NCBI GenBank assembly: GCA_013298845.1
Contig: JAAFJN010000025.1
Location: forward strand, 1-64,000
Source: Chitinophagales bacterium
Lineage (GTDB): Bacteria > Bacteroidota > Bacteroidia > Chitinophagales > Saprospiraceae
Length of the DNA stretch: 64,000 nt
Direction: 5' to 3'
How positions within the stretch are numbered: position 1 is the first letter of the stretch; each line of letters starts with the position of its first letter. The notes under the pieces are model-generated. The model was not told the origin of the DNA. It did not search any database and worked only from the letters and a program-made list of their open reading frames with translations. Below, in pieces: positions 1 through 64,000 of the stretch. The position numbers were made by a program, and so were the translations under genes.

Positions 1-228
1 GTAAACAAAACATTCGTAGGTTTCCACCTCCCAGAGGCTACATCTGCTACATTGTCTGTTTATGATGAGACTGGTCGCGTATTGTACACAACTACTGGTG
101 ACTTCGGTAAAGGTTACAACGCTATCTCTTTGGATCGCACTACTTTGAACGCTAACGGCGTACTCTACTACAAATTAGAGACTACTACCGACAGCGCTAC
201 TAAGAAGATGATCCAAACTTCGAAGTAA
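1..228 (+). CDS. C-terminal part of a T9SS type A sorting-domain protein (5' end outside window)
   Basis: The reading frame is open from base 1 and stops with TAA at 226-228, giving 75 residues. These have the shape of a Por secretion (T9SS type A) C-terminal domain: a beta strand, the motif SVYDETGRVLYT, then a late GVLYYKLET strand and a lysine-rich end. The domain directs proteins across the outer membrane through the type IX system and is then cleaved, so this is the tail of a secreted or surface protein. The catalytic or adhesive part lies upstream of the window. Threonine codons are nearly all ACT and alanine is GCT, unlike the ACC/GCC-rich neighbours, which suggests a highly expressed gene. 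Family call fairly sure, identity unknown. Confidence 0.8.
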   Translation, partial: VNKTFVGFHLPEATSATLSVYDETGRVLYTTTGDFGKGYNAISLDRTTLNANGVLYYKLETTTDSATKKMIQTSK

Positions 229-240
229 TTCTTCGGAATT

Positions 241-300
241 CGATTGTTGAAATTCGGGATTCGGTAATGATTTTCATTCCGAATCTCGAATCTTCAATCG
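241..300 (+). other. Long imperfect inverted repeat (hairpin) after the T9SS gene
   Basis: Two arms of about 22-24 bases (241-264 and 279-300) begin and end with CGATTG/CAATCG and pair imperfectly around a loop of about 14 bases. It lies 12 bases after the stop codon. No T-run follows, so it is more likely an RNA-stabilising or processing structure than a simple terminator. Confidence 0.5.
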
Positions 301-351
301 TCGAAAGAAATTCATAAAGTGGTGTCGAGTCCACCATCATCCACCAGGTAT

Positions 352-376
352 CGATTTTAAACATACTTTAAAATCG
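352..376 (+). other. Perfect 10-bp hairpin in the 3' region
   Basis: CGATTTTAAA (352-361) and TTTAAAATCG (367-376) form a perfect 10-bp stem with a 5-base loop. It is the second of three successive hairpins between the T9SS gene and the next operon. Confidence 0.5.
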
Positions 377-388
377 GTTTTTGGGATG

Positions 389-430
389 GCCTCTCTCCGG
401 GAGTCGGAGGGGGGCTTTTTTATTTTATTT
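389..430 (+). terminator. Rho-independent terminator
   Basis: A GC-rich stem, GCCTCTCTCCG (389-399) against CGGAGGGGGGC (405-415) with two G-U pairs, is followed directly by a T-rich tract from 416. This ends transcription of the upstream T9SS gene and separates it from the operon at 530. Confidence 0.75.
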
Positions 431-496
431 TTGAGGGAAAATCCTGCCGTATCATTTAGCCCTGCCTGTTATGCACTATACTCCTGCAAATAATAC

Positions 497-504
497 TATC
501 TTTG
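497..504 (+). promoter_or_regulatory. Bacteroidota -7 promoter box (TATCTTTG)
   Basis: TATCTTTG fits the Bacteroidota consensus TAnnTTTG and lies 25 bases upstream of the ATG at 530, leaving a leader of about 20 bases. No clear -33 element is visible. It probably drives the five-gene operon 530-5646. Confidence 0.6.
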
Positions 505-529
505 CCGCGTTCAAACAACAAAATCAGTC

Positions 530-1090
530 ATGTATTCCAAATTAAGCGCGTTTATTTTGTATAAACTATGGGGTTGGAAATGTACCGGCAAATATCCGCA
601 TGAAGTAAAAAAGTTGGTGCTCATTGTCGCGCCGCACACCTCCAACTGGGATTTCCCCGTTGGTGTACTGGTGCGTAGTGCCGAACAAATTGACGCTTAT
701 TTCGTAGGAAAGCACACCATTTTTTTCTGGCCATTAGGTGGTTTTATTAAACGGTTTTTGAGGGGTATACCCGTTGACCGTAGAACCAAAGGTAATTTTG
801 TGGACGCAACGGCGGCTTTGTTTGATACCCGCGATTATCTCCATATTGTTATTGCCCCCGAAGGAACCCGCTCTTTGGTTTCCAAATTCAAAACCGGCTT
901 TTATTATACTGCCAAAGCCGCTAAGGTTCCCATCGCTTTGTGTAAGTTCGATTGGGAACACAAAGAGGTGTATTTCGACCCTCAGTTGTTTTATCCTACC
1001 GACGACGAAAAAGCAGACATGGCGTATTTGTGGAACTATTACGTTGGTGTTAAAGGGTACAATCCCGAAAAAGGAATTCATTCATTATAA
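530..1090 (+). CDS. PlsC-like lysophospholipid/glycerol-phosphate acyltransferase
   Basis: This 186-residue protein shows the PlsC acyltransferase motifs: the catalytic HTSNWD (HX4D, H36 and D41), RGIPVDR at 78-84 as motif II/III, and APEGTRS around 109-115. Such enzymes transfer an acyl chain to a lysophospholipid or related acceptor at the inner face of the cytoplasmic membrane. It is shorter than the typical PlsC of about 240 residues and belongs to the short acyltransferase group often left unnamed in Bacteroidota. It is the first gene of an operon; thrB starts 14 bases downstream. Exact acceptor unknown. Confidence 0.85.
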   Translation: MYSKLSAFILYKLWGWKCTGKYPHEVKKLVLIVAPHTSNWDFPVGVLVRSAEQIDAYFVGKHTIFFWPLGGFIKRFLRGIPVDRRTKGNFVDATAALFDTRDYLHIVIAPEGTRSLVSKFKTGFYYTAKAAKVPIALCKFDWEHKEVYFDPQLFYPTDDEKADMAYLWNYYVGVKGYNPEKGIHSL

Positions 1091-1104
1091 AAATATTTTC
1101 AGGC

Positions 1105-2028
1105 GTGGTAAAAGCATACGCACCGGCTTCTATTGGCAATATAGGCGTTGGTTTTGATGTTATGGGGCTGGCTATTGATCAACCCGGAGACGATGTTATT
1201 GTTCGTAAGTCGGACAATAAAGGGATTCGTATTACCTTAATGACTGGTGATGAAGGTAAATTACCTTACGAAACGGAAAAAAATACGGCAGGAATGGCCG
1301 TTTTGCGCTTGGTTGAACACCTCGACCTGCAAGGCATCGGCCTTGATATAGAGGTGCACAAGCACTTACCGCTTGGCAGTGGTATGGGTAGCAGTGCCGC
1401 AAGTGCCGTGGCCGCAGTGGTGGCCGTTAATGAACTGTTGGGGGCGGGCCTCTCCAAACACGAACTTTTGCCCTTTGCCTGCGCCGGGGAAGCAGTGGCC
1501 TCCGGTAGTGTCCATGCGGATAATGTAGCGCCTTCTTTATTGGGTGGAATTACCCTGATTCGGGATAATTATACTTACGATATCCATAATTTAAATATTC
1601 CGGCGGGTTTATACGTGTTAATCGTTCACCCCGCCATTAAGATATTAACCTCAGAAGCAAGGGCCATATTAAAAGAGCACGTGCCGATAAAACAATTCAT
1701 ACAACAAACGGCTAATGCTGCATCGTTTGTTTTGGGCCTCCAGAAAAACGATTTTGCTTTAATCGGGCGCGCACTGAGAGACGTGGTTATTGAGCCGCAA
1801 CGCGCACAACTGATTCCCGGATTTTACGAGGTACAGGCCGTTGCAATGGCCGCAGGTGCCCTCGGATGCAGTATTTCCGGGGCAGGACCGGCTATTTTTG
1901 CCTTGTTTGAGGGCAATTCTTCCGTACAAGAAGTGGGAACTGCTATGCAAAAAGTTTTTGCGGCCCACAATATCAGCAGTAATATTTATGTGTCGCCCGT
2001 TAACGAAAAAGGAGCGGTACTTTGCTAA
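1105..2028 (+). CDS. thrB: Homoserine kinase
   Basis: The 307-residue product is a GHMP-family kinase. The N-terminal APASIGNIGVGFDVMG is typical of ThrB, the ATP-binding GHMP motif LPLGSGMGSSAAS is at about 88-100, and a glycine-rich ISGAGPA stretch lies near the C-terminus. It phosphorylates homoserine to O-phosphohomoserine, the step before threonine synthase. The start is GTG at 1105; no in-frame ATG fits because the ThrB N-terminus begins there. No thrA or thrC is in the window, while asd of the same pathway is at 55371-56393. It sits in an operon with unrelated genes. Confidence 0.93.
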   Translation: MVKAYAPASIGNIGVGFDVMGLAIDQPGDDVIVRKSDNKGIRITLMTGDEGKLPYETEKNTAGMAVLRLVEHLDLQGIGLDIEVHKHLPLGSGMGSSAASAVAAVVAVNELLGAGLSKHELLPFACAGEAVASGSVHADNVAPSLLGGITLIRDNYTYDIHNLNIPAGLYVLIVHPAIKILTSEARAILKEHVPIKQFIQQTANAASFVLGLQKNDFALIGRALRDVVIEPQRAQLIPGFYEVQAVAMAAGALGCSISGAGPAIFALFEGNSSVQEVGTAMQKVFAAHNISSNIYVSPVNEKGAVLC

Positions 2029-2030
2029 TT

Positions 2031-3680
2031 ATGAATTTTAAAAAAATCCCCCCCCGCCTCCTCATATTATTTATCTCTTTATGGGGTATTGTACTGGTTT
2101 GGTTGGGCACCCGCAACAAACCGGACCCCGTATGGCAACAAGCCACCGAAATCATGGACAACCCCTGTCTGATGATTGAAGATGTCGTAGATTCCCTTAG
2201 TTTTTTGTACGCCAAGGTCCATCAAAAAAAGGTAAGTACAACCAAAATTGACTCCACCGGGTACAAAATTTTAGAAAAGCCGCGCCTCCGGACGCTGGCG
2301 TGGAGTCGTTTTCGAAACTTCTGCACAACCGCTATGCAGGAGAAAATGATGATTGTTTCGGGCGTTACGGGGACCGGAACAACCAAGTTAGCCGAAAAAG
2401 CCGCCGCCTTTCTGGCAACGGATTCCGAAAAAAACACCTTGCTTATTCACTGCTCCCCGGTGTCGGATTTAGAGTATCACAAAAAATACATTGGACGAGA
2501 GGATGAAAATGGTGTATTTATCCAGGGGCAGTTGCTCGATTTTTGGGATAAATGTCGCGCCAATCCCAACGAACGTTTTGTGTGCGTTATTGATAATTTT
2601 GACAAAATAAATCCGGAGGCGTTTTTTGGTTCTGAACTGTGGGAAAAACTAGGTTCTCCCAAAGACAAGATTAAACTGGGGGATAAACTGCTGGATATTC
2701 CCACTAATTTTTTTATGTTTTGCACCACGCACCGCGGACCGGGTTCGCGCGTGGAGTTCAATGAAGAGCATATTAAACGGCTGGGCAAACCCTATATCGT
2801 TAACCCGGAGCCTTGCGAATTATTGGATTATTTGGAAAAAGGGGCCGAAGAAATTATTGCCGACCCTAAAAAGGATACGGCCAAAATAAAAGAGCATTTG
2901 CCCGCTTTATTGAGCAAAGTTAACCGGCGGCGGCTGCTGTATTATTTTTTGAAATCAAACGTTATGCTCAACGAGCGTTATGGCGAAGGTTTTGAACTAG
3001 GACAAGGAAGTAATGTGCGCAAATTTTATTTAGAAAAAGATTTGCCCAAACTTAAAGAAACGTATATCAACCATATTAATGCCATTCGGGGCGTAAAATC
3101 ACTGACGTTAAAGGATTTCAACGCCTTGGATTACACCGTTGAAAACCACGGCATTGAGCCTCACACCAATTTTTTTGAACGGCAGTTGAAAATGCTGGCG
3201 GATACGGGGTATTTGGTGGAAATAACGATGGTTACGGCTACTGCGCTGTTAACTACCCTGATTGGTTGGTGGTTTTTCCGCCGCCGCGAAAAACTTATCC
3301 GCAATTATGGAACCCAGGCTCAGGATATTTTTACGGCTTTCGAAGAACAAACCATTAGCGCCGAAGATGCATCGCGAAAATTGGAATTAATTAAAAACGA
3401 AGTGAATGATCTGGTGCTCAAACGAAACCTGAACTACACAGAAGGGTTATATTTCATGGGCTTTATCGAAGACAAGGTGCGTCGCATTGAGTACGTTAAA
3501 AATGTGTCACAAAACTTCGTGGAATTATTCCAGGCCTTTATGGAAGACGACGTATTGACCGAAAGTGAGTACCTCAAGTTAGTGCAGTTCCTGGAGTCCA
3601 TTCGCACCAAAATACCGGAAGAATCGTATCGGGAGTTTATGGAAAAAGTAGAATGGGCGCGCCGCAATAAACACGAATAA
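2031..3680 (+). CDS. Membrane-anchored McrB-like AAA+ protein with degenerate Walker motifs
   Basis: This 549-residue protein starts with a hydrophobic anchor (about residues 7-26) and has a second membrane segment near 398-415, followed by RRR and a charged helical tail of about 130 residues. The AAA+ domain lies between them. Its order resembles McrB/AAA_5 ATPases: P-loop region GVTGTGTTKLA (111-121), then a stretch ending FIQGQLLDFWDKC, then VCVIDNFDK (184-192) and a sensor-like FFMFCTTH. The P-loop lysine is replaced by threonine and the Walker B glutamate by asparagine, so ATP hydrolysis is doubtful. I chose ATG 2031, two bases after thrB; a TTG at 2022 is also possible and lies 7 bases after GGAG. 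Function unknown. Confidence 0.7.
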   Translation: MNFKKIPPRLLILFISLWGIVLVWLGTRNKPDPVWQQATEIMDNPCLMIEDVVDSLSFLYAKVHQKKVSTTKIDSTGYKILEKPRLRTLAWSRFRNFCTTAMQEKMMIVSGVTGTGTTKLAEKAAAFLATDSEKNTLLIHCSPVSDLEYHKKYIGREDENGVFIQGQLLDFWDKCRANPNERFVCVIDNFDKINPEAFFGSELWEKLGSPKDKIKLGDKLLDIPTNFFMFCTTHRGPGSRVEFNEEHIKRLGKPYIVNPEPCELLDYLEKGAEEIIADPKKDTAKIKEHLPALLSKVNRRRLLYYFLKSNVMLNERYGEGFELGQGSNVRKFYLEKDLPKLKETYINHINAIRGVKSLTLKDFNALDYTVENHGIEPHTNFFERQLKMLADTGYLVEITMVTATALLTTLIGWWFFRRREKLIRNYGTQAQDIFTAFEEQTISAEDASRKLELIKNEVNDLVLKRNLNYTEGLYFMGFIEDKVRRIEYVKNVSQNFVELFQAFMEDDVLTESEYLKLVQFLESIRTKIPEESYREFMEKVEWARRNKHE

Positions 3681-3686
3681 TTGTAT

Positions 3687-4613
3687 ATGTATCCAATTGC
3701 ATTTTCACCTGAAGTAGAGGCCGCAATAACGGCCCAACAACCCGTCGTTGCCTTAGAAAGCACCATTATTGCGCACGGAATGCCTTATCCGCAAAACCTC
3801 GAAACCGCATTTCGGGTGGAGCAGATCATTAGAGACGCTGGTGCCGTACCCGCTACCTGCGCCATTGTGGGCGGAAAACTGTGTGCCGGACTCACCGGGC
3901 AACAAATGGAGCACATTGCCAAAAGTGGCCACCAAATGATGAAGGTAAGCCGTCGCGATGTGCCATATCTGGTGGCGAAACAGTTGGACGGCGCAACAAC
4001 GGTGGCTTCAACCATGATTATTGCGCACCTGGCGGGCATCGAAGTTTTTGCCACCGGTGGCATTGGAGGCGTTCACCGGGGAGCCGAAACCAACATGGAT
4101 ATTTCGGCCGATTTGCAGGAGTTGGCCCATACGCCGGTAGCGGTGGTCAGTGCCGGGGTAAAAAGTATTCTCGATATTGCCCTGACGCTGGAGTATCTGG
4201 AAACCTATGGCGTACCGGTTGTGGGTTTTGGAACCCGTGAATTTCCGGCGTTTTTTAGCCGGGAAAGTGGTTTTAATGTTGATTTTCAACTAGATACGCC
4301 AACGGAAATTGCGGCTTTGCTGCACGCTAAATGGCAAATAGACCGCCGCGGCGGGGCCGTTATTGCCAACCCCGTTCCGGCAGAATTTAGCCAAAATGCC
4401 GCCGAAATTGAAGTCGTCATCCAACACGCATTGACCGAGGCGGAAAAACAAGGCGTAAAAGGCAAAGCCATTACCCCATTTTTGTTGTCGCGCATTGAGC
4501 AATTAACGGGTGGTAAAAGCCTGCTGACCAATATTGAATTAGTGTGCAATAATGCACGGCTTGCCGCCGAAATTGCCATTGCTTTAACTTCAATCAAGCA
4601 CCAATATGCGTAA
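3687..4613 (+). CDS. psuG: Pseudouridine-5'-phosphate glycosidase
   Basis: The product of 308 residues matches the PsuG family along its length. VALESTIIAHGMPYP holds the conserved active-site glutamate (about residue 24), MKVSRRDVPYL, FATGGIGGVHRG and DISADL follow, and VVSAGVKSILD contains the lysine (about 159) that forms the Schiff base with ribose. The enzyme reversibly splits pseudouridine 5'-phosphate into uracil and ribose 5-phosphate. The usual partner kinase PsuK is not next to it. ATG 3687 was chosen over TTG 3681. It starts 6 bases after the AAA+ gene and overlaps the next gene by 8 bases. Confidence 0.93.
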   Translation: MYPIAFSPEVEAAITAQQPVVALESTIIAHGMPYPQNLETAFRVEQIIRDAGAVPATCAIVGGKLCAGLTGQQMEHIAKSGHQMMKVSRRDVPYLVAKQLDGATTVASTMIIAHLAGIEVFATGGIGGVHRGAETNMDISADLQELAHTPVAVVSAGVKSILDIALTLEYLETYGVPVVGFGTREFPAFFSRESGFNVDFQLDTPTEIAALLHAKWQIDRRGGAVIANPVPAEFSQNAAEIEVVIQHALTEAEKQGVKGKAITPFLLSRIEQLTGGKSLLTNIELVCNNARLAAEIAIALTSIKHQYA

Positions 4614-5646
4614 AATACTATTATACGGAGCCAATGGCTACACCGCGCAACTGATGTTGCCATTATGCGCCAAATTTGGCATTACTCCCATTTTAGCGGG
4701 CCGAAATGCGGCAAAAATTGAACCTCTTGCCCGGCAATATGGCTTTGAGTATCGGGTTTTTGACCTCAATGATACCGCTGCCACGGCGACTGGCCTCGAT
4801 GGGGTAGGGGTGGTGTTGCACTGCGCCGGTCCATTTGCGTACACGGCGCGCCAGATGATGGAAGCCTGTTTGCAGCAAGGCGCGCATTACCTCGATATCA
4901 CGGGCGAAATCGGGGTATTTGAATTGGCGCATAGTTTGGATGCACGCGCGCGCGAACGGGGCATTACCCTCCTGCCCGGTAGTGGTTTCGACGTGGTTCC
5001 AACCGATTGCCTGGCTTTGGAGTTAAAAGAAAAAATGCCCGACGCCACCCACCTGACCATGGCCTTTGCACCGGTAAAAGGTGGTTTGTCGCACGGTACC
5101 GCCCTCACTATGAACGACAAAGCCGGTGAAGGTGGCATGATGCGAAAAGACGGCAAAATTATTAGTGTTCCGTTGGGACGGCGCGGCGAACTCCTTGATT
5201 TTGGCGTGGCACAACAATTTTGTATCAGCATTCCCTGGGGCGACGTGTCCACGGCGTATTACACCACGGGCATCCCGAATATTGAAATGATGACCGCCGC
5301 CAGCCCAAAAACATTTGCCAAATTAAAATGGCAATGGGCATTTTTTTGGTTTTTACGCCTGGGGTTTGTGCGCCGTTATTTGAAAAAACAAATTTTGAAA
5401 AGACCCGCCGGACCCAGCGACGATCGTCGGGCCAAAAGTTATACCATGTTGTGGGGACAGGTAAAAAATGCCAAAGGAGAAGAATTAGTACTGACCAAAT
5501 TGGTGAAGGAAGGCTACACCCTCACGGCGCACAGTGCTTTGTGGCTTGCAGCACAATTGGCCAATGGAAATGGTAAACCCGGCTTTTATACGCCCGCCGG
5601 ATTGTTTGGAAAAGAAATTATTAAAACCATCGGAATGGATCATTAG
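4606..5646 (+). CDS. Saccharopine dehydrogenase-like NAD(P)-binding oxidoreductase
   Basis: The 346-residue protein begins with a Rossmann fold, LLYGANGYTAQLM, followed by ILAGRN and HCAGPFA, the pattern of the saccharopine dehydrogenase NADP-binding family. Related proteins include trans-acting enoyl reductases. The conserved LLPGSGFDVVPTDCLA stretch near residues 124-139 supports this. True saccharopine dehydrogenase activity is unlikely; the substrate is unknown. It is the last gene of the operon and overlaps psuG by 8 bases. Confidence 0.8.
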   Translation: MRKILLYGANGYTAQLMLPLCAKFGITPILAGRNAAKIEPLARQYGFEYRVFDLNDTAATATGLDGVGVVLHCAGPFAYTARQMMEACLQQGAHYLDITGEIGVFELAHSLDARARERGITLLPGSGFDVVPTDCLALELKEKMPDATHLTMAFAPVKGGLSHGTALTMNDKAGEGGMMRKDGKIISVPLGRRGELLDFGVAQQFCISIPWGDVSTAYYTTGIPNIEMMTAASPKTFAKLKWQWAFFWFLRLGFVRRYLKKQILKRPAGPSDDRRAKSYTMLWGQVKNAKGEELVLTKLVKEGYTLTAHSALWLAAQLANGNGKPGFYTPAGLFGKEIIKTIGMDH

Positions 5647-5682
5647 GGTGGGCGATCAGAAATAAAAATAGCCTGAAATAAG

Positions 5683-5722
5683 AAACCCTTTCCAGTCACA
5701 TTTGACCTGAAAGGGCGGGTTT
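5683..5722 (+). terminator. Hairpin at the operon end, probable terminator
   Basis: AAACCC-TTTCCAG (5683-5695) pairs with CTGAAAGGGCGGGTTT (5707-5722) with a 3-base bulge, 37 bases after the stop at 5646. The T-run after it is weak (TCAATACTTTACTTT), so efficiency is uncertain. Confidence 0.45.
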
Positions 5723-6136
5723 CAATACTTTACTTTAGGGATAAGAGGATAGCACAATTATCAATTGTTATACATACATTTGAGTTTACAAAATAATTCC
5801 ATCTCATAAACCAAAATTCATTAACATTTTTATCTCGATACAAAGATAAGGTACTGTGCTTCATTATTACATTATCAAAAGAACATTATTTGTTACATCG
5901 AAAATCCTGAATATTGTGTTTTGTTATTCGGTAAAATTTTGATAATCAATGTTTTGGTAAAAACGATATTTTGTTTTTTGTGACTTTCGGGTTTTGAAAA
6001 ATGTCCTTGCTAAGACTAATATGACGGATATTAACATTTCGGGAAAACAAAAAAACTGCTTTGTTCGTATATACACATACACACAAGGGACGTTTTTTGC
6101 CAATGGGCAATAACCCCTATTAACCTGTTTATACAC
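5723..6136. other. AT-rich intergenic region without a gene
   Basis: No credible ORF is seen on either strand. A forward -7-like box TACATTTG lies at 5775-5782 and a reverse TATCTTTG at 5841-5848, but neither leads directly into a gene. The region is much richer in A and T than its flanks. Confidence 0.5.
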
Positions 6137-6880
6137 ATGAAATACATATTATTTTGGTTACTCGCACTACAAACGGCCTCCCCTTCGGCGCAGGCGCAGG
6201 AAGCCATCCCCGATGCTACCCAACAAACGGTAGAAGAAGTGTCCATCCACGGTGCGTTTGATTCCTTATTGCAAACCTATGTCTCCGACAAAGGGGTAGT
6301 GAATTACAAAGGATTAAAAAAGGAACAGGCGAAATTAGAGACCTATCTTCAAACTTTATCGGATCACATCCCGCAGGATACTGATTCCCGCTCGACGCAA
6401 ATGGCTTATTGGATCAATGCCTATAATGCGTTTACCCTGCATTTGATCGTAAAAAACTACCCCGTTTCCAGCATTATTAAATTAGACGACGGCAAAACCT
6501 GGGATGTAAAACGGATTATTTTGGCGAATAAAAAATACAGCCTGAATAAAATTGAAAATGACATTTTAAGGGCAAAATTTAAAGATGCACGTGTGCATTT
6601 TGCCATAAATTGCGCCGCCAAATCGTGCCCGCCCCTGTACAACCACGCTTTTACGGAGGATAACCTGGAACGGGTACTGGAAGAAAGAACCCGGGCTTTT
6701 GTCAATGACCCGGCCTTTAATACCATAGCCGCTAAATCGGTCAAATTAAGCCGGATTTTTGAATGGTACGCCGCCGATTTTGGCAATATTCAAACCTGGT
6801 TAAACCAATACAGTACTAAAAAAGTGAATTCCCAAGCAACGGTATCCTACTTTGAATACAATTGGGACTTGAACAATTAA
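6137..6880 (+). CDS. Secreted DUF547 domain protein
   Basis: This 247-residue protein has an N-terminal signal peptide (about residues 1-20, ending AQAQ). The rest is a DUF547 domain, recognised by AYWINAYNAFTLHLIVKNYP, by RVHFAINCAAKSCPPL, and by a C-terminal LSRIFEWYAADFG. The domain has conserved cysteines and is widespread in Bacteroidota envelopes, with no settled reaction. It is followed after one base by the metallo-beta-lactamase-fold gene, and the two probably share a transcript. Confidence 0.85.
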   Translation: MKYILFWLLALQTASPSAQAQEAIPDATQQTVEEVSIHGAFDSLLQTYVSDKGVVNYKGLKKEQAKLETYLQTLSDHIPQDTDSRSTQMAYWINAYNAFTLHLIVKNYPVSSIIKLDDGKTWDVKRIILANKKYSLNKIENDILRAKFKDARVHFAINCAAKSCPPLYNHAFTEDNLERVLEERTRAFVNDPAFNTIAAKSVKLSRIFEWYAADFGNIQTWLNQYSTKKVNSQATVSYFEYNWDLNN

Positions 6881-6881
6881 T

Positions 6882-7376
6882 ATGAAAATTCATACCATTG
6901 ATCTGAAGTTTATGGGCGTTGACCGCTCCATCGCGGCATTTGTGGTGGAAGGCCCCACGGGTATCGCTTTAATTGAATGCGGCCCACATTCTACCATTCA
7001 AGCCTTGGAACAGGGAATAACCGCAACCAATTACCAATTGAAAGACATTAAACACGTCTTTTTATCCCATATTCACTTCGATCACGCGGGAGCAGCCTGG
7101 GTATTTGCGCAACACGGAGCAACAATATATGTACACCCGGCGGGTTTGCCCCATCTGGCTGCGCCCGAAAAACTCTATAACTCCGCTAAAATGATCTACG
7201 GCGACGCCATGGAAAACCTCTGGGGTAAAATGGAACCCATTGATCAGCAGTACCTTTACGCGCCGCAACACGAAGAAATTATTGAAGCCGTAGGTTTATC
7301 GTTTACGGCATTGTACACACCCGGGCACGCCGTACACCACATCGCCTGGGAGGTAAAACCCTTGACCAATCACTAA
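6882..7376 (+). CDS. Truncated metallo-beta-lactamase-fold hydrolase
   Basis: The 164 residues match the first half of an MBL-fold metallo-hydrolase: an N-terminal beta hairpin, the metal motif HIHFDH (residues about 63-68), and TPGHAVHHIAW near 148-158, which holds the next metal-binding histidine. Family members are usually about 300 residues. Here the ORF ends 6-8 residues later, before the GD motif with the bridging aspartate and before the last metal histidine. The subtilase gene starts 26 bases downstream, so the missing half is gone rather than frameshifted. It is probably non-functional or has a reduced role. Confidence 0.75.
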   Translation: MKIHTIDLKFMGVDRSIAAFVVEGPTGIALIECGPHSTIQALEQGITATNYQLKDIKHVFLSHIHFDHAGAAWVFAQHGATIYVHPAGLPHLAAPEKLYNSAKMIYGDAMENLWGKMEPIDQQYLYAPQHEEIIEAVGLSFTALYTPGHAVHHIAWEVKPLTNH

Positions 7377-7401
7377 TTGTTGATCGTTACGCCATTGCCG
7401 T

Positions 7402-9072
7402 ATGAAAAGGATATTTATTGTTTTGTGGGTCTTTGTGAGCGGCATAATGCCGGGCTTTGCCCAACCCAAAGCCCCGTTACAGTTTAAGTGGTGGCTCGAA
7501 TTTACCGATAAAGCCGGAACCCCGTACAGCACCGACCATCCGGAGGCGTTTTTATCGGCGCGTTCTCTGGAACGGCGGGCCAAAAGTGGCAGCCCGGTCA
7601 CGTTGGAAGATTTGCCCGTTTCGCCCGTGTACCTGCGGACTTTGCGGGAAAAGGGTTTTAAAATTCACGGTGTTTCCCGTTGGTTAAACGGAGTAGTTCT
7701 CATTGCGGATACCGCGACGGCATTATCGGCGCAACAATTGCCATTTATCAAAAATATGACCTGCGTTGGGCGCGATATTCGAATTGCCAATCCGCCTAAT
7801 CGTCCATCCAAAAAACGAATGCCGGCTCCGCCGCCGCCTTCCGTGCGCGAGCGTTTGGGGCCAATGGGCTACGGGTATATTAACGCCAATCCGCTTTCGA
7901 TGCCCTTTTTGTACGATATGAATGTACGGGGTAAGGGCATCTGGATCGCGGTGATGGACGGTGGTTTCACCAATACCGATACAATTTCGTTGTTCGATAG
8001 TTTGGCCCTGCAAAGCCGCCTCTGGACTGGTCCCGATATTGTAGAGCGCGACAAAGGGGTGTACGAAAGTGCGCAACATGGCACATCGGTATTATCGGTG
8101 ATGGGGGCCAATACGCCCGGTTATTTCGTGGGTACCGCCCCGGATGCGACGTATTTTTTGTTAAAAACCGAAGATACCGGCGGTGAATTTCCCATTGAAG
8201 AAATCAACTGGATTTTTGGGGCCGAGTGGGCCGACAGCCTCGGGGTGGATATTATCAATGCATCGCTGGGGTACACCACGTTTAGTAATCCGGTGTACAA
8301 TCGCCCGTACAGTATGCTCGACGGGCGTTCGACCATTGGTGCGCGTGGTGCCAGTATTGCCGCGCAAAAAGGAATGATTATTTGCAACAGTGCCGGAAAT
8401 TCCGGCGATGAACCGTGGCATTTTTTGGGCGTTCCGGCCGATGCACCGGGCGTCGTTGCCGTGGGGGCCGTGGATGCACAAACGGGTGAGCACGCGCCGT
8501 TTAGTTCGTACGGTCCCAGCGCCGATGGCCGCATCAAACCTGATTTGAGCGCTCCGGGCATGAATGTGGTCACCGCCGGAAACCTCGGGTATCAGTTGAC
8601 GGTATCGGCGGGTACTTCCATTGCCAGCCCCATTTTGGCGGGTTCGTTTGCGGCGTTGTGGAGCGCGTTTCCAGCGTACAGTTCCAACGACATTTTGGAT
8701 GCGGTGTATGCTTCGGCCCACCAGAAATCGGCACCGGATAACAAGTTGGGCTACGGCATCCCCGATTTTACCCTGGCGTGGTTGAGGTTAAAAGGATTAA
8801 CGACTGCCGTAAACGACGCGTATTGGTACGGTGTGGATTCAAAAAACGAGCGTATCGCTCAATTGCTATTACCGGAGGAGTGGATAAAAAACGAAAAAGA
8901 CGCCCTTTTTTACAATAATTTAGGCCAATTTGTTGGTGTTTTTCCGTTAACAACCCAAGGTACGAGCGATGTGAAATTGGTAGAAATTAACCTGCCGAAT
9001 AGCCTGCCCGTGGGTTTTTACAACGTTTTAATTGGGCAAAAATGGTGTAGAATTGGGATTGCCAACAATTAA
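7402..9072 (+). CDS. Secreted S8 family subtilisin-like serine protease
   Basis: This 556-residue protein has a signal peptide (about 1-20, ending GFAQ) and a propeptide-like region to about 150. The peptidase S8 domain carries D186 in AVMDGG, H226 in QHGTSV, the oxyanion N333 in SAGNSG and the nucleophile S406 in GTSIASP, so the triad is complete. The C-terminal 90 residues form a beta-rich module ending in VGFYNVLIGQKWCRIG, resembling a T9SS type A sorting domain. It is therefore likely exported to the cell surface or medium. Confidence 0.88.
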   Translation: MKRIFIVLWVFVSGIMPGFAQPKAPLQFKWWLEFTDKAGTPYSTDHPEAFLSARSLERRAKSGSPVTLEDLPVSPVYLRTLREKGFKIHGVSRWLNGVVLIADTATALSAQQLPFIKNMTCVGRDIRIANPPNRPSKKRMPAPPPPSVRERLGPMGYGYINANPLSMPFLYDMNVRGKGIWIAVMDGGFTNTDTISLFDSLALQSRLWTGPDIVERDKGVYESAQHGTSVLSVMGANTPGYFVGTAPDATYFLLKTEDTGGEFPIEEINWIFGAEWADSLGVDIINASLGYTTFSNPVYNRPYSMLDGRSTIGARGASIAAQKGMIICNSAGNSGDEPWHFLGVPADAPGVVAVGAVDAQTGEHAPFSSYGPSADGRIKPDLSAPGMNVVTAGNLGYQLTVSAGTSIASPILAGSFAALWSAFPAYSSNDILDAVYASAHQKSAPDNKLGYGIPDFTLAWLRLKGLTTAVNDAYWYGVDSKNERIAQLLLPEEWIKNEKDALFYNNLGQFVGVFPLTTQGTSDVKLVEINLPNSLPVGFYNVLIGQKWCRIGIANN

Positions 9073-9120
9073 TTTTGGTTTATTTCCAAGATTCCCAAAT
9101 ACCTGTGTACTTTTACCGCC

Positions 9121-9148
9121 CGAGAAAACTAACCCCTGTTTTTTCTCG
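9121..9148. other. Intergenic hairpin before the ThuA-fusion gene
   Basis: CGAGAAAA (9121-9128) and TTTTCTCG (9141-9148) form a perfect 8-bp stem 27 bases before the ATG at 9176. It could be an operator, a leader structure or a weak terminator of the subtilase gene. Confidence 0.3.
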
Positions 9149-9175
9149 ATAGCACTATTTTAAAGTAACTGTTGT

Positions 9176-12100
9176 ATGCATCTATTGACCCGTTTTTTAT
9201 TCCTCTCGTTTATTGTTAGTATTGGTTTTTTGGCAACGCATTGTGGTCAAAAATACGATGTTCCACCGCGTATTTTGGTGTTTTCCAAAACGATGGGTTT
9301 TCGCCACGCCAGTATTCCGACGGGAGTAGCGGCCTTGCGCACCCTTTGCGCCCAACACGGCATTATGGTGGACTCTACCGAAGACAGCGATGATTTTAAC
9401 GAAAAAAACCTGAAACGTTACGCCGCCGTGGTTTTTTTGAGCACCACGGGCGATGTGCTGAATCCTTTGCAGGAAAATGCTTTTGAGCGCTATATTCAGG
9501 CTGGTGGTGGATTTGTGGGCATTCATGCTGCTACCGATACCGAATACGGTTGGTCGTGGTTCACAGGATTGGTGGGGGGACAATTTGAAAGTCACCCCGA
9601 AATCCAAGATGCAACATTACTGGTAAAAGACCATAAACACCTTTCTACCAAACATTTGCCGGGCGATACCTGGCAACGCAAGGATGAATGGTATAATTTT
9701 AAAAACCTCAATCCCAACGTCAATGTGCTCATGACCATTGACGAAAAATCGTACAAAGGTGGCAAAAATGGCGATCATCACCCCATGTGTTGGTACCATG
9801 TATACGACGGTGGTCGCGCCTGGTACACTGCCGGAGGACATACCAACGAATCGTACGCCGAACCGGCTTTTTTGCAGCACCTCTTGGGGGGCATTCGTTA
9901 CGCCATTGGTGATAACAAACGGCTGGCTTATAACAACTGCCGCACGCCCGAAGTCCCCGATCCGACGCGTTTTGTAAAAACCGTACTGGCTACCGACCTC
10001 ACCGAACCGATGGAGTTCGATATGTTGCCCGACGGCAAAATTATCCTGGTGGAACGCCGGGGCGCCATCAAACTTTTTGATCCGAATACCGGATTGGTAA
10101 CGGTAGCGCATAAAATGAACGTTCATTCCGAATTTGAAGACGGGTTAATGGGCTGCGCACTTGACCCTAATTACGTTAAAAATCACTGGATTTACCTCTA
10201 TTATTCGCCGGTGGACAAGGTGGTGAACCGACTTTCGCGGTTTGTTTTTGAAGGCGATTCTTTAAAAACTGCCTCCGAAAAAATGATTCTTGAGGTCAAT
10301 ACCCAACGCGACGAATGCTGCCACACGGGCGGTAGCGTGGAGTTTGACGCCGAAGGAAATTTGTTTTTATCCACGGGTGACAACACCAATCCTTTTGACT
10401 CGGACGGTTATGACCCCATTGACGAGCGGCCCGGTCACGAACCCTGGGATGCGCAGCGCACTTCGGGAAATACCAATGACCTGCGCGGCAAAATTTTGCG
10501 GATCAAAGTCAACGAAGATGGTTCCTATACCTGTCCGGCGGGTAACTTGTTCAACGGAAACAGCGGCCTTTTTGGTCGGCCCGAAATTTACGTGATGGGC
10601 TGCCGCAATCCGTTCCGTATTTCCCTCGATAACCGCCGAAAATTCTTGTTTTGGGGGGAAGTAGGACCCGATGCCGGTGAGCCGGATACGTCGAGGGGGC
10701 CGCAGGGACACGATGAAGTGAACCGCGCACGTTCGGCGGGTTTCTTTGGCTGGCCGTATTTTGTGGGCAATAACAAACGTTATTTTGACTACAATTTTGC
10801 CACCAAAAAACGCGGCGAGTTATTTGACCCCGAACACCCCCTCAACAATTCACCCAATAATACCGGATCGGTCCAATTGCCACCGGCCCAACCCGCTTTA
10901 ATCTGGTATCCATATGGTAACTCCCCCGATTTTCCTTTGGTGAAAAACGGCGGGCGCAACGCCATGGCCGGTCCCGTTTATTATTGCGATCAGTACCCCG
11001 AAAAAACGCGTTTTCCCGAATATTTTGACGGGAAACTCATCATTTACGACTGGATGCGCAACTGGATGCGCGCCGTTACCCTCGATTCGGTGGGGAATTT
11101 CAGCCGCATGGAACCCTTTGGCGACAGTATTCAGTTGAGTCGCCCGATGGATATGATTATTGATAAAAACGGCTCTTTGTGGGTGTTGGAATACGGAACG
11201 CAGTGGTTCAGCAGTAACCCTGATGCGCGCCTGAGTCGCATTGATTATTTCCGGGGCAATCGCCCGCCCATGCCCGAACTGCGGATGGATAAAACCGCTG
11301 GTGCGGCACCTTGCACCGTTGCGTTTGATTGTTCGGCAACCCGCGATTACGATAATGATCTGCTGGAGTACGAGTTGGATTTTGGCGATGGTACTTCGGT
11401 GAATTTTAGCGCGAAAAAATTTAAAAAGCCCTCGATTGATCTCGCTTTGGCGGGGGTAGGGGATGCCACAACCCCACTGCCCGATAAACCGGAAAAATAC
11501 GGCATTGTGCACCATACTTACCGGAAGGCGGGTGTTTACGACGCTCGTTTGAAGGTAAAAGATCCTTCGGGTGCCTTTAATATATTGGTGCGAAAAATTG
11601 CCGTGGGCAACGAACCGCCGGAAATTGCCTGGAACCTGGGCGGTCATAACCGCAGTTTTTACCGGCCGGGTACGGTGATTAACTACGGCATTGATTTGAC
11701 CGACCGCGAAGATGGTTCGTTAAAAAATGGCTCCATTCCCGCCGCTGCCATTACGGCCACCATTGATTATTTGGAACAGGGTTTTGACATGACCATTATC
11801 GCGCAAGGCCATCAAACGGCAGCGCAGGTGAGTGAATACGCCCGGGGTAAAATTTTGGTGGATCGTTCGGACTGCAAGACCTGCCACGCCATTGATCGGC
11901 GCGTCAACGGCCCGGCGTACCAAAGTATCGCCGAACGCTACCGGGGAGATGCCTTTGCGGTGCGTAATTTATCGGCCAAAGTGATTAAAGGCGGCAATGG
12001 CGTTTGGGGTGAAACGGTCATGAGCGCCCACCCGCAGTTGACCGAAGAAGATGCGGCCGAAATGGTGCGTTGGATTTTGTCGCTCGGTAACCCCGAAAAA

Positions 12101-12688
12101 CCCATTCAAAGTATCCCGGTTCAGGGACAATACGCCCTGGGTATCCCCAAAACCGACGCTAAAGGTAAAAAATCATGGCCGGGAACCTACGTCTTCCGGG
12201 CTTCGTACAAAGACCGGGGCAGCAGCGGCCAAAAAGCGTTGGAAGGTAATGAATCGTTGGCGTTGCGGCCCGCTTATCAACAGGCCGAACAGGCCGACAG
12301 CCTATCGGCGGGAATTACGCAATACAATCCGGGTAAAGACACTACGGTACTGCGCGACATGCGCGACGGCTCGTTCATTGTGTTTAAACGCACCGATTTA
12401 AACGGTATAACCGGTATTTCGGTAGGTGTTGCCAGTGGTGATATCAATAATAACTTTTCCGGCGGCCGCATCGAAATTCGATTGGATGGCCCCAAAGGCG
12501 AATTATTGGGTCAAACGGCGTTTAAATTGCCGCCTCCTGGCAAAAAAATGTCCATTATGGAGGTAAATGTTCCCATTTTTCGAAAAATACCGGACAACAA
12601 ATGGCACGATGTGTACATCGTAACCCGGAACGAAAATTTCCCTTCGATGGCCGTAACCGCTCTGGATTGGGTGCGTTTCGAGTTGTAG
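9176..12688 (+). CDS. ThuA / glucose-sorbosone dehydrogenase / PKD / cytochrome c / CBM-like fusion protein
   Basis: This 1170-residue exported protein has several modules. After a hydrophobic leader with a cysteine near residue 23 comes a ThuA-like domain (about 30-245; FSKTMGFRHASI, GGGFVGIHAATD). A PQQ-type glucose/sorbosone dehydrogenase beta-propeller follows (about 260-690; CHTGGSVEFDAEG, LRGKILRI). Next is a PKD domain (about 700-810; YELDFGDG), a class I cytochrome c with haem motif CKTCH near residue 898, and a beta-rich end resembling a family 6 carbohydrate-binding module. Related proteins are common in Bacteroidota and Planctomycetota and are thought to oxidise sugars or alcohols in the periplasm and pass electrons to the haem. 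Substrate unknown. Confidence 0.88.
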   Translation: MHLLTRFLFLSFIVSIGFLATHCGQKYDVPPRILVFSKTMGFRHASIPTGVAALRTLCAQHGIMVDSTEDSDDFNEKNLKRYAAVVFLSTTGDVLNPLQENAFERYIQAGGGFVGIHAATDTEYGWSWFTGLVGGQFESHPEIQDATLLVKDHKHLSTKHLPGDTWQRKDEWYNFKNLNPNVNVLMTIDEKSYKGGKNGDHHPMCWYHVYDGGRAWYTAGGHTNESYAEPAFLQHLLGGIRYAIGDNKRLAYNNCRTPEVPDPTRFVKTVLATDLTEPMEFDMLPDGKIILVERRGAIKLFDPNTGLVTVAHKMNVHSEFEDGLMGCALDPNYVKNHWIYLYYSPVDKVVNRLSRFVFEGDSLKTASEKMILEVNTQRDECCHTGGSVEFDAEGNLFLSTGDNTNPFDSDGYDPIDERPGHEPWDAQRTSGNTNDLRGKILRIKVNEDGSYTCPAGNLFNGNSGLFGRPEIYVMGCRNPFRISLDNRRKFLFWGEVGPDAGEPDTSRGPQGHDEVNRARSAGFFGWPYFVGNNKRYFDYNFATKKRGELFDPEHPLNNSPNNTGSVQLPPAQPALIWYPYGNSPDFPLVKNGGRNAMAGPVYYCDQYPEKTRFPEYFDGKLIIYDWMRNWMRAVTLDSVGNFSRMEPFGDSIQLSRPMDMIIDKNGSLWVLEYGTQWFSSNPDARLSRIDYFRGNRPPMPELRMDKTAGAAPCTVAFDCSATRDYDNDLLEYELDFGDGTSVNFSAKKFKKPSIDLALAGVGDATTPLPDKPEKYGIVHHTYRKAGVYDARLKVKDPSGAFNILVRKIAVGNEPPEIAWNLGGHNRSFYRPGTVINYGIDLTDREDGSLKNGSIPAAAITATIDYLEQGFDMTIIAQGHQTAAQVSEYARGKILVDRSDCKTCHAIDRRVNGPAYQSIAERYRGDAFAVRNLSAKVIKGGNGVWGETVMSAHPQLTEEDAAEMVRWILSLGNPEKPIQSIPVQGQYALGIPKTDAKGKKSWPGTYVFRASYKDRGSSGQKALEGNESLALRPAYQQAEQADSLSAGITQYNPGKDTTVLRDMRDGSFIVFKRTDLNGITGISVGVASGDINNNFSGGRIEIRLDGPKGELLGQTAFKLPPPGKKMSIMEVNVPIFRKIPDNKWHDVYIVTRNENFPSMAVTALDWVRFEL

Positions 12689-12689
12689 A

Positions 12690-13712
12690 TTACAATTGTT
12701 TTTTGGTGGTTTCGATTTTTTTCAACAAGGTTTGGAGCAATTGGGTGCGGTACATTTCGCCTTCTCCGCTGATGCGAAAGGAGTGGGTACGGCAGTTATT
12801 GATCCAATTTTCCGTGTATTTTAGCATGTTTTCGGCCGATGAAGACATGAAATTGGGGAAATCGAGGGAATTATAGACCGTTTTTCTTTTGTTCGATTTA
12901 AAGTACATGATGGTCCCGTAGTTCGCCAATGGGTCGTGGTAAAGCGTAAACGGTACGCCTGTTCGGCTGCTTTCCCCGGCGTTGTAGTCGAATTTTTCGC
13001 CAATTTTCGCCATGTTAAACTTGTATTTGACCAATTGTTCCAACTGTTCGCACAGCAGCAACGGCGTTTGTTTGTCTTCAAAATAAGGCTGTCGCGCGAA
13101 TTGCACAATGGCGTTCAGGTTTTGGTCAATAATGGACGACGACATAAACTCGGTGCTGGGAATGCCGAGATAAGTATCCAAAATTTCGCTCGCAATGGTC
13201 CGCATTTCCGGGGCGTGTGCCCGTTCCTCTATTTTATACGACTGCTCTTCGGTTTGCCGAAGGCGCATGGTGGCTTTACTCCACAATAAAATCTGGAACG
13301 AAGTGAGTTCGGGAAAATACAGGTATTGGAACGGCATAATTTCCTGCGTGAGCGTAAATATTTCGCTTTGTGGATTATTTTTTGCTTCGGTGTGCACCTT
13401 AAGAATCCAAAAAATAGTGGAAAAATACTCGACGTCACTTTGTTTTTTTTCTTCCGAAAAAGGGAACTGAAAACCCGTACAACTGCTGCCGCCGTGGATG
13501 CAGTTGTCAATGGAAATTCCGTAAATTTTGGCCAATGTTATTACTTCCTGAAACGAAAAAGGCACTTCACTGCTTAATTTGCGGTAAATAGCGCTTTTGC
13601 TCAGGTTGAGATGTGTGGCTAAAATTTGGTTAATTTCTTTGGTGTTGTTGAGGTGCTTTTTTACTTCTCGGATGATAAATTCATTGGGTGTAAGACCTGC
13701 GAAGACTTGCAT
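12690..13712 (-). CDS. Helix-turn-helix transcriptional regulator with large C-terminal domain
   Basis: The 340-residue protein has an N-terminal DNA-binding region with HLNLSKSAIYRKLSSE (about 34-49) as the helix-turn-helix, then a leucine-rich helix and a region of about 240 residues that I do not recognise. The layout resembles the BetR/XRE-like regulators of unknown signal found in Saprospiria. It converges on the ThuA-fusion gene with only one base between the stop codons. No ligand or target can be named. Confidence 0.65.
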   Translation of the reverse strand: MQVFAGLTPNEFIIREVKKHLNNTKEINQILATHLNLSKSAIYRKLSSEVPFSFQEVITLAKIYGISIDNCIHGGSSCTGFQFPFSEEKKQSDVEYFSTIFWILKVHTEAKNNPQSEIFTLTQEIMPFQYLYFPELTSFQILLWSKATMRLRQTEEQSYKIEERAHAPEMRTIASEILDTYLGIPSTEFMSSSIIDQNLNAIVQFARQPYFEDKQTPLLLCEQLEQLVKYKFNMAKIGEKFDYNAGESSRTGVPFTLYHDPLANYGTIMYFKSNKRKTVYNSLDFPNFMSSSAENMLKYTENWINNCRTHSFRISGEGEMYRTQLLQTLLKKIETTKKQL

Positions 13713-13758
13713 GATAGAGATTAAGCGTTAAGGAGCGGAGATATACTTCAACTCGGCA

Positions 13759-13809
13759 GGTTTTGTGCATAAAACTCTGAGATATACCCTTAATGTGCTG
13801 CACAAAACC
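13759..13809. repeat. Palindromic dispersed repeat, copy 1
   Basis: GGTTTTGTGCA (13759-13769) and TGCACAAAACC (13799-13809) form a perfect 11-bp inverted repeat with a 29-base loop. The left side with flank (13753-13777) matches 28208-28232 at about 21 of 25 positions, and the right flank CGACGCTCAGTATA also has a counterpart there. This points to a dispersed intergenic repeat family. Confidence 0.55.
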
Positions 13810-13971
13810 AAGCGACGCTCAGTATAAAAAGTGAAATGTTTCAATGTGGGATAATGACGGTAAAACAGGGGGCGTTTTTTGGGCGGAGCAAAAGTAGGTT
13901 TTATTTGCCATAAACAAAGTTGTTCTACGGTTATATTGGGTTTTTCGCTGAAAATTTGGTTGAAATATGCT

Positions 13972-15411
13972 TTAAAGCAGGTCTAATAACCATTCTTTAT
14001 TGGCTAAAGGGGTGGTTTGTTGGATTTGCGCGTATAAATCTTTGCGTTTACTTTGCCGGATTTGTGGTTTGTGCATGGTTTCGTTTTGGGTCCAGGCTCC
14101 TATTTGTTTAATCCATTTTAAAAAGTTGAGATTGGCTTTTTTGCCAAAATCGGAAAGCGATTTGTTGCGGCGAATGAGTTGCTGGGTGGCCTCCAGCAGG
14201 GCAAACAACGCGTAGTATTCCTGCAAAAGATAAAAACATTTGATCTGGATAATTTTGGCCCCCAAATGATAGGTAAAATCCGTGAATTCGACGTTTTGAA
14301 GCGTTTGTAACGCCGTTGCGTAGTCCTTTTTTTCGTAACAAAGGGCCGCATAATTGAACGTAAACGCGTTTTCGCGTTCGGTTTCCGTCAGCGTGTGTTT
14401 GTATTTTTGCAAAAACTGTTCGGTCCATTCAAATGCGCCGCTGCGCAGTCCGGTAGTGGTAATGTTTTTAAAAGTCCACTGCGACAGGTTCCCGTTGCGC
14501 AGCAGGACACCTTGGTCCAGCAGCAGTTGGTATAACTCTAATGCCTGATGGTACGACCCGGATTGGCCCAAATTAATACATTTGATGCAATAATTGAGCG
14601 CGTATTGGTACAATTCGGCCAATTCAGTCGGGGCGAAAACGCGTTGTACCTGTTGCATTTTTTCCAAAAAAGCCGCGTAAGCCGGGGCTTCCTGTGATTC
14701 AATTAAACGCAGGGCCAGCAAATACACCTGAATGGCGTCGTCGTTGGCCAATAACGGATTGGTGGTGCACCACGCGGTAATTTCGGGTAAAAAATGGGGT
14801 GAATAATTGGCCTGCATCACCGCCAGCGAATTGCGGCTCAACATAGCGCAGGCCATGCGTAATTTTTCGAGTACAAATAACTGGTCGGTTAGGTTGGCCT
14901 GCACCTCGAGGTCGGGCAAATTGGTGCGGGAGTTGTGCTGATGGAGGAGTTGTTCGGCCAGTTTCCAATATTCCAGTTCGATTCGAATCCGTTCCCCCGA
15001 TTCCACGGGCGTTTTGTCCATCAGTACCCGGATCTTTTTGAGTTCCTGTTGCGCCAAGTCCAATTGTTTTTTTTGAATGAGTGCCGCTACCGTTCGTAGT
15101 TTACTCGGAATGCCGTTGGGCGTAAATTGTTCCAACGCCAAAAAATACAACAACGCCTCGTAGGTGTCGGAGAGCAAATTATTGATTTTTAGTTCGTTAA
15201 ACGGCGTTTTTTCGCCGTAAATGCGCGCAAAAAGGAGGTTTTTATTCAGTTCGGGATGTTCAAACGAAGGTGCATACGCTAATAATATGGTGCAAAGTTC
15301 CTTTTGCTGCCGGTGGGTCACCAGGTAGTTTGATGCCATGAAACGTTCCCATTGCTTTATTTCTCTCAAAGAAAGCGATTGTAATAAAGTAATAAGTTTG
15401 GTACGTAACAT
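13972..15411 (-). CDS. Helical (TPR-like) protein of unknown function
   Basis: This 479-residue protein has no signal peptide or membrane segment. It is rich in leucine, glutamine and glutamate and reads as an all-helical solenoid with TPR-like helix pairs (for example ALCYEKKDYATALQTLQNV near residues 350-370). I do not recognise the family. It lies between the cohesin/dockerin-like T9SS gene, whose stop is 24 bases upstream, and the HTH regulator, all on the minus strand, so co-transcription with the T9SS gene is plausible. Confidence 0.6.
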   Translation of the reverse strand: MLRTKLITLLQSLSLREIKQWERFMASNYLVTHRQQKELCTILLAYAPSFEHPELNKNLLFARIYGEKTPFNELKINNLLSDTYEALLYFLALEQFTPNGIPSKLRTVAALIQKKQLDLAQQELKKIRVLMDKTPVESGERIRIELEYWKLAEQLLHQHNSRTNLPDLEVQANLTDQLFVLEKLRMACAMLSRNSLAVMQANYSPHFLPEITAWCTTNPLLANDDAIQVYLLALRLIESQEAPAYAAFLEKMQQVQRVFAPTELAELYQYALNYCIKCINLGQSGSYHQALELYQLLLDQGVLLRNGNLSQWTFKNITTTGLRSGAFEWTEQFLQKYKHTLTETERENAFTFNYAALCYEKKDYATALQTLQNVEFTDFTYHLGAKIIQIKCFYLLQEYYALFALLEATQQLIRRNKSLSDFGKKANLNFLKWIKQIGAWTQNETMHKPQIRQSKRKDLYAQIQQTTPLANKEWLLDLL

Positions 15412-15435
15412 GGCATCAAACGGGTTGAGGCGCGG

Positions 15436-18021
15436 TTACCGGACTGAAAAAGTTTTGGTGACCGTACCGTGTTCGGTGATAATGGTGGCAAAGTAAACAC
15501 CCGCCGGGAAATTTTGCGTAGAAATCTTCGGGTGGGTACGCCCCGTTAGTTGGATTCGTTGGCAAAATTGGCCCTGCGCATTATGAATAATCACCGATTG
15601 TAGTACTGGTTTTTCGCAATAAATCTGAATAAAATCGTGCGCCGGATTGGGGTTGATATTGATTGATGTGTAGAAAATTTGTTCCTGCACCGAAGATGTT
15701 TCGCCCACCAACGTTACCCGCGAAGGTGGAGCACTAACGTTAATTCCGGTGCCATTGGAGCCGCCTGTAGAAAATATATTTGAAAAAAACAGTTTGGATA
15801 CGATACTGTCTAATCCCGTGCCAGACTCCTCCAATGTTGTACCATTTTTAAGGAATATTTCATCTTCAATAATAATAAACCAACGCCCAATAATACCCCA
15901 ACCGGTTCCCGGAATGCCGTCGGTGCGGGTGAGGGCAATGTCCATCCGGCCTTGGGGTTGGTAAATTTTGCTCATCATCGCCAGGTTCTCGTCAGGGTTG
16001 CCCAGCCAGGAGTTAAATGGTTGGAAATACAGCGGTTGAATAAAATTTGCGTCGTAACTGATGCTCAGCGACAAACCCTGCAAATCCGTCGCGGGCACGT
16101 CGGTGGAACCCAATAGGAGCGGTAAACCGATGATTTGTCCTTCCGTAACTACGCTGTTTTCAAACTCCAGCGGCACGGCGGTGCCCATTTGCACGGTCGG
16201 GTCGGGCACCGCAAACGGATTGTCAACATCGGGGTCAATGACTTTGCCCCAATTTTGCTGAATGGCCACGGTATCGGCCAGCGAAATAAGGCCGTCGCCG
16301 TTGGCATCCAGGTGTTTAAAGTTGACGGGCAGGTTGGTCAATGTTATTTGCGCCCAGTCGCTGAGGGGCTGCCCGGACCAATCTAAGGAAGCATCGGGGC
16401 GGGGTTCGCCGGTAGTGCCCAGACCCAACCCGATGTACAATAAATCGTGGTGGTTTACCGCGTTGTTGTTATCGGCGTCGCCGGGCCACACAAAAAGCGG
16501 TTCGTCGGGGGCCGGTGGCAAAAACGGCGGACAATCCAGCAAGGTTTGGTAAGTGGCCGAACAACCGGCACTGTCCAATACCGTAATTTGGTAAACGCCA
16601 TCGGGCAGGGCACCGGAAATGGCCAAGGTATCCGATGCGTTATTGGTTATTTCCTGCACGGTGCCGTTGCTCCAATAAAGGGTGGCCGGGAACTCGATGG
16701 TGGAGGGTAGGGTAGTGCGCAACAGCAGGAGGGTACCCGTGTTGTCGGCGGTACAATTGGCGGTGGCCAGTTCCATTTGTCCCTGAATGCTGCCCTCGTC
16801 AACAATGGTATAAGTTTCCACGCTGGTGCACCCGTTGGTGGCATCGGTGATGATGACACTGTACTCGCCGGGTAACAGCGACGCCGGAAACCACGGATCG
16901 TTGGGGGCCGGAGGCGTTGAGAAAACGTACACATAGGCACTCCCCGGCGGCCCCACGGGCACGAATGAACCCAGTTGGCCGGTTCGGCAATTGTAATGCG
17001 TAATAAACGGAGTGATGATAATGGCAGGCGTAGGTGCCCACGTGATGGTATCGGAAAAAATTTGACATCCTCGGCTATCGGTAGCCTGAAAACTGTATTG
17101 TCCGGGAACGGTCGTACACAGCGTATCGTTACTGCTGCCGTCGCTCCACGAAAAATTATAGGGACTAACCCCGCCAAATACCTGCGCCCGCAGGCAAAGT
17201 TCCGGCCCGCAATCCGTTAAAGTTGTTGAATTGTACCAAAATGGCACGCTGGACGGCGATAATACAACCGTCATTTTTCGTTGCGCTCCGTTATTGATCA
17301 GGTTTAAAATGTACCGATTGTCGAGGCCGGAAATCGTAGAAGTCACGTTATTAATGTCCTGAGTGGTGGATGAAAACTGCATAGGCCCCGACCATAAAAA
17401 GGAGGTGGCTCCACTGCTGGTCACATCTACCGAGTACAGGTCATCACAAGTTGTTCGACTGATACAGGTACTGTTGACTTCGGGCAAAATTGGTGGCGTT
17501 GCCGTACCCATAGCCACGTAACCATCCAGAAAAGCCCCGGATGATTGTCCGTTCGTGCCGTTTTGAAGGAGTTCGATGCTCGTAGATCCGGGGATCGGGG
17601 TAGGGGCAAATTGTACCGCACTAAGTCCGGTGTTCACCTTTGCCTTTAACCTTATGCGGAAAATTTCGGTACTGTCGGGAACCGAATAAACACCTAAAGG
17701 TATCCAAAGCAATGAAAAATGGTCGCCCAATAAGAAGTGATCCAAACTGGTGATATCCAACGGGTTACTACCATAAGAAACACCGGCATAACTAAAGTTT
17801 GCGGTGTCAAATTTTATCGCCATTTGAATCCCGATCATATCGTTAAAATGATACACGGTTACGGGCATATCTACCGTGTCACCCACATTTTGTACCGTTG
17901 TAACGGGCATTTTAAATAAAATACAAGAACTGGCCTGCGCGTGTATGAATTGGCCAATGAGAAGAAATACTACGACGCAGACGCTGCGCAAGGGGCCGTT
18001 TTTACTTAGAAATGATGTCAT
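15436..18021 (-). CDS. T9SS type A surface protein with cohesin-like and dockerin-like modules
   Basis: The 861-residue protein has a signal peptide (about 1-29, ending IHAQ), then an N-terminal module like a cohesin domain (DTVDMPVTVYHFNDMIGIQ and following). Middle beta-sandwich regions rich in glycine and serine resemble Ig/SprB-type modules. A dockerin-like double calcium loop follows (WPGDADNNNAVNHHDLLYIG and HLDANGDGLISLADT), then a second cohesin-like part. The C-terminus (ININPNPAHDFIQIYCEKP to TKTFSVR) is a T9SS type A sorting domain. A protein carrying both partner-like modules could self-assemble on the cell surface; that is inference. Confidence 0.82.
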   Translation of the reverse strand: MTSFLSKNGPLRSVCVVVFLLIGQFIHAQASSCILFKMPVTTVQNVGDTVDMPVTVYHFNDMIGIQMAIKFDTANFSYAGVSYGSNPLDITSLDHFLLGDHFSLLWIPLGVYSVPDSTEIFRIRLKAKVNTGLSAVQFAPTPIPGSTSIELLQNGTNGQSSGAFLDGYVAMGTATPPILPEVNSTCISRTTCDDLYSVDVTSSGATSFLWSGPMQFSSTTQDINNVTSTISGLDNRYILNLINNGAQRKMTVVLSPSSVPFWYNSTTLTDCGPELCLRAQVFGGVSPYNFSWSDGSSNDTLCTTVPGQYSFQATDSRGCQIFSDTITWAPTPAIIITPFITHYNCRTGQLGSFVPVGPPGSAYVYVFSTPPAPNDPWFPASLLPGEYSVIITDATNGCTSVETYTIVDEGSIQGQMELATANCTADNTGTLLLLRTTLPSTIEFPATLYWSNGTVQEITNNASDTLAISGALPDGVYQITVLDSAGCSATYQTLLDCPPFLPPAPDEPLFVWPGDADNNNAVNHHDLLYIGLGLGTTGEPRPDASLDWSGQPLSDWAQITLTNLPVNFKHLDANGDGLISLADTVAIQQNWGKVIDPDVDNPFAVPDPTVQMGTAVPLEFENSVVTEGQIIGLPLLLGSTDVPATDLQGLSLSISYDANFIQPLYFQPFNSWLGNPDENLAMMSKIYQPQGRMDIALTRTDGIPGTGWGIIGRWFIIIEDEIFLKNGTTLEESGTGLDSIVSKLFFSNIFSTGGSNGTGINVSAPPSRVTLVGETSSVQEQIFYTSININPNPAHDFIQIYCEKPVLQSVIIHNAQGQFCQRIQLTGRTHPKISTQNFPAGVYFATIITEHGTVTKTFSVR

Positions 18022-18377
18022 GAGTTTCGTTTATTAAATACCCAACAAAGTTAGATCAGGTAATGGCCTTTTGCCAACTACAAAAAAACCGAAGTATAGC
18101 ATTTTTTTTTTTTAATTTTTTTGTAAAAAATTGTTTATCAAATGTTTACGATAAAAATTTTTTTAAAAAATAGAAAATAAATTTTGTTTTTGGGGGCTTC
18201 AATTCATTTTATTTTTACCAAATATGCCACATTGGAATCCGGTATGGGAAGATATTGTTGCGTGATTTTACGCCTTCAAATGGTTAAATCGGGGAATTAT
18301 GCTTAAAAATACGGCGTTAGCCTTACCTTTGCGTCCCGAATTTCCTTCCGGGCCACATTTTTCATATCATCTTTACT
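18022..18377. other. AT-rich divergent intergenic region
   Basis: It separates the minus-strand T9SS gene from the plus-strand aminotransferase. It contains runs of T (from about 18102) and almost no GC-rich structure. Apart from the promoter box at 18324 I see no gene or RNA in it. Confidence 0.5.
18324..18331 (+). promoter_or_regulatory. -7 promoter box (TACCTTTG) for the aminotransferase/exporter pair
   Basis: TACCTTTG fits TAnnTTTG and lies 46 bases upstream of the ATG at 18378. It would give a leader of about 40 bases. No clear -33 element. Confidence 0.55.
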
Positions 18378-19625
18378 ATGCCCAGTATTTCCACGCGCGG
18401 CAACAACGCGCACACATCGCCCATCCGCAAGTTGAGTCCGTTCGCTGATGCCGCTAAAAAAGCGGGCAAAAAAGTGTACCACCTCAATATTGGTCAACCG
18501 GATATCCTCACGCCCGCCCACGCCATCCAGCGCGTGCGCGAAACGGATATTCATATTTTGGCGTATAGCCCTTCCAACGGGTACAGTCCATACCGCCAAA
18601 AACTGCCAAATTATTACCAAAAATACGGTATTGAGGTGGTTCCCGACGATATTTTGGTGACCAATGGCGCTTCCGAAGGAATTTATTTTGCCATGCTGGC
18701 CTGCCTCGACCGTGGTCAAACGGTATTGGCCACCGAACCGTTGTACGCCAATTACGTGGGTTTTGCCGAAATGGCCGACGTGCAAATCAAACCCGTTACC
18801 ACTTACCTGAGCGATGCGTTTGCGTTGCCGTCGGTGGAAGATTTTGCCCGTGCCATTACCCCCGATGTAAAAGCCATTTTGTTGTGTAACCCGAACAACC
18901 CAACCGGCGCGGTGTATTCCGAAAAAATGCTCCGTGAATTGGCCGAATTGGCCCTCGAACGCGATATTTACCTGATGATTGATGAGGTGTACCGCGAATT
19001 TTGTTACGGCGATACCCCGTTCTTTTCGGCCCTGAACCTGCCGGGAATGGAACAACACGTGGTGGTTTTTGATTCCATTTCAAAACGTTACAGTGCGTGT
19101 GGTGCGCGCGTGGGTGCCGTGGTTACCCGCAACCGCGACATGCTCACTACCATTAATAAATACGCCGAAACGCGCCTCAGCCCACCCACTTACGGGCAAT
19201 TACTCGCCGAGGCGCTCATCGAAACGGAGGATGCGTATTTCACCGCCGTTAAAGAAGAATACCAGCACCGCCGCGATGTGTTGTACCGCCGCCTCAGCCA
19301 AATGGAAGGGGTGCGTTGTTATTGCCCCGATGGTGCTTTTTACGTTTTTGCGGAATTGCCCATTGACCATTGCGAGCATTTTTGCCGCTGGTTGCTGGAG
19401 GATTTTTCGCTCGATAACCAAACCGTTATGTTGGCACCCGGCAACGGGTTTTACGCTTCTCCCGATAAAGGTTTGCGCGAAGTGCGTTTTGCTTATGTAT
19501 TGAATACCAACGACTTAAATGCCGCCATGGATTGCCTTGAAGCGGCTTTAACGGCCTACCGCAATGTAATGGGGACGGCGCGGAATGAAAGCGGCAATGT
19601 GCCGGAAACCACCAGTATAGCATGA
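18378..19625 (+). CDS. Class I/II pyridoxal-phosphate aminotransferase (aspartate aminotransferase family)
   Basis: The 415-residue protein has the fold type I aminotransferase signature: NIGQPD at about 37-42, TNGASEGIY for cofactor phosphate binding, CNPNNPTGAVY, YLMIDEVYREF with the aspartate that contacts the pyridine nitrogen, and the Schiff-base lysine K236 in DSISKRYSACGARVG. A C-terminal arginine in REVRFAYVL would bind the substrate carboxylate. It converts an amino acid and a 2-oxo acid; the exact pair cannot be read from sequence. It overlaps the exporter gene by 4 bases (ATGA), so the two are translationally coupled. Confidence 0.87.
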   Translation: MPSISTRGNNAHTSPIRKLSPFADAAKKAGKKVYHLNIGQPDILTPAHAIQRVRETDIHILAYSPSNGYSPYRQKLPNYYQKYGIEVVPDDILVTNGASEGIYFAMLACLDRGQTVLATEPLYANYVGFAEMADVQIKPVTTYLSDAFALPSVEDFARAITPDVKAILLCNPNNPTGAVYSEKMLRELAELALERDIYLMIDEVYREFCYGDTPFFSALNLPGMEQHVVVFDSISKRYSACGARVGAVVTRNRDMLTTINKYAETRLSPPTYGQLLAEALIETEDAYFTAVKEEYQHRRDVLYRRLSQMEGVRCYCPDGAFYVFAELPIDHCEHFCRWLLEDFSLDNQTVMLAPGNGFYASPDKGLREVRFAYVLNTNDLNAAMDCLEAALTAYRNVMGTARNESGNVPETTSIA

Positions 19626-20518
19626 ACAAAAGCGCATTAAAAGAAAACAAAAACATCATTATTTGGGGTTCGTTCCTGTTGTTGACCTTGGCTTGGGGCA
19701 GTTCCTTTATTTTGGTTAAAAAAGCACTCGCGGGCGGATTTACACCGTTCGAGGTGGCATCCATGCGGATGGTAGCCGCCATGTCGGTGTTGCTCATTCC
19801 GGCGGCCCTCGCCATCTCCAAAGTCTCCCGCGAAAAACTGCTGTACATGGTCGTTTCGGGGTTAATCAGTATGTTGATTCCGGCTTTTTTGTTTTGCACC
19901 GCGCAGGTGCACATCAATAGTTCGGTGGCCAGTATTTTGAATACATTGACCCCCGCTTTTACCTTTTTGGTGGGCGTGGTGGCGTTTCAGCAGCCGTTAA
20001 AAAAAATGCAAATCGTGGGTTTGCTGATTGGTTTTGTGGGCAGCACTATGTTGATTCTGGTGAACCCAAAAGGAGAGTTTTCGATCAATCATTACGCTTT
20101 ATTGATCCTTTTGGCCACTTTATTGTACGGTATCAACGTGAATTTGGTCAAAAATAAATTAAGTGGCATTCGGCCCGGTCACGTGTCGGCGCTGGCGGTG
20201 TGCGCATCCGGTACGGCGGCCATATTGTATTTATTGGGCAGCGGCAGTATACCACACATTTACCAAAACAGCATCGAACACCCGTGGGCATTGGGTGCAA
20301 TGGTACTGTTGGGCGCGATGGGAACGGCTTTTGCGACGTTGATTTTTAATTATATGCTCGCGCACACCACTTCGGTTTTTGCCAGCGCCATTACCTATTT
20401 TATTCCCATTGTGGGGGTGATGTGGGGCGTGTGGGATGGCGAAGTATTGGTGTTGCAACATTACCTCGGCATGTTGCTGATTATCGGGGGCGTCTTGATT
20501 TTGAACCGGTTTAAATAA
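19622..20518 (+). CDS. EamA/DMT family transporter
   Basis: This 298-residue protein is nearly all membrane, with about ten hydrophobic helices in two EamA repeats; the first starts LAWGSSFILVKKAL and the second near LLATLLYGINVNLVKNKL. The family exports amino acids or other small metabolites from the cytoplasm. Coupling with the aminotransferase just upstream suggests that the exported compound could be related to that enzyme's substrate or product, which is inference. It ends convergently, overlapping the WbqC-like gene by 8 bases. Confidence 0.87.
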   Translation: MNKSALKENKNIIIWGSFLLLTLAWGSSFILVKKALAGGFTPFEVASMRMVAAMSVLLIPAALAISKVSREKLLYMVVSGLISMLIPAFLFCTAQVHINSSVASILNTLTPAFTFLVGVVAFQQPLKKMQIVGLLIGFVGSTMLILVNPKGEFSINHYALLILLATLLYGINVNLVKNKLSGIRPGHVSALAVCASGTAAILYLLGSGSIPHIYQNSIEHPWALGAMVLLGAMGTAFATLIFNYMLAHTTSVFASAITYFIPIVGVMWGVWDGEVLVLQHYLGMLLIIGGVLILNRFK

Positions 20519-21065
20519 GTGGAATGTGCCGGCCGCAGCACATTAAAGCGTCGAGGACCGATAAATCGGGGATAAAACCGTGGCGATCTTCAAAGGTTTG
20601 GGCGTAGCGTTTGGGTTGGTAATCGTGGGTAGGTTCGGTGGTTCCCCGGTATTCCGGCGTGGCTTTTATTTCCCAATTCCAACCCGCTTTTTTGACCACA
20701 AATTCGAGTAATAACAGGTTAAAGTCGTACAAGAAGGTGGTTTTTTGGTGAAAAATAGCCGCCAGTTCGTCGCTGAAATATTCAAAAAAAGGCGCGTTAC
20801 CGTAGGCCGTTTGGATGGAGCGCCAATGGGTAATATGCCATTTTTCGGTGTAAGCAATGCGCACGTCCCGGATGGGCGTTTGTTGGTGTTTGCCTTTTTC
20901 AAGCGGAATACTCAGTCGTTGTACGCCGTTGGGTGCGGCAATCAAACAGCGGTTGCGGGTGGAGCCTTTTTGGTAGTGTTCAAATGCTTCCAGTTCAATA
21001 TAACCCTGTTTTTGGGCCGTGTCGAACCAAGACAGCGGTGGCAGGTAGGCCGTGTGTAGAGGCAT
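20511..21065 (-). CDS. WbqC-like family protein
   Basis: The 184-residue product matches the WbqC-like family: TAYLPPLSWF near the start, EHYQKGSTRNRCLI around 29-42, LSIPLEKGKHQ, and DVRIAYTEKWHITHWRSIQT. WbqC-like proteins occur near O-antigen and nucleotide-sugar genes and their reaction is not settled. It lies 3 bases downstream of the caspase gene on the same strand and probably shares its transcript, but no obvious functional link exists. A short alternative N-terminus is unlikely because the family motif begins at residue 5. Confidence 0.82.
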   Translation of the reverse strand: MPLHTAYLPPLSWFDTAQKQGYIELEAFEHYQKGSTRNRCLIAAPNGVQRLSIPLEKGKHQQTPIRDVRIAYTEKWHITHWRSIQTAYGNAPFFEYFSDELAAIFHQKTTFLYDFNLLLLEFVVKKAGWNWEIKATPEYRGTTEPTHDYQPKRYAQTFEDRHGFIPDLSVLDALMCCGRHIPLI

Positions 21066-21068
21066 GGT

Positions 21069-22472
21069 TTACAAACTACTGATAATGTCTAAAAGTTTAA
21101 AGGTGATGACATTGCGCGTTTTTTCGGCGTCGCGGGAATCCAGGATACCGCGCAGTTCGTCTTTTTTATACTTTTCCCATTCTGAGGATATCCCCAAAAC
21201 CACGGTGCGGGTGTCCTCCGTCATTTCTGGTATGGTCAGGTTAATGAGTTTTTTAATGGCGTCGCCGGTTTTGGCGCGGGAAATATGCGTGCGTAGTTCG
21301 GATTTTAAAGCATCCATTTCGCTCACGTCGGTGGGTTTGTGAATACTGTCGACGAGGGTGAGTACGTTCCCCCGGAGTTTGTTTTTACCAGCCTGTAATT
21401 CCCGGCTGTCAATGGTTCCCTCCTGATCTTCGCGCTCCAGTGCTTTCCAACGCCCCGACAATAAAATGGCCGTATCGCGCACTTTGGATAAACCGGCGTC
21501 TTCGTAAGCGATAATGAGTTTAATGGCTTCGCCGGTTTGGTCATCGGCCAATAACTTTTTAATGGCATCGGCCAGTTCCTTCCGCGAGGAAATGGAAGCC
21601 GGGTCAATTATGAGTGTACCGGTGTGTGGGGTATCGCTACTGCCGCCGCCCCGGGTATGCGTTGGGTTTGGGGTAGGTTGGGTTGGAATATTTTCTTCGG
21701 GTGAAGGAACAAAACCTTTTAACGTAAACACAAATTGTCCGCCAAAATCGCCCGTGTTTTGGAGCGGGCCAAAAGCGGGCAGTTGTTTGGAATTGTTAAA
21801 GGTGTACCGCGCCACGCGATCGGCAATGCGGCCAAGGTTAATCCGTCCGGTCGAATTGGCGTTGAGTTCGGACATGAGCGCTTGGGCAAACGGGCTGTTG
21901 CCGTTGACACCATCGCTCACTTCCTCGTCGCTGCGTCCCGAACAAAACGCCCAGCGGGATTTCCTTTTTTCGTATTCGTGGGCCAACAGGTCGTCTTTAC
22001 TTTCGCTCCGGTTTTGGGTAAACAAGGAACCGGAGTAGCACGAATCGGAGATGAGCAACACGTGGCGCGCCTTCATATCCGAAATGATTTCTAAAATGCG
22101 CGAATTGGGCAAATACGAGGCAATCATGCCCTTTTTAGCCCCAACCGGCACCCAGTATCCGCGTTGATTATTGTCCAAATAACCGTGGCCGGAATAATAA
22201 ATCAATAAACTGTCATTCGGCCCTAATACCGTTTCATCGGTAAAGCGGTAGAGTTCATTTTCAATGTTTTCGCGGGTGGCGTCACTTTCGGTGAGTTTGG
22301 AAATGCCGTCGAACTGATACCGGTTGGTTAGCAGCCGAATAACATCTTCCATATCTTTCACCGCGTTGCCTAATTTGGGCCATTCTTTGTTCAGATAAGC
22401 ATTGATGCCAATGCCCAGAATATACTTTTTTCCAATAATAACCTCCGAATCGTGGTCAAAACCTTGTGGCAT
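21069..22472 (-). CDS. Caspase-like (C14) protease with two C-terminal effector-associated-type domains
   Basis: The 467-residue protein has an N-terminal caspase p20-like domain (about 13-250). The dyad is H96 in IYYSGHGYL and C145 in ISDSCYSGSL, both present, and the sensing loop WVPVGAKKG follows the histidine. A Pro/Thr/Gly linker (about 256-285) leads to two related helical domains, 296-377 and 385-467. Each has LSGRW/ISSEW, then a charged stretch and GTIDSRE or GILDSRD. This pattern resembles the EAD11-type effector-associated domains of bacterial conflict and signalling systems, which bind a matching domain on a partner. No partner with this domain is in the window. No signal peptide, so cytoplasmic. 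Confidence 0.85.
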   Translation of the reverse strand: MPQGFDHDSEVIIGKKYILGIGINAYLNKEWPKLGNAVKDMEDVIRLLTNRYQFDGISKLTESDATRENIENELYRFTDETVLGPNDSLLIYYSGHGYLDNNQRGYWVPVGAKKGMIASYLPNSRILEIISDMKARHVLLISDSCYSGSLFTQNRSESKDDLLAHEYEKRKSRWAFCSGRSDEEVSDGVNGNSPFAQALMSELNANSTGRINLGRIADRVARYTFNNSKQLPAFGPLQNTGDFGGQFVFTLKGFVPSPEENIPTQPTPNPTHTRGGGSSDTPHTGTLIIDPASISSRKELADAIKKLLADDQTGEAIKLIIAYEDAGLSKVRDTAILLSGRWKALEREDQEGTIDSRELQAGKNKLRGNVLTLVDSIHKPTDVSEMDALKSELRTHISRAKTGDAIKKLINLTIPEMTEDTRTVVLGISSEWEKYKKDELRGILDSRDAEKTRNVITFKLLDIISSL

Positions 22473-22495
22473 ATAGATGGATTTTTACAAAAAAA

Positions 22496-25400
22496 CTATC
22501 GAATAAGGGTGGTTTGGCCGTGAAGTACCTCTTTGTAACCATCGAGATATTCTACTTCCAACACCCAAACGTACACTTCGGGCATCATCATTTGTCCGCG
22601 GAAATTACCATCCCAACCGGTACTGATTTGGTTGGGTATAAAATCGTTGGCTTCAAAAACCATTTCACCCCAGCGGTCAAAAATGCGGAAATTCAGAATT
22701 TTAGCCGATTCCTGACCGTGTACAAACAAAATGTCGTTGGTATTATCGTCGTTGGGCGTAAAGCCCGTTGGAACGTAAATTTTGCGGGGTTTTTCCACAA
22801 TGACCTTGATGCTGCTTTCGCCGCGACAACCCAAAGCATCCACCACAAATACCTCGAAGGTGTTTTCCTGGAACAGCGAATCCACGAATGGGTTATTGCA
22901 AGTGAGACAACTCAACCAGAGGCTGTCGCTGTCGCTCCACGTAAGTTCGTACGGCGATTGCGCGTTGAGAACATCGGCGGTGAGTTGGGTGTTATCGCCC
23001 AGTTCAATCCTGACTTCCGGCCCTAATTCAATGGCAATGGCCGGGCGTTGGCCAATCACCACGTCGGGTAAGGTGTGAATACAACCGTTTCCGTCCTGGA
23101 TACGGGGCGTATAAGTACCGGCCTTGAGGGCAATTTGCAGGGGGGAACCGTTGAAGGGGCTATTGTTCAACGCGTACTGGTACGGCGGAACTCCACCTTC
23201 AGCGTTGATGTCCAAACGACCGTCGCTGCCACCGAAGCAGGTAACATCGGTTGGTGCGGTGGTACCGGTAATCGGGTTTAGGGGTTGTTGTATTTCGGAC
23301 GAATCAATGTGTTCGCAGCCGTTGGCATCGGTGAGGGTAATGGTGTACATTCCGGCGGGAACTTGGTTGAGTTGGATTCCGGTACTGCCCGTTTCCCAAT
23401 TGAACGCATAAGGAGGCACGCCACCCGATGGAGCCGCCAAAATGCTTCCCGTGGAGGCGCCATTGCACAACACATCCACCACCGTGGTCGGGTTTTCCAG
23501 CGCGGGTGGCTCGGTGAGGGTGATGGAGGTAATGGCTTTGCAGGTGCGCGCGTCGGTAATGGTCACGAAGTAAGTGCCTGCGCGCAAATCAGCCGCGAAC
23601 GGATCGGTTTGAGAAGACACCGTTGGTGCCCACAAATAGGTGTAAGGCTCCGTTCCTCCGGTGCCATTTACAATCGCGCTACCGGTATTCGTCCCGTAAC
23701 AATCAATGTTTTCAACGCCCGTAAAATAACCGGTGAGTTCCGGTTGGTTGTTGATGGGGGCTGTTTGTGTTGCGGTACAGCCGTCTTCGTCGGTGGCCGT
23801 GACGTAATAAGTAGTTGAATGGCTCAGGTTAATGGCCACGCGTCCGGTTTGCGCCGGTTCGGTACTCCACACGTACGTCAACAAACTGGGATCGTACGGA
23901 TCAACGCCATAAGAGACAAAATCTACGCTGGCGTACCCGTCAAGGCCGTTAAAACAGCGGGGCAGGTGTGGTGTTACATAAACAAAAAGGGGATTTTTTT
24001 GGTAAATAAACGTCGAATCAATGGCTTTACACCCGTTGCCATCGGTCACCGTTACCCGGTAAGTGTCTACGTCTAAGTTTTGAGCAAATTGGGTTGTTTG
24101 GCCCGCTGGATCGTCCCACAGGTACGAATAAGGCGTTGTGCCGCCCTGCGCATTGACGCGGGCTGTACCCGTTGCGCCATCGAAACAAACCGTATCGGAA
24201 ACGTAAGGGGCTGTTAATTGTAATGGTGCCAAGGGTTGATTAAGGGTTACCTCATCAATCAAGGTGCAACCATTAATATCCGTAATGGTAAGAATATAGG
24301 TGCCGGCGGCCAGGGAGTCAATGTCTTTGGTTAATCCGATAAAGTTATCCGGACCGTACCAAACGTAATTGAACGGCGGTGTACCTCCGGTGGCGGTTGT
24401 GTTAATACTGCCGCTGGTTCCGTTGTAGCACAATACGTTTTTGGCGGTAAAGGCCGGAATGATTTGTGGTTGTTGCCCAATAGTTGCGCTGGCGGTAACG
24501 GTACAGTTTTTACTGTCGGTTACGGTAACAGTGTACACGCTTCCGGGTTGATTTTCAATGGTTTGTGTATTTTGTCCCGATGACCAAATGTACGTATAAG
24601 GCATGGTTCCACCCAATACATTTACTTTGGCAGAACCGTCGGTGGCCCCAAAACATTTGGCATTGATAACGGTAGTGGTGGGTAAAAGAGCCGTGGGTTG
24701 GTTCACTACCGTTGCGATGGTGGCCGTACAACCTTTGTTATCGGTCACTGTAACGGAATAAGTGCCCGTGGGTAAATTGTTGGCCGTTGCATCTGTTTCG
24801 CCGGGAACGGACCATACAAAGAGGTATCCTCCGTTGCCGCCATTGGCTGAAACGGTCGCCGTGCCATCGCTGCCCGAGTTACAAGAGACGGTGGTAGGCG
24901 TAATGGTTAAGGTTAAGGGTGCCGGTGCTTGCAGGCTTGTGGTGGCCGTGGCCGTGCACAAGTTAGCGTCGGTTACCGTAACGGTGTATGGGGTATTGGG
25001 CAATAATGTAGTGGCGGTAATCCCGGTTTGAGCGGGTGTACTGCTCCAGGAAAAAGTATAAGGCAGGGTGCCGCCGGTGGGTTGTGCGGTCGCCGTACCA
25101 TCGTTCAGATTGTGGCAGGTCGCCGGTGTATTGGTGGCATTGACCAACAAAAGCGGTGGCTGAGCGACGGTGATTTGAGTGGTATCCGTACAACCATTGC
25201 TATCGGTGATGGTGAGTACGTAACTGCCCGGCAGCACATTGTTAACGTTGGCGCTTGTTTCTCCGCTGTTCCAGGCGTAAGTAAACGGCGCAGTTCCTCC
25301 CGCGCCGGTCCCGGTAAGAGTGCCCGTGGGTGTGCCGTTACATTGGGCGGGTTGTGCGCCGGATGAAGCCAGTAAGGCCGAGGGTTGTGTAATAATTCCC

Positions 25401-27964
25401 GGTGAGGTGACCGAACAGCCGTTGGCATCGGTAATAGTAACGGCATACGTTCCGGCGCTAATTCCGGTAATGGTAGTGGTGGTTACACCGCCTACACTCC
25501 AGAGATAGGTATAGCCCACAGTGCCTCCGGTTGCGGCAACCGATAAGGCGCCATCCGTGCCTCCGGCGCAAGATACATTTTGTTGTACCGTTACATTGCT
25601 GATCAACTGTGCCGGTGTGCCAATGGTAAAATTCACCAGTGTATCGCAGCCCAGGCCGTCGGTTACGGTTCCAATATAATTGCCGGAAGCCAGATTGGTA
25701 AACGCACCCGTGTTGTTGGAATTGGCATCTACCCGGTAAGAGTAGGGCGGATTTAAGTTGTCGGTGGTAAATGTCACGGCTCCGTCGGTATTGCCAAAGC
25801 AGGTGACCGGGGTGGTAGCCACGGTGACACCCGGTGGCGAACAGTTGACGCAAGCACCCGTGGCAATAGAGGCACCACATTCGGCAAAACTGTTAATACC
25901 CCGAATTTCTGCATTGACAACGCTGCTGGGCAGAAGCCCTGTTACCGTGTAAAAAGTATCCATCTGTAGCGATATCCAGCCCGATCCGGTGTTAATTTCG
26001 TAGCCCAGTGCATCGGGCAGGCTGGGCCAGAAAAACGTAACGGTCGAAGCCGTAGAGTTACCACAAAGTACGCCGGGCGGCGGCAGTGTGTTTTTTACTT
26101 CTACATTGACGCTGTCGCTCACCGAACAACCATAGGAATCGGTAGCGACCAGTGTATATTCGGTGGTTTGCGCGGGTGTTGCGCCGGTTATCGGGCAATT
26201 GGGGCAATTTAAGCCCACAATGGGCGACCATTGGTAGTTTACTTTATAACTGGGTTCAAAGGTGATTGTCCAGTCTAACAGCGTCCCGGTGATACCAAAC
26301 TGGTCATCTACCAGTTGAATTTGCCATTCGCCGTTGGTGGGACCACCCCATAAATCACTCCAAACGCCTTCGGGTTTGAACGTGCCGGTAAATGGTGCGG
26401 CGCTCGCCGGGGCAAATGGCCCCGGGAAACTAATTAAATTGGTGGCCGTTGGAGAAAAACAGGTGTTGGTGTAATCATCCCCGTTTGCACCATTGTCGGT
26501 CGTTAGTTCAATAAATTGTCCGCCCGGCGAAACCAGGAATATGTCCAGGTCATCCACCCAATTGTGGTCAACATTGATGCAAACCGATTGAATTACCCCG
26601 GAATCGAGGGTGATGGGCTGCACGCCGGTTACAAAAATGGAAGAGGTAACCGCCGTAAAAATGGGAGCGACCAGTACATTCTGCGTGTTGGAGACAATGG
26701 TAGGCGGAGGCAATGGCAGGTTAAGTGTACCATCGAGTTCCAGCGGTGTCATGCTGGCGCAAATACTGGTATCTTGGCGTAAAACCGGTGAAATTAATCC
26801 ATTTTCACGAATGGTCAGGTGAATGGTATCCCGTTTACAGGGGTCCTTTTTAAAATCAATGGAAACCGTTTCAATGCCTTCGGGCAAATTATCTTCCAGC
26901 GCCACAATATCAATTACAATCTGGTTTTGGCCCGCCGGAATGAATAAATTGGCCGGAATTGGCTCATAGTCAACCCCGTTGGCGGCCGTGCCAAAAATGG
27001 TGTAATCCAGCGGCAAATCCGTGGTAAGCGGATCGGGTAAAGAAAAGGTAACGGTACCTTTGGCACAACCTTCACTCACGGTGCCGTCCAAACTGACCGT
27101 AGCCACTTCGGTACGAATAGAACCGGTACCAAAACTTTTGGCTTCCAAAAATACCCCCGAATCAAAGGCGCTATCCCCTACATCGGCGATGGCCAGCGTA
27201 ATGGTGTACGATTGACAAGGCTGTACAATCGCCTGCGCTATAAATACGTCGGTAAAACCATCGTACGTTGGCTGGTTATTGCTGTTATTGTTGTTGTTGT
27301 AATATATCGCGTTGGTCGGCGGACAAGGATTACCCGGGCTGGGATTGGCCGGGTGAAGGTTGTTGATGGTTACGGGAAGCGTCGTATTTGGGATCAAAGC
27401 AATGTTCGTAGCCGTTGGGAAACCGGGACCTTCGATAAAAAAGCCAAAAATATCGTTGTAGGAACTACATGCATACTCCGGGTATTCTTCCGATGCAAAA
27501 CAATACCGAAAACGAAGGGTATCTGACGTAGGTATAAACGTAATGCTAAACGACGAAACGTCATTCAGTCCTAAAGCCCCCACCAATGGCGCAAGATTGG
27601 GCTGGGTGGAGCCTCCGTTGTTCAAATTACTGGCAAAATCCGAGCCGTCTGCATCGCCGCCCAAGTTGCCACCCTGGGTTTGGGCCCGACCTGAAGTCAT
27701 AATAATACCCCTTTCGATACCAATAGCACCCTGGCCACCGGTAAAATAGCCCACGGCAACATTGTCACCGTTGTACGTAATATTACTCACTTCTACACCT
27801 TCGCCCAGAAAAATGTTCTGGATGAGACTCTGCGGCGTAAGCGCGGAAGAGGTGGCCCCGGTGATCTGTAAGGGTTGGCTAAAAATATCAGTGGTAATTC
27901 CACATAAAACTATGAAGCCTAACAGGCGTAGTGTGCCCGCAGCAGTAATCAGTTTCTGTTCCAT
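22496..27964 (-). CDS. Giant SprB-repeat surface protein with T9SS type B sorting domain
   Basis: This 1822-residue protein has a signal peptide (ending DIFSQ). A choice-of-anchor L-type domain follows (LRFRYCFASEEYPEYACSSY), then a Calx-beta-like module (VSEGCAKGTVTFSL), then a proprotein convertase P domain (about 430-580; SVCINVDHNWVDDLDIFLVS and WTITFEP). About twelve SprB-type repeats of roughly 75 residues come next, each beginning CxxxxDG or CxxxxTG and ending in a TVTDANGC-like strand. The gliding-motility-associated type B C-terminal domain ends the protein (GFTPNDDNTND, FRIFDRWGEMVFE). SprB repeats are known from a gliding adhesin of Flavobacterium. ATG 27964 was chosen over TTG 27988 because it begins the signal peptide cleanly. 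Confidence 0.88.
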   Translation of the reverse strand: MEQKLITAAGTLRLLGFIVLCGITTDIFSQPLQITGATSSALTPQSLIQNIFLGEGVEVSNITYNGDNVAVGYFTGGQGAIGIERGIIMTSGRAQTQGGNLGGDADGSDFASNLNNGGSTQPNLAPLVGALGLNDVSSFSITFIPTSDTLRFRYCFASEEYPEYACSSYNDIFGFFIEGPGFPTATNIALIPNTTLPVTINNLHPANPSPGNPCPPTNAIYYNNNNNSNNQPTYDGFTDVFIAQAIVQPCQSYTITLAIADVGDSAFDSGVFLEAKSFGTGSIRTEVATVSLDGTVSEGCAKGTVTFSLPDPLTTDLPLDYTIFGTAANGVDYEPIPANLFIPAGQNQIVIDIVALEDNLPEGIETVSIDFKKDPCKRDTIHLTIRENGLISPVLRQDTSICASMTPLELDGTLNLPLPPPTIVSNTQNVLVAPIFTAVTSSIFVTGVQPITLDSGVIQSVCINVDHNWVDDLDIFLVSPGGQFIELTTDNGANGDDYTNTCFSPTATNLISFPGPFAPASAAPFTGTFKPEGVWSDLWGGPTNGEWQIQLVDDQFGITGTLLDWTITFEPSYKVNYQWSPIVGLNCPNCPITGATPAQTTEYTLVATDSYGCSVSDSVNVEVKNTLPPPGVLCGNSTASTVTFFWPSLPDALGYEINTGSGWISLQMDTFYTVTGLLPSSVVNAEIRGINSFAECGASIATGACVNCSPPGVTVATTPVTCFGNTDGAVTFTTDNLNPPYSYRVDANSNNTGAFTNLASGNYIGTVTDGLGCDTLVNFTIGTPAQLISNVTVQQNVSCAGGTDGALSVAATGGTVGYTYLWSVGGVTTTTITGISAGTYAVTITDANGCSVTSPGIITQPSALLASSGAQPAQCNGTPTGTLTGTGAGGTAPFTYAWNSGETSANVNNVLPGSYVLTITDSNGCTDTTQITVAQPPLLLVNATNTPATCHNLNDGTATAQPTGGTLPYTFSWSSTPAQTGITATTLLPNTPYTVTVTDANLCTATATTSLQAPAPLTLTITPTTVSCNSGSDGTATVSANGGNGGYLFVWSVPGETDATANNLPTGTYSVTVTDNKGCTATIATVVNQPTALLPTTTVINAKCFGATDGSAKVNVLGGTMPYTYIWSSGQNTQTIENQPGSVYTVTVTDSKNCTVTASATIGQQPQIIPAFTAKNVLCYNGTSGSINTTATGGTPPFNYVWYGPDNFIGLTKDIDSLAAGTYILTITDINGCTLIDEVTLNQPLAPLQLTAPYVSDTVCFDGATGTARVNAQGGTTPYSYLWDDPAGQTTQFAQNLDVDTYRVTVTDGNGCKAIDSTFIYQKNPLFVYVTPHLPRCFNGLDGYASVDFVSYGVDPYDPSLLTYVWSTEPAQTGRVAINLSHSTTYYVTATDEDGCTATQTAPINNQPELTGYFTGVENIDCYGTNTGSAIVNGTGGTEPYTYLWAPTVSSQTDPFAADLRAGTYFVTITDARTCKAITSITLTEPPALENPTTVVDVLCNGASTGSILAAPSGGVPPYAFNWETGSTGIQLNQVPAGMYTITLTDANGCEHIDSSEIQQPLNPITGTTAPTDVTCFGGSDGRLDINAEGGVPPYQYALNNSPFNGSPLQIALKAGTYTPRIQDGNGCIHTLPDVVIGQRPAIAIELGPEVRIELGDNTQLTADVLNAQSPYELTWSDSDSLWLSCLTCNNPFVDSLFQENTFEVFVVDALGCRGESSIKVIVEKPRKIYVPTGFTPNDDNTNDILFVHGQESAKILNFRIFDRWGEMVFEANDFIPNQISTGWDGNFRGQMMMPEVYVWVLEVEYLDGYKEVLHGQTTLIR

Positions 27965-28368
27965 AAAGACGAACGTAAATTTTATCAAAGGTTTTAACTC
28001 GTTTTCTCAAAAAATTATCATGAGATATTACGTGGGGAAAATATTATCGGGAACAACCCTACTTTACATTTTAGGGCATAAATGTATGCTTATTTACGCC
28101 TTATATTTGCTTTTCCCGACCAAAATTTTTAGCAAGAGTTTAAAAATATCCAAAACGATGCTTTCTACTTCAAAAATTATTTCCAAAGCCGTCAAATGTA
28201 TATAGCGTCGGTGGGTTTTGTGCCTAAAACCCGCCAACGCTCCGTGTAATCCAGCGTTACGCACCGGTTTGTCCCTCAAATCGTCTCCTTTATCTAAATA
28301 AACAAACCGTAAGCGCCATTATGGTGTTCATTTGCGTACAAATTAGAACACTATATCTGTAATATAAT
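27965..28368. other. Divergent intergenic region with one hairpin repeat
   Basis: It lies between the SprB-repeat gene (minus) and sppA (plus). Apart from the palindromic repeat at 28204-28241 I see no gene, RNA or clear promoter box. The left half is AT-rich. Confidence 0.5.
28204..28241. repeat. Palindromic dispersed repeat, copy 2
   Basis: AGCGTCGGTGGGTTTT (28204-28219) pairs with AAAACCCGCCAACGCT (28226-28241) with two mismatches or G-U pairs and a 6-base loop. It shares the core GGTTTTGTGC-TAAAAC and the trailing ACGCTC-GT with the copy at 13753-13820. Confidence 0.55.
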
Positions 28369-30159
28369 ATGCCACAATTTCTTAAATATCTCTTCGCTTC
28401 CTGTCTTGGTACAGCGCTCGCTTTGGGCCTGCTCTTATTTGTTGGGGTTAGTTCCCTTGCTGGTTTAGTCAGTTCCGCCGCCGAAGATAAAGCCGTTACC
28501 GTTAGGGAAAATTCCATTCTCGAACTCAATTTCGACAATGTTATTCCCGAAAAAACCAATAACACCGAAATGGATCCTTTCGATGTTGATCAATCTAATG
28601 TCGTTGGGGTAACCGATATGATCAAAATGATCAAAATGGCCAAAAACGACGGTGATATCAAAGGTATTTATATCCGCCCGCAAATGGTCTCCGCCGGAAA
28701 AGTCAGCACCGCCGATATTCGCGCCGCCCTCGAAGACTTTAAAACTTCCGGTAAATTCATCGTTGCTTACGGTGATTTTTACACCCAAAACGCCTACTAT
28801 ATGGCTTCCGTGGCCGATAGTATTTACCTGAATCCCGTGGGTGCCGTGGAATTCAAGGGATACGCCGCTACTATCACTTTCTTTAAGGAAATGTTGGACA
28901 AACTCGATGTGCAAATGCGGATTTTTTACGCCGGTCAGTTCAAAAGCGCGACCGAACCGTATCGCCTCGATAAAATGAGCGACCAAAACCGCCTGCAAAC
29001 CCGCGTTTACCTCAACGCCTTGTACGATATTTTTATCAACGATATTTCCCGCACCCGGGGCATTAGTCCCAACGATTTGCGCGGTATTGCCGACCGTTAC
29101 GAAGGTTTTAGCGCCGAAATGGCCCAGAAAAATCGCCTCGTTGACCATATCGGTCACGAAGACGTAGCCATTAACGCCATGAAAAAACGCATTGGCCTCA
29201 ACGAAAAGGATAAACTCAACCGCATCAAAATGGACGATTACTACGTGGCCAAAGGCAAAGGCGTGGATCTGACCGATGCAAAAGACAAAATTGCCGTCGT
29301 GTACATGGAAGGTACCATCACCGATGGCGTAAGTGCGGAACCCAATTCCATTACCGATGGACAATACGTGAAAATTTTGCGCAAAATTCGCAACGATGAC
29401 CGCATCAAAGCCGTGGTTATTCGCATGGATTCGCCCGGTGGTTCGGTGTTGGCCAGCGAAAATATTTTCCGCGAAGTGCTGTTGTGCAAACAGGCCGGTA
29501 AACCCGTGGTGGTGAGTATGGCCAACGTGGCGGCTTCCGGCGGATATTATATTGGTTGCCAGGCCGACAGTATTTTTGCCGAACCGGGAACCATTACCGG
29601 CTCCATTGGGGTGTTTGGTATTGTGCCCATTTTGCAAAAAACCATGAAAAATAACCTCGGTATTACGGTAGATACGGTAAAAACCGGCAAATTCTCGGCT
29701 TTTGGTACACCACTGCTCGATTTTTCCGACGAGGAAAGCAAAATTGTGCAGGCGCGCATTGAAGCCACTTACGAAGACTTTTTGAGTAAAGTTGCCAAAG
29801 GCCGCCACAAAACCCGCGACGAAATTCACGAAATTGCGCAGGGACGGGTTTGGCCCGGTATTAAGGCCAAAGAAATTGGTTTGGTGGATGATATTGGTGG
29901 TCTTGACCGCGCTTTGGCCGCCGCTGCTCGTTTGGCCAGCATTGACAAATACAAAACCAAAGAGTACCCGGAAACCAAAACGGGTCTGGAGCAATTTGTG
30001 GACAAATACACCAACAAAAAAGACCGCGATGATGCCATCAGCAATTCGGTGTTGAAGGCAGAATTGGGCGATATGTACCCCGTTTACCGCTCTTTCCGCG
30101 ATATTCGCAACGCCAAAGGTATTCAGGCGCGTTTGCCTTACGAAATGGTCATTTGGTAA
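28369..30159 (+). CDS. sppA: Signal peptide peptidase SppA, 67K type
   Basis: The 596-residue protein has one N-terminal membrane anchor (about 7-32) and two tandem S49 peptidase domains. The catalytic pair is split between them as in the 67K type: K192 in AGQFKSATEPYR and S390 in NVAASGGYYIG, spaced like the E. coli lysine and serine. IRMDSPGGSV and TGSIGVFG are further family motifs. SppA degrades leftover signal peptides in the cytoplasmic membrane. The gene stands alone, facing rnz convergently. Confidence 0.93.
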   Translation: MPQFLKYLFASCLGTALALGLLLFVGVSSLAGLVSSAAEDKAVTVRENSILELNFDNVIPEKTNNTEMDPFDVDQSNVVGVTDMIKMIKMAKNDGDIKGIYIRPQMVSAGKVSTADIRAALEDFKTSGKFIVAYGDFYTQNAYYMASVADSIYLNPVGAVEFKGYAATITFFKEMLDKLDVQMRIFYAGQFKSATEPYRLDKMSDQNRLQTRVYLNALYDIFINDISRTRGISPNDLRGIADRYEGFSAEMAQKNRLVDHIGHEDVAINAMKKRIGLNEKDKLNRIKMDDYYVAKGKGVDLTDAKDKIAVVYMEGTITDGVSAEPNSITDGQYVKILRKIRNDDRIKAVVIRMDSPGGSVLASENIFREVLLCKQAGKPVVVSMANVAASGGYYIGCQADSIFAEPGTITGSIGVFGIVPILQKTMKNNLGITVDTVKTGKFSAFGTPLLDFSDEESKIVQARIEATYEDFLSKVAKGRHKTRDEIHEIAQGRVWPGIKAKEIGLVDDIGGLDRALAAAARLASIDKYKTKEYPETKTGLEQFVDKYTNKKDRDDAISNSVLKAELGDMYPVYRSFRDIRNAKGIQARLPYEMVIW

Positions 30160-30162
30160 AAT

Positions 30163-30200
30163 AAAAAAAGGCGGCGATTACACCTCGTATTCGCCGCCTT
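30163..30200 (-). terminator. Intrinsic terminator of rnz, overlapping its coding end
   Basis: On the minus strand GGCGGCGA (30198-30191) pairs with TCGCCGCC (30177-30170) and is followed by a run of seven T (30169-30163). The stem includes the last codons and stop codon region of rnz. It also lies just after the stop of sppA on the plus strand, where no T-run follows. Confidence 0.8.
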
Positions 30201-31083
30201 CCGTTACCATTCCTACGCGTTCAAATACCGCTTTGGCCTCCAAAAGATGCTGCTCGGTGTCTCGGTAACGCGACGAAATATGTCCCAACAATAGTTTTTC
30301 CGCCCCGGCTTGCCGGGCAATATCAGCGGCTTGTTCTGCGGTCGAATGCCCGGAATAAGCCGCTTCTTCGTGGTGTTCGTTGGTAAACGTCGCTTCGTGG
30401 TACAACAGCGAAACCCCGGCAACGCAGCGCGCAACTTCTTCGGAAGGGGCGGTATCGCTGCAAAAAGCGTACGAACGCGGCGCTTTGGCCGGAACGGTCA
30501 GTTCCCCGTGCGGGACAATAGTGCCGTTGGGCAGGGTGTAGTCACCGCCGCTTTTGATGGCCGGAATGGCGCTGAACGGAATTTGGTATTCCTCAATTTT
30601 TTCGGGTAAAATGTTATCGGGGCGCGGTTTTTCTTTAAACAACCAGCCCGTACACAGGGTACGGTGGTGCAGCGGAATGCTCCAAACCTCGTTGTGTTTA
30701 CTTTCAAAAACTTTGGCGTGTACGGTGGTGTCCACTTCCACCACCGATAATTCGTAAGGGTACCAAACCCCCGAAATTCGACTGATGGTTTCCACCAATT
30801 CGCGCAAACCGGCTGGTCCGTAAATCGTGAGCGGATCGGTGCGGCGTTTGAGGCAAAAAGAGGTAATTAAACCCATCAGGCCGTACACGTGGTCGCCGTG
30901 CAGGTGGCTGATAAATATTTGGGCCACCCCGTCGTATTTTACCCGGTAGTGGTAGAGTTGGTGTTGCGTTCCTTCGCCGCAGTCAATCAAAAAAGTTTCC
31001 GACCCCGATTTTAACAGGTGGGCCGTGTAGTTTCGGCCCTGAAACGGGCCACCGGCCCCGGAGCCAAGTACAATGAGTTGCAT
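30178..31083 (-). CDS. rnz: Ribonuclease Z
   Basis: This 301-residue protein is an ELAC/RNase Z member of the MBL fold. GSGAGGPFQGRNYTA opens it, FISHLHGDHVYGLMG (H60, H62, D64, H65) binds zinc, SDTA holds the bridging aspartate, and HEATF and GHSTAEQAA follow, with a final GHISSRY metal histidine. It cleaves the 3' trailer of tRNA precursors. The length fits the short bacterial form. It lies 5 bases downstream of a lipoprotein gene and probably shares its transcript. Confidence 0.93.
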   Translation of the reverse strand: MQLIVLGSGAGGPFQGRNYTAHLLKSGSETFLIDCGEGTQHQLYHYRVKYDGVAQIFISHLHGDHVYGLMGLITSFCLKRRTDPLTIYGPAGLRELVETISRISGVWYPYELSVVEVDTTVHAKVFESKHNEVWSIPLHHRTLCTGWLFKEKPRPDNILPEKIEEYQIPFSAIPAIKSGGDYTLPNGTIVPHGELTVPAKAPRSYAFCSDTAPSEEVARCVAGVSLLYHEATFTNEHHEEAAYSGHSTAEQAADIARQAGAEKLLLGHISSRYRDTEQHLLEAKAVFERVGMVTEGGEYEV

Positions 31084-31088
31084 AGGTA

Positions 31089-31487
31089 TTAATCTACAAT
31101 GTGTATTGTGTCGAGCGTAACGACTTCTTTTCGACGCGTGATTTCAACGTCACGGACCACGGCAATAGTTCCGCTGAGGTCGGTTCGAGATGAATCACGC
31201 GAGTAAGTGTAGATTTTGTAATTGCCGGTGTACAACAGATCGAACGAAAAGCGGCCCTGGTAATCGGTGCGCGTCCGGTCGTCGAAACCCCAGGTTCGGT
31301 CGCCGTAGATGATATACACATCCTGGTCTTTGGCGGGGTATTGGTCGAGGAGTTGGGTAAACGTAGAACTGAGTTTACTGGTGTGGATATAGCCCTGAAT
31401 GGAAGCGTGGCCTCCTTCGCCTTCGGTGGTGCAGGCAGAAATGGCGAAAATGGCTAAAAAAACAAAACTAATAAATACGTTTTTCAT
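31089..31487 (-). CDS. Small putative lipoprotein
   Basis: The 132 residues start with a lipoprotein signal peptide: KN, a hydrophobic core, and the lipobox ISAC with the lipidated cysteine at residue 19. The rest is beta-rich (GFDDRTRTDYQGRFSFDLLYTGNYKIY) and reads like a carboxypeptidase-regulatory or transthyretin-like fold, common in Bacteroidota lipoproteins. No function known. It precedes rnz by 5 bases. A -7 box lies only 4 bases before the ATG. Confidence 0.7.
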   Translation of the reverse strand: MKNVFISFVFLAIFAISACTTEGEGGHASIQGYIHTSKLSSTFTQLLDQYPAKDQDVYIIYGDRTWGFDDRTRTDYQGRFSFDLLYTGNYKIYTYSRDSSRTDLSGTIAVVRDVEITRRKEVVTLDTIHIVD

Positions 31488-31491
31488 GTTG

Positions 31492-31499
31492 CAAATGTA
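31492..31499 (-). promoter_or_regulatory. -7 promoter box (TACATTTG) directly before the lipoprotein ATG
   Basis: On the minus strand TACATTTG is followed by CAAC and then the ATG at 31487. With the usual distance from this box, transcription would start at or next to the start codon, giving a leaderless or nearly leaderless mRNA for the lipoprotein-rnz pair. Confidence 0.55.
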
Positions 31500-31588
31500 G
31501 GTGGAATGCCACCTTATCGGTAATAAATTTGTTTTTCATCCGGGTTTGATTGGTGGGCTGGACGAAAACCGCTTTTTTTGCACTTCAA

Positions 31589-33931
31589 ATGCACAACGTT
31601 TTTATGAGTATCCAAAGCCTGACCATTGGGGCAATTTTACTGTTAATGGTTGCCTCACCTTTTCGCGGGGCGGCTCAAAAAGACAGTTCACTGTTGCTTA
31701 CCCCGGAGCAATTGCGGGAAAAAGACGTATCTTCTTTCAAAAAAGAAAAATCAATGTTCACTTTTTCTTCGGCCAACCGCACGGACGAAGAAATGATGGA
31801 TATCCCTTTTTCCACGTGGGTTATTACCTCCGACGAGATCTTGCGCTACGGTTTTGTAACCCTGGTGGATGTACTGAAGGCCGCACCCGGTATTCGGGTA
31901 TCGCAACCGGGCAATTCGACCGAAGGCGAAACCTTTATGATGCGCGGTTTATCGGGCAATCAATACGTCAAGATTTTGATCAATAACGTACCCATCAAGC
32001 CATCGGGGACATTGGGGATGCCCATTGGTGCGCAGTTGCCCATTCGGCAGGCCGAGCGCATTGAGGTGATGTACGGCACCGGCGGGGCCATGATGTACGG
32101 AAACGAGGCCTGCGCGGGGGTGGTGAACATTATTTTAAAAGAAACCGATCGCCCCATTTTTACCCAGGCGGATTTGGGATTTGGGTCCAAAAGTTTTAAT
32201 AACCTCGATTTGATGTTTGGCGGGCGGTTATTTCGCGATGATAATGTGTTGAAATTCAGTTTGTACGGGAGTAGTACGGTGCGTAATTTTGGGAGTATAA
32301 AATGGAAAGATGACAAAGAGGTGTTTAATGCCAATAGTTATATGCTGAATAATATGACAACCGATGATTTAGAAGCAATAAATCGTTTCGATGAGGCTTT
32401 AGAAAACGACTCTACCCAAGAACTAAGGGTGTCCGGTTTGGCGCACGAAAGTCGTATGTTCGGTATGTTGATTGACTGGCGGGGGCTGGAATTTACGTAC
32501 CACCGCATGGAGCGCAGCGATCATTCGAGTTTGGGGTTTAACCCGCTTTCGTTTTCGTACGCGACGCAGGACAATATTTTGAAAGAAAAAATGGATGTGT
32601 ATAATTTGAGGGTTTTTTTGAAACGCGAAAGGTTGAATTTGGTGTCGAATATAACCTTCGAGCGGTATAATATTGACGATTTTTCAACGATGGCGCCGGT
32701 TTTTGATGCCAAAGGTGCCTTGGTTTTCAAAAACCGAGATTTGCAAAATACGGCCTATAATTACAAACAGTTGGTCCTTGGCAATTATGCCGACTTGTGG
32801 GTAAATGGCCCACGATACATCAACGGAGGTAGCCGGGATTTGCGTTGGGAGAATACCGGATCGGTAAAGTTAGCCTCATTTTTTACCGTACATGCTGGTA
32901 TGTTGCTTTCTGTTTTGGATGGCTCTCCGCAGGCAGGCTATTTGAGATCACCCAAGCGTGATTATTATGGTGAAAATGATAGTTATTTTAACGTATTGGC
33001 GCATGTTTACAATTCCTACAATTTGGATTTTAAGAAATGGAAAATATCCGGCGGCTATTCGGTCAGTGTAGAAGGGGTTGGCACTCCCCGTTTTTCGGTG
33101 TTGTACAAATTAGATTCGTTAACCTCCGTTTTTGCCAATGCCTCCAAAGCGTACAAGGTATTTCATCCCTATCAGGACTTAAACACGTATAATATTGACT
33201 CTGTCTCCTTTATTACTTATCTGAACGGAATATCTCCCGAACAAGAAGAGAATTTTTCCTCGTATCGCTACACCGAGCGGGTCGAATCTTTTGAAATTGG
33301 TATCAAACGCCGGTTTTCGGAGTTGTTGTTTTTTGGCCAAAATGCCTATAATTTGGCCGAAGGCGGCATGTTGTACACCAATCGCGATAACAAACTTATT
33401 TCGGGATATTATTACCCGGCGGGGCTTTCGCAAAAACTTTGGGGGATTCAACTGCGCTTGGTGGGTTTGTCCACCGCCGCTAAAGATCCCAAACGGTCCG
33501 GTGTGGCCTGGAAAGGGGAGGCTTTTGTGCAATATACCCGTGGAAAGGAGTTTTTACCGCTCAATTACGGCACCACCGATGCCATCCGCAATTTTCCGCG
33601 TTGGATTACGCAGTTGCGCTCATCGGGGCGGAGTGGCAAGTTTCAAATGACGCTGGCCTACAACCGGCAGTCGTCGGTGTCGAGCAAAGGAGCGGTATTT
33701 AATTCGGGATGGGGCCGCAAATTGGTGCGCGATCGCCACCCGGGTTTTTCCACCACCGATATTATGGGGCGTTTTTACCTCAACAAAAACTTTGTATTGT
33801 ATTTTAATGTCCTCAACGTTTTTAACCGAAAATCGTACGGATTGGACGCCAACGGCTCTTTCGACGACCTGCTGGCGCCCGTGCAACTGCGCCGCCAAAC
33901 GCGTTTGGGCATCACCTATAACATGAACTAA
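31589..33931 (+). CDS. TonB-dependent outer-membrane receptor
   Basis: The 780-residue protein has a signal peptide (hydrophobic core SLTIGAILLLMVASPF), then a plug domain (about 60-190; VLKAAPGIRV, FMMRGLSGN, RIEVMYGTGGAMMYGNEA, GVVNIIL) and a beta-barrel ending in RLGITYNMN. Such receptors import siderophores, cobalamin or other ligands powered by TonB. No SusD partner is adjacent, so it is a stand-alone transporter of unknown ligand. I chose ATG 31589; ATG 31604 gives an equally good signal peptide, while TTG 31550 is unlikely. Confidence 0.85.
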   Translation: MHNVFMSIQSLTIGAILLLMVASPFRGAAQKDSSLLLTPEQLREKDVSSFKKEKSMFTFSSANRTDEEMMDIPFSTWVITSDEILRYGFVTLVDVLKAAPGIRVSQPGNSTEGETFMMRGLSGNQYVKILINNVPIKPSGTLGMPIGAQLPIRQAERIEVMYGTGGAMMYGNEACAGVVNIILKETDRPIFTQADLGFGSKSFNNLDLMFGGRLFRDDNVLKFSLYGSSTVRNFGSIKWKDDKEVFNANSYMLNNMTTDDLEAINRFDEALENDSTQELRVSGLAHESRMFGMLIDWRGLEFTYHRMERSDHSSLGFNPLSFSYATQDNILKEKMDVYNLRVFLKRERLNLVSNITFERYNIDDFSTMAPVFDAKGALVFKNRDLQNTAYNYKQLVLGNYADLWVNGPRYINGGSRDLRWENTGSVKLASFFTVHAGMLLSVLDGSPQAGYLRSPKRDYYGENDSYFNVLAHVYNSYNLDFKKWKISGGYSVSVEGVGTPRFSVLYKLDSLTSVFANASKAYKVFHPYQDLNTYNIDSVSFITYLNGISPEQEENFSSYRYTERVESFEIGIKRRFSELLFFGQNAYNLAEGGMLYTNRDNKLISGYYYPAGLSQKLWGIQLRLVGLSTAAKDPKRSGVAWKGEAFVQYTRGKEFLPLNYGTTDAIRNFPRWITQLRSSGRSGKFQMTLAYNRQSSVSSKGAVFNSGWGRKLVRDRHPGFSTTDIMGRFYLNKNFVLYFNVLNVFNRKSYGLDANGSFDDLLAPVQLRRQTRLGITYNMN

Positions 33932-33955
33932 CCCACCCGATATTTATACCACCAC

Positions 33956-35074
33956 ATGCGCATTCAACCGCTTTCTTTAATGACACCGCGCGCCAATTTG
34001 GTGCCTTCTTTGCGAGAACTGGCCATTCGGGTCAAAGACGATATTCGCTCTTACGTTGACCAGGGCTGGTACCAAACTTTGGCGGAGGGCATTGCCATTT
34101 ATCAAATTAAAAAAGCCCACCACGCCCACACGGGCATTTTGGCTTTAAATGACATCCGCGATTTTCATTTGGGCAAAATAAAAAAACACGAAAAAACGCT
34201 CACCCGCCGCGAAGCCGAATACCACCTGTTGTTGCAGGATTGGAAAGCGGTGATTAAACCCGTTTTGCTCACTTTTCCGGCCCAACCGGCGCTGTCGGAA
34301 TGGATGCAAGCGTACACGGCAGGGCACCAACCGTCGTTTACGCTGGCCGTACCCGAAGACGGCGAAGAGCACCTGTATTGGCTCGTAACGGAACCCTCGG
34401 ACCTCGAAAAAGTGCGGTTGATTTTTGCAGACATTGAAGCCGTTTATATCGCCGATGGCCACCACCGAACCACCACCATTGCCAATTTTGCCCAACTTCC
34501 CGCCGAAGAACGCGCTGATTTGGACTTTAGTCACCTCTTCGCGGCCTTTTTCCCCGATGACCAATTGCAGATTTTGGGTTATCACCGCCTCATGACTTTT
34601 GCGGATGAACCCGAAACCGAAAAGCATTGGGAATACCTGAATACAGTGTTTGATGTATTGCCCGTGGATACGCCGCGTTTGCCCGCGCACAGACGAGAAT
34701 TGATGGTTGTTCGGGGCGGACAGTGTTTTAGCCTCGATTTGAGCGCATTAGGCCAGGAAATTGAACTGTTAGGCCCCGTTTTGGATACCAATTTGTTAAA
34801 TGATTTGGTGTTTAAACGCCTTTTTCACGTCGAAGAGGTGCGTTCCGACAAACGAATTACCTACATTGACGGCGCGAGTGGTTTGCAAGGTATGCTGGCC
34901 GCGACCGAACAAACGCCCAACGCCATCGGTTTTTTGATGTATCCGGTGTCTTTTGGCGAATTATACGCCTTGTCGGACCGCAACGAAAGTTTGCCCCCCA
35001 AAAGCACTTGGTTTGAGCCGCGGATTAAAAGCGGTTTTGCCATGTATAGCCTCGAAGTAAATGACCATGTTTAA
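33956..35074 (+). CDS. DUF1015 family protein
   Basis: The 372-residue protein belongs to the DUF1015 (HTH-3-like, SpoU-unrelated) family, recognised by the motif VYIADGHHRTTT around residues 162-173 and by the opening IQPLSLMTPR. These proteins are widespread and often sit near serine biosynthesis genes; their biochemistry is not settled. It overlaps the GNAT gene by 14 bases, so both are probably co-translated. No serA or serC is in the window. Confidence 0.82.
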   Translation: MRIQPLSLMTPRANLVPSLRELAIRVKDDIRSYVDQGWYQTLAEGIAIYQIKKAHHAHTGILALNDIRDFHLGKIKKHEKTLTRREAEYHLLLQDWKAVIKPVLLTFPAQPALSEWMQAYTAGHQPSFTLAVPEDGEEHLYWLVTEPSDLEKVRLIFADIEAVYIADGHHRTTTIANFAQLPAEERADLDFSHLFAAFFPDDQLQILGYHRLMTFADEPETEKHWEYLNTVFDVLPVDTPRLPAHRRELMVVRGGQCFSLDLSALGQEIELLGPVLDTNLLNDLVFKRLFHVEEVRSDKRITYIDGASGLQGMLAATEQTPNAIGFLMYPVSFGELYALSDRNESLPPKSTWFEPRIKSGFAMYSLEVNDHV

Positions 35075-35699
35075 GGTTCTGCCCACTCAACCGCACCATA
35101 TTCCCGCTTTAGTTCAGTTGCAGGAGCGGGTTTTTCCGTCGTTATCGCCCGAAGAACGCATGGGCACCGCGCATTACGAGGCCCATTTGCGGATATTTCC
35201 GGAGGGGCAATTTGTGGCTACGTACGGCGATGTGGTGGTGGGTATGAGCACAACCATGCGCTACCACTACACCGAAAAAGACCATACTTTTCTCGATATT
35301 TCGGGCAATATGATGCTCACCACCCACGAACCCGATGGCCAATGGATGTACGATTTGGACATTGGGGTGCACCCCGATTTTCGGAAAAAAGGTATTGCAA
35401 AAGCCATTTACGAAGCCCGACTTGCGCGTTGCGCCGAATTGGGTCTGGACGGCATTCTCACGGTAGGTATGCCCAATGGTTACGCGCAGTACGCGCCCGA
35501 CATGGATCTGGACACGTATTTTGCGGGCATTGTTGCGGGCAGTATCATTGACCCAACGGTGAGTGCGCAGCAAAAAGTGGGTTTTACGATGATCAAACTC
35601 ATCCACAATTACCTCTCCGATCCGCAATGCGGGAATGGGGGCGTGTTGATGAAGTTGGGTGTGGGTGAATCATCGCGAGGGGCAATGCCACCTCGCTAA
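35061..35699 (+). CDS. GNAT family N-acetyltransferase
   Basis: The 212-residue protein shows the GNAT fold: the acetyl-CoA pyrophosphate-binding loop HPDFRKKGIAKAIYEARL (about 108-125) is preceded by the beta strand WMYDLDIGV. It transfers an acetyl group to an amine of unknown nature. It overlaps the DUF1015 gene by 14 bases. Confidence 0.82.
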   Translation: MTMFKVLPTQPHHIPALVQLQERVFPSLSPEERMGTAHYEAHLRIFPEGQFVATYGDVVVGMSTTMRYHYTEKDHTFLDISGNMMLTTHEPDGQWMYDLDIGVHPDFRKKGIAKAIYEARLARCAELGLDGILTVGMPNGYAQYAPDMDLDTYFAGIVAGSIIDPTVSAQQKVGFTMIKLIHNYLSDPQCGNGGVLMKLGVGESSRGAMPPR

Positions 35700-35789
35700 T
35701 TGCTTGTGCCCTTTTATGGCTTGGGTACGCTGTAATTTATTCGTTCATTTGTAATGCAACTTTTTACAAAACTAAATTTAATGTACACA

Positions 35790-36755
35790 ATGAAAAAAAA
35801 TCTTTTAACGATGCTGCTGCTGGCTTATGCTTCATTTTTGGTTGGACAGGCGAAATCCCCATCTGTTCAGCAATATATTCCAAAACCTTTCGAGGCAATA
35901 CGGGTAATTGAAGATCGAGTAGCCGGTATCAACGTCGCAGTTGAATTTTGGGATTCCACCACCAACAAACTACTCAAAAGGTTAGATTTGGTGAAAAGTT
36001 CCCCTTTTTACAATCTGAAAGGGCGTGAAGTTGGCGTACATGAATATTTGAATACCCCGGTGTACAGTGTTCCATTCCTTATTTTAAAAACGGATCCGCT
36101 GTTTATGCTCACCGATGAAGAAGTAAACAATTTTTACCCCGGTACAGATAGTGTAAGAGTTCAGATTAGCAGTAGCGTTACCGATATATATGAACCAAAC
36201 CAAACCCGCAAAGAAATTGGAATTATCTACGTAATGGAGGTAGTGGGACATCGTTCGGATTTTGCTGCTTCACGACTTGCGTTGGCGGTTTACGATAGCA
36301 GGGGAAATCTTAAGTATGAACACAGGGGTATTATCAATGACGGAGGAAGTGGTTTTTTACTTTGTGATGGCCGGTACTTTTGTTATAAATCCGGGGAGGA
36401 TTACGGAGAAGGGGTTGAGTCCAATATGCCATTAACTTATACGGTTTTTGACATGAAGCAGAAAAAAGAAGTACTTAAAGAGCCTTGTGGAATTAATACG
36501 TTTATCTATGGTATTAACCAGTACTTTTTTGCAACATACGAGGATACTCAACTTGAGAAAAATAAATTTTGGGCAAAGTGGTCTGTTTATGACATAGAAC
36601 AAGGTTTAAAGTACTACAAAGAATATGATGTTTACGATTGGGGAGACATAAAACATGCCAATAAAGAAGGATGTATTATGTACTCTGGTAAATCTGGGAA
36701 AACTACGGTTTTGAAGTTTGAAAAGGATTTTACGGTAACTAAAATAAAAAATTAA
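35790..36755 (+). CDS. Secreted protein of unknown function
   Basis: From the ATG at 35790 the product of 321 residues starts with a signal peptide (KKN, hydrophobic core, cut after LVGQ). The rest is beta-rich with repeated Tyr/Asp/Gly stretches, possibly a propeller-like fold, and I recognise no domain. In-frame ATGs further upstream (35754, 35781) would add residues before the signal peptide. The next gene starts 2 bases after its stop and also encodes a secreted protein. Base composition is more AT-rich than most neighbours. Confidence 0.6.
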   Translation: MKKNLLTMLLLAYASFLVGQAKSPSVQQYIPKPFEAIRVIEDRVAGINVAVEFWDSTTNKLLKRLDLVKSSPFYNLKGREVGVHEYLNTPVYSVPFLILKTDPLFMLTDEEVNNFYPGTDSVRVQISSSVTDIYEPNQTRKEIGIIYVMEVVGHRSDFAASRLALAVYDSRGNLKYEHRGIINDGGSGFLLCDGRYFCYKSGEDYGEGVESNMPLTYTVFDMKQKKEVLKEPCGINTFIYGINQYFFATYEDTQLEKNKFWAKWSVYDIEQGLKYYKEYDVYDWGDIKHANKEGCIMYSGKSGKTTVLKFEKDFTVTKIKN

Positions 36756-36757
36756 CC

Positions 36758-37273
36758 ATGAAAAAATTAATATTTTGTATTTTGTGTGCAATTTTACAGA
36801 TCTCACTATTCGGGCAACAAGTAAGTAGCGATACTATATATCATAAAGATAGTGCCGGACTTAAAGTATGCGTTTATGGTATTCAGTCTGACGATAAAAA
36901 ACGAATGGATATTACAGTAGGTGACAATGTGTTAAGTACGGTTACTATATTTGAAGAGATTACAAAGGTTATAGATGCAGTGGCCTTTGAAAATAAGTAT
37001 ATTTCTGTATTAATGTATGGAACGCACGGGATATACTATAGAATATATGCAATTGAAAAACAGGAGTTGGTTGCTTTAGTGTTTGGTGTCGTTTGTGGCC
37101 ATCATGGCAGAGACCCAAAAAAAATACAGTATATTTCTTATGATAAAATTTATATAGAAAAATATCTTCGAAATCGATCAGAAGAAACTAAAAAAATGCT
37201 TATTGAGTATGATTTAGAAAAACAAGTGGAAAAAAGAACAATTCTTAACGAGGTTGGTGAACCTAAAAAATAG
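36758..37273 (+). CDS. Secreted protein of unknown function
   Basis: The 171-residue protein has a signal peptide (KK then FCILCAILQISLFGQ) and a lysine-rich C-terminal half. No known domain is seen. It follows the previous secreted unknown with 2 bases between and is likewise AT-rich, so the pair may be recently acquired or rapidly changing; that is inference. Confidence 0.6.
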   Translation: MKKLIFCILCAILQISLFGQQVSSDTIYHKDSAGLKVCVYGIQSDDKKRMDITVGDNVLSTVTIFEEITKVIDAVAFENKYISVLMYGTHGIYYRIYAIEKQELVALVFGVVCGHHGRDPKKIQYISYDKIYIEKYLRNRSEETKKMLIEYDLEKQVEKRTILNEVGEPKK

Positions 37274-37296
37274 GTAAAAATATGGTTTTTGAAGTT

Positions 37297-37368
37297 TTTA
37301 CCCGTGGTAGAGCGTGCTGCGGCGAGATGTGCATCTCGGAGGTACGGAGAGATGACATCTCAGAGCGG
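37297..37368. repeat. Dispersed intergenic repeat with two palindromes, copy 1
   Basis: This 72-base element contains GAGATGTGCATCTC (37324-37337) and GAGATGACATCTC (37349-37361), two short perfect hairpins. It matches 53131-53202 along its whole length with a few changes, in the same orientation. The ORF that spans it here is not real coding. Confidence 0.6.
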
Positions 37369-37402
37369 TTGAGATTTTGGACGAATGAGATTCCTCAAAA
37401 AG

Positions 37403-37425
37403 TGCCCCTTATGAGGCGGCTTTTT
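37403..37425 (+). terminator. Probable terminator upstream of gpmI
   Basis: GCCCCT and AGGCGGC pair around a short loop with one bulged base and are followed by TTTTT (37421-37425). It lies 130 bases after the secreted-unknown gene and before gpmI. Confidence 0.4.
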
Positions 37426-37604
37426 AGCGTATTTTGTGCGTTTTGTTCGTATGTTTTTGATATAATATTTTTGATATAAGATTTTTGATTTTTGAAGTGT
37501 TTATACGAAAATATTAGAGACCGTTCATTTTTCACGCTGCACTTTTTCACTTTTCACTTTATTTGCCGTCCTTTGCGCAGCAATCCAATTTGTCGAAAAG
37601 CACT

Positions 37605-39110
37605 ATGTCTAAAGCAGCACTTTTTATACTCGATGGCTGGGGGCTGGGTCCAAAACCTTCCGCCGATGCCATCGCTAATGCCAAAACCCCGTTTATCCAT
37701 TCCTTAATGGCCAATTACCCGCATTCTACCCTCATTACTTATGGGGAAGACGTGGGCTTGCCCGAGGGGCAAATGGGTAACTCCGAAGTGGGGCACCTGA
37801 ATATCGGGGCCGGACGAGTGGTGTGGCAAGAACTGGCGCGTATTAACAAAGAAGTACGTGAAGGCGGTTTTGCCGCGCATCCGGTGCTCAAAGCCGCCTT
37901 TGAACACGCCAAAAACCACAACGTTGCCCTGCATTTTATGGGCCTGGTCTCCGATGGCGGGGTACACTCGCACATCAACCACCTCAAAGCCCTGTGCGAT
38001 ATGACCGAACAATACGGCGTATCGCAGGCTTATATCCACGCTTTTACCGATGGCCGCGACTGTGACCCCAAAAGTGGTAAAGGTTTTTTGGAAGAAGTAT
38101 TGCAACACATCGAACATCAACCCGTGCAACTGGCGTCCATTATTGGGCGCTATTACGCCATGGACCGCGATAAACGCTGGGAACGCGTCAAATTAGCCTA
38201 TGATCTGCTCGTGTATGGCATTGGTGAAACGATAGAAGATCCATTGGCCGCCATTCAGGCTCAATACGACGCCAATGTAACCGACGAGTTTTTTCCCCCC
38301 ATGCTCGTCAACGCCGACGGCCTCATCAAACCCGACGATGTGGTGATTTGTTTTAATTTCCGCACCGACCGCTGCCGCGAAATCACGCAGGTGCTCCACC
38401 AGCAAAACATGGAAGAATACGACATGGAAGCGCTGCCATTGTATTACGTGACCATGACCAAATACGACGAAACCTTCCACGACGTAAAAGTGGTGTACGA
38501 AAAAGACGATGTGTCCATGACAATGGGCGAAGTAGTGGCCAACGCCGGAAAAACCCAGGTGCGCATTGCCGAAACGGAAAAATACCCGCACGTCACCTTC
38601 TTTTTCTCCGGTGGCCGCGAAGACCCCTTCGAGGGCGAACGCCGCCTCATGGTGGCCTCGCCCAAAGTGGCGACCTATGACCTGCAACCCGAAATGAGCG
38701 CACCGGGCATTACCGAGGCGATTATGCAGGATATTCGCGAAAACACCCCTGATTTTATTTGCCTCAACTTTGCCAATGCCGATATGGTGGGCCACACCGG
38801 CGTGTTTGAAGCCGCCATTAAAGCCGCCGAAACCGTTGACCATTGTATGGCGCAAATTATTCCACTGGCCCTCGAAAAAGGGTACCATTGCCTCGTGATT
38901 GCCGACCACGGTAACTCCGACTACATGATCAACGACGATGGTTCACCCAATACCGCGCACACCAAAAATCCGGTGCCGTGTATCGCCGTAACGCCGCAAA
39001 AAGTCGCCACCATCAGCAATGGTCGCCTCGCCGATGTAGCGCCTACGTTGTTGCATTTTATGGGTATCGAAGCACCGGCCGAAATGACCGGCAAAGTATT
39101 GGTGGGTTAG
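37605..39110 (+). CDS. gpmI: 2,3-bisphosphoglycerate-independent phosphoglycerate mutase
   Basis: The 501-residue protein is a cofactor-independent mutase of the alkaline phosphatase superfamily. LFILDGWGLG binds one metal (D10), MGNSEVGHLNIGAG holds the catalytic serine S60, and FTDGRDCDP, NFRTDRCREI, NFANADMVGHTG and DHGNSDYM complete the metal and substrate sites. It interconverts 2- and 3-phosphoglycerate with manganese. The length is normal. ATG 37605 was chosen because the family begins right before LFILDGW; the upstream frame to 37563 adds nothing conserved. Confidence 0.95.
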   Translation: MSKAALFILDGWGLGPKPSADAIANAKTPFIHSLMANYPHSTLITYGEDVGLPEGQMGNSEVGHLNIGAGRVVWQELARINKEVREGGFAAHPVLKAAFEHAKNHNVALHFMGLVSDGGVHSHINHLKALCDMTEQYGVSQAYIHAFTDGRDCDPKSGKGFLEEVLQHIEHQPVQLASIIGRYYAMDRDKRWERVKLAYDLLVYGIGETIEDPLAAIQAQYDANVTDEFFPPMLVNADGLIKPDDVVICFNFRTDRCREITQVLHQQNMEEYDMEALPLYYVTMTKYDETFHDVKVVYEKDDVSMTMGEVVANAGKTQVRIAETEKYPHVTFFFSGGREDPFEGERRLMVASPKVATYDLQPEMSAPGITEAIMQDIRENTPDFICLNFANADMVGHTGVFEAAIKAAETVDHCMAQIIPLALEKGYHCLVIADHGNSDYMINDDGSPNTAHTKNPVPCIAVTPQKVATISNGRLADVAPTLLHFMGIEAPAEMTGKVLVG

Positions 39111-39143
39111 TAACTATCCAGCCGTGAGCGACAGGATAGTTAC
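39110..39143. other. Perfect inverted repeat after gpmI
   Basis: GTAACTATCC (39110-39119) and GGATAGTTAC (39134-39143) form a 10-bp stem with a 14-base loop directly after the gpmI stop codon. No T-run follows; possibly a weak terminator or an operator for tatA. Confidence 0.4.
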
Positions 39144-39174
39144 AATTAATCCGCCCAATTTGAATAAAACGATG

Positions 39175-39182
39175 TAACTTTG
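39175..39182 (+). promoter_or_regulatory. -7 promoter box (TAACTTTG) for tatA
   Basis: TAACTTTG fits TAnnTTTG and lies 42 bases before the tatA ATG at 39225. It supports the shorter start, because a start at 39180 would fall inside this box. Confidence 0.6.
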
Positions 39183-39224
39183 CACCCAATTAAGGGTCAA
39201 AGCGACTCATTAAAATTACTGATT

Positions 39225-39452
39225 ATGACAAATATCACATTATTTACGCTGCTGTTTCTCGGCAATTTGGGTGCTACCGAGTTTGTATTGATCTTTTTGG
39301 TAGTATTGTTGTTGTTTGGGGGCCAGAAAATACCTGAACTCATGCGCGGCCTCGGTCGTGGTATCCGTGAGTTTAACAACGCCAAAAACTCGGTGGAAGA
39401 CGAAATTCGCCAGGGTATGCGCGACGCGGAGAAGGGAAAATTGGACAAATAG
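39225..39452 (+). CDS. tatA: Twin-arginine translocase subunit TatA/TatE
   Basis: The 75-residue protein has one N-terminal membrane helix (EFVLIFLVVLLLFGG), the hinge FGGQKIPELMRGLGRGIREF and a charged amphipathic tail, the standard TatA layout. TatA oligomers form the pore for folded Tat substrates in the cytoplasmic membrane. No tatB or tatC is adjacent. ATG 39225 is preferred over the in-frame start at 39180, which lies inside the promoter box. Confidence 0.9.
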   Translation: MTNITLFTLLFLGNLGATEFVLIFLVVLLLFGGQKIPELMRGLGRGIREFNNAKNSVEDEIRQGMRDAEKGKLDK

Positions 39453-39479
39453 GTTTATATTTTCGGTACACTCCGATAC

Positions 39480-39526
39480 AATGTCTCTGTTGCAGTGTTG
39501 ATCACTGTGGCAGAGACATTTTTTTT
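39480..39526 (+). terminator. Intrinsic terminator after tatA
   Basis: A long stem, AATGTCTCTG-TTGCAGTG against CACTG-TGGCAGAGACATT, is followed by eight T (39519-39526). It is the strongest terminator in the window and lies 28 bases after the tatA stop. Confidence 0.85.
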
Positions 39527-39574
39527 ACGGGTCGAAAGAACTTGTGTTGAAAGGGGGGGGAGCGGTGAAATTTA

Positions 39575-40219
39575 TTAACCCACCAACCCATCGTACTCCA
39601 CCACCAAGTCACCCGTTTGCCCATCGTTGGCTAACCGGATCAACGCAGCGGCAATCTGGCGCACGTGAATGCCCCGGTATTTGCGCAGTCCACCCATCAA
39701 CAGCGGCGAAATGACGTACGACAACCCAATACCAATGCGTTCGCCGAGGCGGAATTCCTGGCGTTGTCCCAGCAAAAACGACGGGCGGGCCGCCACAAAA
39801 CGGTCAAATTTCAGGGCTTTCAGGTTGTTTTCCAGTTCGCCTTTGGTGCGCAGGTAAAAATTCCCCGATTGCGCATCGGCACCTACCGACGACACCAACA
39901 AATAACGTTGTACGCCGTTGGCCCGCGCCAAACGACCCAGTTCCGAGGGATAAGTGCAATCAATTTTGTATTGCGCTTCCTTACTACCGGCTTTGGCGAG
40001 GGTAGTGCCCAGGGCGCAGTAGAAATCGTCGCCCCGCAGCGCGTCGGGGTTGGGATGGTCAAAGTCCAACTGAATTTGCCGGAGTTTGGGGTGTTGTAGG
40101 GGTAATTCGCGGCGAACGAGTACCACAACGGTATCGTAGGCGGGGTGGGCTAATAGTTGTTCGAGCAGTGCCGCCCCGGTTAATCCGGTGGCACCCGCCA
40201 ATAATGCGATTTTTCCCAT
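39575..40219 (-). CDS. NAD(P)-binding short-chain-like protein (HTATIP2-like)
   Basis: The 214-residue protein begins with a Rossmann nucleotide-binding loop, LLAGATGLTGAAL, and continues with YLLVSSVGAD, RPSFLLGQR and FDRFVAARP, matching the atypical SDR group of HTATIP2 (TIP30)-like oxidoreductases and NAD-dependent epimerases. Substrate unknown. It follows the sigma-like/TPR gene by 12 bases on the same strand and is probably co-transcribed. Confidence 0.8.
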   Translation of the reverse strand: MGKIALLAGATGLTGAALLEQLLAHPAYDTVVVLVRRELPLQHPKLRQIQLDFDHPNPDALRGDDFYCALGTTLAKAGSKEAQYKIDCTYPSELGRLARANGVQRYLLVSSVGADAQSGNFYLRTKGELENNLKALKFDRFVAARPSFLLGQRQEFRLGERIGIGLSYVISPLLMGGLRKYRGIHVRQIAAALIRLANDGQTGDLVVEYDGLVG

Positions 40220-40231
40220 TTTTTATCAGGT

Positions 40232-41458
40232 TTATTGAAGTTCTTTCAGCATGGTTTCGCCTTGCTGGCGGCGTTCTTCGTTGCGGGTATTTTCCAAAAA
40301 ACGTTCCATCGCGCCGCGGGCAACGGTGCGGTACGAGGAACTGCGTTTGGCCATTTGGACAAATGCCAGGGCCTGGTACCAGTATAAATCTTCGCCGTAC
40401 GCCTCAATATTGTCAATTTTGGCCATGTACTGCAACGCATCGCCGGGTTCTTCCCGTTTCAGGCTTATAATGCCCAGCGCAAAAAAAGCATCGGCGTGAC
40501 AGGGGGATAATTCATCGTTATCCACCATTTGCAACAACACATCGGCGGCGGCGGAATAGTTTTTTTGTCCGTAAAAATCGTCGGCACTCCGGAAAAAATC
40601 GGCGCAACGTTCTGGTTTTTCAATGCCCGACGTGTCGTTTTCGAAGCGCCGGTTCATGTCGGTCATCAGGCTTTGCGGGGGCGCAAAATTTTGGTTAAAA
40701 ATTTCCCCCGCCGGTTTTGGCCGATTAAAATACGAAAAAATGCCGTAACTCAAACTCATCATCAGTAACGTGAGAAAGGCGTATTTTAGCACGGTATTGT
40801 CCGTTTTGGGTGCTTTACCGTCCAGGGTTAGGCCTTTTTCGGTGTATTCTTCGTATTTGCGGATGGTGGTCCAAATTTGGTAATCCTGCCGACGGCGCAG
40901 GGCGTCCAGAGCGTAGCCGGGCAGCGTGGGGTCGGGATTGGTGGTGCCTTTGTTGAGGGCAATGGCCAATTCGGTTTTGCAGGTGGATTCTTCTTCGATG
41001 GGCAGTTCCAGCAACGTGGCTTTGCACCCACTGCTGAGTTTATTCAGCGTTTTCCACACGTAAATGTGTTGGCGAGTGGCTTTTAGCGCCTCATCGGAAG
41101 GCATCCAGGCGGGTGCGAGGGGTTCGGCATCCAGGTCTTCGGTGGGGATTTCGACGGCGGGTTCAGAAGGGGCGTTGCGTTTGGACCAGTCGGAATAGTG
41201 CTGTTTGGCCAATTCGAGTAAGACTTCTTTCAGGGCTGCGTCTTCGGGGAACTGGGCGGAGCGGGCCATTTGGGCCGTGTCCATGAGTGCCGTTTGGAAA
41301 AAAACGTTGCCATCGGCCGGTGAGCCACCCAAGGCTTGTACCGATTTTACGACGTTGGGTCTCAAATCGGTGAAAATAAATTTTAAGGTATCGGGATCTG
41401 CGTTGGAAAGCCCCAAAAGCAGTTGATGTTCTGAAAAAGAGGAGTCAGTTGGCTGCAC
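40232..41458 (-). CDS. Degenerate sigma-70-like domain fused to a membrane segment and TPR tail
   Basis: The 408-residue protein has three parts. The N-terminal 200 residues resemble an ECF sigma-70 factor with decayed motifs: DPDTLKFIFTDLRPNVVKSV to GGSPADGNVFFQTALM reads like region 2, and WKTLNKLSSGCKATLLEL then GYALDALRRRQDY reads like region 4. A membrane segment follows (KYAFLTLLMMSLSYGIFSYF), then helical TPR-like pairs to the end. GTG 41458 is chosen because a good -7 box lies 47 bases before it and the longer TTG start at 41488 adds nothing conserved. It may be a membrane-bound regulator or no longer a sigma factor. Confidence 0.6.
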   Translation of the reverse strand: MQPTDSSFSEHQLLLGLSNADPDTLKFIFTDLRPNVVKSVQALGGSPADGNVFFQTALMDTAQMARSAQFPEDAALKEVLLELAKQHYSDWSKRNAPSEPAVEIPTEDLDAEPLAPAWMPSDEALKATRQHIYVWKTLNKLSSGCKATLLELPIEEESTCKTELAIALNKGTTNPDPTLPGYALDALRRRQDYQIWTTIRKYEEYTEKGLTLDGKAPKTDNTVLKYAFLTLLMMSLSYGIFSYFNRPKPAGEIFNQNFAPPQSLMTDMNRRFENDTSGIEKPERCADFFRSADDFYGQKNYSAAADVLLQMVDNDELSPCHADAFFALGIISLKREEPGDALQYMAKIDNIEAYGEDLYWYQALAFVQMAKRSSSYRTVARGAMERFLENTRNEERRQQGETMLKELQ

Positions 41459-41504
41459 AATTTTATGGTTTGTAAATAGAATTAACAATGATTTGGGTGA
41501 CGGG

Positions 41505-41512
41505 CAAAGATA
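41505..41512 (-). promoter_or_regulatory. -7 promoter box (TATCTTTG) for the sigma-like gene
   Basis: On the minus strand TATCTTTG fits the Bacteroidota -7 consensus. Transcription would begin near 41498 and read into the sigma-like gene and the NAD(P)-binding gene. Confidence 0.6.
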
Positions 41513-41557
41513 AGCGAACTAAATGAATAGGGGTAGGTGGCTTGAGACAAAAAAATA

Positions 41558-41587
41558 GGGAGCCATACATTACTGCATTTGGCTCCC
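41558..41587 (-). terminator. Second terminator-like hairpin downstream of hsp20
   Basis: GGGAGCCA and TGGCTCCC form a perfect 8-bp stem with a 14-base loop. On the minus strand it is followed by TATTTTTTTG. It lies downstream of the first hsp20 terminator at 41750-41786 and may stop read-through into the sigma-like gene. Confidence 0.6.
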
Positions 41588-41749
41588 GAAAACACCTAAA
41601 ACCCTATTAACTAACCTTATGAAAATTTCTTTATGTATAATTCAGTAATTTTTAAGCCAAAAAACTGAATTTGTTATTTTGTACGAGAAAAACAACGCAA
41701 AGTTACGATTTGTTTAACTGAAATTAAAAAATTTACAACAAAATTCAAC

Positions 41750-41786
41750 AAAAAAAATCCGCTGTAGCCATAGCCACAACGGATTT
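41750..41786 (-). terminator. Intrinsic terminator of hsp20
   Basis: On the minus strand AAATCCGTTGTGG pairs with CTACAGCGGATTT and is followed by a T-run. It lies 30 bases after the hsp20 stop. Confidence 0.75.
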
Positions 41787-41815
41787 CATCTATTTTAACC
41801 CTTTTTTTAGCGCAA

Positions 41816-42244
41816 TTAAGCCACTGTGATGGTTTTTACCGCTGGCGTCAATTCGGGTTTTTTTACCAGGTCAACGTGCAGAATACCATTGTTCAAACTT
41901 GCATTAATCTGTTCGTTATCAATGCTTTCGGGGAGTTTGAATGAGCGTTCAAAACCGGCAAATGTGTATTCTTTGCGGCGGTACACCGGTTTGGCGCTGT
42001 TCTCTTCCGTTTTTACTTCTTTTTTGGCCGAAATGGTCAAAATATTTTTTTCAATTTTTAACGTAAAATCTTCCTTGTCAAAGCCGGGAGCGACGACTTC
42101 CAATTTGAAACCGTTTTCAATTTCCAAAATATTAACGGCGGGCTGAACGGCCGTTGCTACGTTGTTTTCCCAAACCGGGCTGAAAAAGAAGTCGTTCCAT
42201 ACGTTTCTGAAAGGATGAGCGGTTTGATGCTTTACGAGTGTCAT
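41816..42244 (-). CDS. Hsp20/alpha-crystallin small heat shock protein
   Basis: The 142-residue protein has the alpha-crystallin domain (about 33-130): VNILEIENGFKLEVVAPGFDKEDFTLKI, YTFAGFERSFKLPESID and the conserved ASLNNGILHVDLVK. Small heat shock proteins hold unfolding proteins in the cytoplasm without ATP. The N-terminal HPFRNVWNDFF is typical of the family. It is monocistronic with its own terminator. Confidence 0.92.
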   Translation of the reverse strand: MTLVKHQTAHPFRNVWNDFFFSPVWENNVATAVQPAVNILEIENGFKLEVVAPGFDKEDFTLKIEKNILTISAKKEVKTEENSAKPVYRRKEYTFAGFERSFKLPESIDNEQINASLNNGILHVDLVKKPELTPAVKTITVA

Positions 42245-42407
42245 ATCTAATGTGCTTTTTTAATTGTTATTGAATATTGCCGAATTGCTCGACGAATATG
42301 CTTATTCAATTCCTGTACCAATCCGTTTTTGGGCCGTGCCAGGTAAAAAAATGACATCGTGCATGACAAAAAGTCTGTTATTTTTATTTTATACTGCCAA
42401 TATGGCA

Positions 42408-44561
42408 TTATCGTATCAAGGTGACGTTTCCTTTTTTCTCGGTTACCGTTCCATTGAGGCACCGTACCCGATAATAGTACCCGTACGTTTCCATGGGTTG
42501 TGCCTGTCCTTTGTAGGTGCCGTCCCAGGCATCGGTCAAATTAAAGGCTTCAAATACTTTTTCACCCCAGCGGTTGTACACCATCCAATACACTTCATCA
42601 ATAAAGCGGCTTTCGATGCGCAATACATCGTTTTCGTTGTCGCCGTTGGGCGAAAAACCCGTTGGGAAAAAGATGTACGGATCGTCGCAAAAAGGATCAA
42701 TCACCACCACCCGCACGGTGACGGCATTGGTGCAACCCGATGTGGAGGTGACCACGACGGTATAATCGGTGGTGACTTCGGGGGTCGCAACGGGGTTGGC
42801 AATGTCGGGGTCCGAGAGCGTCGCCTCCGGGGTCCAGGCATAACTGACGTTGCCGGGAAAAACGGCGCTCAGTTGGCTGCTTTGCCCTTTTAAAATAGAT
42901 ACCGGATTGGCCGTGGCCGATAGTTGCCCCGGCCCTAATACTTGTACCGTGACCATTCGGGTCCATTCGCAGGTGGATGCGCTTTGGACAATTTTTACGG
43001 TGTAGGTCGTTGTGTTTTCGGGCGAAACCACGGGGTTGGCAGCGTTGACATCGTTAATTTCGGGGTCAGGCAGCCACGTATAACTCAGGTTAGGATTGGC
43101 GTTGGGGTAAAGGGGAATGGAGTCGCCAGCGCAAATGGAATAGGTATCGGTGAGGATTTGGCCGGGCGAAAAGGGGAGGTTAACCGGTACGTTAATCACA
43201 TCCTGGCAGCCGTTTCCGCCGGTGGCCGTAAGGCGCACGTTATAGGTGCCGGCGACTTTGAGTACGACACTGGTATCGGTGGTGCCGGACAAAAAGTTCA
43301 GGTTTCCCGGTCCGGTTACGCGCCAGTTGACGCCACTAATGCCAAAAATCGGGTCGGTGCTTTGGTCATTGAGGTGGAGGGTGGCACCGTTCTCGTCGCA
43401 TTCGATAAAATCAAGGTCAATGTTGGCGTCGGCCTGGGTTTCGGTGATCCACACATCCTGTATAATGGTGTCCGAACAACTGTAACCGGGGTTAACAATA
43501 AGCGCTACCTGGTACTGGCCGGTGTCGGGGTAGGTAAAGGTGGGGCTGTATTGGTCAGAAAAAAGGCCAAGGTTGCCTCCCCAATCAAAATACCAATTGG
43601 AAATACCCAGATCATTTAACTGCGTTTGATTCACGAAATTCACTTCGAGGTTGTCGCATTGGCGCACGGGCGCGGTGTACGCCGCAACGGGTACGCCACA
43701 ATCGGCTACATTATATTGAAAATCGCGGCGGGTAATGGAAATAATTTCGCCGTCGCGGTATTCATCCACGCAGACTCCCACCACAAAATTGCCCACCAGG
43801 TTGGGCACGCCGGTCATAAACCCGGTGGCCGGATCAATGGTAAGCGGGTCGCCGCCGAGCAGGTTGGTGAGGTCATAAGGTAGTTTCCATTCCACTTCTT
43901 CGTAAGGCCCGTTGTAAGGTGGTTGGGGCATGGGGTCAAGTGAGGTGGCCCCCGAAAGCGGCGTACAGAGCCGGTACACCAATGAATCGCCTTCCGGGTC
44001 GGTGGCGCCGTGGTCAAAATCTATGGGTTCGTGTACACAGATAGCCAAAGGGGGCCAGTTGTTGTATACCGCGCTGGAGTTGCATTCGGCAATGGCTTTG
44101 TCGGTAATTTCGGAAATAATGGTAATGCCCACATCTTCCGGCAGGGGGATATTGCGAATCAACTCGTTGCGGCAACACCGCTGATACACCAATTTATAAC
44201 CACCGGGAATGGGCGGGAGTTTTACCGTGGTGAGATAAGTGGTTCGGTGCACACAAATGTTGGGCGGACGGGTGAGGCAGGGGTTGTTAAGATAAATGAG
44301 CAGGGTATCGTCTTGTTGGTTCCAGACCAATAATTTTTGTTCCAATAACTCAAAATTACTGTTAAAAATACCCAGTGAGGCCGGGTCGTCAAATGGTGGA
44401 ACACCGTTGAAGCAATCCCGGTAAACACTGAGTTTTATTTCGTACATGTCATCACCAAGGCAACGGTATGTAATTTCGCCGCCCACGATGTGCGTGGCCA
44501 TTATTTTCCCGTGAGCCAGGAGCATAATTAAAAATAAAAAAATAATTTTTAGATGAGACAT
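42408..44561 (-). CDS. PKD-containing surface protein with T9SS type B (gliding-motility-associated) C-terminus
   Basis: The 717-residue protein has a signal peptide and then THIVGGEITYRCLGDDMYEI, a conserved opening of a large Bacteroidota surface family, with several CxxxxxC pairs and CCRNELIRNI. PKD-like domains follow (ISNWYFDWGGNLGLFSDQYS and the YTWLPDPEI and YAWTPEATL stretches). The C-terminal domain is type B: FPTGFSPNGDNENDVLRI, YNRWGEKVFEAFNLTDAWDG and GNVTLIR. It is secreted by the type IX system. It faces the 2752-residue protein divergently across 267 bases. Confidence 0.87.
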   Translation of the reverse strand: MSHLKIIFLFLIMLLAHGKIMATHIVGGEITYRCLGDDMYEIKLSVYRDCFNGVPPFDDPASLGIFNSNFELLEQKLLVWNQQDDTLLIYLNNPCLTRPPNICVHRTTYLTTVKLPPIPGGYKLVYQRCCRNELIRNIPLPEDVGITIISEITDKAIAECNSSAVYNNWPPLAICVHEPIDFDHGATDPEGDSLVYRLCTPLSGATSLDPMPQPPYNGPYEEVEWKLPYDLTNLLGGDPLTIDPATGFMTGVPNLVGNFVVGVCVDEYRDGEIISITRRDFQYNVADCGVPVAAYTAPVRQCDNLEVNFVNQTQLNDLGISNWYFDWGGNLGLFSDQYSPTFTYPDTGQYQVALIVNPGYSCSDTIIQDVWITETQADANIDLDFIECDENGATLHLNDQSTDPIFGISGVNWRVTGPGNLNFLSGTTDTSVVLKVAGTYNVRLTATGGNGCQDVINVPVNLPFSPGQILTDTYSICAGDSIPLYPNANPNLSYTWLPDPEINDVNAANPVVSPENTTTYTVKIVQSASTCEWTRMVTVQVLGPGQLSATANPVSILKGQSSQLSAVFPGNVSYAWTPEATLSDPDIANPVATPEVTTDYTVVVTSTSGCTNAVTVRVVVIDPFCDDPYIFFPTGFSPNGDNENDVLRIESRFIDEVYWMVYNRWGEKVFEAFNLTDAWDGTYKGQAQPMETYGYYYRVRCLNGTVTEKKGNVTLIR

Positions 44562-44828
44562 GGACCGAAACGTATGGTGATTTTTTTAAAAAATGGGAAC
44601 AAAAAGTTCCAAGATACCCATTCAGGATAAGGCTGGTTATCCATCCGCGAAAATGCACCAAATTTTATTAACAGGACGCATTTATTTGCTGTAATGCTGC
44701 ATTCGGTTAAATTTTTGCAAAGGAACTTTTTAAATCTTTCTACCTTAGCCGCCTTATCTTTTATTAATCCTTATCCTTTTCATCCCATGCTTACGATTGA
44801 TCTCCGCACCCTCGCGGATACTCACTTT

Positions 44829-47800
44829 ATGGTTTATTTTCAAAAAAATTTTGTTCGGACAAAAACACCATTACTGATTACAGTTCTAATGTGTTTAGGC
44901 TTTTTCTTTCACGTTCCGGTTTTTAGCCAGCCTTGTCCTACCCTTAGCCAAAGTTCTACCCTCACTTCATCCGATTGTGCACCGGGTTTTACGCCCTGTA
45001 CGTTGTGCCCCGGCGATATGTTTACCTTAAATACCACCGGAACGGGTTTGCAGCCCGGTACCTGTATTGACTGGTATTACGGTACTTCTGCCGGATTTAA
45101 CCCGTACGCGGGCCAGGGTATTTTGCTTGGGTGTTCGCCGGTGGAAGTAGCACCGCCGTCGGCTTGTTCTTCCTGCCCGCTTACCCTGGCGTTGTACGTT
45201 AATGCCTGCGGCACCGAAGCCAACAACGAAATTGTGGCCATGTGGTCGGGCAGTGGTTTCGCAGTAGATGACCTGTCCATTGATTTTGCCGATGCCGTGG
45301 ACGACGGGGCCGGTAATTTTGACATTGGCGGTGGTTGCGGGTGGCAGGAACCCTCGGCGGGGGCCATTGCTTCCATTCAGAGCATTTGCACCGGCGCTAC
45401 CATTGTGGGGGCCGGACCAGGCGAAGTGGTACCTTCGGGGGTTCCGGTGATTATTTTTACCAGCGCCGGTTACGATTTTAACTACAATTTTGGGTCGTTG
45501 TGCCCTTTTTCGCCCGTGATTTACGTCATGCAAAACGGCTGTACCCGTGCGCTGGACGCTTTTCCCAACAGCGGCGGTTCGGTGTCAACCAATATCAGCC
45601 TGAGTTGCGGTTGTAACGATAATACGACTTACAATCCCGGTTCTTTGGCGGGCGGCGACGGCGCTTTTGTCACCGATGCCGGTTTCTTTTTTCCCATTTA
45701 CGGCAATGCCAGTTGTGGTTTCCCCAATCTACCCGGCGGCGGTGGCGGTGGCGGCACTTCGCCGTTTACCATTCCTCCCTTTGATGTCACCATCACCGAT
45801 GCCATGTGCAACGGCGGGCCTTATTGGGTAAAAGGTATCATCAACCCGTTACCATCCGGATGTCCCCAAACGACCACCAACGCACTGCAATTTAACGTGC
45901 CTTGTCCCAATCCGGTGTTGCAACCCGGCCCGGATATGTGCAGCAGCGCGGCGTTGTTTAATTTAACCACTTTGGCAGATCCGACGGTGCCCAACGGTAC
46001 CTGGTCGGGTCCCGGCGTTTCGGGAACCAATTTTAACCCCGCCGGTTTGTCGGGGCCGGTAACACTGACATTTACGCCCAGCGGTCCCTGCGGCACGGAT
46101 GCCACCACCACAATTAATGTTTTTGAAAGTCCGGTGGCCGTTCTGGATCCCGTTCCCAACCTTTGCGCGGGGCAGTCGGCCAGTTTGGACATTAATTTTA
46201 CCGGAGAAGCCCCGTTTACGTTTACCCTCACCGCCAACGGCAGCCCCGCCGGAGCATTTACGGTGAATGGCAACAGCATCAGTATTCCCATTACCCCGGC
46301 CCCGCCATCGGTGACGTACACGGTCACCAACCTCTCCGATGCCAATTGCGCCGGTTTGCCCGTTTCGACAACGGTAACGGTGTCGGCTCCCGCAACGGCG
46401 GCGCTGTCGCTCAGTGGCCCTAATGTGGTGTGCAGCGGCGAAGAAGCCACGTTTTCGGTGAATTTTACCGGCGGAAATGCGCCTTTTGTGTTTACACCCG
46501 TGCTCAATGGGGTGCCGCAGGGCGAACAAACTTCCAATGTGGAGCCGGTGGTGTTTTCGTTACCGGTGAACATTGGCAATAATACCATCACCATCACCAA
46601 TGCCTCGGCGGGAGATTGTCCCGCGCCGAGTTCGGGTACTGCAAATGTGACGGGTGTGGCCACGCCCACCGCCACGTTGCTCAATAGTCCCAATACACTT
46701 TGCCAGGGGACCAGCGACGTTATTCAGGTGCAAATCACCGGAACCGGTTCTTTTTCATTGGTGTATGCCATTAACGGCGCAAATCAGCCCCCCGTGACTG
46801 TTTCGGCCCCGCAGGCGAATATTACCGTACCGGTTTCCGTTGGTACCAATGATTTTACCCTGGTCAGTCTCACCGGCGGCGTTTGTCCCGGCGAGGTGAG
46901 CGGCGACGATATGACCACGGTTCAGGCCATTCCAACGGCTACATTAAGCGGTGGAACGGCGCTTTGTTCGGCGGTCCCGGTCACGCTCACCATTGACTAC
47001 ACCCCCGATGACCTACCGGCAACCATTCAATATACAGCCAACGGGATACCTCAGACGGCGTTATTAGCGGGTAGTTCACCGTTCGATTTTGTGGTAAACC
47101 CAACCACCAGTACGACCTACACCCTTACGTCTATTTCAACGGGTATTTGCACCAGTCCCCTTAATTCCAGCACTTTGGTGACATTTTCGGCGTCCGGAAC
47201 GGCGACATTGGCACTAAATGGCCCCAACGCGGTTTGTCCGGGGCAATCGGCCAGTTTTACCGTAGATTTTTCGGAATTGGTCGCACCTTTTATTTTTACC
47301 CCGGTGCTCAACGGCGTAGCGCAGGCCGAACAGGCGGCCAATAACGAACCGGTACAGTTTTCATTACCAATGATGGCGGGTACCAATACCATTACCATTA
47401 CCAATGCCTCTTCGGGCGATTGTCCGGCGGCTCCCAGTGGAACGGCGACCGTGACAGGACTTACGGCACCCACTGCCCAATTGGTGAGTAGTAAAAAGAC
47501 CATTTGCCAGGGACAAAATGACACGATTCAGGTGTTGGTGACGGGCACGGGCACGTTTTCGCTGACGTATGCCCTCAACGGCGTAGCGCAACCACCCGTT
47601 ACCGTGGCGGCTCCCCAGGCTTTAATTCCGGTGGCGGCGAACGTTGGCCAAAATATATTCACCCTTTCCGGGCTAACCGGCGGCCCTTGTCCCGGGACGG
47701 TATCGGGGCGGGATACCACCATCGTAGAGGTGGCCCCAACGGCTACTTTGACGGGGACAACTTCAACTTGTCAGGCCGGTGGAACGGTGCCGTTGACCTT

Positions 47801-50800
47801 AAATATCAATCCCAATATTCCGGCGACGGTGCAGGTTTCGGCCAATGGTACGCCGCAGGCCCCGCTTGTGGTGGGCAGTTCGCCGTTTGTGTGGAACGTG
47901 AACCCTACCGTTACCACGATTTATACGTTAACGGGTATTTCGGCGGGTGTTTGTACCAATACTTTAAATTCGAGCGCAACGGTGACCATTTCCACCAGCG
48001 GAACGGCTATTTTGTCGTTGAATGGCCCCGCCTCGGTTTGTTCTGGCCAAAATGCCGAATTAATGGTGGATTTTTCGGTGGTTGCCGCGCCATTTTCGTT
48101 TACGCCCATTGTCAACGGCGTGCCGCAGGCCACACAGATTGCCAACATTGAACCGGTAATGTTTTCCGTTCCGGTGGCCATTGGGCCTAATAATATCGCA
48201 ATTTCCAATGCTTCAGCGGGAAATTGCGCCGCCGTTGCCAGCGGACTGGCCAGCGTAACGGGGTTAAACGCACCCACGGCCCAATTGGTAAGCAGCCCCA
48301 AAACGATTTGTCAGGGGCAAAGTGACACCATTCAGGTGTTGTTGACGGGAACGGGGAATCTTACCTTGTCGTACGCATTAAACGGGGTGTCGCAACCGCC
48401 CGTAACGGTCACGGCCCCGCAAGCCCTGATTCCCGTGGCTTCGGGGGTAGGGCAGAATATTTACACCCTCATCAGTATTGAGGATGCGGTTTGTACGGGT
48501 ACTGTATCGGGCAGCGATACCACCATAGTACAGGCGGCCCCCAACGCGGCGTTGTCCGGCTCGGTGTCGTTGTGTCAGGCGGGCGCGACCGTGCCATTAA
48601 CCCTTAATTACAGTCCGGGAAGTGTTCCGGCGACGATTCAATACACGGCCAACGGCGTTCCGCAAACGGCCATTAACGCTACTACTTCGCCGTTTATACT
48701 GAACGTAACACCTTCGGTAACAACGGTTTATGCACTTACTTCCATTACGGCGGCTGGTTGCGCCAATGCCGCTTTCGCGACGGCAACGGTGACGGTAGGG
48801 GCAGGCCCTACGGCGGTGATTTCGGGCAATAATAACCTTTGTCTCAACGGCGGCGGCGATTCCATTACGGTGAATTTGGCCGGTGGGGGGCCTTACACGT
48901 TTGTGTATTCGATTAATGGTGTAGCGCAACCACCCATTACCACCAATTTGTCTGAAATAAAAATATACGTGAATCCTTCCGGGTACACGCGTTACGAATT
49001 GGTATCGGTATCGAATCCTTTTTGCGCGGGCACGGTATCGGGTTTGGCGGAAATTTTTGTTTTTGTAAATTCCAACGCCAATTTACCCGCCGATTTGACC
49101 TTTTGCAACGGCGTAAGTACCACCATTTTGGTTAATGTGACGGGAACGGCCCCGTTTACCCTGTTTTATGCCATCAATGGCGTTGTACAACCTTCGGTCA
49201 CTACCGACGAAGGTCCCATCCCGATTTTGGCCAATATCACCCAAACAACGGTGTATAAACTCATCAATATCCAATCGCCGGGGTGTAACGAAATTTTGAC
49301 GGATTCGATGATCATTACGATCAATCACCCACCGACCATTGCCAATTTGGTGCGCAATTGCGACCCGGTAGCGGGGACTTATACCGTTGAATTTGACATT
49401 GTGGGTGGTACCGCACCTTATACTTTAACGGCGGGTAGCGGGACATTTACCAATAACCATTTTGTGAGTTCGGCCATTCCGCAGGCCAATAATTACGCTT
49501 TTTCGTTTAACGATGCCAATAACTGCGGTACGGTGGATGTCAACGGCGTTTCTACCTGCAATTGCACCTCCAATGCGGGTACCATGAATGCCACGCCGCT
49601 GTTGTTGTGCGCCGGTGAAACGGCTACCGCCACCCACAATGGCAACCAAACGCTCGATAACGACGATATTTTAGCCTTTATCCTGCACAATCAACCGAGT
49701 TTACCTTTAGGTCAAATTTTGGCGTGGAGCGCGACACCTTCTTTTAACTGGAATCCGGCGTGGCAAACGGGCACTACCTATTATATATCGGCCATTGCGG
49801 GCAACGGGCAGCCCAACGGCGAAGTGTCTTTAACGGATATTTGTTTATCGGTGGCCGTTGGAACCCCGGTGACCTGGAGGCCATTGCCCACGGCGACGCT
49901 TCCTTCGATTGATGTTAATGTTTGCGCGGGACAACCGCACCTAATTCCGGTAGAAATGACGGGAACGGGACCATTTACGCTGAATTTTGTCCAAAATGGC
50001 GTACCCGGTTCGGTGGGGCCAGTCAACAACGATACCTTATTTATCCCGGGAACAGCCACCACGCAGCCCTGGATCGTGGAACTCACCGGCGTAACGGATG
50101 CTTTTTGCCCCAACACCCTCGACAGTACCATTGCCGTCATTACCCACGCGGCACCGCAGGCCGGGGCGGTATCCATTCTTTGTGATTTTGCCAACAACAC
50201 GTACACGTTGTCGTTTATCGTCACGGCGGCCAACCTGAACGAGGTGATTGTGCAGGGGGTAAATGGCACGTTGAACCCGCAAACGGGGGTGTTTACATCG
50301 TTGCCCATTCCCAAAACCGATAATTATAACATTGTTGTTAAAGACCAATGGGCTTGTGACAGTGTGGTGTTGTCGGGAATGGCCATTTGTGATTGTACCA
50401 CCAACGCGGGTGTTTTACCGACGCAAAGTATTTCGGTTTGTGCGGGTCAAAATGTAAGTTTTAACGGCGCAACGGGCGTTGTTTTGGCCAATGGCGATGT
50501 GTTGCGGTATTTTTTGGTGACCAATCCCGCGCCGCCATTTGCCAATATTGTGGCCCAAAGCACCACGCCTTCGTTTTTGTTTTTCCCGGGACAAACCATT
50601 CCCGGCACGACGTATTACGCAGTGGCGGTGGTCGGTCCGGCGCTCGGAACGGGTATTGATCTCGTTCATCCGTGCACCCGGTTTTCCAACGCGATTCCGG
50701 TATTGTGGCGGGCGTTACCAACGGCGACCATGACCGGCCCGACGAATATTTGCCGGGGCGAACCGGTGTTTTTGCAAATTAACCTCACCGGCGGCGACGA

Positions 50801-53087
50801 TTATGTTTATACCATCAATGGTTTTAATTTTAGTCAAACGGTGCAAAACGATACCAGTCAGGTCAATTTTATCCCGGTTACGCCGTTGCAAACCACCAAT
50901 TACAGCATTACCGGTCTGAGCGCCAATGGCTGTTCGGGGGTGAATTCGGGTGGATTAACCACGATTCAGGTGCGTCCGGTGCCCGAAATTGTGGATATTG
51001 AACAAATTTGCGCCCCCGATCGCCTGTCCTTTGTATTAACCTTTAAAGTGTCCAATGGCCCGGCGAATAACACAACGTACACCGTTACGGGCATTACGGG
51101 CACCTTTCAGGATACGTTGTTTACCTCCGATCCCATTCCGGCCAATTCCTCCTACGGTATCACGGTGTCTAATCCAACGGGATGCAGTTCCAGTTTGGCG
51201 GGTTTTGGTACCTGCGAATGCCAAACCGACGCGGGCAGTATTACGCCCGGGGTAACGGAGGTGTGTGTAACGGGTACGGTGACGGTAACGCCCGGCGGCG
51301 ATGAGGTACTGGAATCGGGCGATGGTTTGTATTTTATTTTGTGCAGCGATCCCGCCATTTTGCCCGCGGGTTTATTGGCGGTGAACGATATTCCGCAGTT
51401 TAGTTTTATCCCCGGTATGGCCGAAGACTTTACCTATTACGTGGTAGCAGTGGCGGGTACGGTGTTGCCCAACGGCGACATTAATTTTGCCAATCTTTGC
51501 CTCGATTACAGCAATAGTATTCCGGTGGTATTCCACACGCCGCCGCAGGCGGAATTGGGCTTGGCCGATACGATTTTGTGTCAGGGAGAGTCGTTTTTTA
51601 TGCCGGTGCAATTGGTGGGCAATCCGCCGTTTTCGTTGACGTATTCGATTAATGGCGCGGTTTTGCCGTCGGTAACCACCAGTTTGAACAGTTTTACCAT
51701 TAGTTCTTCCAATATTCAGGAGGATCAATTGTTTCTCCTGACGGGCATTAGCGATGCGTATTGCGCGGGTACGGTGACGGGCATGGCCAATATTCGCATT
51801 CAGCCCAGTCCGGCGATTGTTCTTTTGGGAGGAGATACCATTTGTCCCGGCGGGGTGGCGACGTTAACGCTACAACTCGAAAATGCCGATTCGGCGCAGG
51901 TGGAAATTTTGACCAGTACGGGGGCTTCTTTATCGTTTAATAACGTTAAAAACGGCTTTACAATTGATGTTTCACCGTCGGCGACCACCACGTATAGTTT
52001 TGGCAACGTGGTATTTTGGGACAATGATTGCCCCGGTAAAGTATCGGGAACGGCCCTGATTACGGTAGAACCCGTCGTAATTACGGCCGAAATATCGGAT
52101 TTTAACGGATTTGGCGTGACTTGTCCCGGTTACAACGATGGCTCGGCGCTGGTGTCCATTTCGGGCGGCAGCGGGCAGTACACCTGGGTTTGGAGCAGCG
52201 GCGAAACAGGTTTGGCACTTAGTAATTTGAGCGCGGGTTCGTACACCGTAACCATCACGGATGCCAGCGGATGCACCTTGGTCGAAACGGTGGTCATTAC
52301 CGCCCCCGAACCCATTGATTTTACGTTAGAAATTCAGAATCCGTCGTGTTATTCGACCAATTCGGGTGCCATTATCCTCGATAGTTTGTCGGGTGGGGCA
52401 GGGGAGTACACCATTGCGGTGAACGGTTTGCCGCAATCGGCCGCGCCGCCGGTGGTGCTCGAAAATTTGTCTTCGGGCGCGTACGAGGTGGTGGTGACGG
52501 ATAAAAACGGTTGCAGTGGCGAACAGAATGCCACGTTGAACAATCCGCCCGAATTACTGGTGAATTTGGGCGATGATCTTGTGCTTTCGCTGGGTGATAG
52601 TGTGCAACTCACCGCGCAGGTCAACGCCGATGTGTTACAAAAAGTCATCTGGGATACCTCGTCGTTTTATACCCGGGTGGATTCATTGGTGGCGGTGATT
52701 CGCCCGTTGTACGCTTTGGTCTATTCAGTAACGGTCACCGATACGGCTGGATGTACGGCTACCGACGATATTTTGGTGTCGGTTCGGCGTGATAATTTGG
52801 TGTATGTACCCAATGTTTTTTCGCCGCAATCGAACGATGGCAACAACACTTTAACGGTATTTGCGGGTAATGAAGTGGTGCAGGTGCGTATGATGCAAAT
52901 TTTTGACCGTTGGGGCGATTTGTTGTTTGAACAACGCAGTTTTTTACCCAATAACCCCGCCACCGGCTGGAATGGTCGTGCGCGCAACCGCTTTGTGCAG
53001 CCGGGTGTGTACGTGTATCGTTTGGAAATTGAACGGATTGACGGCACAACGGAGGTCATTCACGGCGATATAACGGTGGTGCGGTAG
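44829..53087 (+). CDS. Giant repeat-rich surface protein with T9SS type B C-terminal domain
   Basis: From ATG 44829 this is a 2752-residue protein with a signal peptide (hydrophobic core LLITVLMCLGFFF, ending VFSQ). The in-frame starts at 44694 and 44787 would place 32-45 residues before the signal and are less likely. A cysteine-rich N-terminal domain comes first. Then Ig-like modules appear as three copies of a 268-residue unit (DNA 46398-48800) and three copies of a 276-residue unit (49557-52000). Two SprB-type repeats follow near the end (VTCPGYNDGSALVSISGG, PSCYSTNSGAI), then the type B gliding-motility-associated domain (YVPNVFSPQSNDGNNTL, IFDRWGDLLFEQ). Likely a surface adhesin or sheath component. 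Confidence 0.85.
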   Translation: MVYFQKNFVRTKTPLLITVLMCLGFFFHVPVFSQPCPTLSQSSTLTSSDCAPGFTPCTLCPGDMFTLNTTGTGLQPGTCIDWYYGTSAGFNPYAGQGILLGCSPVEVAPPSACSSCPLTLALYVNACGTEANNEIVAMWSGSGFAVDDLSIDFADAVDDGAGNFDIGGGCGWQEPSAGAIASIQSICTGATIVGAGPGEVVPSGVPVIIFTSAGYDFNYNFGSLCPFSPVIYVMQNGCTRALDAFPNSGGSVSTNISLSCGCNDNTTYNPGSLAGGDGAFVTDAGFFFPIYGNASCGFPNLPGGGGGGGTSPFTIPPFDVTITDAMCNGGPYWVKGIINPLPSGCPQTTTNALQFNVPCPNPVLQPGPDMCSSAALFNLTTLADPTVPNGTWSGPGVSGTNFNPAGLSGPVTLTFTPSGPCGTDATTTINVFESPVAVLDPVPNLCAGQSASLDINFTGEAPFTFTLTANGSPAGAFTVNGNSISIPITPAPPSVTYTVTNLSDANCAGLPVSTTVTVSAPATAALSLSGPNVVCSGEEATFSVNFTGGNAPFVFTPVLNGVPQGEQTSNVEPVVFSLPVNIGNNTITITNASAGDCPAPSSGTANVTGVATPTATLLNSPNTLCQGTSDVIQVQITGTGSFSLVYAINGANQPPVTVSAPQANITVPVSVGTNDFTLVSLTGGVCPGEVSGDDMTTVQAIPTATLSGGTALCSAVPVTLTIDYTPDDLPATIQYTANGIPQTALLAGSSPFDFVVNPTTSTTYTLTSISTGICTSPLNSSTLVTFSASGTATLALNGPNAVCPGQSASFTVDFSELVAPFIFTPVLNGVAQAEQAANNEPVQFSLPMMAGTNTITITNASSGDCPAAPSGTATVTGLTAPTAQLVSSKKTICQGQNDTIQVLVTGTGTFSLTYALNGVAQPPVTVAAPQALIPVAANVGQNIFTLSGLTGGPCPGTVSGRDTTIVEVAPTATLTGTTSTCQAGGTVPLTLNINPNIPATVQVSANGTPQAPLVVGSSPFVWNVNPTVTTIYTLTGISAGVCTNTLNSSATVTISTSGTAILSLNGPASVCSGQNAELMVDFSVVAAPFSFTPIVNGVPQATQIANIEPVMFSVPVAIGPNNIAISNASAGNCAAVASGLASVTGLNAPTAQLVSSPKTICQGQSDTIQVLLTGTGNLTLSYALNGVSQPPVTVTAPQALIPVASGVGQNIYTLISIEDAVCTGTVSGSDTTIVQAAPNAALSGSVSLCQAGATVPLTLNYSPGSVPATIQYTANGVPQTAINATTSPFILNVTPSVTTVYALTSITAAGCANAAFATATVTVGAGPTAVISGNNNLCLNGGGDSITVNLAGGGPYTFVYSINGVAQPPITTNLSEIKIYVNPSGYTRYELVSVSNPFCAGTVSGLAEIFVFVNSNANLPADLTFCNGVSTTILVNVTGTAPFTLFYAINGVVQPSVTTDEGPIPILANITQTTVYKLINIQSPGCNEILTDSMIITINHPPTIANLVRNCDPVAGTYTVEFDIVGGTAPYTLTAGSGTFTNNHFVSSAIPQANNYAFSFNDANNCGTVDVNGVSTCNCTSNAGTMNATPLLLCAGETATATHNGNQTLDNDDILAFILHNQPSLPLGQILAWSATPSFNWNPAWQTGTTYYISAIAGNGQPNGEVSLTDICLSVAVGTPVTWRPLPTATLPSIDVNVCAGQPHLIPVEMTGTGPFTLNFVQNGVPGSVGPVNNDTLFIPGTATTQPWIVELTGVTDAFCPNTLDSTIAVITHAAPQAGAVSILCDFANNTYTLSFIVTAANLNEVIVQGVNGTLNPQTGVFTSLPIPKTDNYNIVVKDQWACDSVVLSGMAICDCTTNAGVLPTQSISVCAGQNVSFNGATGVVLANGDVLRYFLVTNPAPPFANIVAQSTTPSFLFFPGQTIPGTTYYAVAVVGPALGTGIDLVHPCTRFSNAIPVLWRALPTATMTGPTNICRGEPVFLQINLTGGDDYVYTINGFNFSQTVQNDTSQVNFIPVTPLQTTNYSITGLSANGCSGVNSGGLTTIQVRPVPEIVDIEQICAPDRLSFVLTFKVSNGPANNTTYTVTGITGTFQDTLFTSDPIPANSSYGITVSNPTGCSSSLAGFGTCECQTDAGSITPGVTEVCVTGTVTVTPGGDEVLESGDGLYFILCSDPAILPAGLLAVNDIPQFSFIPGMAEDFTYYVVAVAGTVLPNGDINFANLCLDYSNSIPVVFHTPPQAELGLADTILCQGESFFMPVQLVGNPPFSLTYSINGAVLPSVTTSLNSFTISSSNIQEDQLFLLTGISDAYCAGTVTGMANIRIQPSPAIVLLGGDTICPGGVATLTLQLENADSAQVEILTSTGASLSFNNVKNGFTIDVSPSATTTYSFGNVVFWDNDCPGKVSGTALITVEPVVITAEISDFNGFGVTCPGYNDGSALVSISGGSGQYTWVWSSGETGLALSNLSAGSYTVTITDASGCTLVETVVITAPEPIDFTLEIQNPSCYSTNSGAIILDSLSGGAGEYTIAVNGLPQSAAPPVVLENLSSGAYEVVVTDKNGCSGEQNATLNNPPELLVNLGDDLVLSLGDSVQLTAQVNADVLQKVIWDTSSFYTRVDSLVAVIRPLYALVYSVTVTDTAGCTATDDILVSVRRDNLVYVPNVFSPQSNDGNNTLTVFAGNEVVQVRMMQIFDRWGDLLFEQRSFLPNNPATGWNGRARNRFVQPGVYVYRLEIERIDGTTEVIHGDITVVR
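46398..48800 (+). repeat. Three tandem 0.8-kb in-frame repeats (unit A) inside the giant T9SS gene
   Basis: Unit starts near 46398, 47202 and 48006 (period about 804 bases). Each opens with LSGPN/LNGPN/LNGPA and contains the strands FTPVLNGV, LNGV-QPPVTV and a TCQ-like cysteine, and each encodes three Ig-like subdomains of about 90 residues. Units 2 and 3 are more alike than unit 1. Confidence 0.75.
49557..52050 (+). repeat. Three tandem 0.83-kb in-frame repeats (unit B) inside the giant T9SS gene
   Basis: Unit starts near 49557, 50388 and 51213, each at a C-C-x-NAG or C-C-x-DAG motif followed by a cysteine-containing strand, a TYY motif and a proline-rich turn before an Ig-like pair. The period is about 828 bases. 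Unit B is different from unit A. Confidence 0.7.
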
Positions 53088-53108
53088 GGGAGGGTTGAAT
53101 TTGTTTTG

Positions 53109-53202
53109 AGGGTTGAATTTGTTGAATTTGTTTTGCCCGTCGTAGGCTTCCGGCGGCGAGATGTGCATCCCGGAGGTACGGAGTGGATGACATCTCAAAG
53201 CG
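53109..53202. repeat. Dispersed intergenic repeat, copy 2 (two modules)
   Basis: 53109-53146 is the inverse of 63823-63859 with one deletion and one change (reverse complement reads CCTACGACGGGCAAAACAAA and on). 53131-53202 matches 37297-37368 with the two hairpins slightly altered (GAGATG-TGCATCCC and GTGGATGACATCTC). The region starts 22 bases after the giant gene. Confidence 0.6.
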
Positions 53203-53260
53203 GAACAGATTTTTGGCCAAAGACATTACGCATAGAGTGGTCTCATCGCGCTAAAAAATT

Positions 53261-53447
53261 AAAACCGTCATGTGGCTTTGTCATCCAGAAGGGATCTATT
53301 GGGTCGTGATGATGCATAAAATGCCAATTATTTTTAGTGCTTTATCATCCACAAAAAACCATTGTCCCACTGGTTTTTTGTCGCTTTTTATAACTAATGG
53401 CATGCCCATAGATTCCTTCTGAAAGACAAAGCCACACAGCGGTTTTT
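53261..53447. mobile_element. Non-coding inverted-repeat element (MITE-like candidate)
   Basis: The 43-base arms 53261-53303 and 53405-53447 are near-perfect inverse copies (AAAACCG-TCATGTGGCTTTG against AAAAACCGC-TGTGTGGCTT). The 101-base interior holds a second perfect hairpin, ACAAAAAACCA and TGGTTTTTTGT. No transposase ORF is present. Length and structure fit a miniature inverted-repeat element or a large RNA hairpin. Confidence 0.5.
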
Positions 53448-53583
53448 GTGTTCTTTGGTGATGCGGCATACTTTTGGATGGTTGAAGTATCTAAAAGCAA
53501 GTGGTAGATTTATTCTGCTAATTTGCTCGACGCAGTGTGTTTTTACCATTTGTGTCAAGCGTAACCGCACGGATCATCGCAAT

Positions 53584-53631
53584 AAAAAAAGGCACTAAAT
53601 ACAGCAAATGAATGCTGTACTTAGTGCCTTA
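53584..53631 (-). terminator. Intrinsic terminator of the coiled-coil gene
   Basis: AAGGCACTAA-TACAGC and GCTGTA-CTTAGTGCCTT pair perfectly apart from one base. On the minus strand the stem is followed by TTTTTTTATT. It lies 32 bases after the stop of the coiled-coil gene. Confidence 0.85.
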
Positions 53632-53662
53632 ATAATATACGTCGGGGCAAAAAATCGAGAGA

Positions 53663-55225
53663 TTATGCCTCTTTAGTGGTGTCGTCGGCCGGTTTTTCCT
53701 CGGTGGCGGCTACGTCGGCGGCAGGTGCTTCCGGCGTTGCTTCAGCAACTGGCGCTTCTGGCTGTGCTTCTGCCACGGGTGCTTCGGCTTCAGGTTGTGC
53801 TTCGGCGGCTGGCGGCTCTGGCTGTGCTTCGGCTACGGGTGCTTCCGGGGCTGGTTCAGCAACGGGTGCTTCTTCGGGGCGGTCTTTAGTAATAATATCT
53901 ACCACTTCGGAGGCTACGCCGGCGGCTTTACCCAATGCTTCTTCGGCTTTATCGGTCATCACGGAAGCCACGGCTTTCACGGTATCCACTACGTCTTCGA
54001 GGGTTTCGCCCAATACATTGGAGAGGGCATCCATCACGCTTTGCGTAGCGGGTACGTTTGTGCTGCGTTCGTCGAGATCGGCTTTAGCACCCGGATTTTT
54101 GGCGCTTTTGTGCGTTACCGCTGCGATTTCGTTTTTAGCCTGCGTTTTTGCTGCTTCCATGCGCTGACGTTTGTCTTCGCGTTCGGAAACGGAGTTAATT
54201 TGGCGTTCGATTTCGGCTTTGGTTTTTTCCATGTCGGCAATACGCTCCTGTTTAGAAACGAGGCGTTCTTCCACCATTTTAATTTTAGCCTGACGAATTT
54301 GTGCTTCGAGTTGGCCTTCGGTGGATTGCACTTTTTTGCGTTGGAACTCCAATTCGCTTTCGTCGCGGCGGGCGCTGTCTTTCATGCGGTCCATGGCTTC
54401 CACCAGTCCTTGAAGGCGGCGGGTATGGCGTTCTACGAGCGAGCCTTCGTTGGCATCGGCACCGAAACGTTTTTCTTTGGCCAATTTGAACGCCGCGTCA
54501 ATGCGATCGTAGGCTTTACCGCGGTGTTCGTTGGTCATTTTTGCGGTGCGGTACTTGGCTTGCAACGCTTTGAGGTCTTCAAAAACGATGTGCATTTTAT
54601 TGCCGCCTTTTTCGATCCGCGTTTCAATTTCGGCTAATTTTTCGTTAATTTCGTTGAATATCTTCACCGAAGCATCCGAAAATTCGGATTCCACTTTTTT
54701 GCGAACCCCTTTCATTTCTTCAAAGAGTTGGTTCACGGTGTCGCGGAGGGCATCGGCGTGAGAGCGGAACAGGTTGCGCTCGCGGCTTTGCTCCTGCACT
54801 TTATCCCAAAAGTTGCGGAGCGACTGCCAAAGGCCGTTGTCAAACTCGCTGAGGCTGGCCACTTTTTCGCGCAGTTCTTCGAGTTCCTGCTTGTAAACTT
54901 TGTGTAATTTGCCCGACAGCACGATAAAGTGCCATTCTGTTTGGGCGCGTGTCACCATATCCGGGCGGTCGGCTTTTAGTCCTTCCGGTAGGATACTTTC
55001 CGACACACTGAGGTCGCTGGTGATCAAAGAATGGCCTTCGGGGAATTCAATGTCGCCCTTGTTGTCGCGCCATACTTCGTTGAGTTTGGTGATAAACTCT
55101 TCTGATGCATTAGGTTCGGGGATCACATAAACCAAAACTTTGTTCTCCTCTTCTCTCAATTGCAAGGCCATCAGTACCTTCTCATTCTGTGCGTTGGTGC
55201 CCCAAATTACAACTTTGTTTTTCAT
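53663..55225 (-). CDS. Coiled-coil protein with Ala/Pro/Glu-rich C-terminal tail
   Basis: The 520-residue protein starts with an uncharacterised globular part (about 1-120, KVVIWGTNAQNEKVLMALQLREEE). A long charged coiled coil follows (about 115-370, heptad-like with many Glu, Lys, Arg). A helical YtxH-like stretch lies at about 395-445. The final 70 residues are nearly pure Ala/Pro/Glu/Val in repeats of EAPVAEAQPE type. No signal peptide. A structural or scaffold role is likely; I do not recognise a family. It has its own terminator and no near neighbour on the same strand. Confidence 0.65.
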   Translation of the reverse strand: MKNKVVIWGTNAQNEKVLMALQLREEENKVLVYVIPEPNASEEFITKLNEVWRDNKGDIEFPEGHSLITSDLSVSESILPEGLKADRPDMVTRAQTEWHFIVLSGKLHKVYKQELEELREKVASLSEFDNGLWQSLRNFWDKVQEQSRERNLFRSHADALRDTVNQLFEEMKGVRKKVESEFSDASVKIFNEINEKLAEIETRIEKGGNKMHIVFEDLKALQAKYRTAKMTNEHRGKAYDRIDAAFKLAKEKRFGADANEGSLVERHTRRLQGLVEAMDRMKDSARRDESELEFQRKKVQSTEGQLEAQIRQAKIKMVEERLVSKQERIADMEKTKAEIERQINSVSEREDKRQRMEAAKTQAKNEIAAVTHKSAKNPGAKADLDERSTNVPATQSVMDALSNVLGETLEDVVDTVKAVASVMTDKAEEALGKAAGVASEVVDIITKDRPEEAPVAEPAPEAPVAEAQPEPPAAEAQPEAEAPVAEAQPEAPVAEATPEAPAADVAATEEKPADDTTKEA

Positions 55226-55370
55226 TGTAAATGCTGTAAAAAAAACGTCTGTTAATAAATGTTATGCTGAGCATCGTCAGGTTTTGCGCATTATTTCGGG
55301 GAATTATCCTGTTTTTCACGCGCAAAGCCTGACATGTCGAAATATATGCTTCGGTAGAAGCGGCGCAAAA

Positions 55371-56393
55371 CTACACCGTTGCTGCCACTTTTTTAGTTTT
55401 TAATTTTAAAATTCCTTGCTCTACGAGGTATTCGGCAATTTGAACGGCGTTGGTTGCCGCACCTTTGCGCAGGTTATCGGCCACCACCCACATGTTCAGG
55501 GTATTGGGTTGGCTTTCGTCGCGGCGCAGGCGGCCAACAAATACTTCGTCGCGGTCGTGGGCCACCAAAGGCATGGGATACAACAATACCGAGGGGTCGT
55601 CCTGGACAATAATGCCGGGGGCTTTTGACAACAGGTCGCGCACTTCGTTGAGGTCGTAATCGCGCTCAAATTCCACGTTTACCGACTCCGAGTGGCCGCC
55701 CATAACGGGCACCCGCACCGTGGTCGAAGTGACGCGAATGGATTCGTCGCCCATGATTTTTTGGGTTTCCTTAATCATTTTGATTTCCTCTTTGGTGTAT
55801 CCGTTTTCGGTGAATACATCAATGTGGGGTAACAAATTGAGGTCAATCTGGTACGGATACGCGCGGTCGCCGGATTTACCTTTGCGTTCATTCATCAATT
55901 GGGTAACGGCTTTTACACCGGTTCCTGTCACCGATTGGTACGTGCTCACCACAATACGTTTGATTTTGTATTTGTCGTGGAGGGGTTTGAGGGCCACCAC
56001 CATTTGAATGGTCGAGCAGTTGGGATTGGCAATAATTTTATCTTTTTTGGTCAAAACCGAAGCATTTACTTCGGGAACAACCAATTTTTTATCGGGATCC
56101 ATGCGCCAGGCGGAGGAATTATCAATCACAATGGTACCTTTTTCGGCAAAACGTGGTGCCCATTCTTTGGACACGGAACCACCGGCGGAAAAAATGGCCA
56201 CGTCCGGCTTTTTGCCCACGGCATCTTCCATGCTGATGATTTTGTAGCGTTTGCCGTTGTATTTGATGGTTTTGCCCACCGAACGCTCGGAAGCAACGGG
56301 CATTAACTTGGTAACCGGGAAGTTGCGCTCTTCCAAAACCTGCAACATTTTTGTGCCTACAAGGCCAGTGGCACCTACTACTGCGACTTTCAT
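55371..56393 (-). CDS. asd: Aspartate-semialdehyde dehydrogenase
   Basis: The 340-residue protein has the N-terminal NADP-binding loop VVGATGLVGTKML, the catalytic cysteine C126 in ANPNCSTIQ, and the substrate-binding stretches STYQSVTGTG and VRVPVMGGHSESV. It reduces aspartyl phosphate to aspartate semialdehyde, feeding lysine, methionine and threonine synthesis; thrB of the same route is at 1105. The gene is single, with a -7 box 29 bases upstream. Confidence 0.95.
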   Translation of the reverse strand: MKVAVVGATGLVGTKMLQVLEERNFPVTKLMPVASERSVGKTIKYNGKRYKIISMEDAVGKKPDVAIFSAGGSVSKEWAPRFAEKGTIVIDNSSAWRMDPDKKLVVPEVNASVLTKKDKIIANPNCSTIQMVVALKPLHDKYKIKRIVVSTYQSVTGTGVKAVTQLMNERKGKSGDRAYPYQIDLNLLPHIDVFTENGYTKEEIKMIKETQKIMGDESIRVTSTTVRVPVMGGHSESVNVEFERDYDLNEVRDLLSKAPGIIVQDDPSVLLYPMPLVAHDRDEVFVGRLRRDESQPNTLNMWVVADNLRKGAATNAVQIAEYLVEQGILKLKTKKVAATV

Positions 56394-56421
56394 GGTGTGT
56401 ATGTGTTTAAAATTTGCCGCG

Positions 56422-56429
56422 CAAAGGTA
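56422..56429 (-). promoter_or_regulatory. -7 promoter box (TACCTTTG) for asd
   Basis: On the minus strand TACCTTTG lies 28 bases upstream of the asd ATG at 56393, giving a leader of about 25 bases. Confidence 0.65.
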
Positions 56430-56744
56430 GCGAAGTCATATAGGTTTTATGCGCTTTTTACCGGTATTTTTTGTGGGTGAGGTGGGAGAGGGGAGGGAGA
56501 ATGTGTGTTTTATAAGTTATGGGGGCATAGTAGGTATGGTAAGTTTTCCACAGTATGTTAGGTAATTAGGGTTTTATAATATTAATGTTGACCTAATTTT
56601 GCACTTAAATTGGATTTATACACGCTCTTGTCGGTATTTTTCATGATTAAATTTATCTTTAAAATAAAGTCCGTATTTGCAGCCCACGTTTAGAATTAGT
56701 AATATTTTTAATAACGAAAATTGCTGCAAAAGACATTGTTTTGC

Positions 56745-56898
56745 TAATAAAATGTTAATGTATTTTTATCGCCAAAGCGTAAGCCTTATATTACAAGCAG
56801 GGTTTTATTTACTTTAAAAACGTCAAACAGTTGAAAATGAGGTGTTTTTTATTTTAAAAAATGCTATTAAATGCGATACTCCGGCATTAGAGGAGTTT
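56745..56898 (+). ncRNA. Candidate non-coding element A (paralogue of element B)
   Basis: Two blocks, 56745-56810 and 56869-56898, match element B (57283-57434) at the same spacing (about 123 bases between block starts). Block 2 carries GCGATACTC-GGCAT and a hairpin ACTCC/GGAGT. The interior between the blocks is unrelated to B. No ORF runs through it. A promoter-like box follows 106 bases downstream. Orientation is not proven. Confidence 0.4.
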
Positions 56899-57003
56899 GA
56901 TTAATGTGAAAATTGGAGGGTAAAAAGGGAATAAGAACTTAATAACGATAATTTTTTCACAAAATGTGGAAAAAATCCACTATTTGCCTCGCTAAACTTT
57001 CCG

Positions 57004-57011
57004 TAACTTTG
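57004..57011 (+). promoter_or_regulatory. -7 promoter box (TAACTTTG) after element A
   Basis: TAACTTTG fits the consensus exactly. No coding start follows; the nearest ATG is blocked by a stop within four codons. The transcript is therefore expected to be non-coding. Confidence 0.45.
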
Positions 57012-57122
57012 CAATCAAATTGTTTGTGTCATTTAACGCGATTGTTTTTTGGAAAAAATATTGATGAGATTTTAGCGTCGCTTTTAGTTTTCATTATTTT
57101 CTGAAATATCAGAAAAGTGCAT

Positions 57123-57130
57123 TACCTTTG
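57123..57130 (+). promoter_or_regulatory. -7 promoter box (TACCTTTG) before a strong hairpin
   Basis: TACCTTTG fits the consensus. It is directly preceded by an 8-bp hairpin (TTTTCTGA 57097-57104 and TCAGAAAA 57109-57116) that could be an operator, and followed after 18 bases by the hairpin 57149-57192. Confidence 0.5.
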
Positions 57131-57148
57131 CAAGATATGTGATTGTGT

Positions 57149-57192
57149 TTGATGTTTCAAACTCAGTCACGCGTAACATTTGAAACCATCAA
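57149..57192 (+). ncRNA. Candidate small RNA hairpin downstream of a promoter box
   Basis: TTGATGTTTCAAA (57149-57161) pairs with TTTGAAACCATCAA (57179-57192) with one bulged base, a stem of 13 bp and a 17-base loop. A second small hairpin, CCC-AAGTA-GGG, follows. An 18-codon ORF runs through the stem (57152-57208), which I do not regard as a gene. Confidence 0.4.
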
Positions 57193-57282
57193 TAAAAGCC
57201 CCAAGTAGGGTTACTGACATAGTCAAAATGTTGCTATAACGTATGTATTAAAGAAGTAGTACAAAAAGGGGGGCGGTTTGTC

Positions 57283-57434
57283 AGTAAAATATTAATACGT
57301 TTTCACCGACAAAGCATAATCCTTATATCTCAAGATGCAATTTATTTATTTTCAATACCCCAAGTAGTGAAACAAGTAAGCATTAAACTAAAACAAAGAC
57401 ATATAAATGCGATACTCTGGCATCACAGGAGTTT
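57283..57434 (+). ncRNA. Candidate non-coding element B (paralogue of element A)
   Basis: The first block (57283-57350, GACAAAGCATAATCCTTATAT) and the second block (57405-57434, AAATGCGATACTCTGGCATC) match element A at the same spacing. The second block forms a hairpin ACTC-TG/CA-GAGT. A -7-like TATCTTTA lies at 57520-57527, 86 bases after it, and a small ORF starts at 57619. Confidence 0.4.
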
Positions 57435-57618
57435 ATTGGTAGGAATAATCCTCAAATAAAAATATGGATACAAAGGATGGCAGATAAAACTATTTAGTAG
57501 GAAAATTAACCTGATAGTTTATCTTTACACAAAGTTTTTCACGACTTTGAAACTGATTGCTTATGCAGTAGCATTTGCAACTGTAATCACGTTGCCTCTT
57601 AATGACTTTAGCAAAATT

Positions 57619-57792
57619 ATGCAACATTTATTAAGTAATAGCAACATTAAATCACTTAAAAAATTTAAAATGGGCAAAGCCAAAAAGAAAAAGCACAAAG
57701 AGGCTCTGTTGAGTCGAAAAGAAGTACTTGATTTAATTGACTTGATTATTGACCTGATAACAATAAGCCAAATCTTTCAAAATCATCAATGA
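57619..57792 (+). CDS. Small basic-hydrophobic protein of unknown function
   Basis: The ORF from ATG 57619 encodes 57 residues with an unusual layout: a lysine cluster MGKAKKKKHKEA (residues 18-29) followed by an amphipathic or hydrophobic helix VLDLIDLIIDLITISQIF. A longer TTG start at 57547 is less likely. The terminator at 57855 lies after it. It could be a membrane-active peptide or regulator; no family recognised. Low but real support from the terminator and the composition. Confidence 0.4.
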   Translation: MQHLLSNSNIKSLKKFKMGKAKKKKHKEALLSRKEVLDLIDLIIDLITISQIFQNHQ

Positions 57793-57854
57793 TAACTCAG
57801 AACAGAATCTATAGTGTTTCAAAAGGACCGATCAGACAATGAACAAAGATGTAA

Positions 57855-57896
57855 CAGCCTCAATAAAACTTTTGTTAAATGGGGCTATTTTTTTAT
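57855..57896 (+). terminator. Terminator after the small ORF
   Basis: AGCCTC (57856-57861) pairs with GGGGCT (57881-57886) with one G-U pair, followed by ATTTTTTTATTT. It lies 63 bases after the stop of the small ORF. Confidence 0.55.
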
Positions 57897-57916
57897 TTAA
57901 AAAAATATTATAAACT

Positions 57917-58036
57917 ATGCATTACGCAAAAACATTACTAACAACTGTATGGCGCAATATCTGTAAAAAAAGGACTGTTGCACTTATATTGGTTTTAGCT
58001 TTGTCGTTGTATTTTCTTGCATGTCCAGCAAAATAG
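57917..58036 (+). CDS. Small single-membrane-segment peptide (39 residues)
   Basis: ATG 57917 to TAG 58036 encodes a 39-residue peptide: a basic N-terminus (KTLLTTVWRNICKKR) and a hydrophobic helix VALILVLALSLYFLAC ending PAK. Such small hydrophobic peptides resemble type I toxins or small entericidin-like lipoproteins. A hairpin CCAGC/GCTGG (58025-58047) overlaps its stop, and a reverse promoter box at 58119-58126 would give an antisense transcript. No family recognised. Confidence 0.4.
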   Translation: MHYAKTLLTTVWRNICKKRTVALILVLALSLYFLACPAK

Positions 58037-58073
58037 CAATCCGCTGGATACTGCTCAATATTTTAGAGGCGGC

Positions 58074-58092
58074 AATCAATAGAATATTGATT
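58074..58092. other. Perfect palindrome between small ORF and antisense promoter
   Basis: AATCAATA-GAA-TATTGATT forms an 8-bp stem with a 3-base loop. In the antisense transcript it would be a 5' stem-loop. Confidence 0.35.
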
Positions 58093-58118
58093 TAAATACG
58101 GTGATAAAAGTTACCGTG

Positions 58119-58126
58119 CAAAGGTA
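58119..58126 (-). promoter_or_regulatory. Reverse -7 promoter box (TACCTTTG) facing the 39-residue ORF
   Basis: On the minus strand TACCTTTG fits the consensus. The transcript would start near 58113 and run antisense over the stop and coding region of the small ORF 57917-58036. No minus-strand gene follows. Confidence 0.45.
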
Positions 58127-58507
58127 CAGGAGAAAACGAAAATAGCAAACTTTTGTTCTAAAAACTTTCAAAAAAAGAAAGTTGCATCGTTTTCAGTACA
58201 CATTTGCACGCTTTAGGAATTGGGAGTACCTTGGTTAACAGGGTACCCTCCCATTCCGGGCATATCTATGTTCTTTTGGCACGCTCACCTGTATGGTAAG
58301 TGTGAAGGGAGGTATTTGCCTTTTTTAAACAAAGATGACGTAAAACTATTTTTGCCAACGGCTCAAAATAGCCGGTCGCGGCGCCAATCACGTTTGGCTC
58401 AAACAGTTTTTGGCTTCATCGGCATCCAACAGAGCAAAATCGGGATTTTTCTAAGGCCGCACCGGTAAAGGACAGATGGATGGGGATGGTAATTGACGAA
58501 AGCGGTG

Positions 58508-59248
58508 TTAATGCTGCTGCTCTTGGTTGGTATTTTGCGTTGCTACTTTGATACAATCCAGTACTTTTTCCGGGTCGCAAAAATTCAAGCCCGCGCCCCA
58601 AGATGCGTTAAACTCAATGATAAACCAGCCTGCTGTTGGGTTATGGCCCAAATCCAGAACAAATGTTCGGGGTAGTTCGATGTTTGCTTCATATAAAAAC
58701 GCTTCTGCAAATTGCCGCGCCGCATCCAAGTCGCCATTGCCTTCGTAAAAGGCCATATCTTGTATTTTTTTGTCCAAAACAAAGGTTCTAACTTCGGCAG
58801 TAACCTCAATGATGTCCGAAAGAATGATTTTTTCATGGGGTTTTATGTCCGTTGTTGCTTCGGTAATGGCGGCTTCGGAATCATACACTTTTCCTTTAAA
58901 AAGTTTAGGCATTGCCGGTTTTATAAACTTGGGGTAGGTAAATTGCCGGATATCGCCCAATTCTTTCAATTCTATGCGTCGTTTGGTCCATTTTTTTTCC
59001 AAAGCGCAAATCGTTTCGTCTTTGGGTGAAATCATTTCGAGGTTTAAAATTTGAGCCAAAACGAGGCAAAAACTATCGTATCCGTACAAGGCGACCTTTT
59101 TGTTTTGGGTATCGGGTTTGATCCAAAATTTCCCCACCCGCAGCACGGCTCCATATTTTTCGCGCCATATTTCCGCGAGCACATCCCTTTCTTCGTCTTC
59201 TTTATCGGGTATGATCAATAATATTTCTTCTTGCATTTTGGTGTTCAT
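58508..59248 (-). CDS. ATP-grasp protein of the R2K clade
   Basis: The 246-residue protein resembles the ATP-grasp R2K family (DUF4343-like). YPKFIKPAMPKLFKGKVY corresponds to the first ATP-binding lysine strand, SDIIEVTAEVRTFVLDKKI and AFYEGNGD follow, and WFIIEFNASWGAGLNFCDP holds the metal-binding E and N near the end. ATP-grasp enzymes ligate a carboxylate to an amine or thiol; R2K members are linked by context to protein modification and host-phage conflict. ATG 59248 is used rather than TTG 59302. It lies divergently to the AAA-nuclease gene. Confidence 0.72.
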   Translation of the reverse strand: MNTKMQEEILLIIPDKEDEERDVLAEIWREKYGAVLRVGKFWIKPDTQNKKVALYGYDSFCLVLAQILNLEMISPKDETICALEKKWTKRRIELKELGDIRQFTYPKFIKPAMPKLFKGKVYDSEAAITEATTDIKPHEKIILSDIIEVTAEVRTFVLDKKIQDMAFYEGNGDLDAARQFAEAFLYEANIELPRTFVLDLGHNPTAGWFIIEFNASWGAGLNFCDPEKVLDCIKVATQNTNQEQQH

Positions 59249-59427
59249 CGGTTGTTTTTGCTTGGGAAAGCCGCCAATAGTTGCGCATCCGAATATGTGC
59301 AAATATACGGTGTGACCCGATTTTTTAATTCACCCCGCCGGATTTTCAAAAAAAACGGTTGCTGGGTACCTTCGGTTGACTACGCTATCATGATCACTCA
59401 AGCCGAACTTTTTATGGTGAAAAATAA

Positions 59428-59435
59428 TACCTTTG
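59428..59435 (+). promoter_or_regulatory. -7 promoter box (TACCTTTG) directly before the ATPase/nuclease ATG
   Basis: TACCTTTG is followed by CACA and then ATG 59440, the same geometry as at 31492-31499. This predicts a leaderless or nearly leaderless mRNA. Confidence 0.55.
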
Positions 59436-59439
59436 CACA

Positions 59440-60987
59440 ATGAAAAAATTACCCATCGGCATACAGACATTCAGCGAAATCCGCGACGGAGGATATGTAT
59501 ATGTGGACAAAACCAAACAAATACATACACTTATCACCTCCGGGAAATATTTTTTTCTGTCGCGCCCGCGCCGCTTTGGCAAATCTTTGACACTTTCTAC
59601 CATCCGCTCCATTTACGAAGGCCGAAAAGATTTGTTTGAAGGTCTTTGGATCGAAAACGAGTGGGATTGGAGCCAAACCCGCCCGATTATTCATATCCAG
59701 TTTAACGAAATAGGATATTTGGAAAATGGCCTGCCTACTGCCCTGCACAAAACCATTGACGAGCACGCGGCTATACACGGAATTGAACTCACACCCGATA
59801 GTTTTGACCAAAAATTCCGGGAATTGATTCGAAAATTAGCGCAAGCCAAAGGCAAGGTAGTGATACTGATTGATGAATACGACAAACCCCTGATAGACTA
59901 TTTAGATAAAGAACAATTGCCCACTGCATTTGAAAACCAACGAATTTTAAAGTCTTTTTACAGTATCCTCAAAAGTGCTGATCCGTACATTGAGTTATTG
60001 ATGATTACGGGGGTATCCAAGTTCAGCAGGGTCAGTATTTTTAGTGACCTGAATAATCTGTTAGATGTTACGCTGGATAAATCAACTGCTGATTTGGTGG
60101 GTTATACTCAGACAGAATTAGAACAGTATTTTGACAAATGGATGGAGTTATGTTTAGAGGAGGGACTTGCCCCAGACCGCAACAGTCTTTTAGCAACCAT
60201 TAAACAATGGTACAACGGTTATACTTGGGATACTAAAACCTTCGTCTATAACCCGTTTTCCATGCTCAATTTCTTCAGGATGCGCAGTTTTGAAGATTAT
60301 TGGTTCAAAACGGGAACACCCACGTTTTTGATTAAAAAATTAAGAGAAGCGACGTTTTTCAGACTTGACGACCTGCGCGTAAACCGTCAAGCATTCGACA
60401 GTTATGCTTTGGACAATCTTGAACTGCGATCCCTGCTATTCCAAACGGGCTATTTGACCATCCGTAAATACGACCCCGTTACGGGCACCTACATACTGGG
60501 TTACCCCAACCGAGAAGTGGAAGAAGCACTGAACAGTCACCTCATAGGTGCTTTGCTGCACAAAGATGCCGTTGAATCTGCCAATCCCGTGGTCGAACTC
60601 CGGGATGCATTTGCCGCCAACGACATTGATAAAGTTATCACCGTCATCAACGCTATGCTCAAAGATGTACCGAGCCTGCTGTTGGCGGAGAAAAAAGAAC
60701 ATTTTTACCACGCTTTAGTGCACTTGCACTTCCGCTACCTCGGCTTTTTTATCCAAAGCGAAGTGCACACCTCCGACGGACGGATGGACGCAGTAGTACA
60801 TACCGCCACGCATATTTATCTTCTGGAGTTCAAAATTGACCAAAGTGCACAGGCCGCACTGCAACAAATCCGCGATAAAGCCTACGCCGACCGCTTTCGG
60901 GCCGACGGCAAAATCATAGTGGGCGTAGGCATCAATTTCGACACCGAAAAACAACGGATATCAGAATGGGAGCATGTTGTGTTATAA
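59440..60987 (+). CDS. AAA-ATPase-like protein with C-terminal PD-(D/E)XK nuclease domain (DUF1703 type)
   Basis: This 515-residue protein matches the AAA-ATPase_like plus PDDEXK_9 family. PIGIQTFSEIRDGGYVYVDKT is the family opening, SRPRRFGKSLTLST is the P-loop with K48, and ILIDEYDKPLID is Walker B. The C-terminal nuclease-like core has GRMDAVVHT and YLLEFKI, giving the D and ExK of the PD-(D/E)XK fold. These genes are present in many copies and widely transferred in Bacteroidota, with unknown role. It faces the R2K ATP-grasp gene divergently across 191 bases and ends 24 bases before ligA, convergently. Confidence 0.87.
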   Translation: MKKLPIGIQTFSEIRDGGYVYVDKTKQIHTLITSGKYFFLSRPRRFGKSLTLSTIRSIYEGRKDLFEGLWIENEWDWSQTRPIIHIQFNEIGYLENGLPTALHKTIDEHAAIHGIELTPDSFDQKFRELIRKLAQAKGKVVILIDEYDKPLIDYLDKEQLPTAFENQRILKSFYSILKSADPYIELLMITGVSKFSRVSIFSDLNNLLDVTLDKSTADLVGYTQTELEQYFDKWMELCLEEGLAPDRNSLLATIKQWYNGYTWDTKTFVYNPFSMLNFFRMRSFEDYWFKTGTPTFLIKKLREATFFRLDDLRVNRQAFDSYALDNLELRSLLFQTGYLTIRKYDPVTGTYILGYPNREVEEALNSHLIGALLHKDAVESANPVVELRDAFAANDIDKVITVINAMLKDVPSLLLAEKKEHFYHALVHLHFRYLGFFIQSEVHTSDGRMDAVVHTATHIYLLEFKIDQSAQAALQQIRDKAYADRFRADGKIIVGVGINFDTEKQRISEWEHVVL

Positions 60988-61011
60988 AAAAAACTATTCA
61001 CTCTACACTAT

Positions 61012-63822
<2,811 letters not shown>

Positions 63823-63859
63823 CCTACGACGGGCAAACAAATTCAACCAATTCAACCCT
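63823..63859. repeat. Copy of the dispersed module also found at 53109-53146
   Basis: CCTACGACGGGC followed by repeated AATTCAAC matches the reverse complement of 53109-53146 with one deletion and one change. It directly follows the tandem array and shares its CGACGGGCAAA core. Confidence 0.6.
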
Positions 63860-63869
63860 TTCAACCAAC

Positions 63870-64000
63870 TCACGCCTCTGCTTTCCACCACATTGGCCCA
63901 ACGGCCAGCAACAACACCAATACATTAAACAGGACATTGGAAGCATTGCCGGAAGCCACGGAACCCGTGCTGTCGAATACAAACCAGGTGAGTAGGCCCA
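63870..64000 (-). CDS. C-terminal part of a putative membrane protein (5' end outside window)
   Basis: The minus-strand frame is open from the window edge to TGA at 63870-63872, 43 residues. It reads LLTWFVFDSTGSVASGNA then a hydrophobic helix VLFNVLVLLLAVGPMWWKAEA. The helix plus short tail looks like the end of a real multi-span membrane protein. Family not recognised. Confidence 0.5.
   Translation of the reverse strand, partial: GLLTWFVFDSTGSVASGNASNVLFNVLVLLLAVGPMWWKAEA

Follow-up and report, generated by a model that had tools for sequence, protein, structure and literature searches.

A discrete duplicated element in an AT-rich, gene-poor region of a Chitinophagales genome, possibly a pair of small RNA genes

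What are the two similar stretches of DNA that lie between asd and an ATP-grasp gene in this Chitinophagales genome? A sequence-only reading had described them as paralogous non-coding elements in a gene-poor region. We analyzed the whole 64,000 nt stretch in which they lie (the window). The region itself, 56394–58507, holds no long gene, and its longest stop-to-stop frame is 110 codons. Its surroundings are as follows:

55371–56393, minus strand: asd, with Semialdhyde_dh domains (Pfam)
58508–59302, minus strand: R2K-clade ATP-grasp gene (PF18299, E 5e-29)
59440–60987: AAA-ATPase-like/PD-(D/E)XK gene (Pfam scan)
61012–63309: frame read by eye as an NAD-dependent DNA ligase

The GC content, about 50% before the element region, is only 31% within it, stands at about 42–45% across the next two genes, and then returns to 52%. 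The R2K gene was found in none of 40 congeners and in three of 297 other genomes of the order (E 1e-20). Outside the order, two Streptomyces plasmid records match it at 27–29% identity; phage records and viral contigs gave no match. Composition and gene presence together suggest that 56394–60987 is an accessory stretch or island, and it looks recently acquired. According to PMC4431377, the R2K.2 family occurs sporadically among bacteria and in a few phages, and horizontal transfer is the key theme in how the bacterial R2K versions evolved.

The duplication is real. Searching the organism's own genome (6.37 Mb, 89 contigs) with 56740–56900 returned the query itself and 57277–57434, which is 71% identical to it (E 1.2e-11); at E 0.001 there was no third copy. 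The covariance model found one additional weak match in this genome beyond the pair (E 0.42). The parts that concern us are:

56740–56898, plus strand: element copy 1, 71% identical to copy 2
57277–57434, plus strand: element copy 2, 71% identical to copy 1
56784–56791, plus strand: core CCTTATAT, copy 1
57321–57328, plus strand: core CCTTATAT, copy 2
56868–56898, plus strand: block 2, copy 1, with hairpin ACTCC (56878–56882)/GGAGT (56892–56896)
57404–57434, plus strand: block 2, copy 2, with hairpin ACTCT (57414–57418)/GGAGT (57428–57432)

The local alignment of the two copies has a z of about 23, and none of 300 dinucleotide shuffles scored as high. Four comparisons of the flanks, in which a longer duplication was sought, gave z values of −0.7 to 1.1 and no homology. 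The element is therefore discrete, about 158 nt long, and not the core of a longer tandem duplication. Conservation within it is uneven. Compared alone, block 1 has a z of 12.5–13.7 and block 2 a z of about 17 (0 of 300 shuffles as high for either), and the middle between them has a z of only 3.2–3.5, a value reached by 3 and 4 of 300 shuffles. Block 2 is 90% identical between the copies. The distance from block-1 start to block-2 start is 123 nt in copy 1 and 122 nt in copy 2 (alignment A2). The two copies are thus true paralogues with sharp limits of homology, strongest in two blocks, and the earlier description holds in its main lines: paralogy, conserved ends with a free middle, a spacing of about 123 bases, and a shared core in block 1.

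Two blocks at nearly equal spacing with a freer spacer are also what a protein-bound DNA element could look like, with two sites or half-sites at fixed distance, repeated in tandem, as in an operator or a partition or replication-type site. A 20-bp hairpin-type palindrome, TTTTCTGAAATATCAGAAAA, lies nearby at 57097–57116, with arms of 8 around AATA as read by eye; it is just upstream of a TAnnTTTG box at 57123 and could be an operator. However, protein-binding DNA sites are usually shorter than about 40 and 31 nt, which are the lengths of the blocks, and a Pfam scan of the four neighboring genes found no regulator or integrase. We regard a protein-bound element as unlikely.

If the elements act as RNA, their blocks may fold. 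RNA secondary structure is possible for both, on the predictions given here. The block-1 hairpin was predicted from the fold of copy 2 itself and occupies columns 1–37 of alignment A2:

56740–56776, plus strand: block-1 hairpin, copy 1, 12 of 13 pairs possible
57277–57313, plus strand: block-1 hairpin, copy 2, 13 of 13 pairs, −6.9 kcal/mol

Copy 1 can form its 12 pairs despite six substituted stem positions. One pair is changed on both sides (A–U to G–C, columns 8–30), two are changed on one side, and one is broken; random substitution of copy 2 retains as many pairs in 4% of trials. When the partners are slid against each other, pairing drops from 97% to 39–56%, a test that favors this hairpin here because it was chosen from copy 2's fold. 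The 40-nt block-1 stretch of copy 1, folded alone, forms only the inner stem (−1.3 kcal/mol). In block 2, the GGAGT-closed hairpin noticed earlier can form in both copies. It has five pairs, ACTCY/GGAGT is kept, and the one change between copies is C–G to U–G; the minimum-energy fold of copy 2 block 2 is ACTC/GAGT with a bulge. Over both hairpins, the 18 pairs in two sequences comprise one compensatory change, three one-sided changes, one broken pair, and 13 without variation. A pair-shuffle control on these two sequences was not significant, as 124 to 252 of 500 shuffles reached the observed values.

The elements alone fold no better than their shuffles (z 0.50 and 0.03). Copy 2 together with its leader (57133–57440) has a fold z of −3.5, and none of 100 shuffles was as low; for the equivalent stretch of copy 1, leader included, z is −0.46. 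Structure is not special to the elements, because a fold z below −2 occurs in 21 of 100 windows over the region.

Could the conserved blocks encode peptides instead? Block 2 of each copy contains a possible very short open reading frame:

56871–56900, plus strand: possible 9-codon ORF, MRYSGIRGV
57407–57442, plus strand: possible 11-codon ORF, MRYSGITGVYW

Each is directly preceded by an in-frame stop and a leader rich in A, and two of the three substitutions in the nine shared codons are synonymous. This frame gave the lowest p value (0.049, uncorrected) of 12 block-frame tests of coding constraint, but it is not significant after 12 tests, with the next best at 0.098. The two ORFs also differ in length, and block 1 would be left unexplained. 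With two short sequences, and so little power, these tests gave no convincing coding constraint in either block in any frame, and the frame of 78 codons that is open over copy 2 has no Pfam match. A pair of very short peptide genes thus appears improbable.

Signals for transcription were sought as matches to the Bacteroidetes promoter consensus, TAnnTTTG with a TTTG at −33:

56594–56601, plus strand: TAnnTTTG box 146 nt upstream of copy 1, consensus match only, no TTTG in the preceding 30 nt
57004–57011, plus strand: TAnnTTTG box between the copies, TAACTTTG, and a TTTG that starts 21 nt upstream of it
57123–57130, plus strand: TAnnTTTG box 154 nt upstream of copy 2, consensus match only, no TTTG in the preceding 30 nt

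Only the box at 57004 among these three has the upstream TTTG. Both strands of 56394–58507 together hold 8 TAnnTTTG boxes, compared with 4.0 in shuffles, and 17 of 300 shuffles reach 8. The sequence-only reading had each copy followed by a −7-like box. This is correct for copy 1, which is followed by TAACTTTG, but the box after copy 2, TATCTTTA at 57520–57527, has one mismatch to TAnnTTTG. No terminator-like site was found on the plus strand of the region. The two that were found are both on the minus strand, one of them inside block 2 of copy 2, and their number is at chance level (2 vs 1.4 in shuffles).

The earlier reading could name no Rfam family, and indeed Rfam 15 has no match at gathering score in the window. 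At relaxed thresholds over 56390–58500 and 56900–57450, no model reaches its gathering score and none covers a whole element. A DNA search of 59 other relatives gave only two short matches, of 30 and 35 nt (L003 and L004); L003 was rejected, as it sits in the hairpin-and-T-run end after another gene. A weak DNA match at L008 was rejected as well, lying in a frame read by eye as an aldehyde dehydrogenase. No convincing homologue came from the block-2 pattern with at most three mismatches in 395 other genomes of the order, or from a DNA search of 394 other genomes of the phylum (E 1e-5, two candidates scored per genome).

Covariance model R1 was run over 198 genomes (197 of them others). At E ≤ 1 it had 38 matches, spread over 31 of the other genomes, the best at 0.011. 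These are not convincing because the stated E-values predict more by chance alone. In no other genome among the 197 do two matches lie on one contig. Block patterns in the loci picked by R1 were found at L018 and L026 (block 1, three mismatches) and at L024 (both blocks, three and four mismatches). Over seven preselected loci the top R1 matches have E-values of 7.7e-5 and 9.8e-5, a test that is not independent. The surroundings of L012 and L024 were read from among loci L011–L029, and both candidates were rejected: L012 overlaps a frame that looks by eye like a ribosomal protein, and L024 extends over parts of two genes. The sole match in the genome_contigs set, in a Crocosphaera MAG (L060), extends into what looks by eye like a coding frame, and R1 does not match at that place. 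The 23 pattern matches in viral contigs were set aside, none having an R1 match better than E 0.82. Exact-pattern scans of genome and viral contigs, which may omit records close to that of the window, gave no convincing homologue, and phage and plasmid records gave no match to the element.

The closest relatives were compared at the same position. The asd gene is present in 37 of the 41 genomes of the genus set, and 30 asd loci, including the organism's own, were compared. Upstream of asd in the 29 other congener loci, for which 11 to 1497 nt were available owing to contig ends, blastn at E 0.01 finds only the own locus and R1 gives no match at E 10. Even in the nearest congeners the asd protein is only about 87% identical. 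Non-coding DNA may be unrecognizable at this distance, so "no homologue found" is a weaker statement than "unique". In each genome no more than 2 to 14 candidates were scored by the DNA and model searches, which can miss diverged copies, and the sets of 59, 395, 197, and 394 genomes overlap. As far as these sampled and exact-pattern searches reach, no homologue outside the own genome is convincing, which is one of the two outcomes that the sequence-only reading had named as refuting it. The other did not occur: there were no matches to insertion sequences or decayed coding genes. A text search of the literature found no description of such an element, which is no proof of absence in print. The earlier interpretation stands in part: paralogy, conserved ends with a freer middle, and absence from Rfam are borne out, but for an RNA family there are only two sequences, one compensatory pair, and no convincing homologue in these searches.

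The same pattern of results bears on a second reading, in which the pair is a functionless decayed duplicate, the remnant of a small mobile or repeated element (for example, a MITE whose ends persist) or of a gene since lost. Sharp borders, conserved ends with a freer middle, the low-GC setting beside an R2K gene that was found in 0 of 40 congeners, and the lack of a convincing homologue elsewhere would all fit. However, there are only two copies, close together, in a 6.4 Mb genome, and not several dispersed ones. Phage and plasmid records offer no match, and no pattern match in viral contigs was confirmed by R1. No inverted repeat of at least 12 nt joins the ends of one copy, a search that would miss shorter ones; shorter terminal inverted repeats and target-site duplications were examined by eye only. 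Uniform neutral decay does not predict that block 2 should be so much more conserved than the middle. We consider a functionless leftover somewhat doubtful, though it ranks above a protein-bound element and, last, short peptides.

Tentatively, and at somewhat under even chances, we place first the reading that the copies are two small RNA genes, lineage-specific and in tandem, within an accessory, AT-rich stretch. The duplication, its limits, and the uneven conservation are observed; transcription, RNA nature, binding, and function are inferred. Transcription of each copy would run rightwards and start from a Bacteroidetes-type promoter of its own, the TAnnTTTG box 146 or 154 nt upstream. Block 1 would form the 5′ hairpin of each RNA, followed by a conserved and mostly unpaired stretch around AAGCRTAAKCCTTATAT. 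The free linker would serve only to space the conserved parts, and the 3′ block would carry the short hairpin ACTCY/GGAGT. The conserved single-stranded parts may bind a target mRNA or a protein. For a small RNA pair we count the discrete 158-nt homology with constrained ends and a less conserved middle, the kept block-1 hairpin and its slide test, the similarly placed upstream boxes, the leader fold of copy 2 (z −3.5), and the lack of convincing coding constraint in the blocks. Against it we count folding no better than shuffles, the pair-shuffle control, the lack of a convincing homologue, the lack of a plus-strand terminator, upstream boxes without TTTG at −33, and the mismatch in the box trailing copy 2.

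In a further version, the pair would be a new regulatory RNA pair, born or imported with the accessory island and acting as a part of it rather than of the host chromosome. The island would comprise the R2K ATP-grasp gene, which is peptide-ligase-like, the AAA-ATPase/PD-(D/E)XK gene, and orphan small ORFs. We consider this version quite unlikely.

Two of these ORFs are worth describing in their own right. The first, 57547–57792 on the plus strand, lies in a frame open for 110 codons and ends in a segment rich in Lys followed by what looks like a hydrophobic helix, MGKAKKKKHKEALLSRKEVLDLIDLIIDLITISQIFQNHQ; the 40-aa end was found in none of 148 other genomes (E 0.01). The second is a 39-aa ORF at 57917–58036 on the plus strand, MHYAKTLLTTVWRNICKKRTVALILVLALSLYFLACPAK. 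By eye it has a hydrophobic helix and, near its end, a lipobox-like FLAC, and it was found in none of 99 other genomes (E 0.01). Strong local folds lie in and after this 39-aa ORF at 57994–58113 (z −3.9 on the plus strand) and 58194–58313 (z −3.2 on the plus and −3.1 on the minus strand). A box on the opposite strand, TACCTTTG at 58126, has a TTTG 19 nt before it and could belong to an RNA antisense to the 39-aa ORF. An antisense RNA opposite a small ORF is the arrangement of type I toxin–antitoxin pairs.

Tandem paralogous small RNAs of bacteria lie next to each other, keep their functional blocks, and differ in the linker. The pair described here has the same layout, but no conservation was found beyond one genome and it has no known target. 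GibS of Bacteroides thetaiotaomicron is an intergenic sRNA of 145 nt (PMC7366714). By that description the likeness lies in similar length, intergenic position, a promoter motif that is conserved, and a conserved 5′ part that is mostly single-stranded. In contrast to the pair, GibS is conserved within its genus, is expressed, and has tested targets (PMC7366714), whereas the pair is duplicated, has no homologue that we found, and is known here from its sequence alone.

Should the elements prove not to be transcribed, they would serve as a caution that two paralogues in one genome can mimic an "RNA family". If they are transcribed, they would exemplify a duplicated RNA confined to one lineage, from a group that has been little studied, and would offer an instance in which constraint can be read from a single genome.
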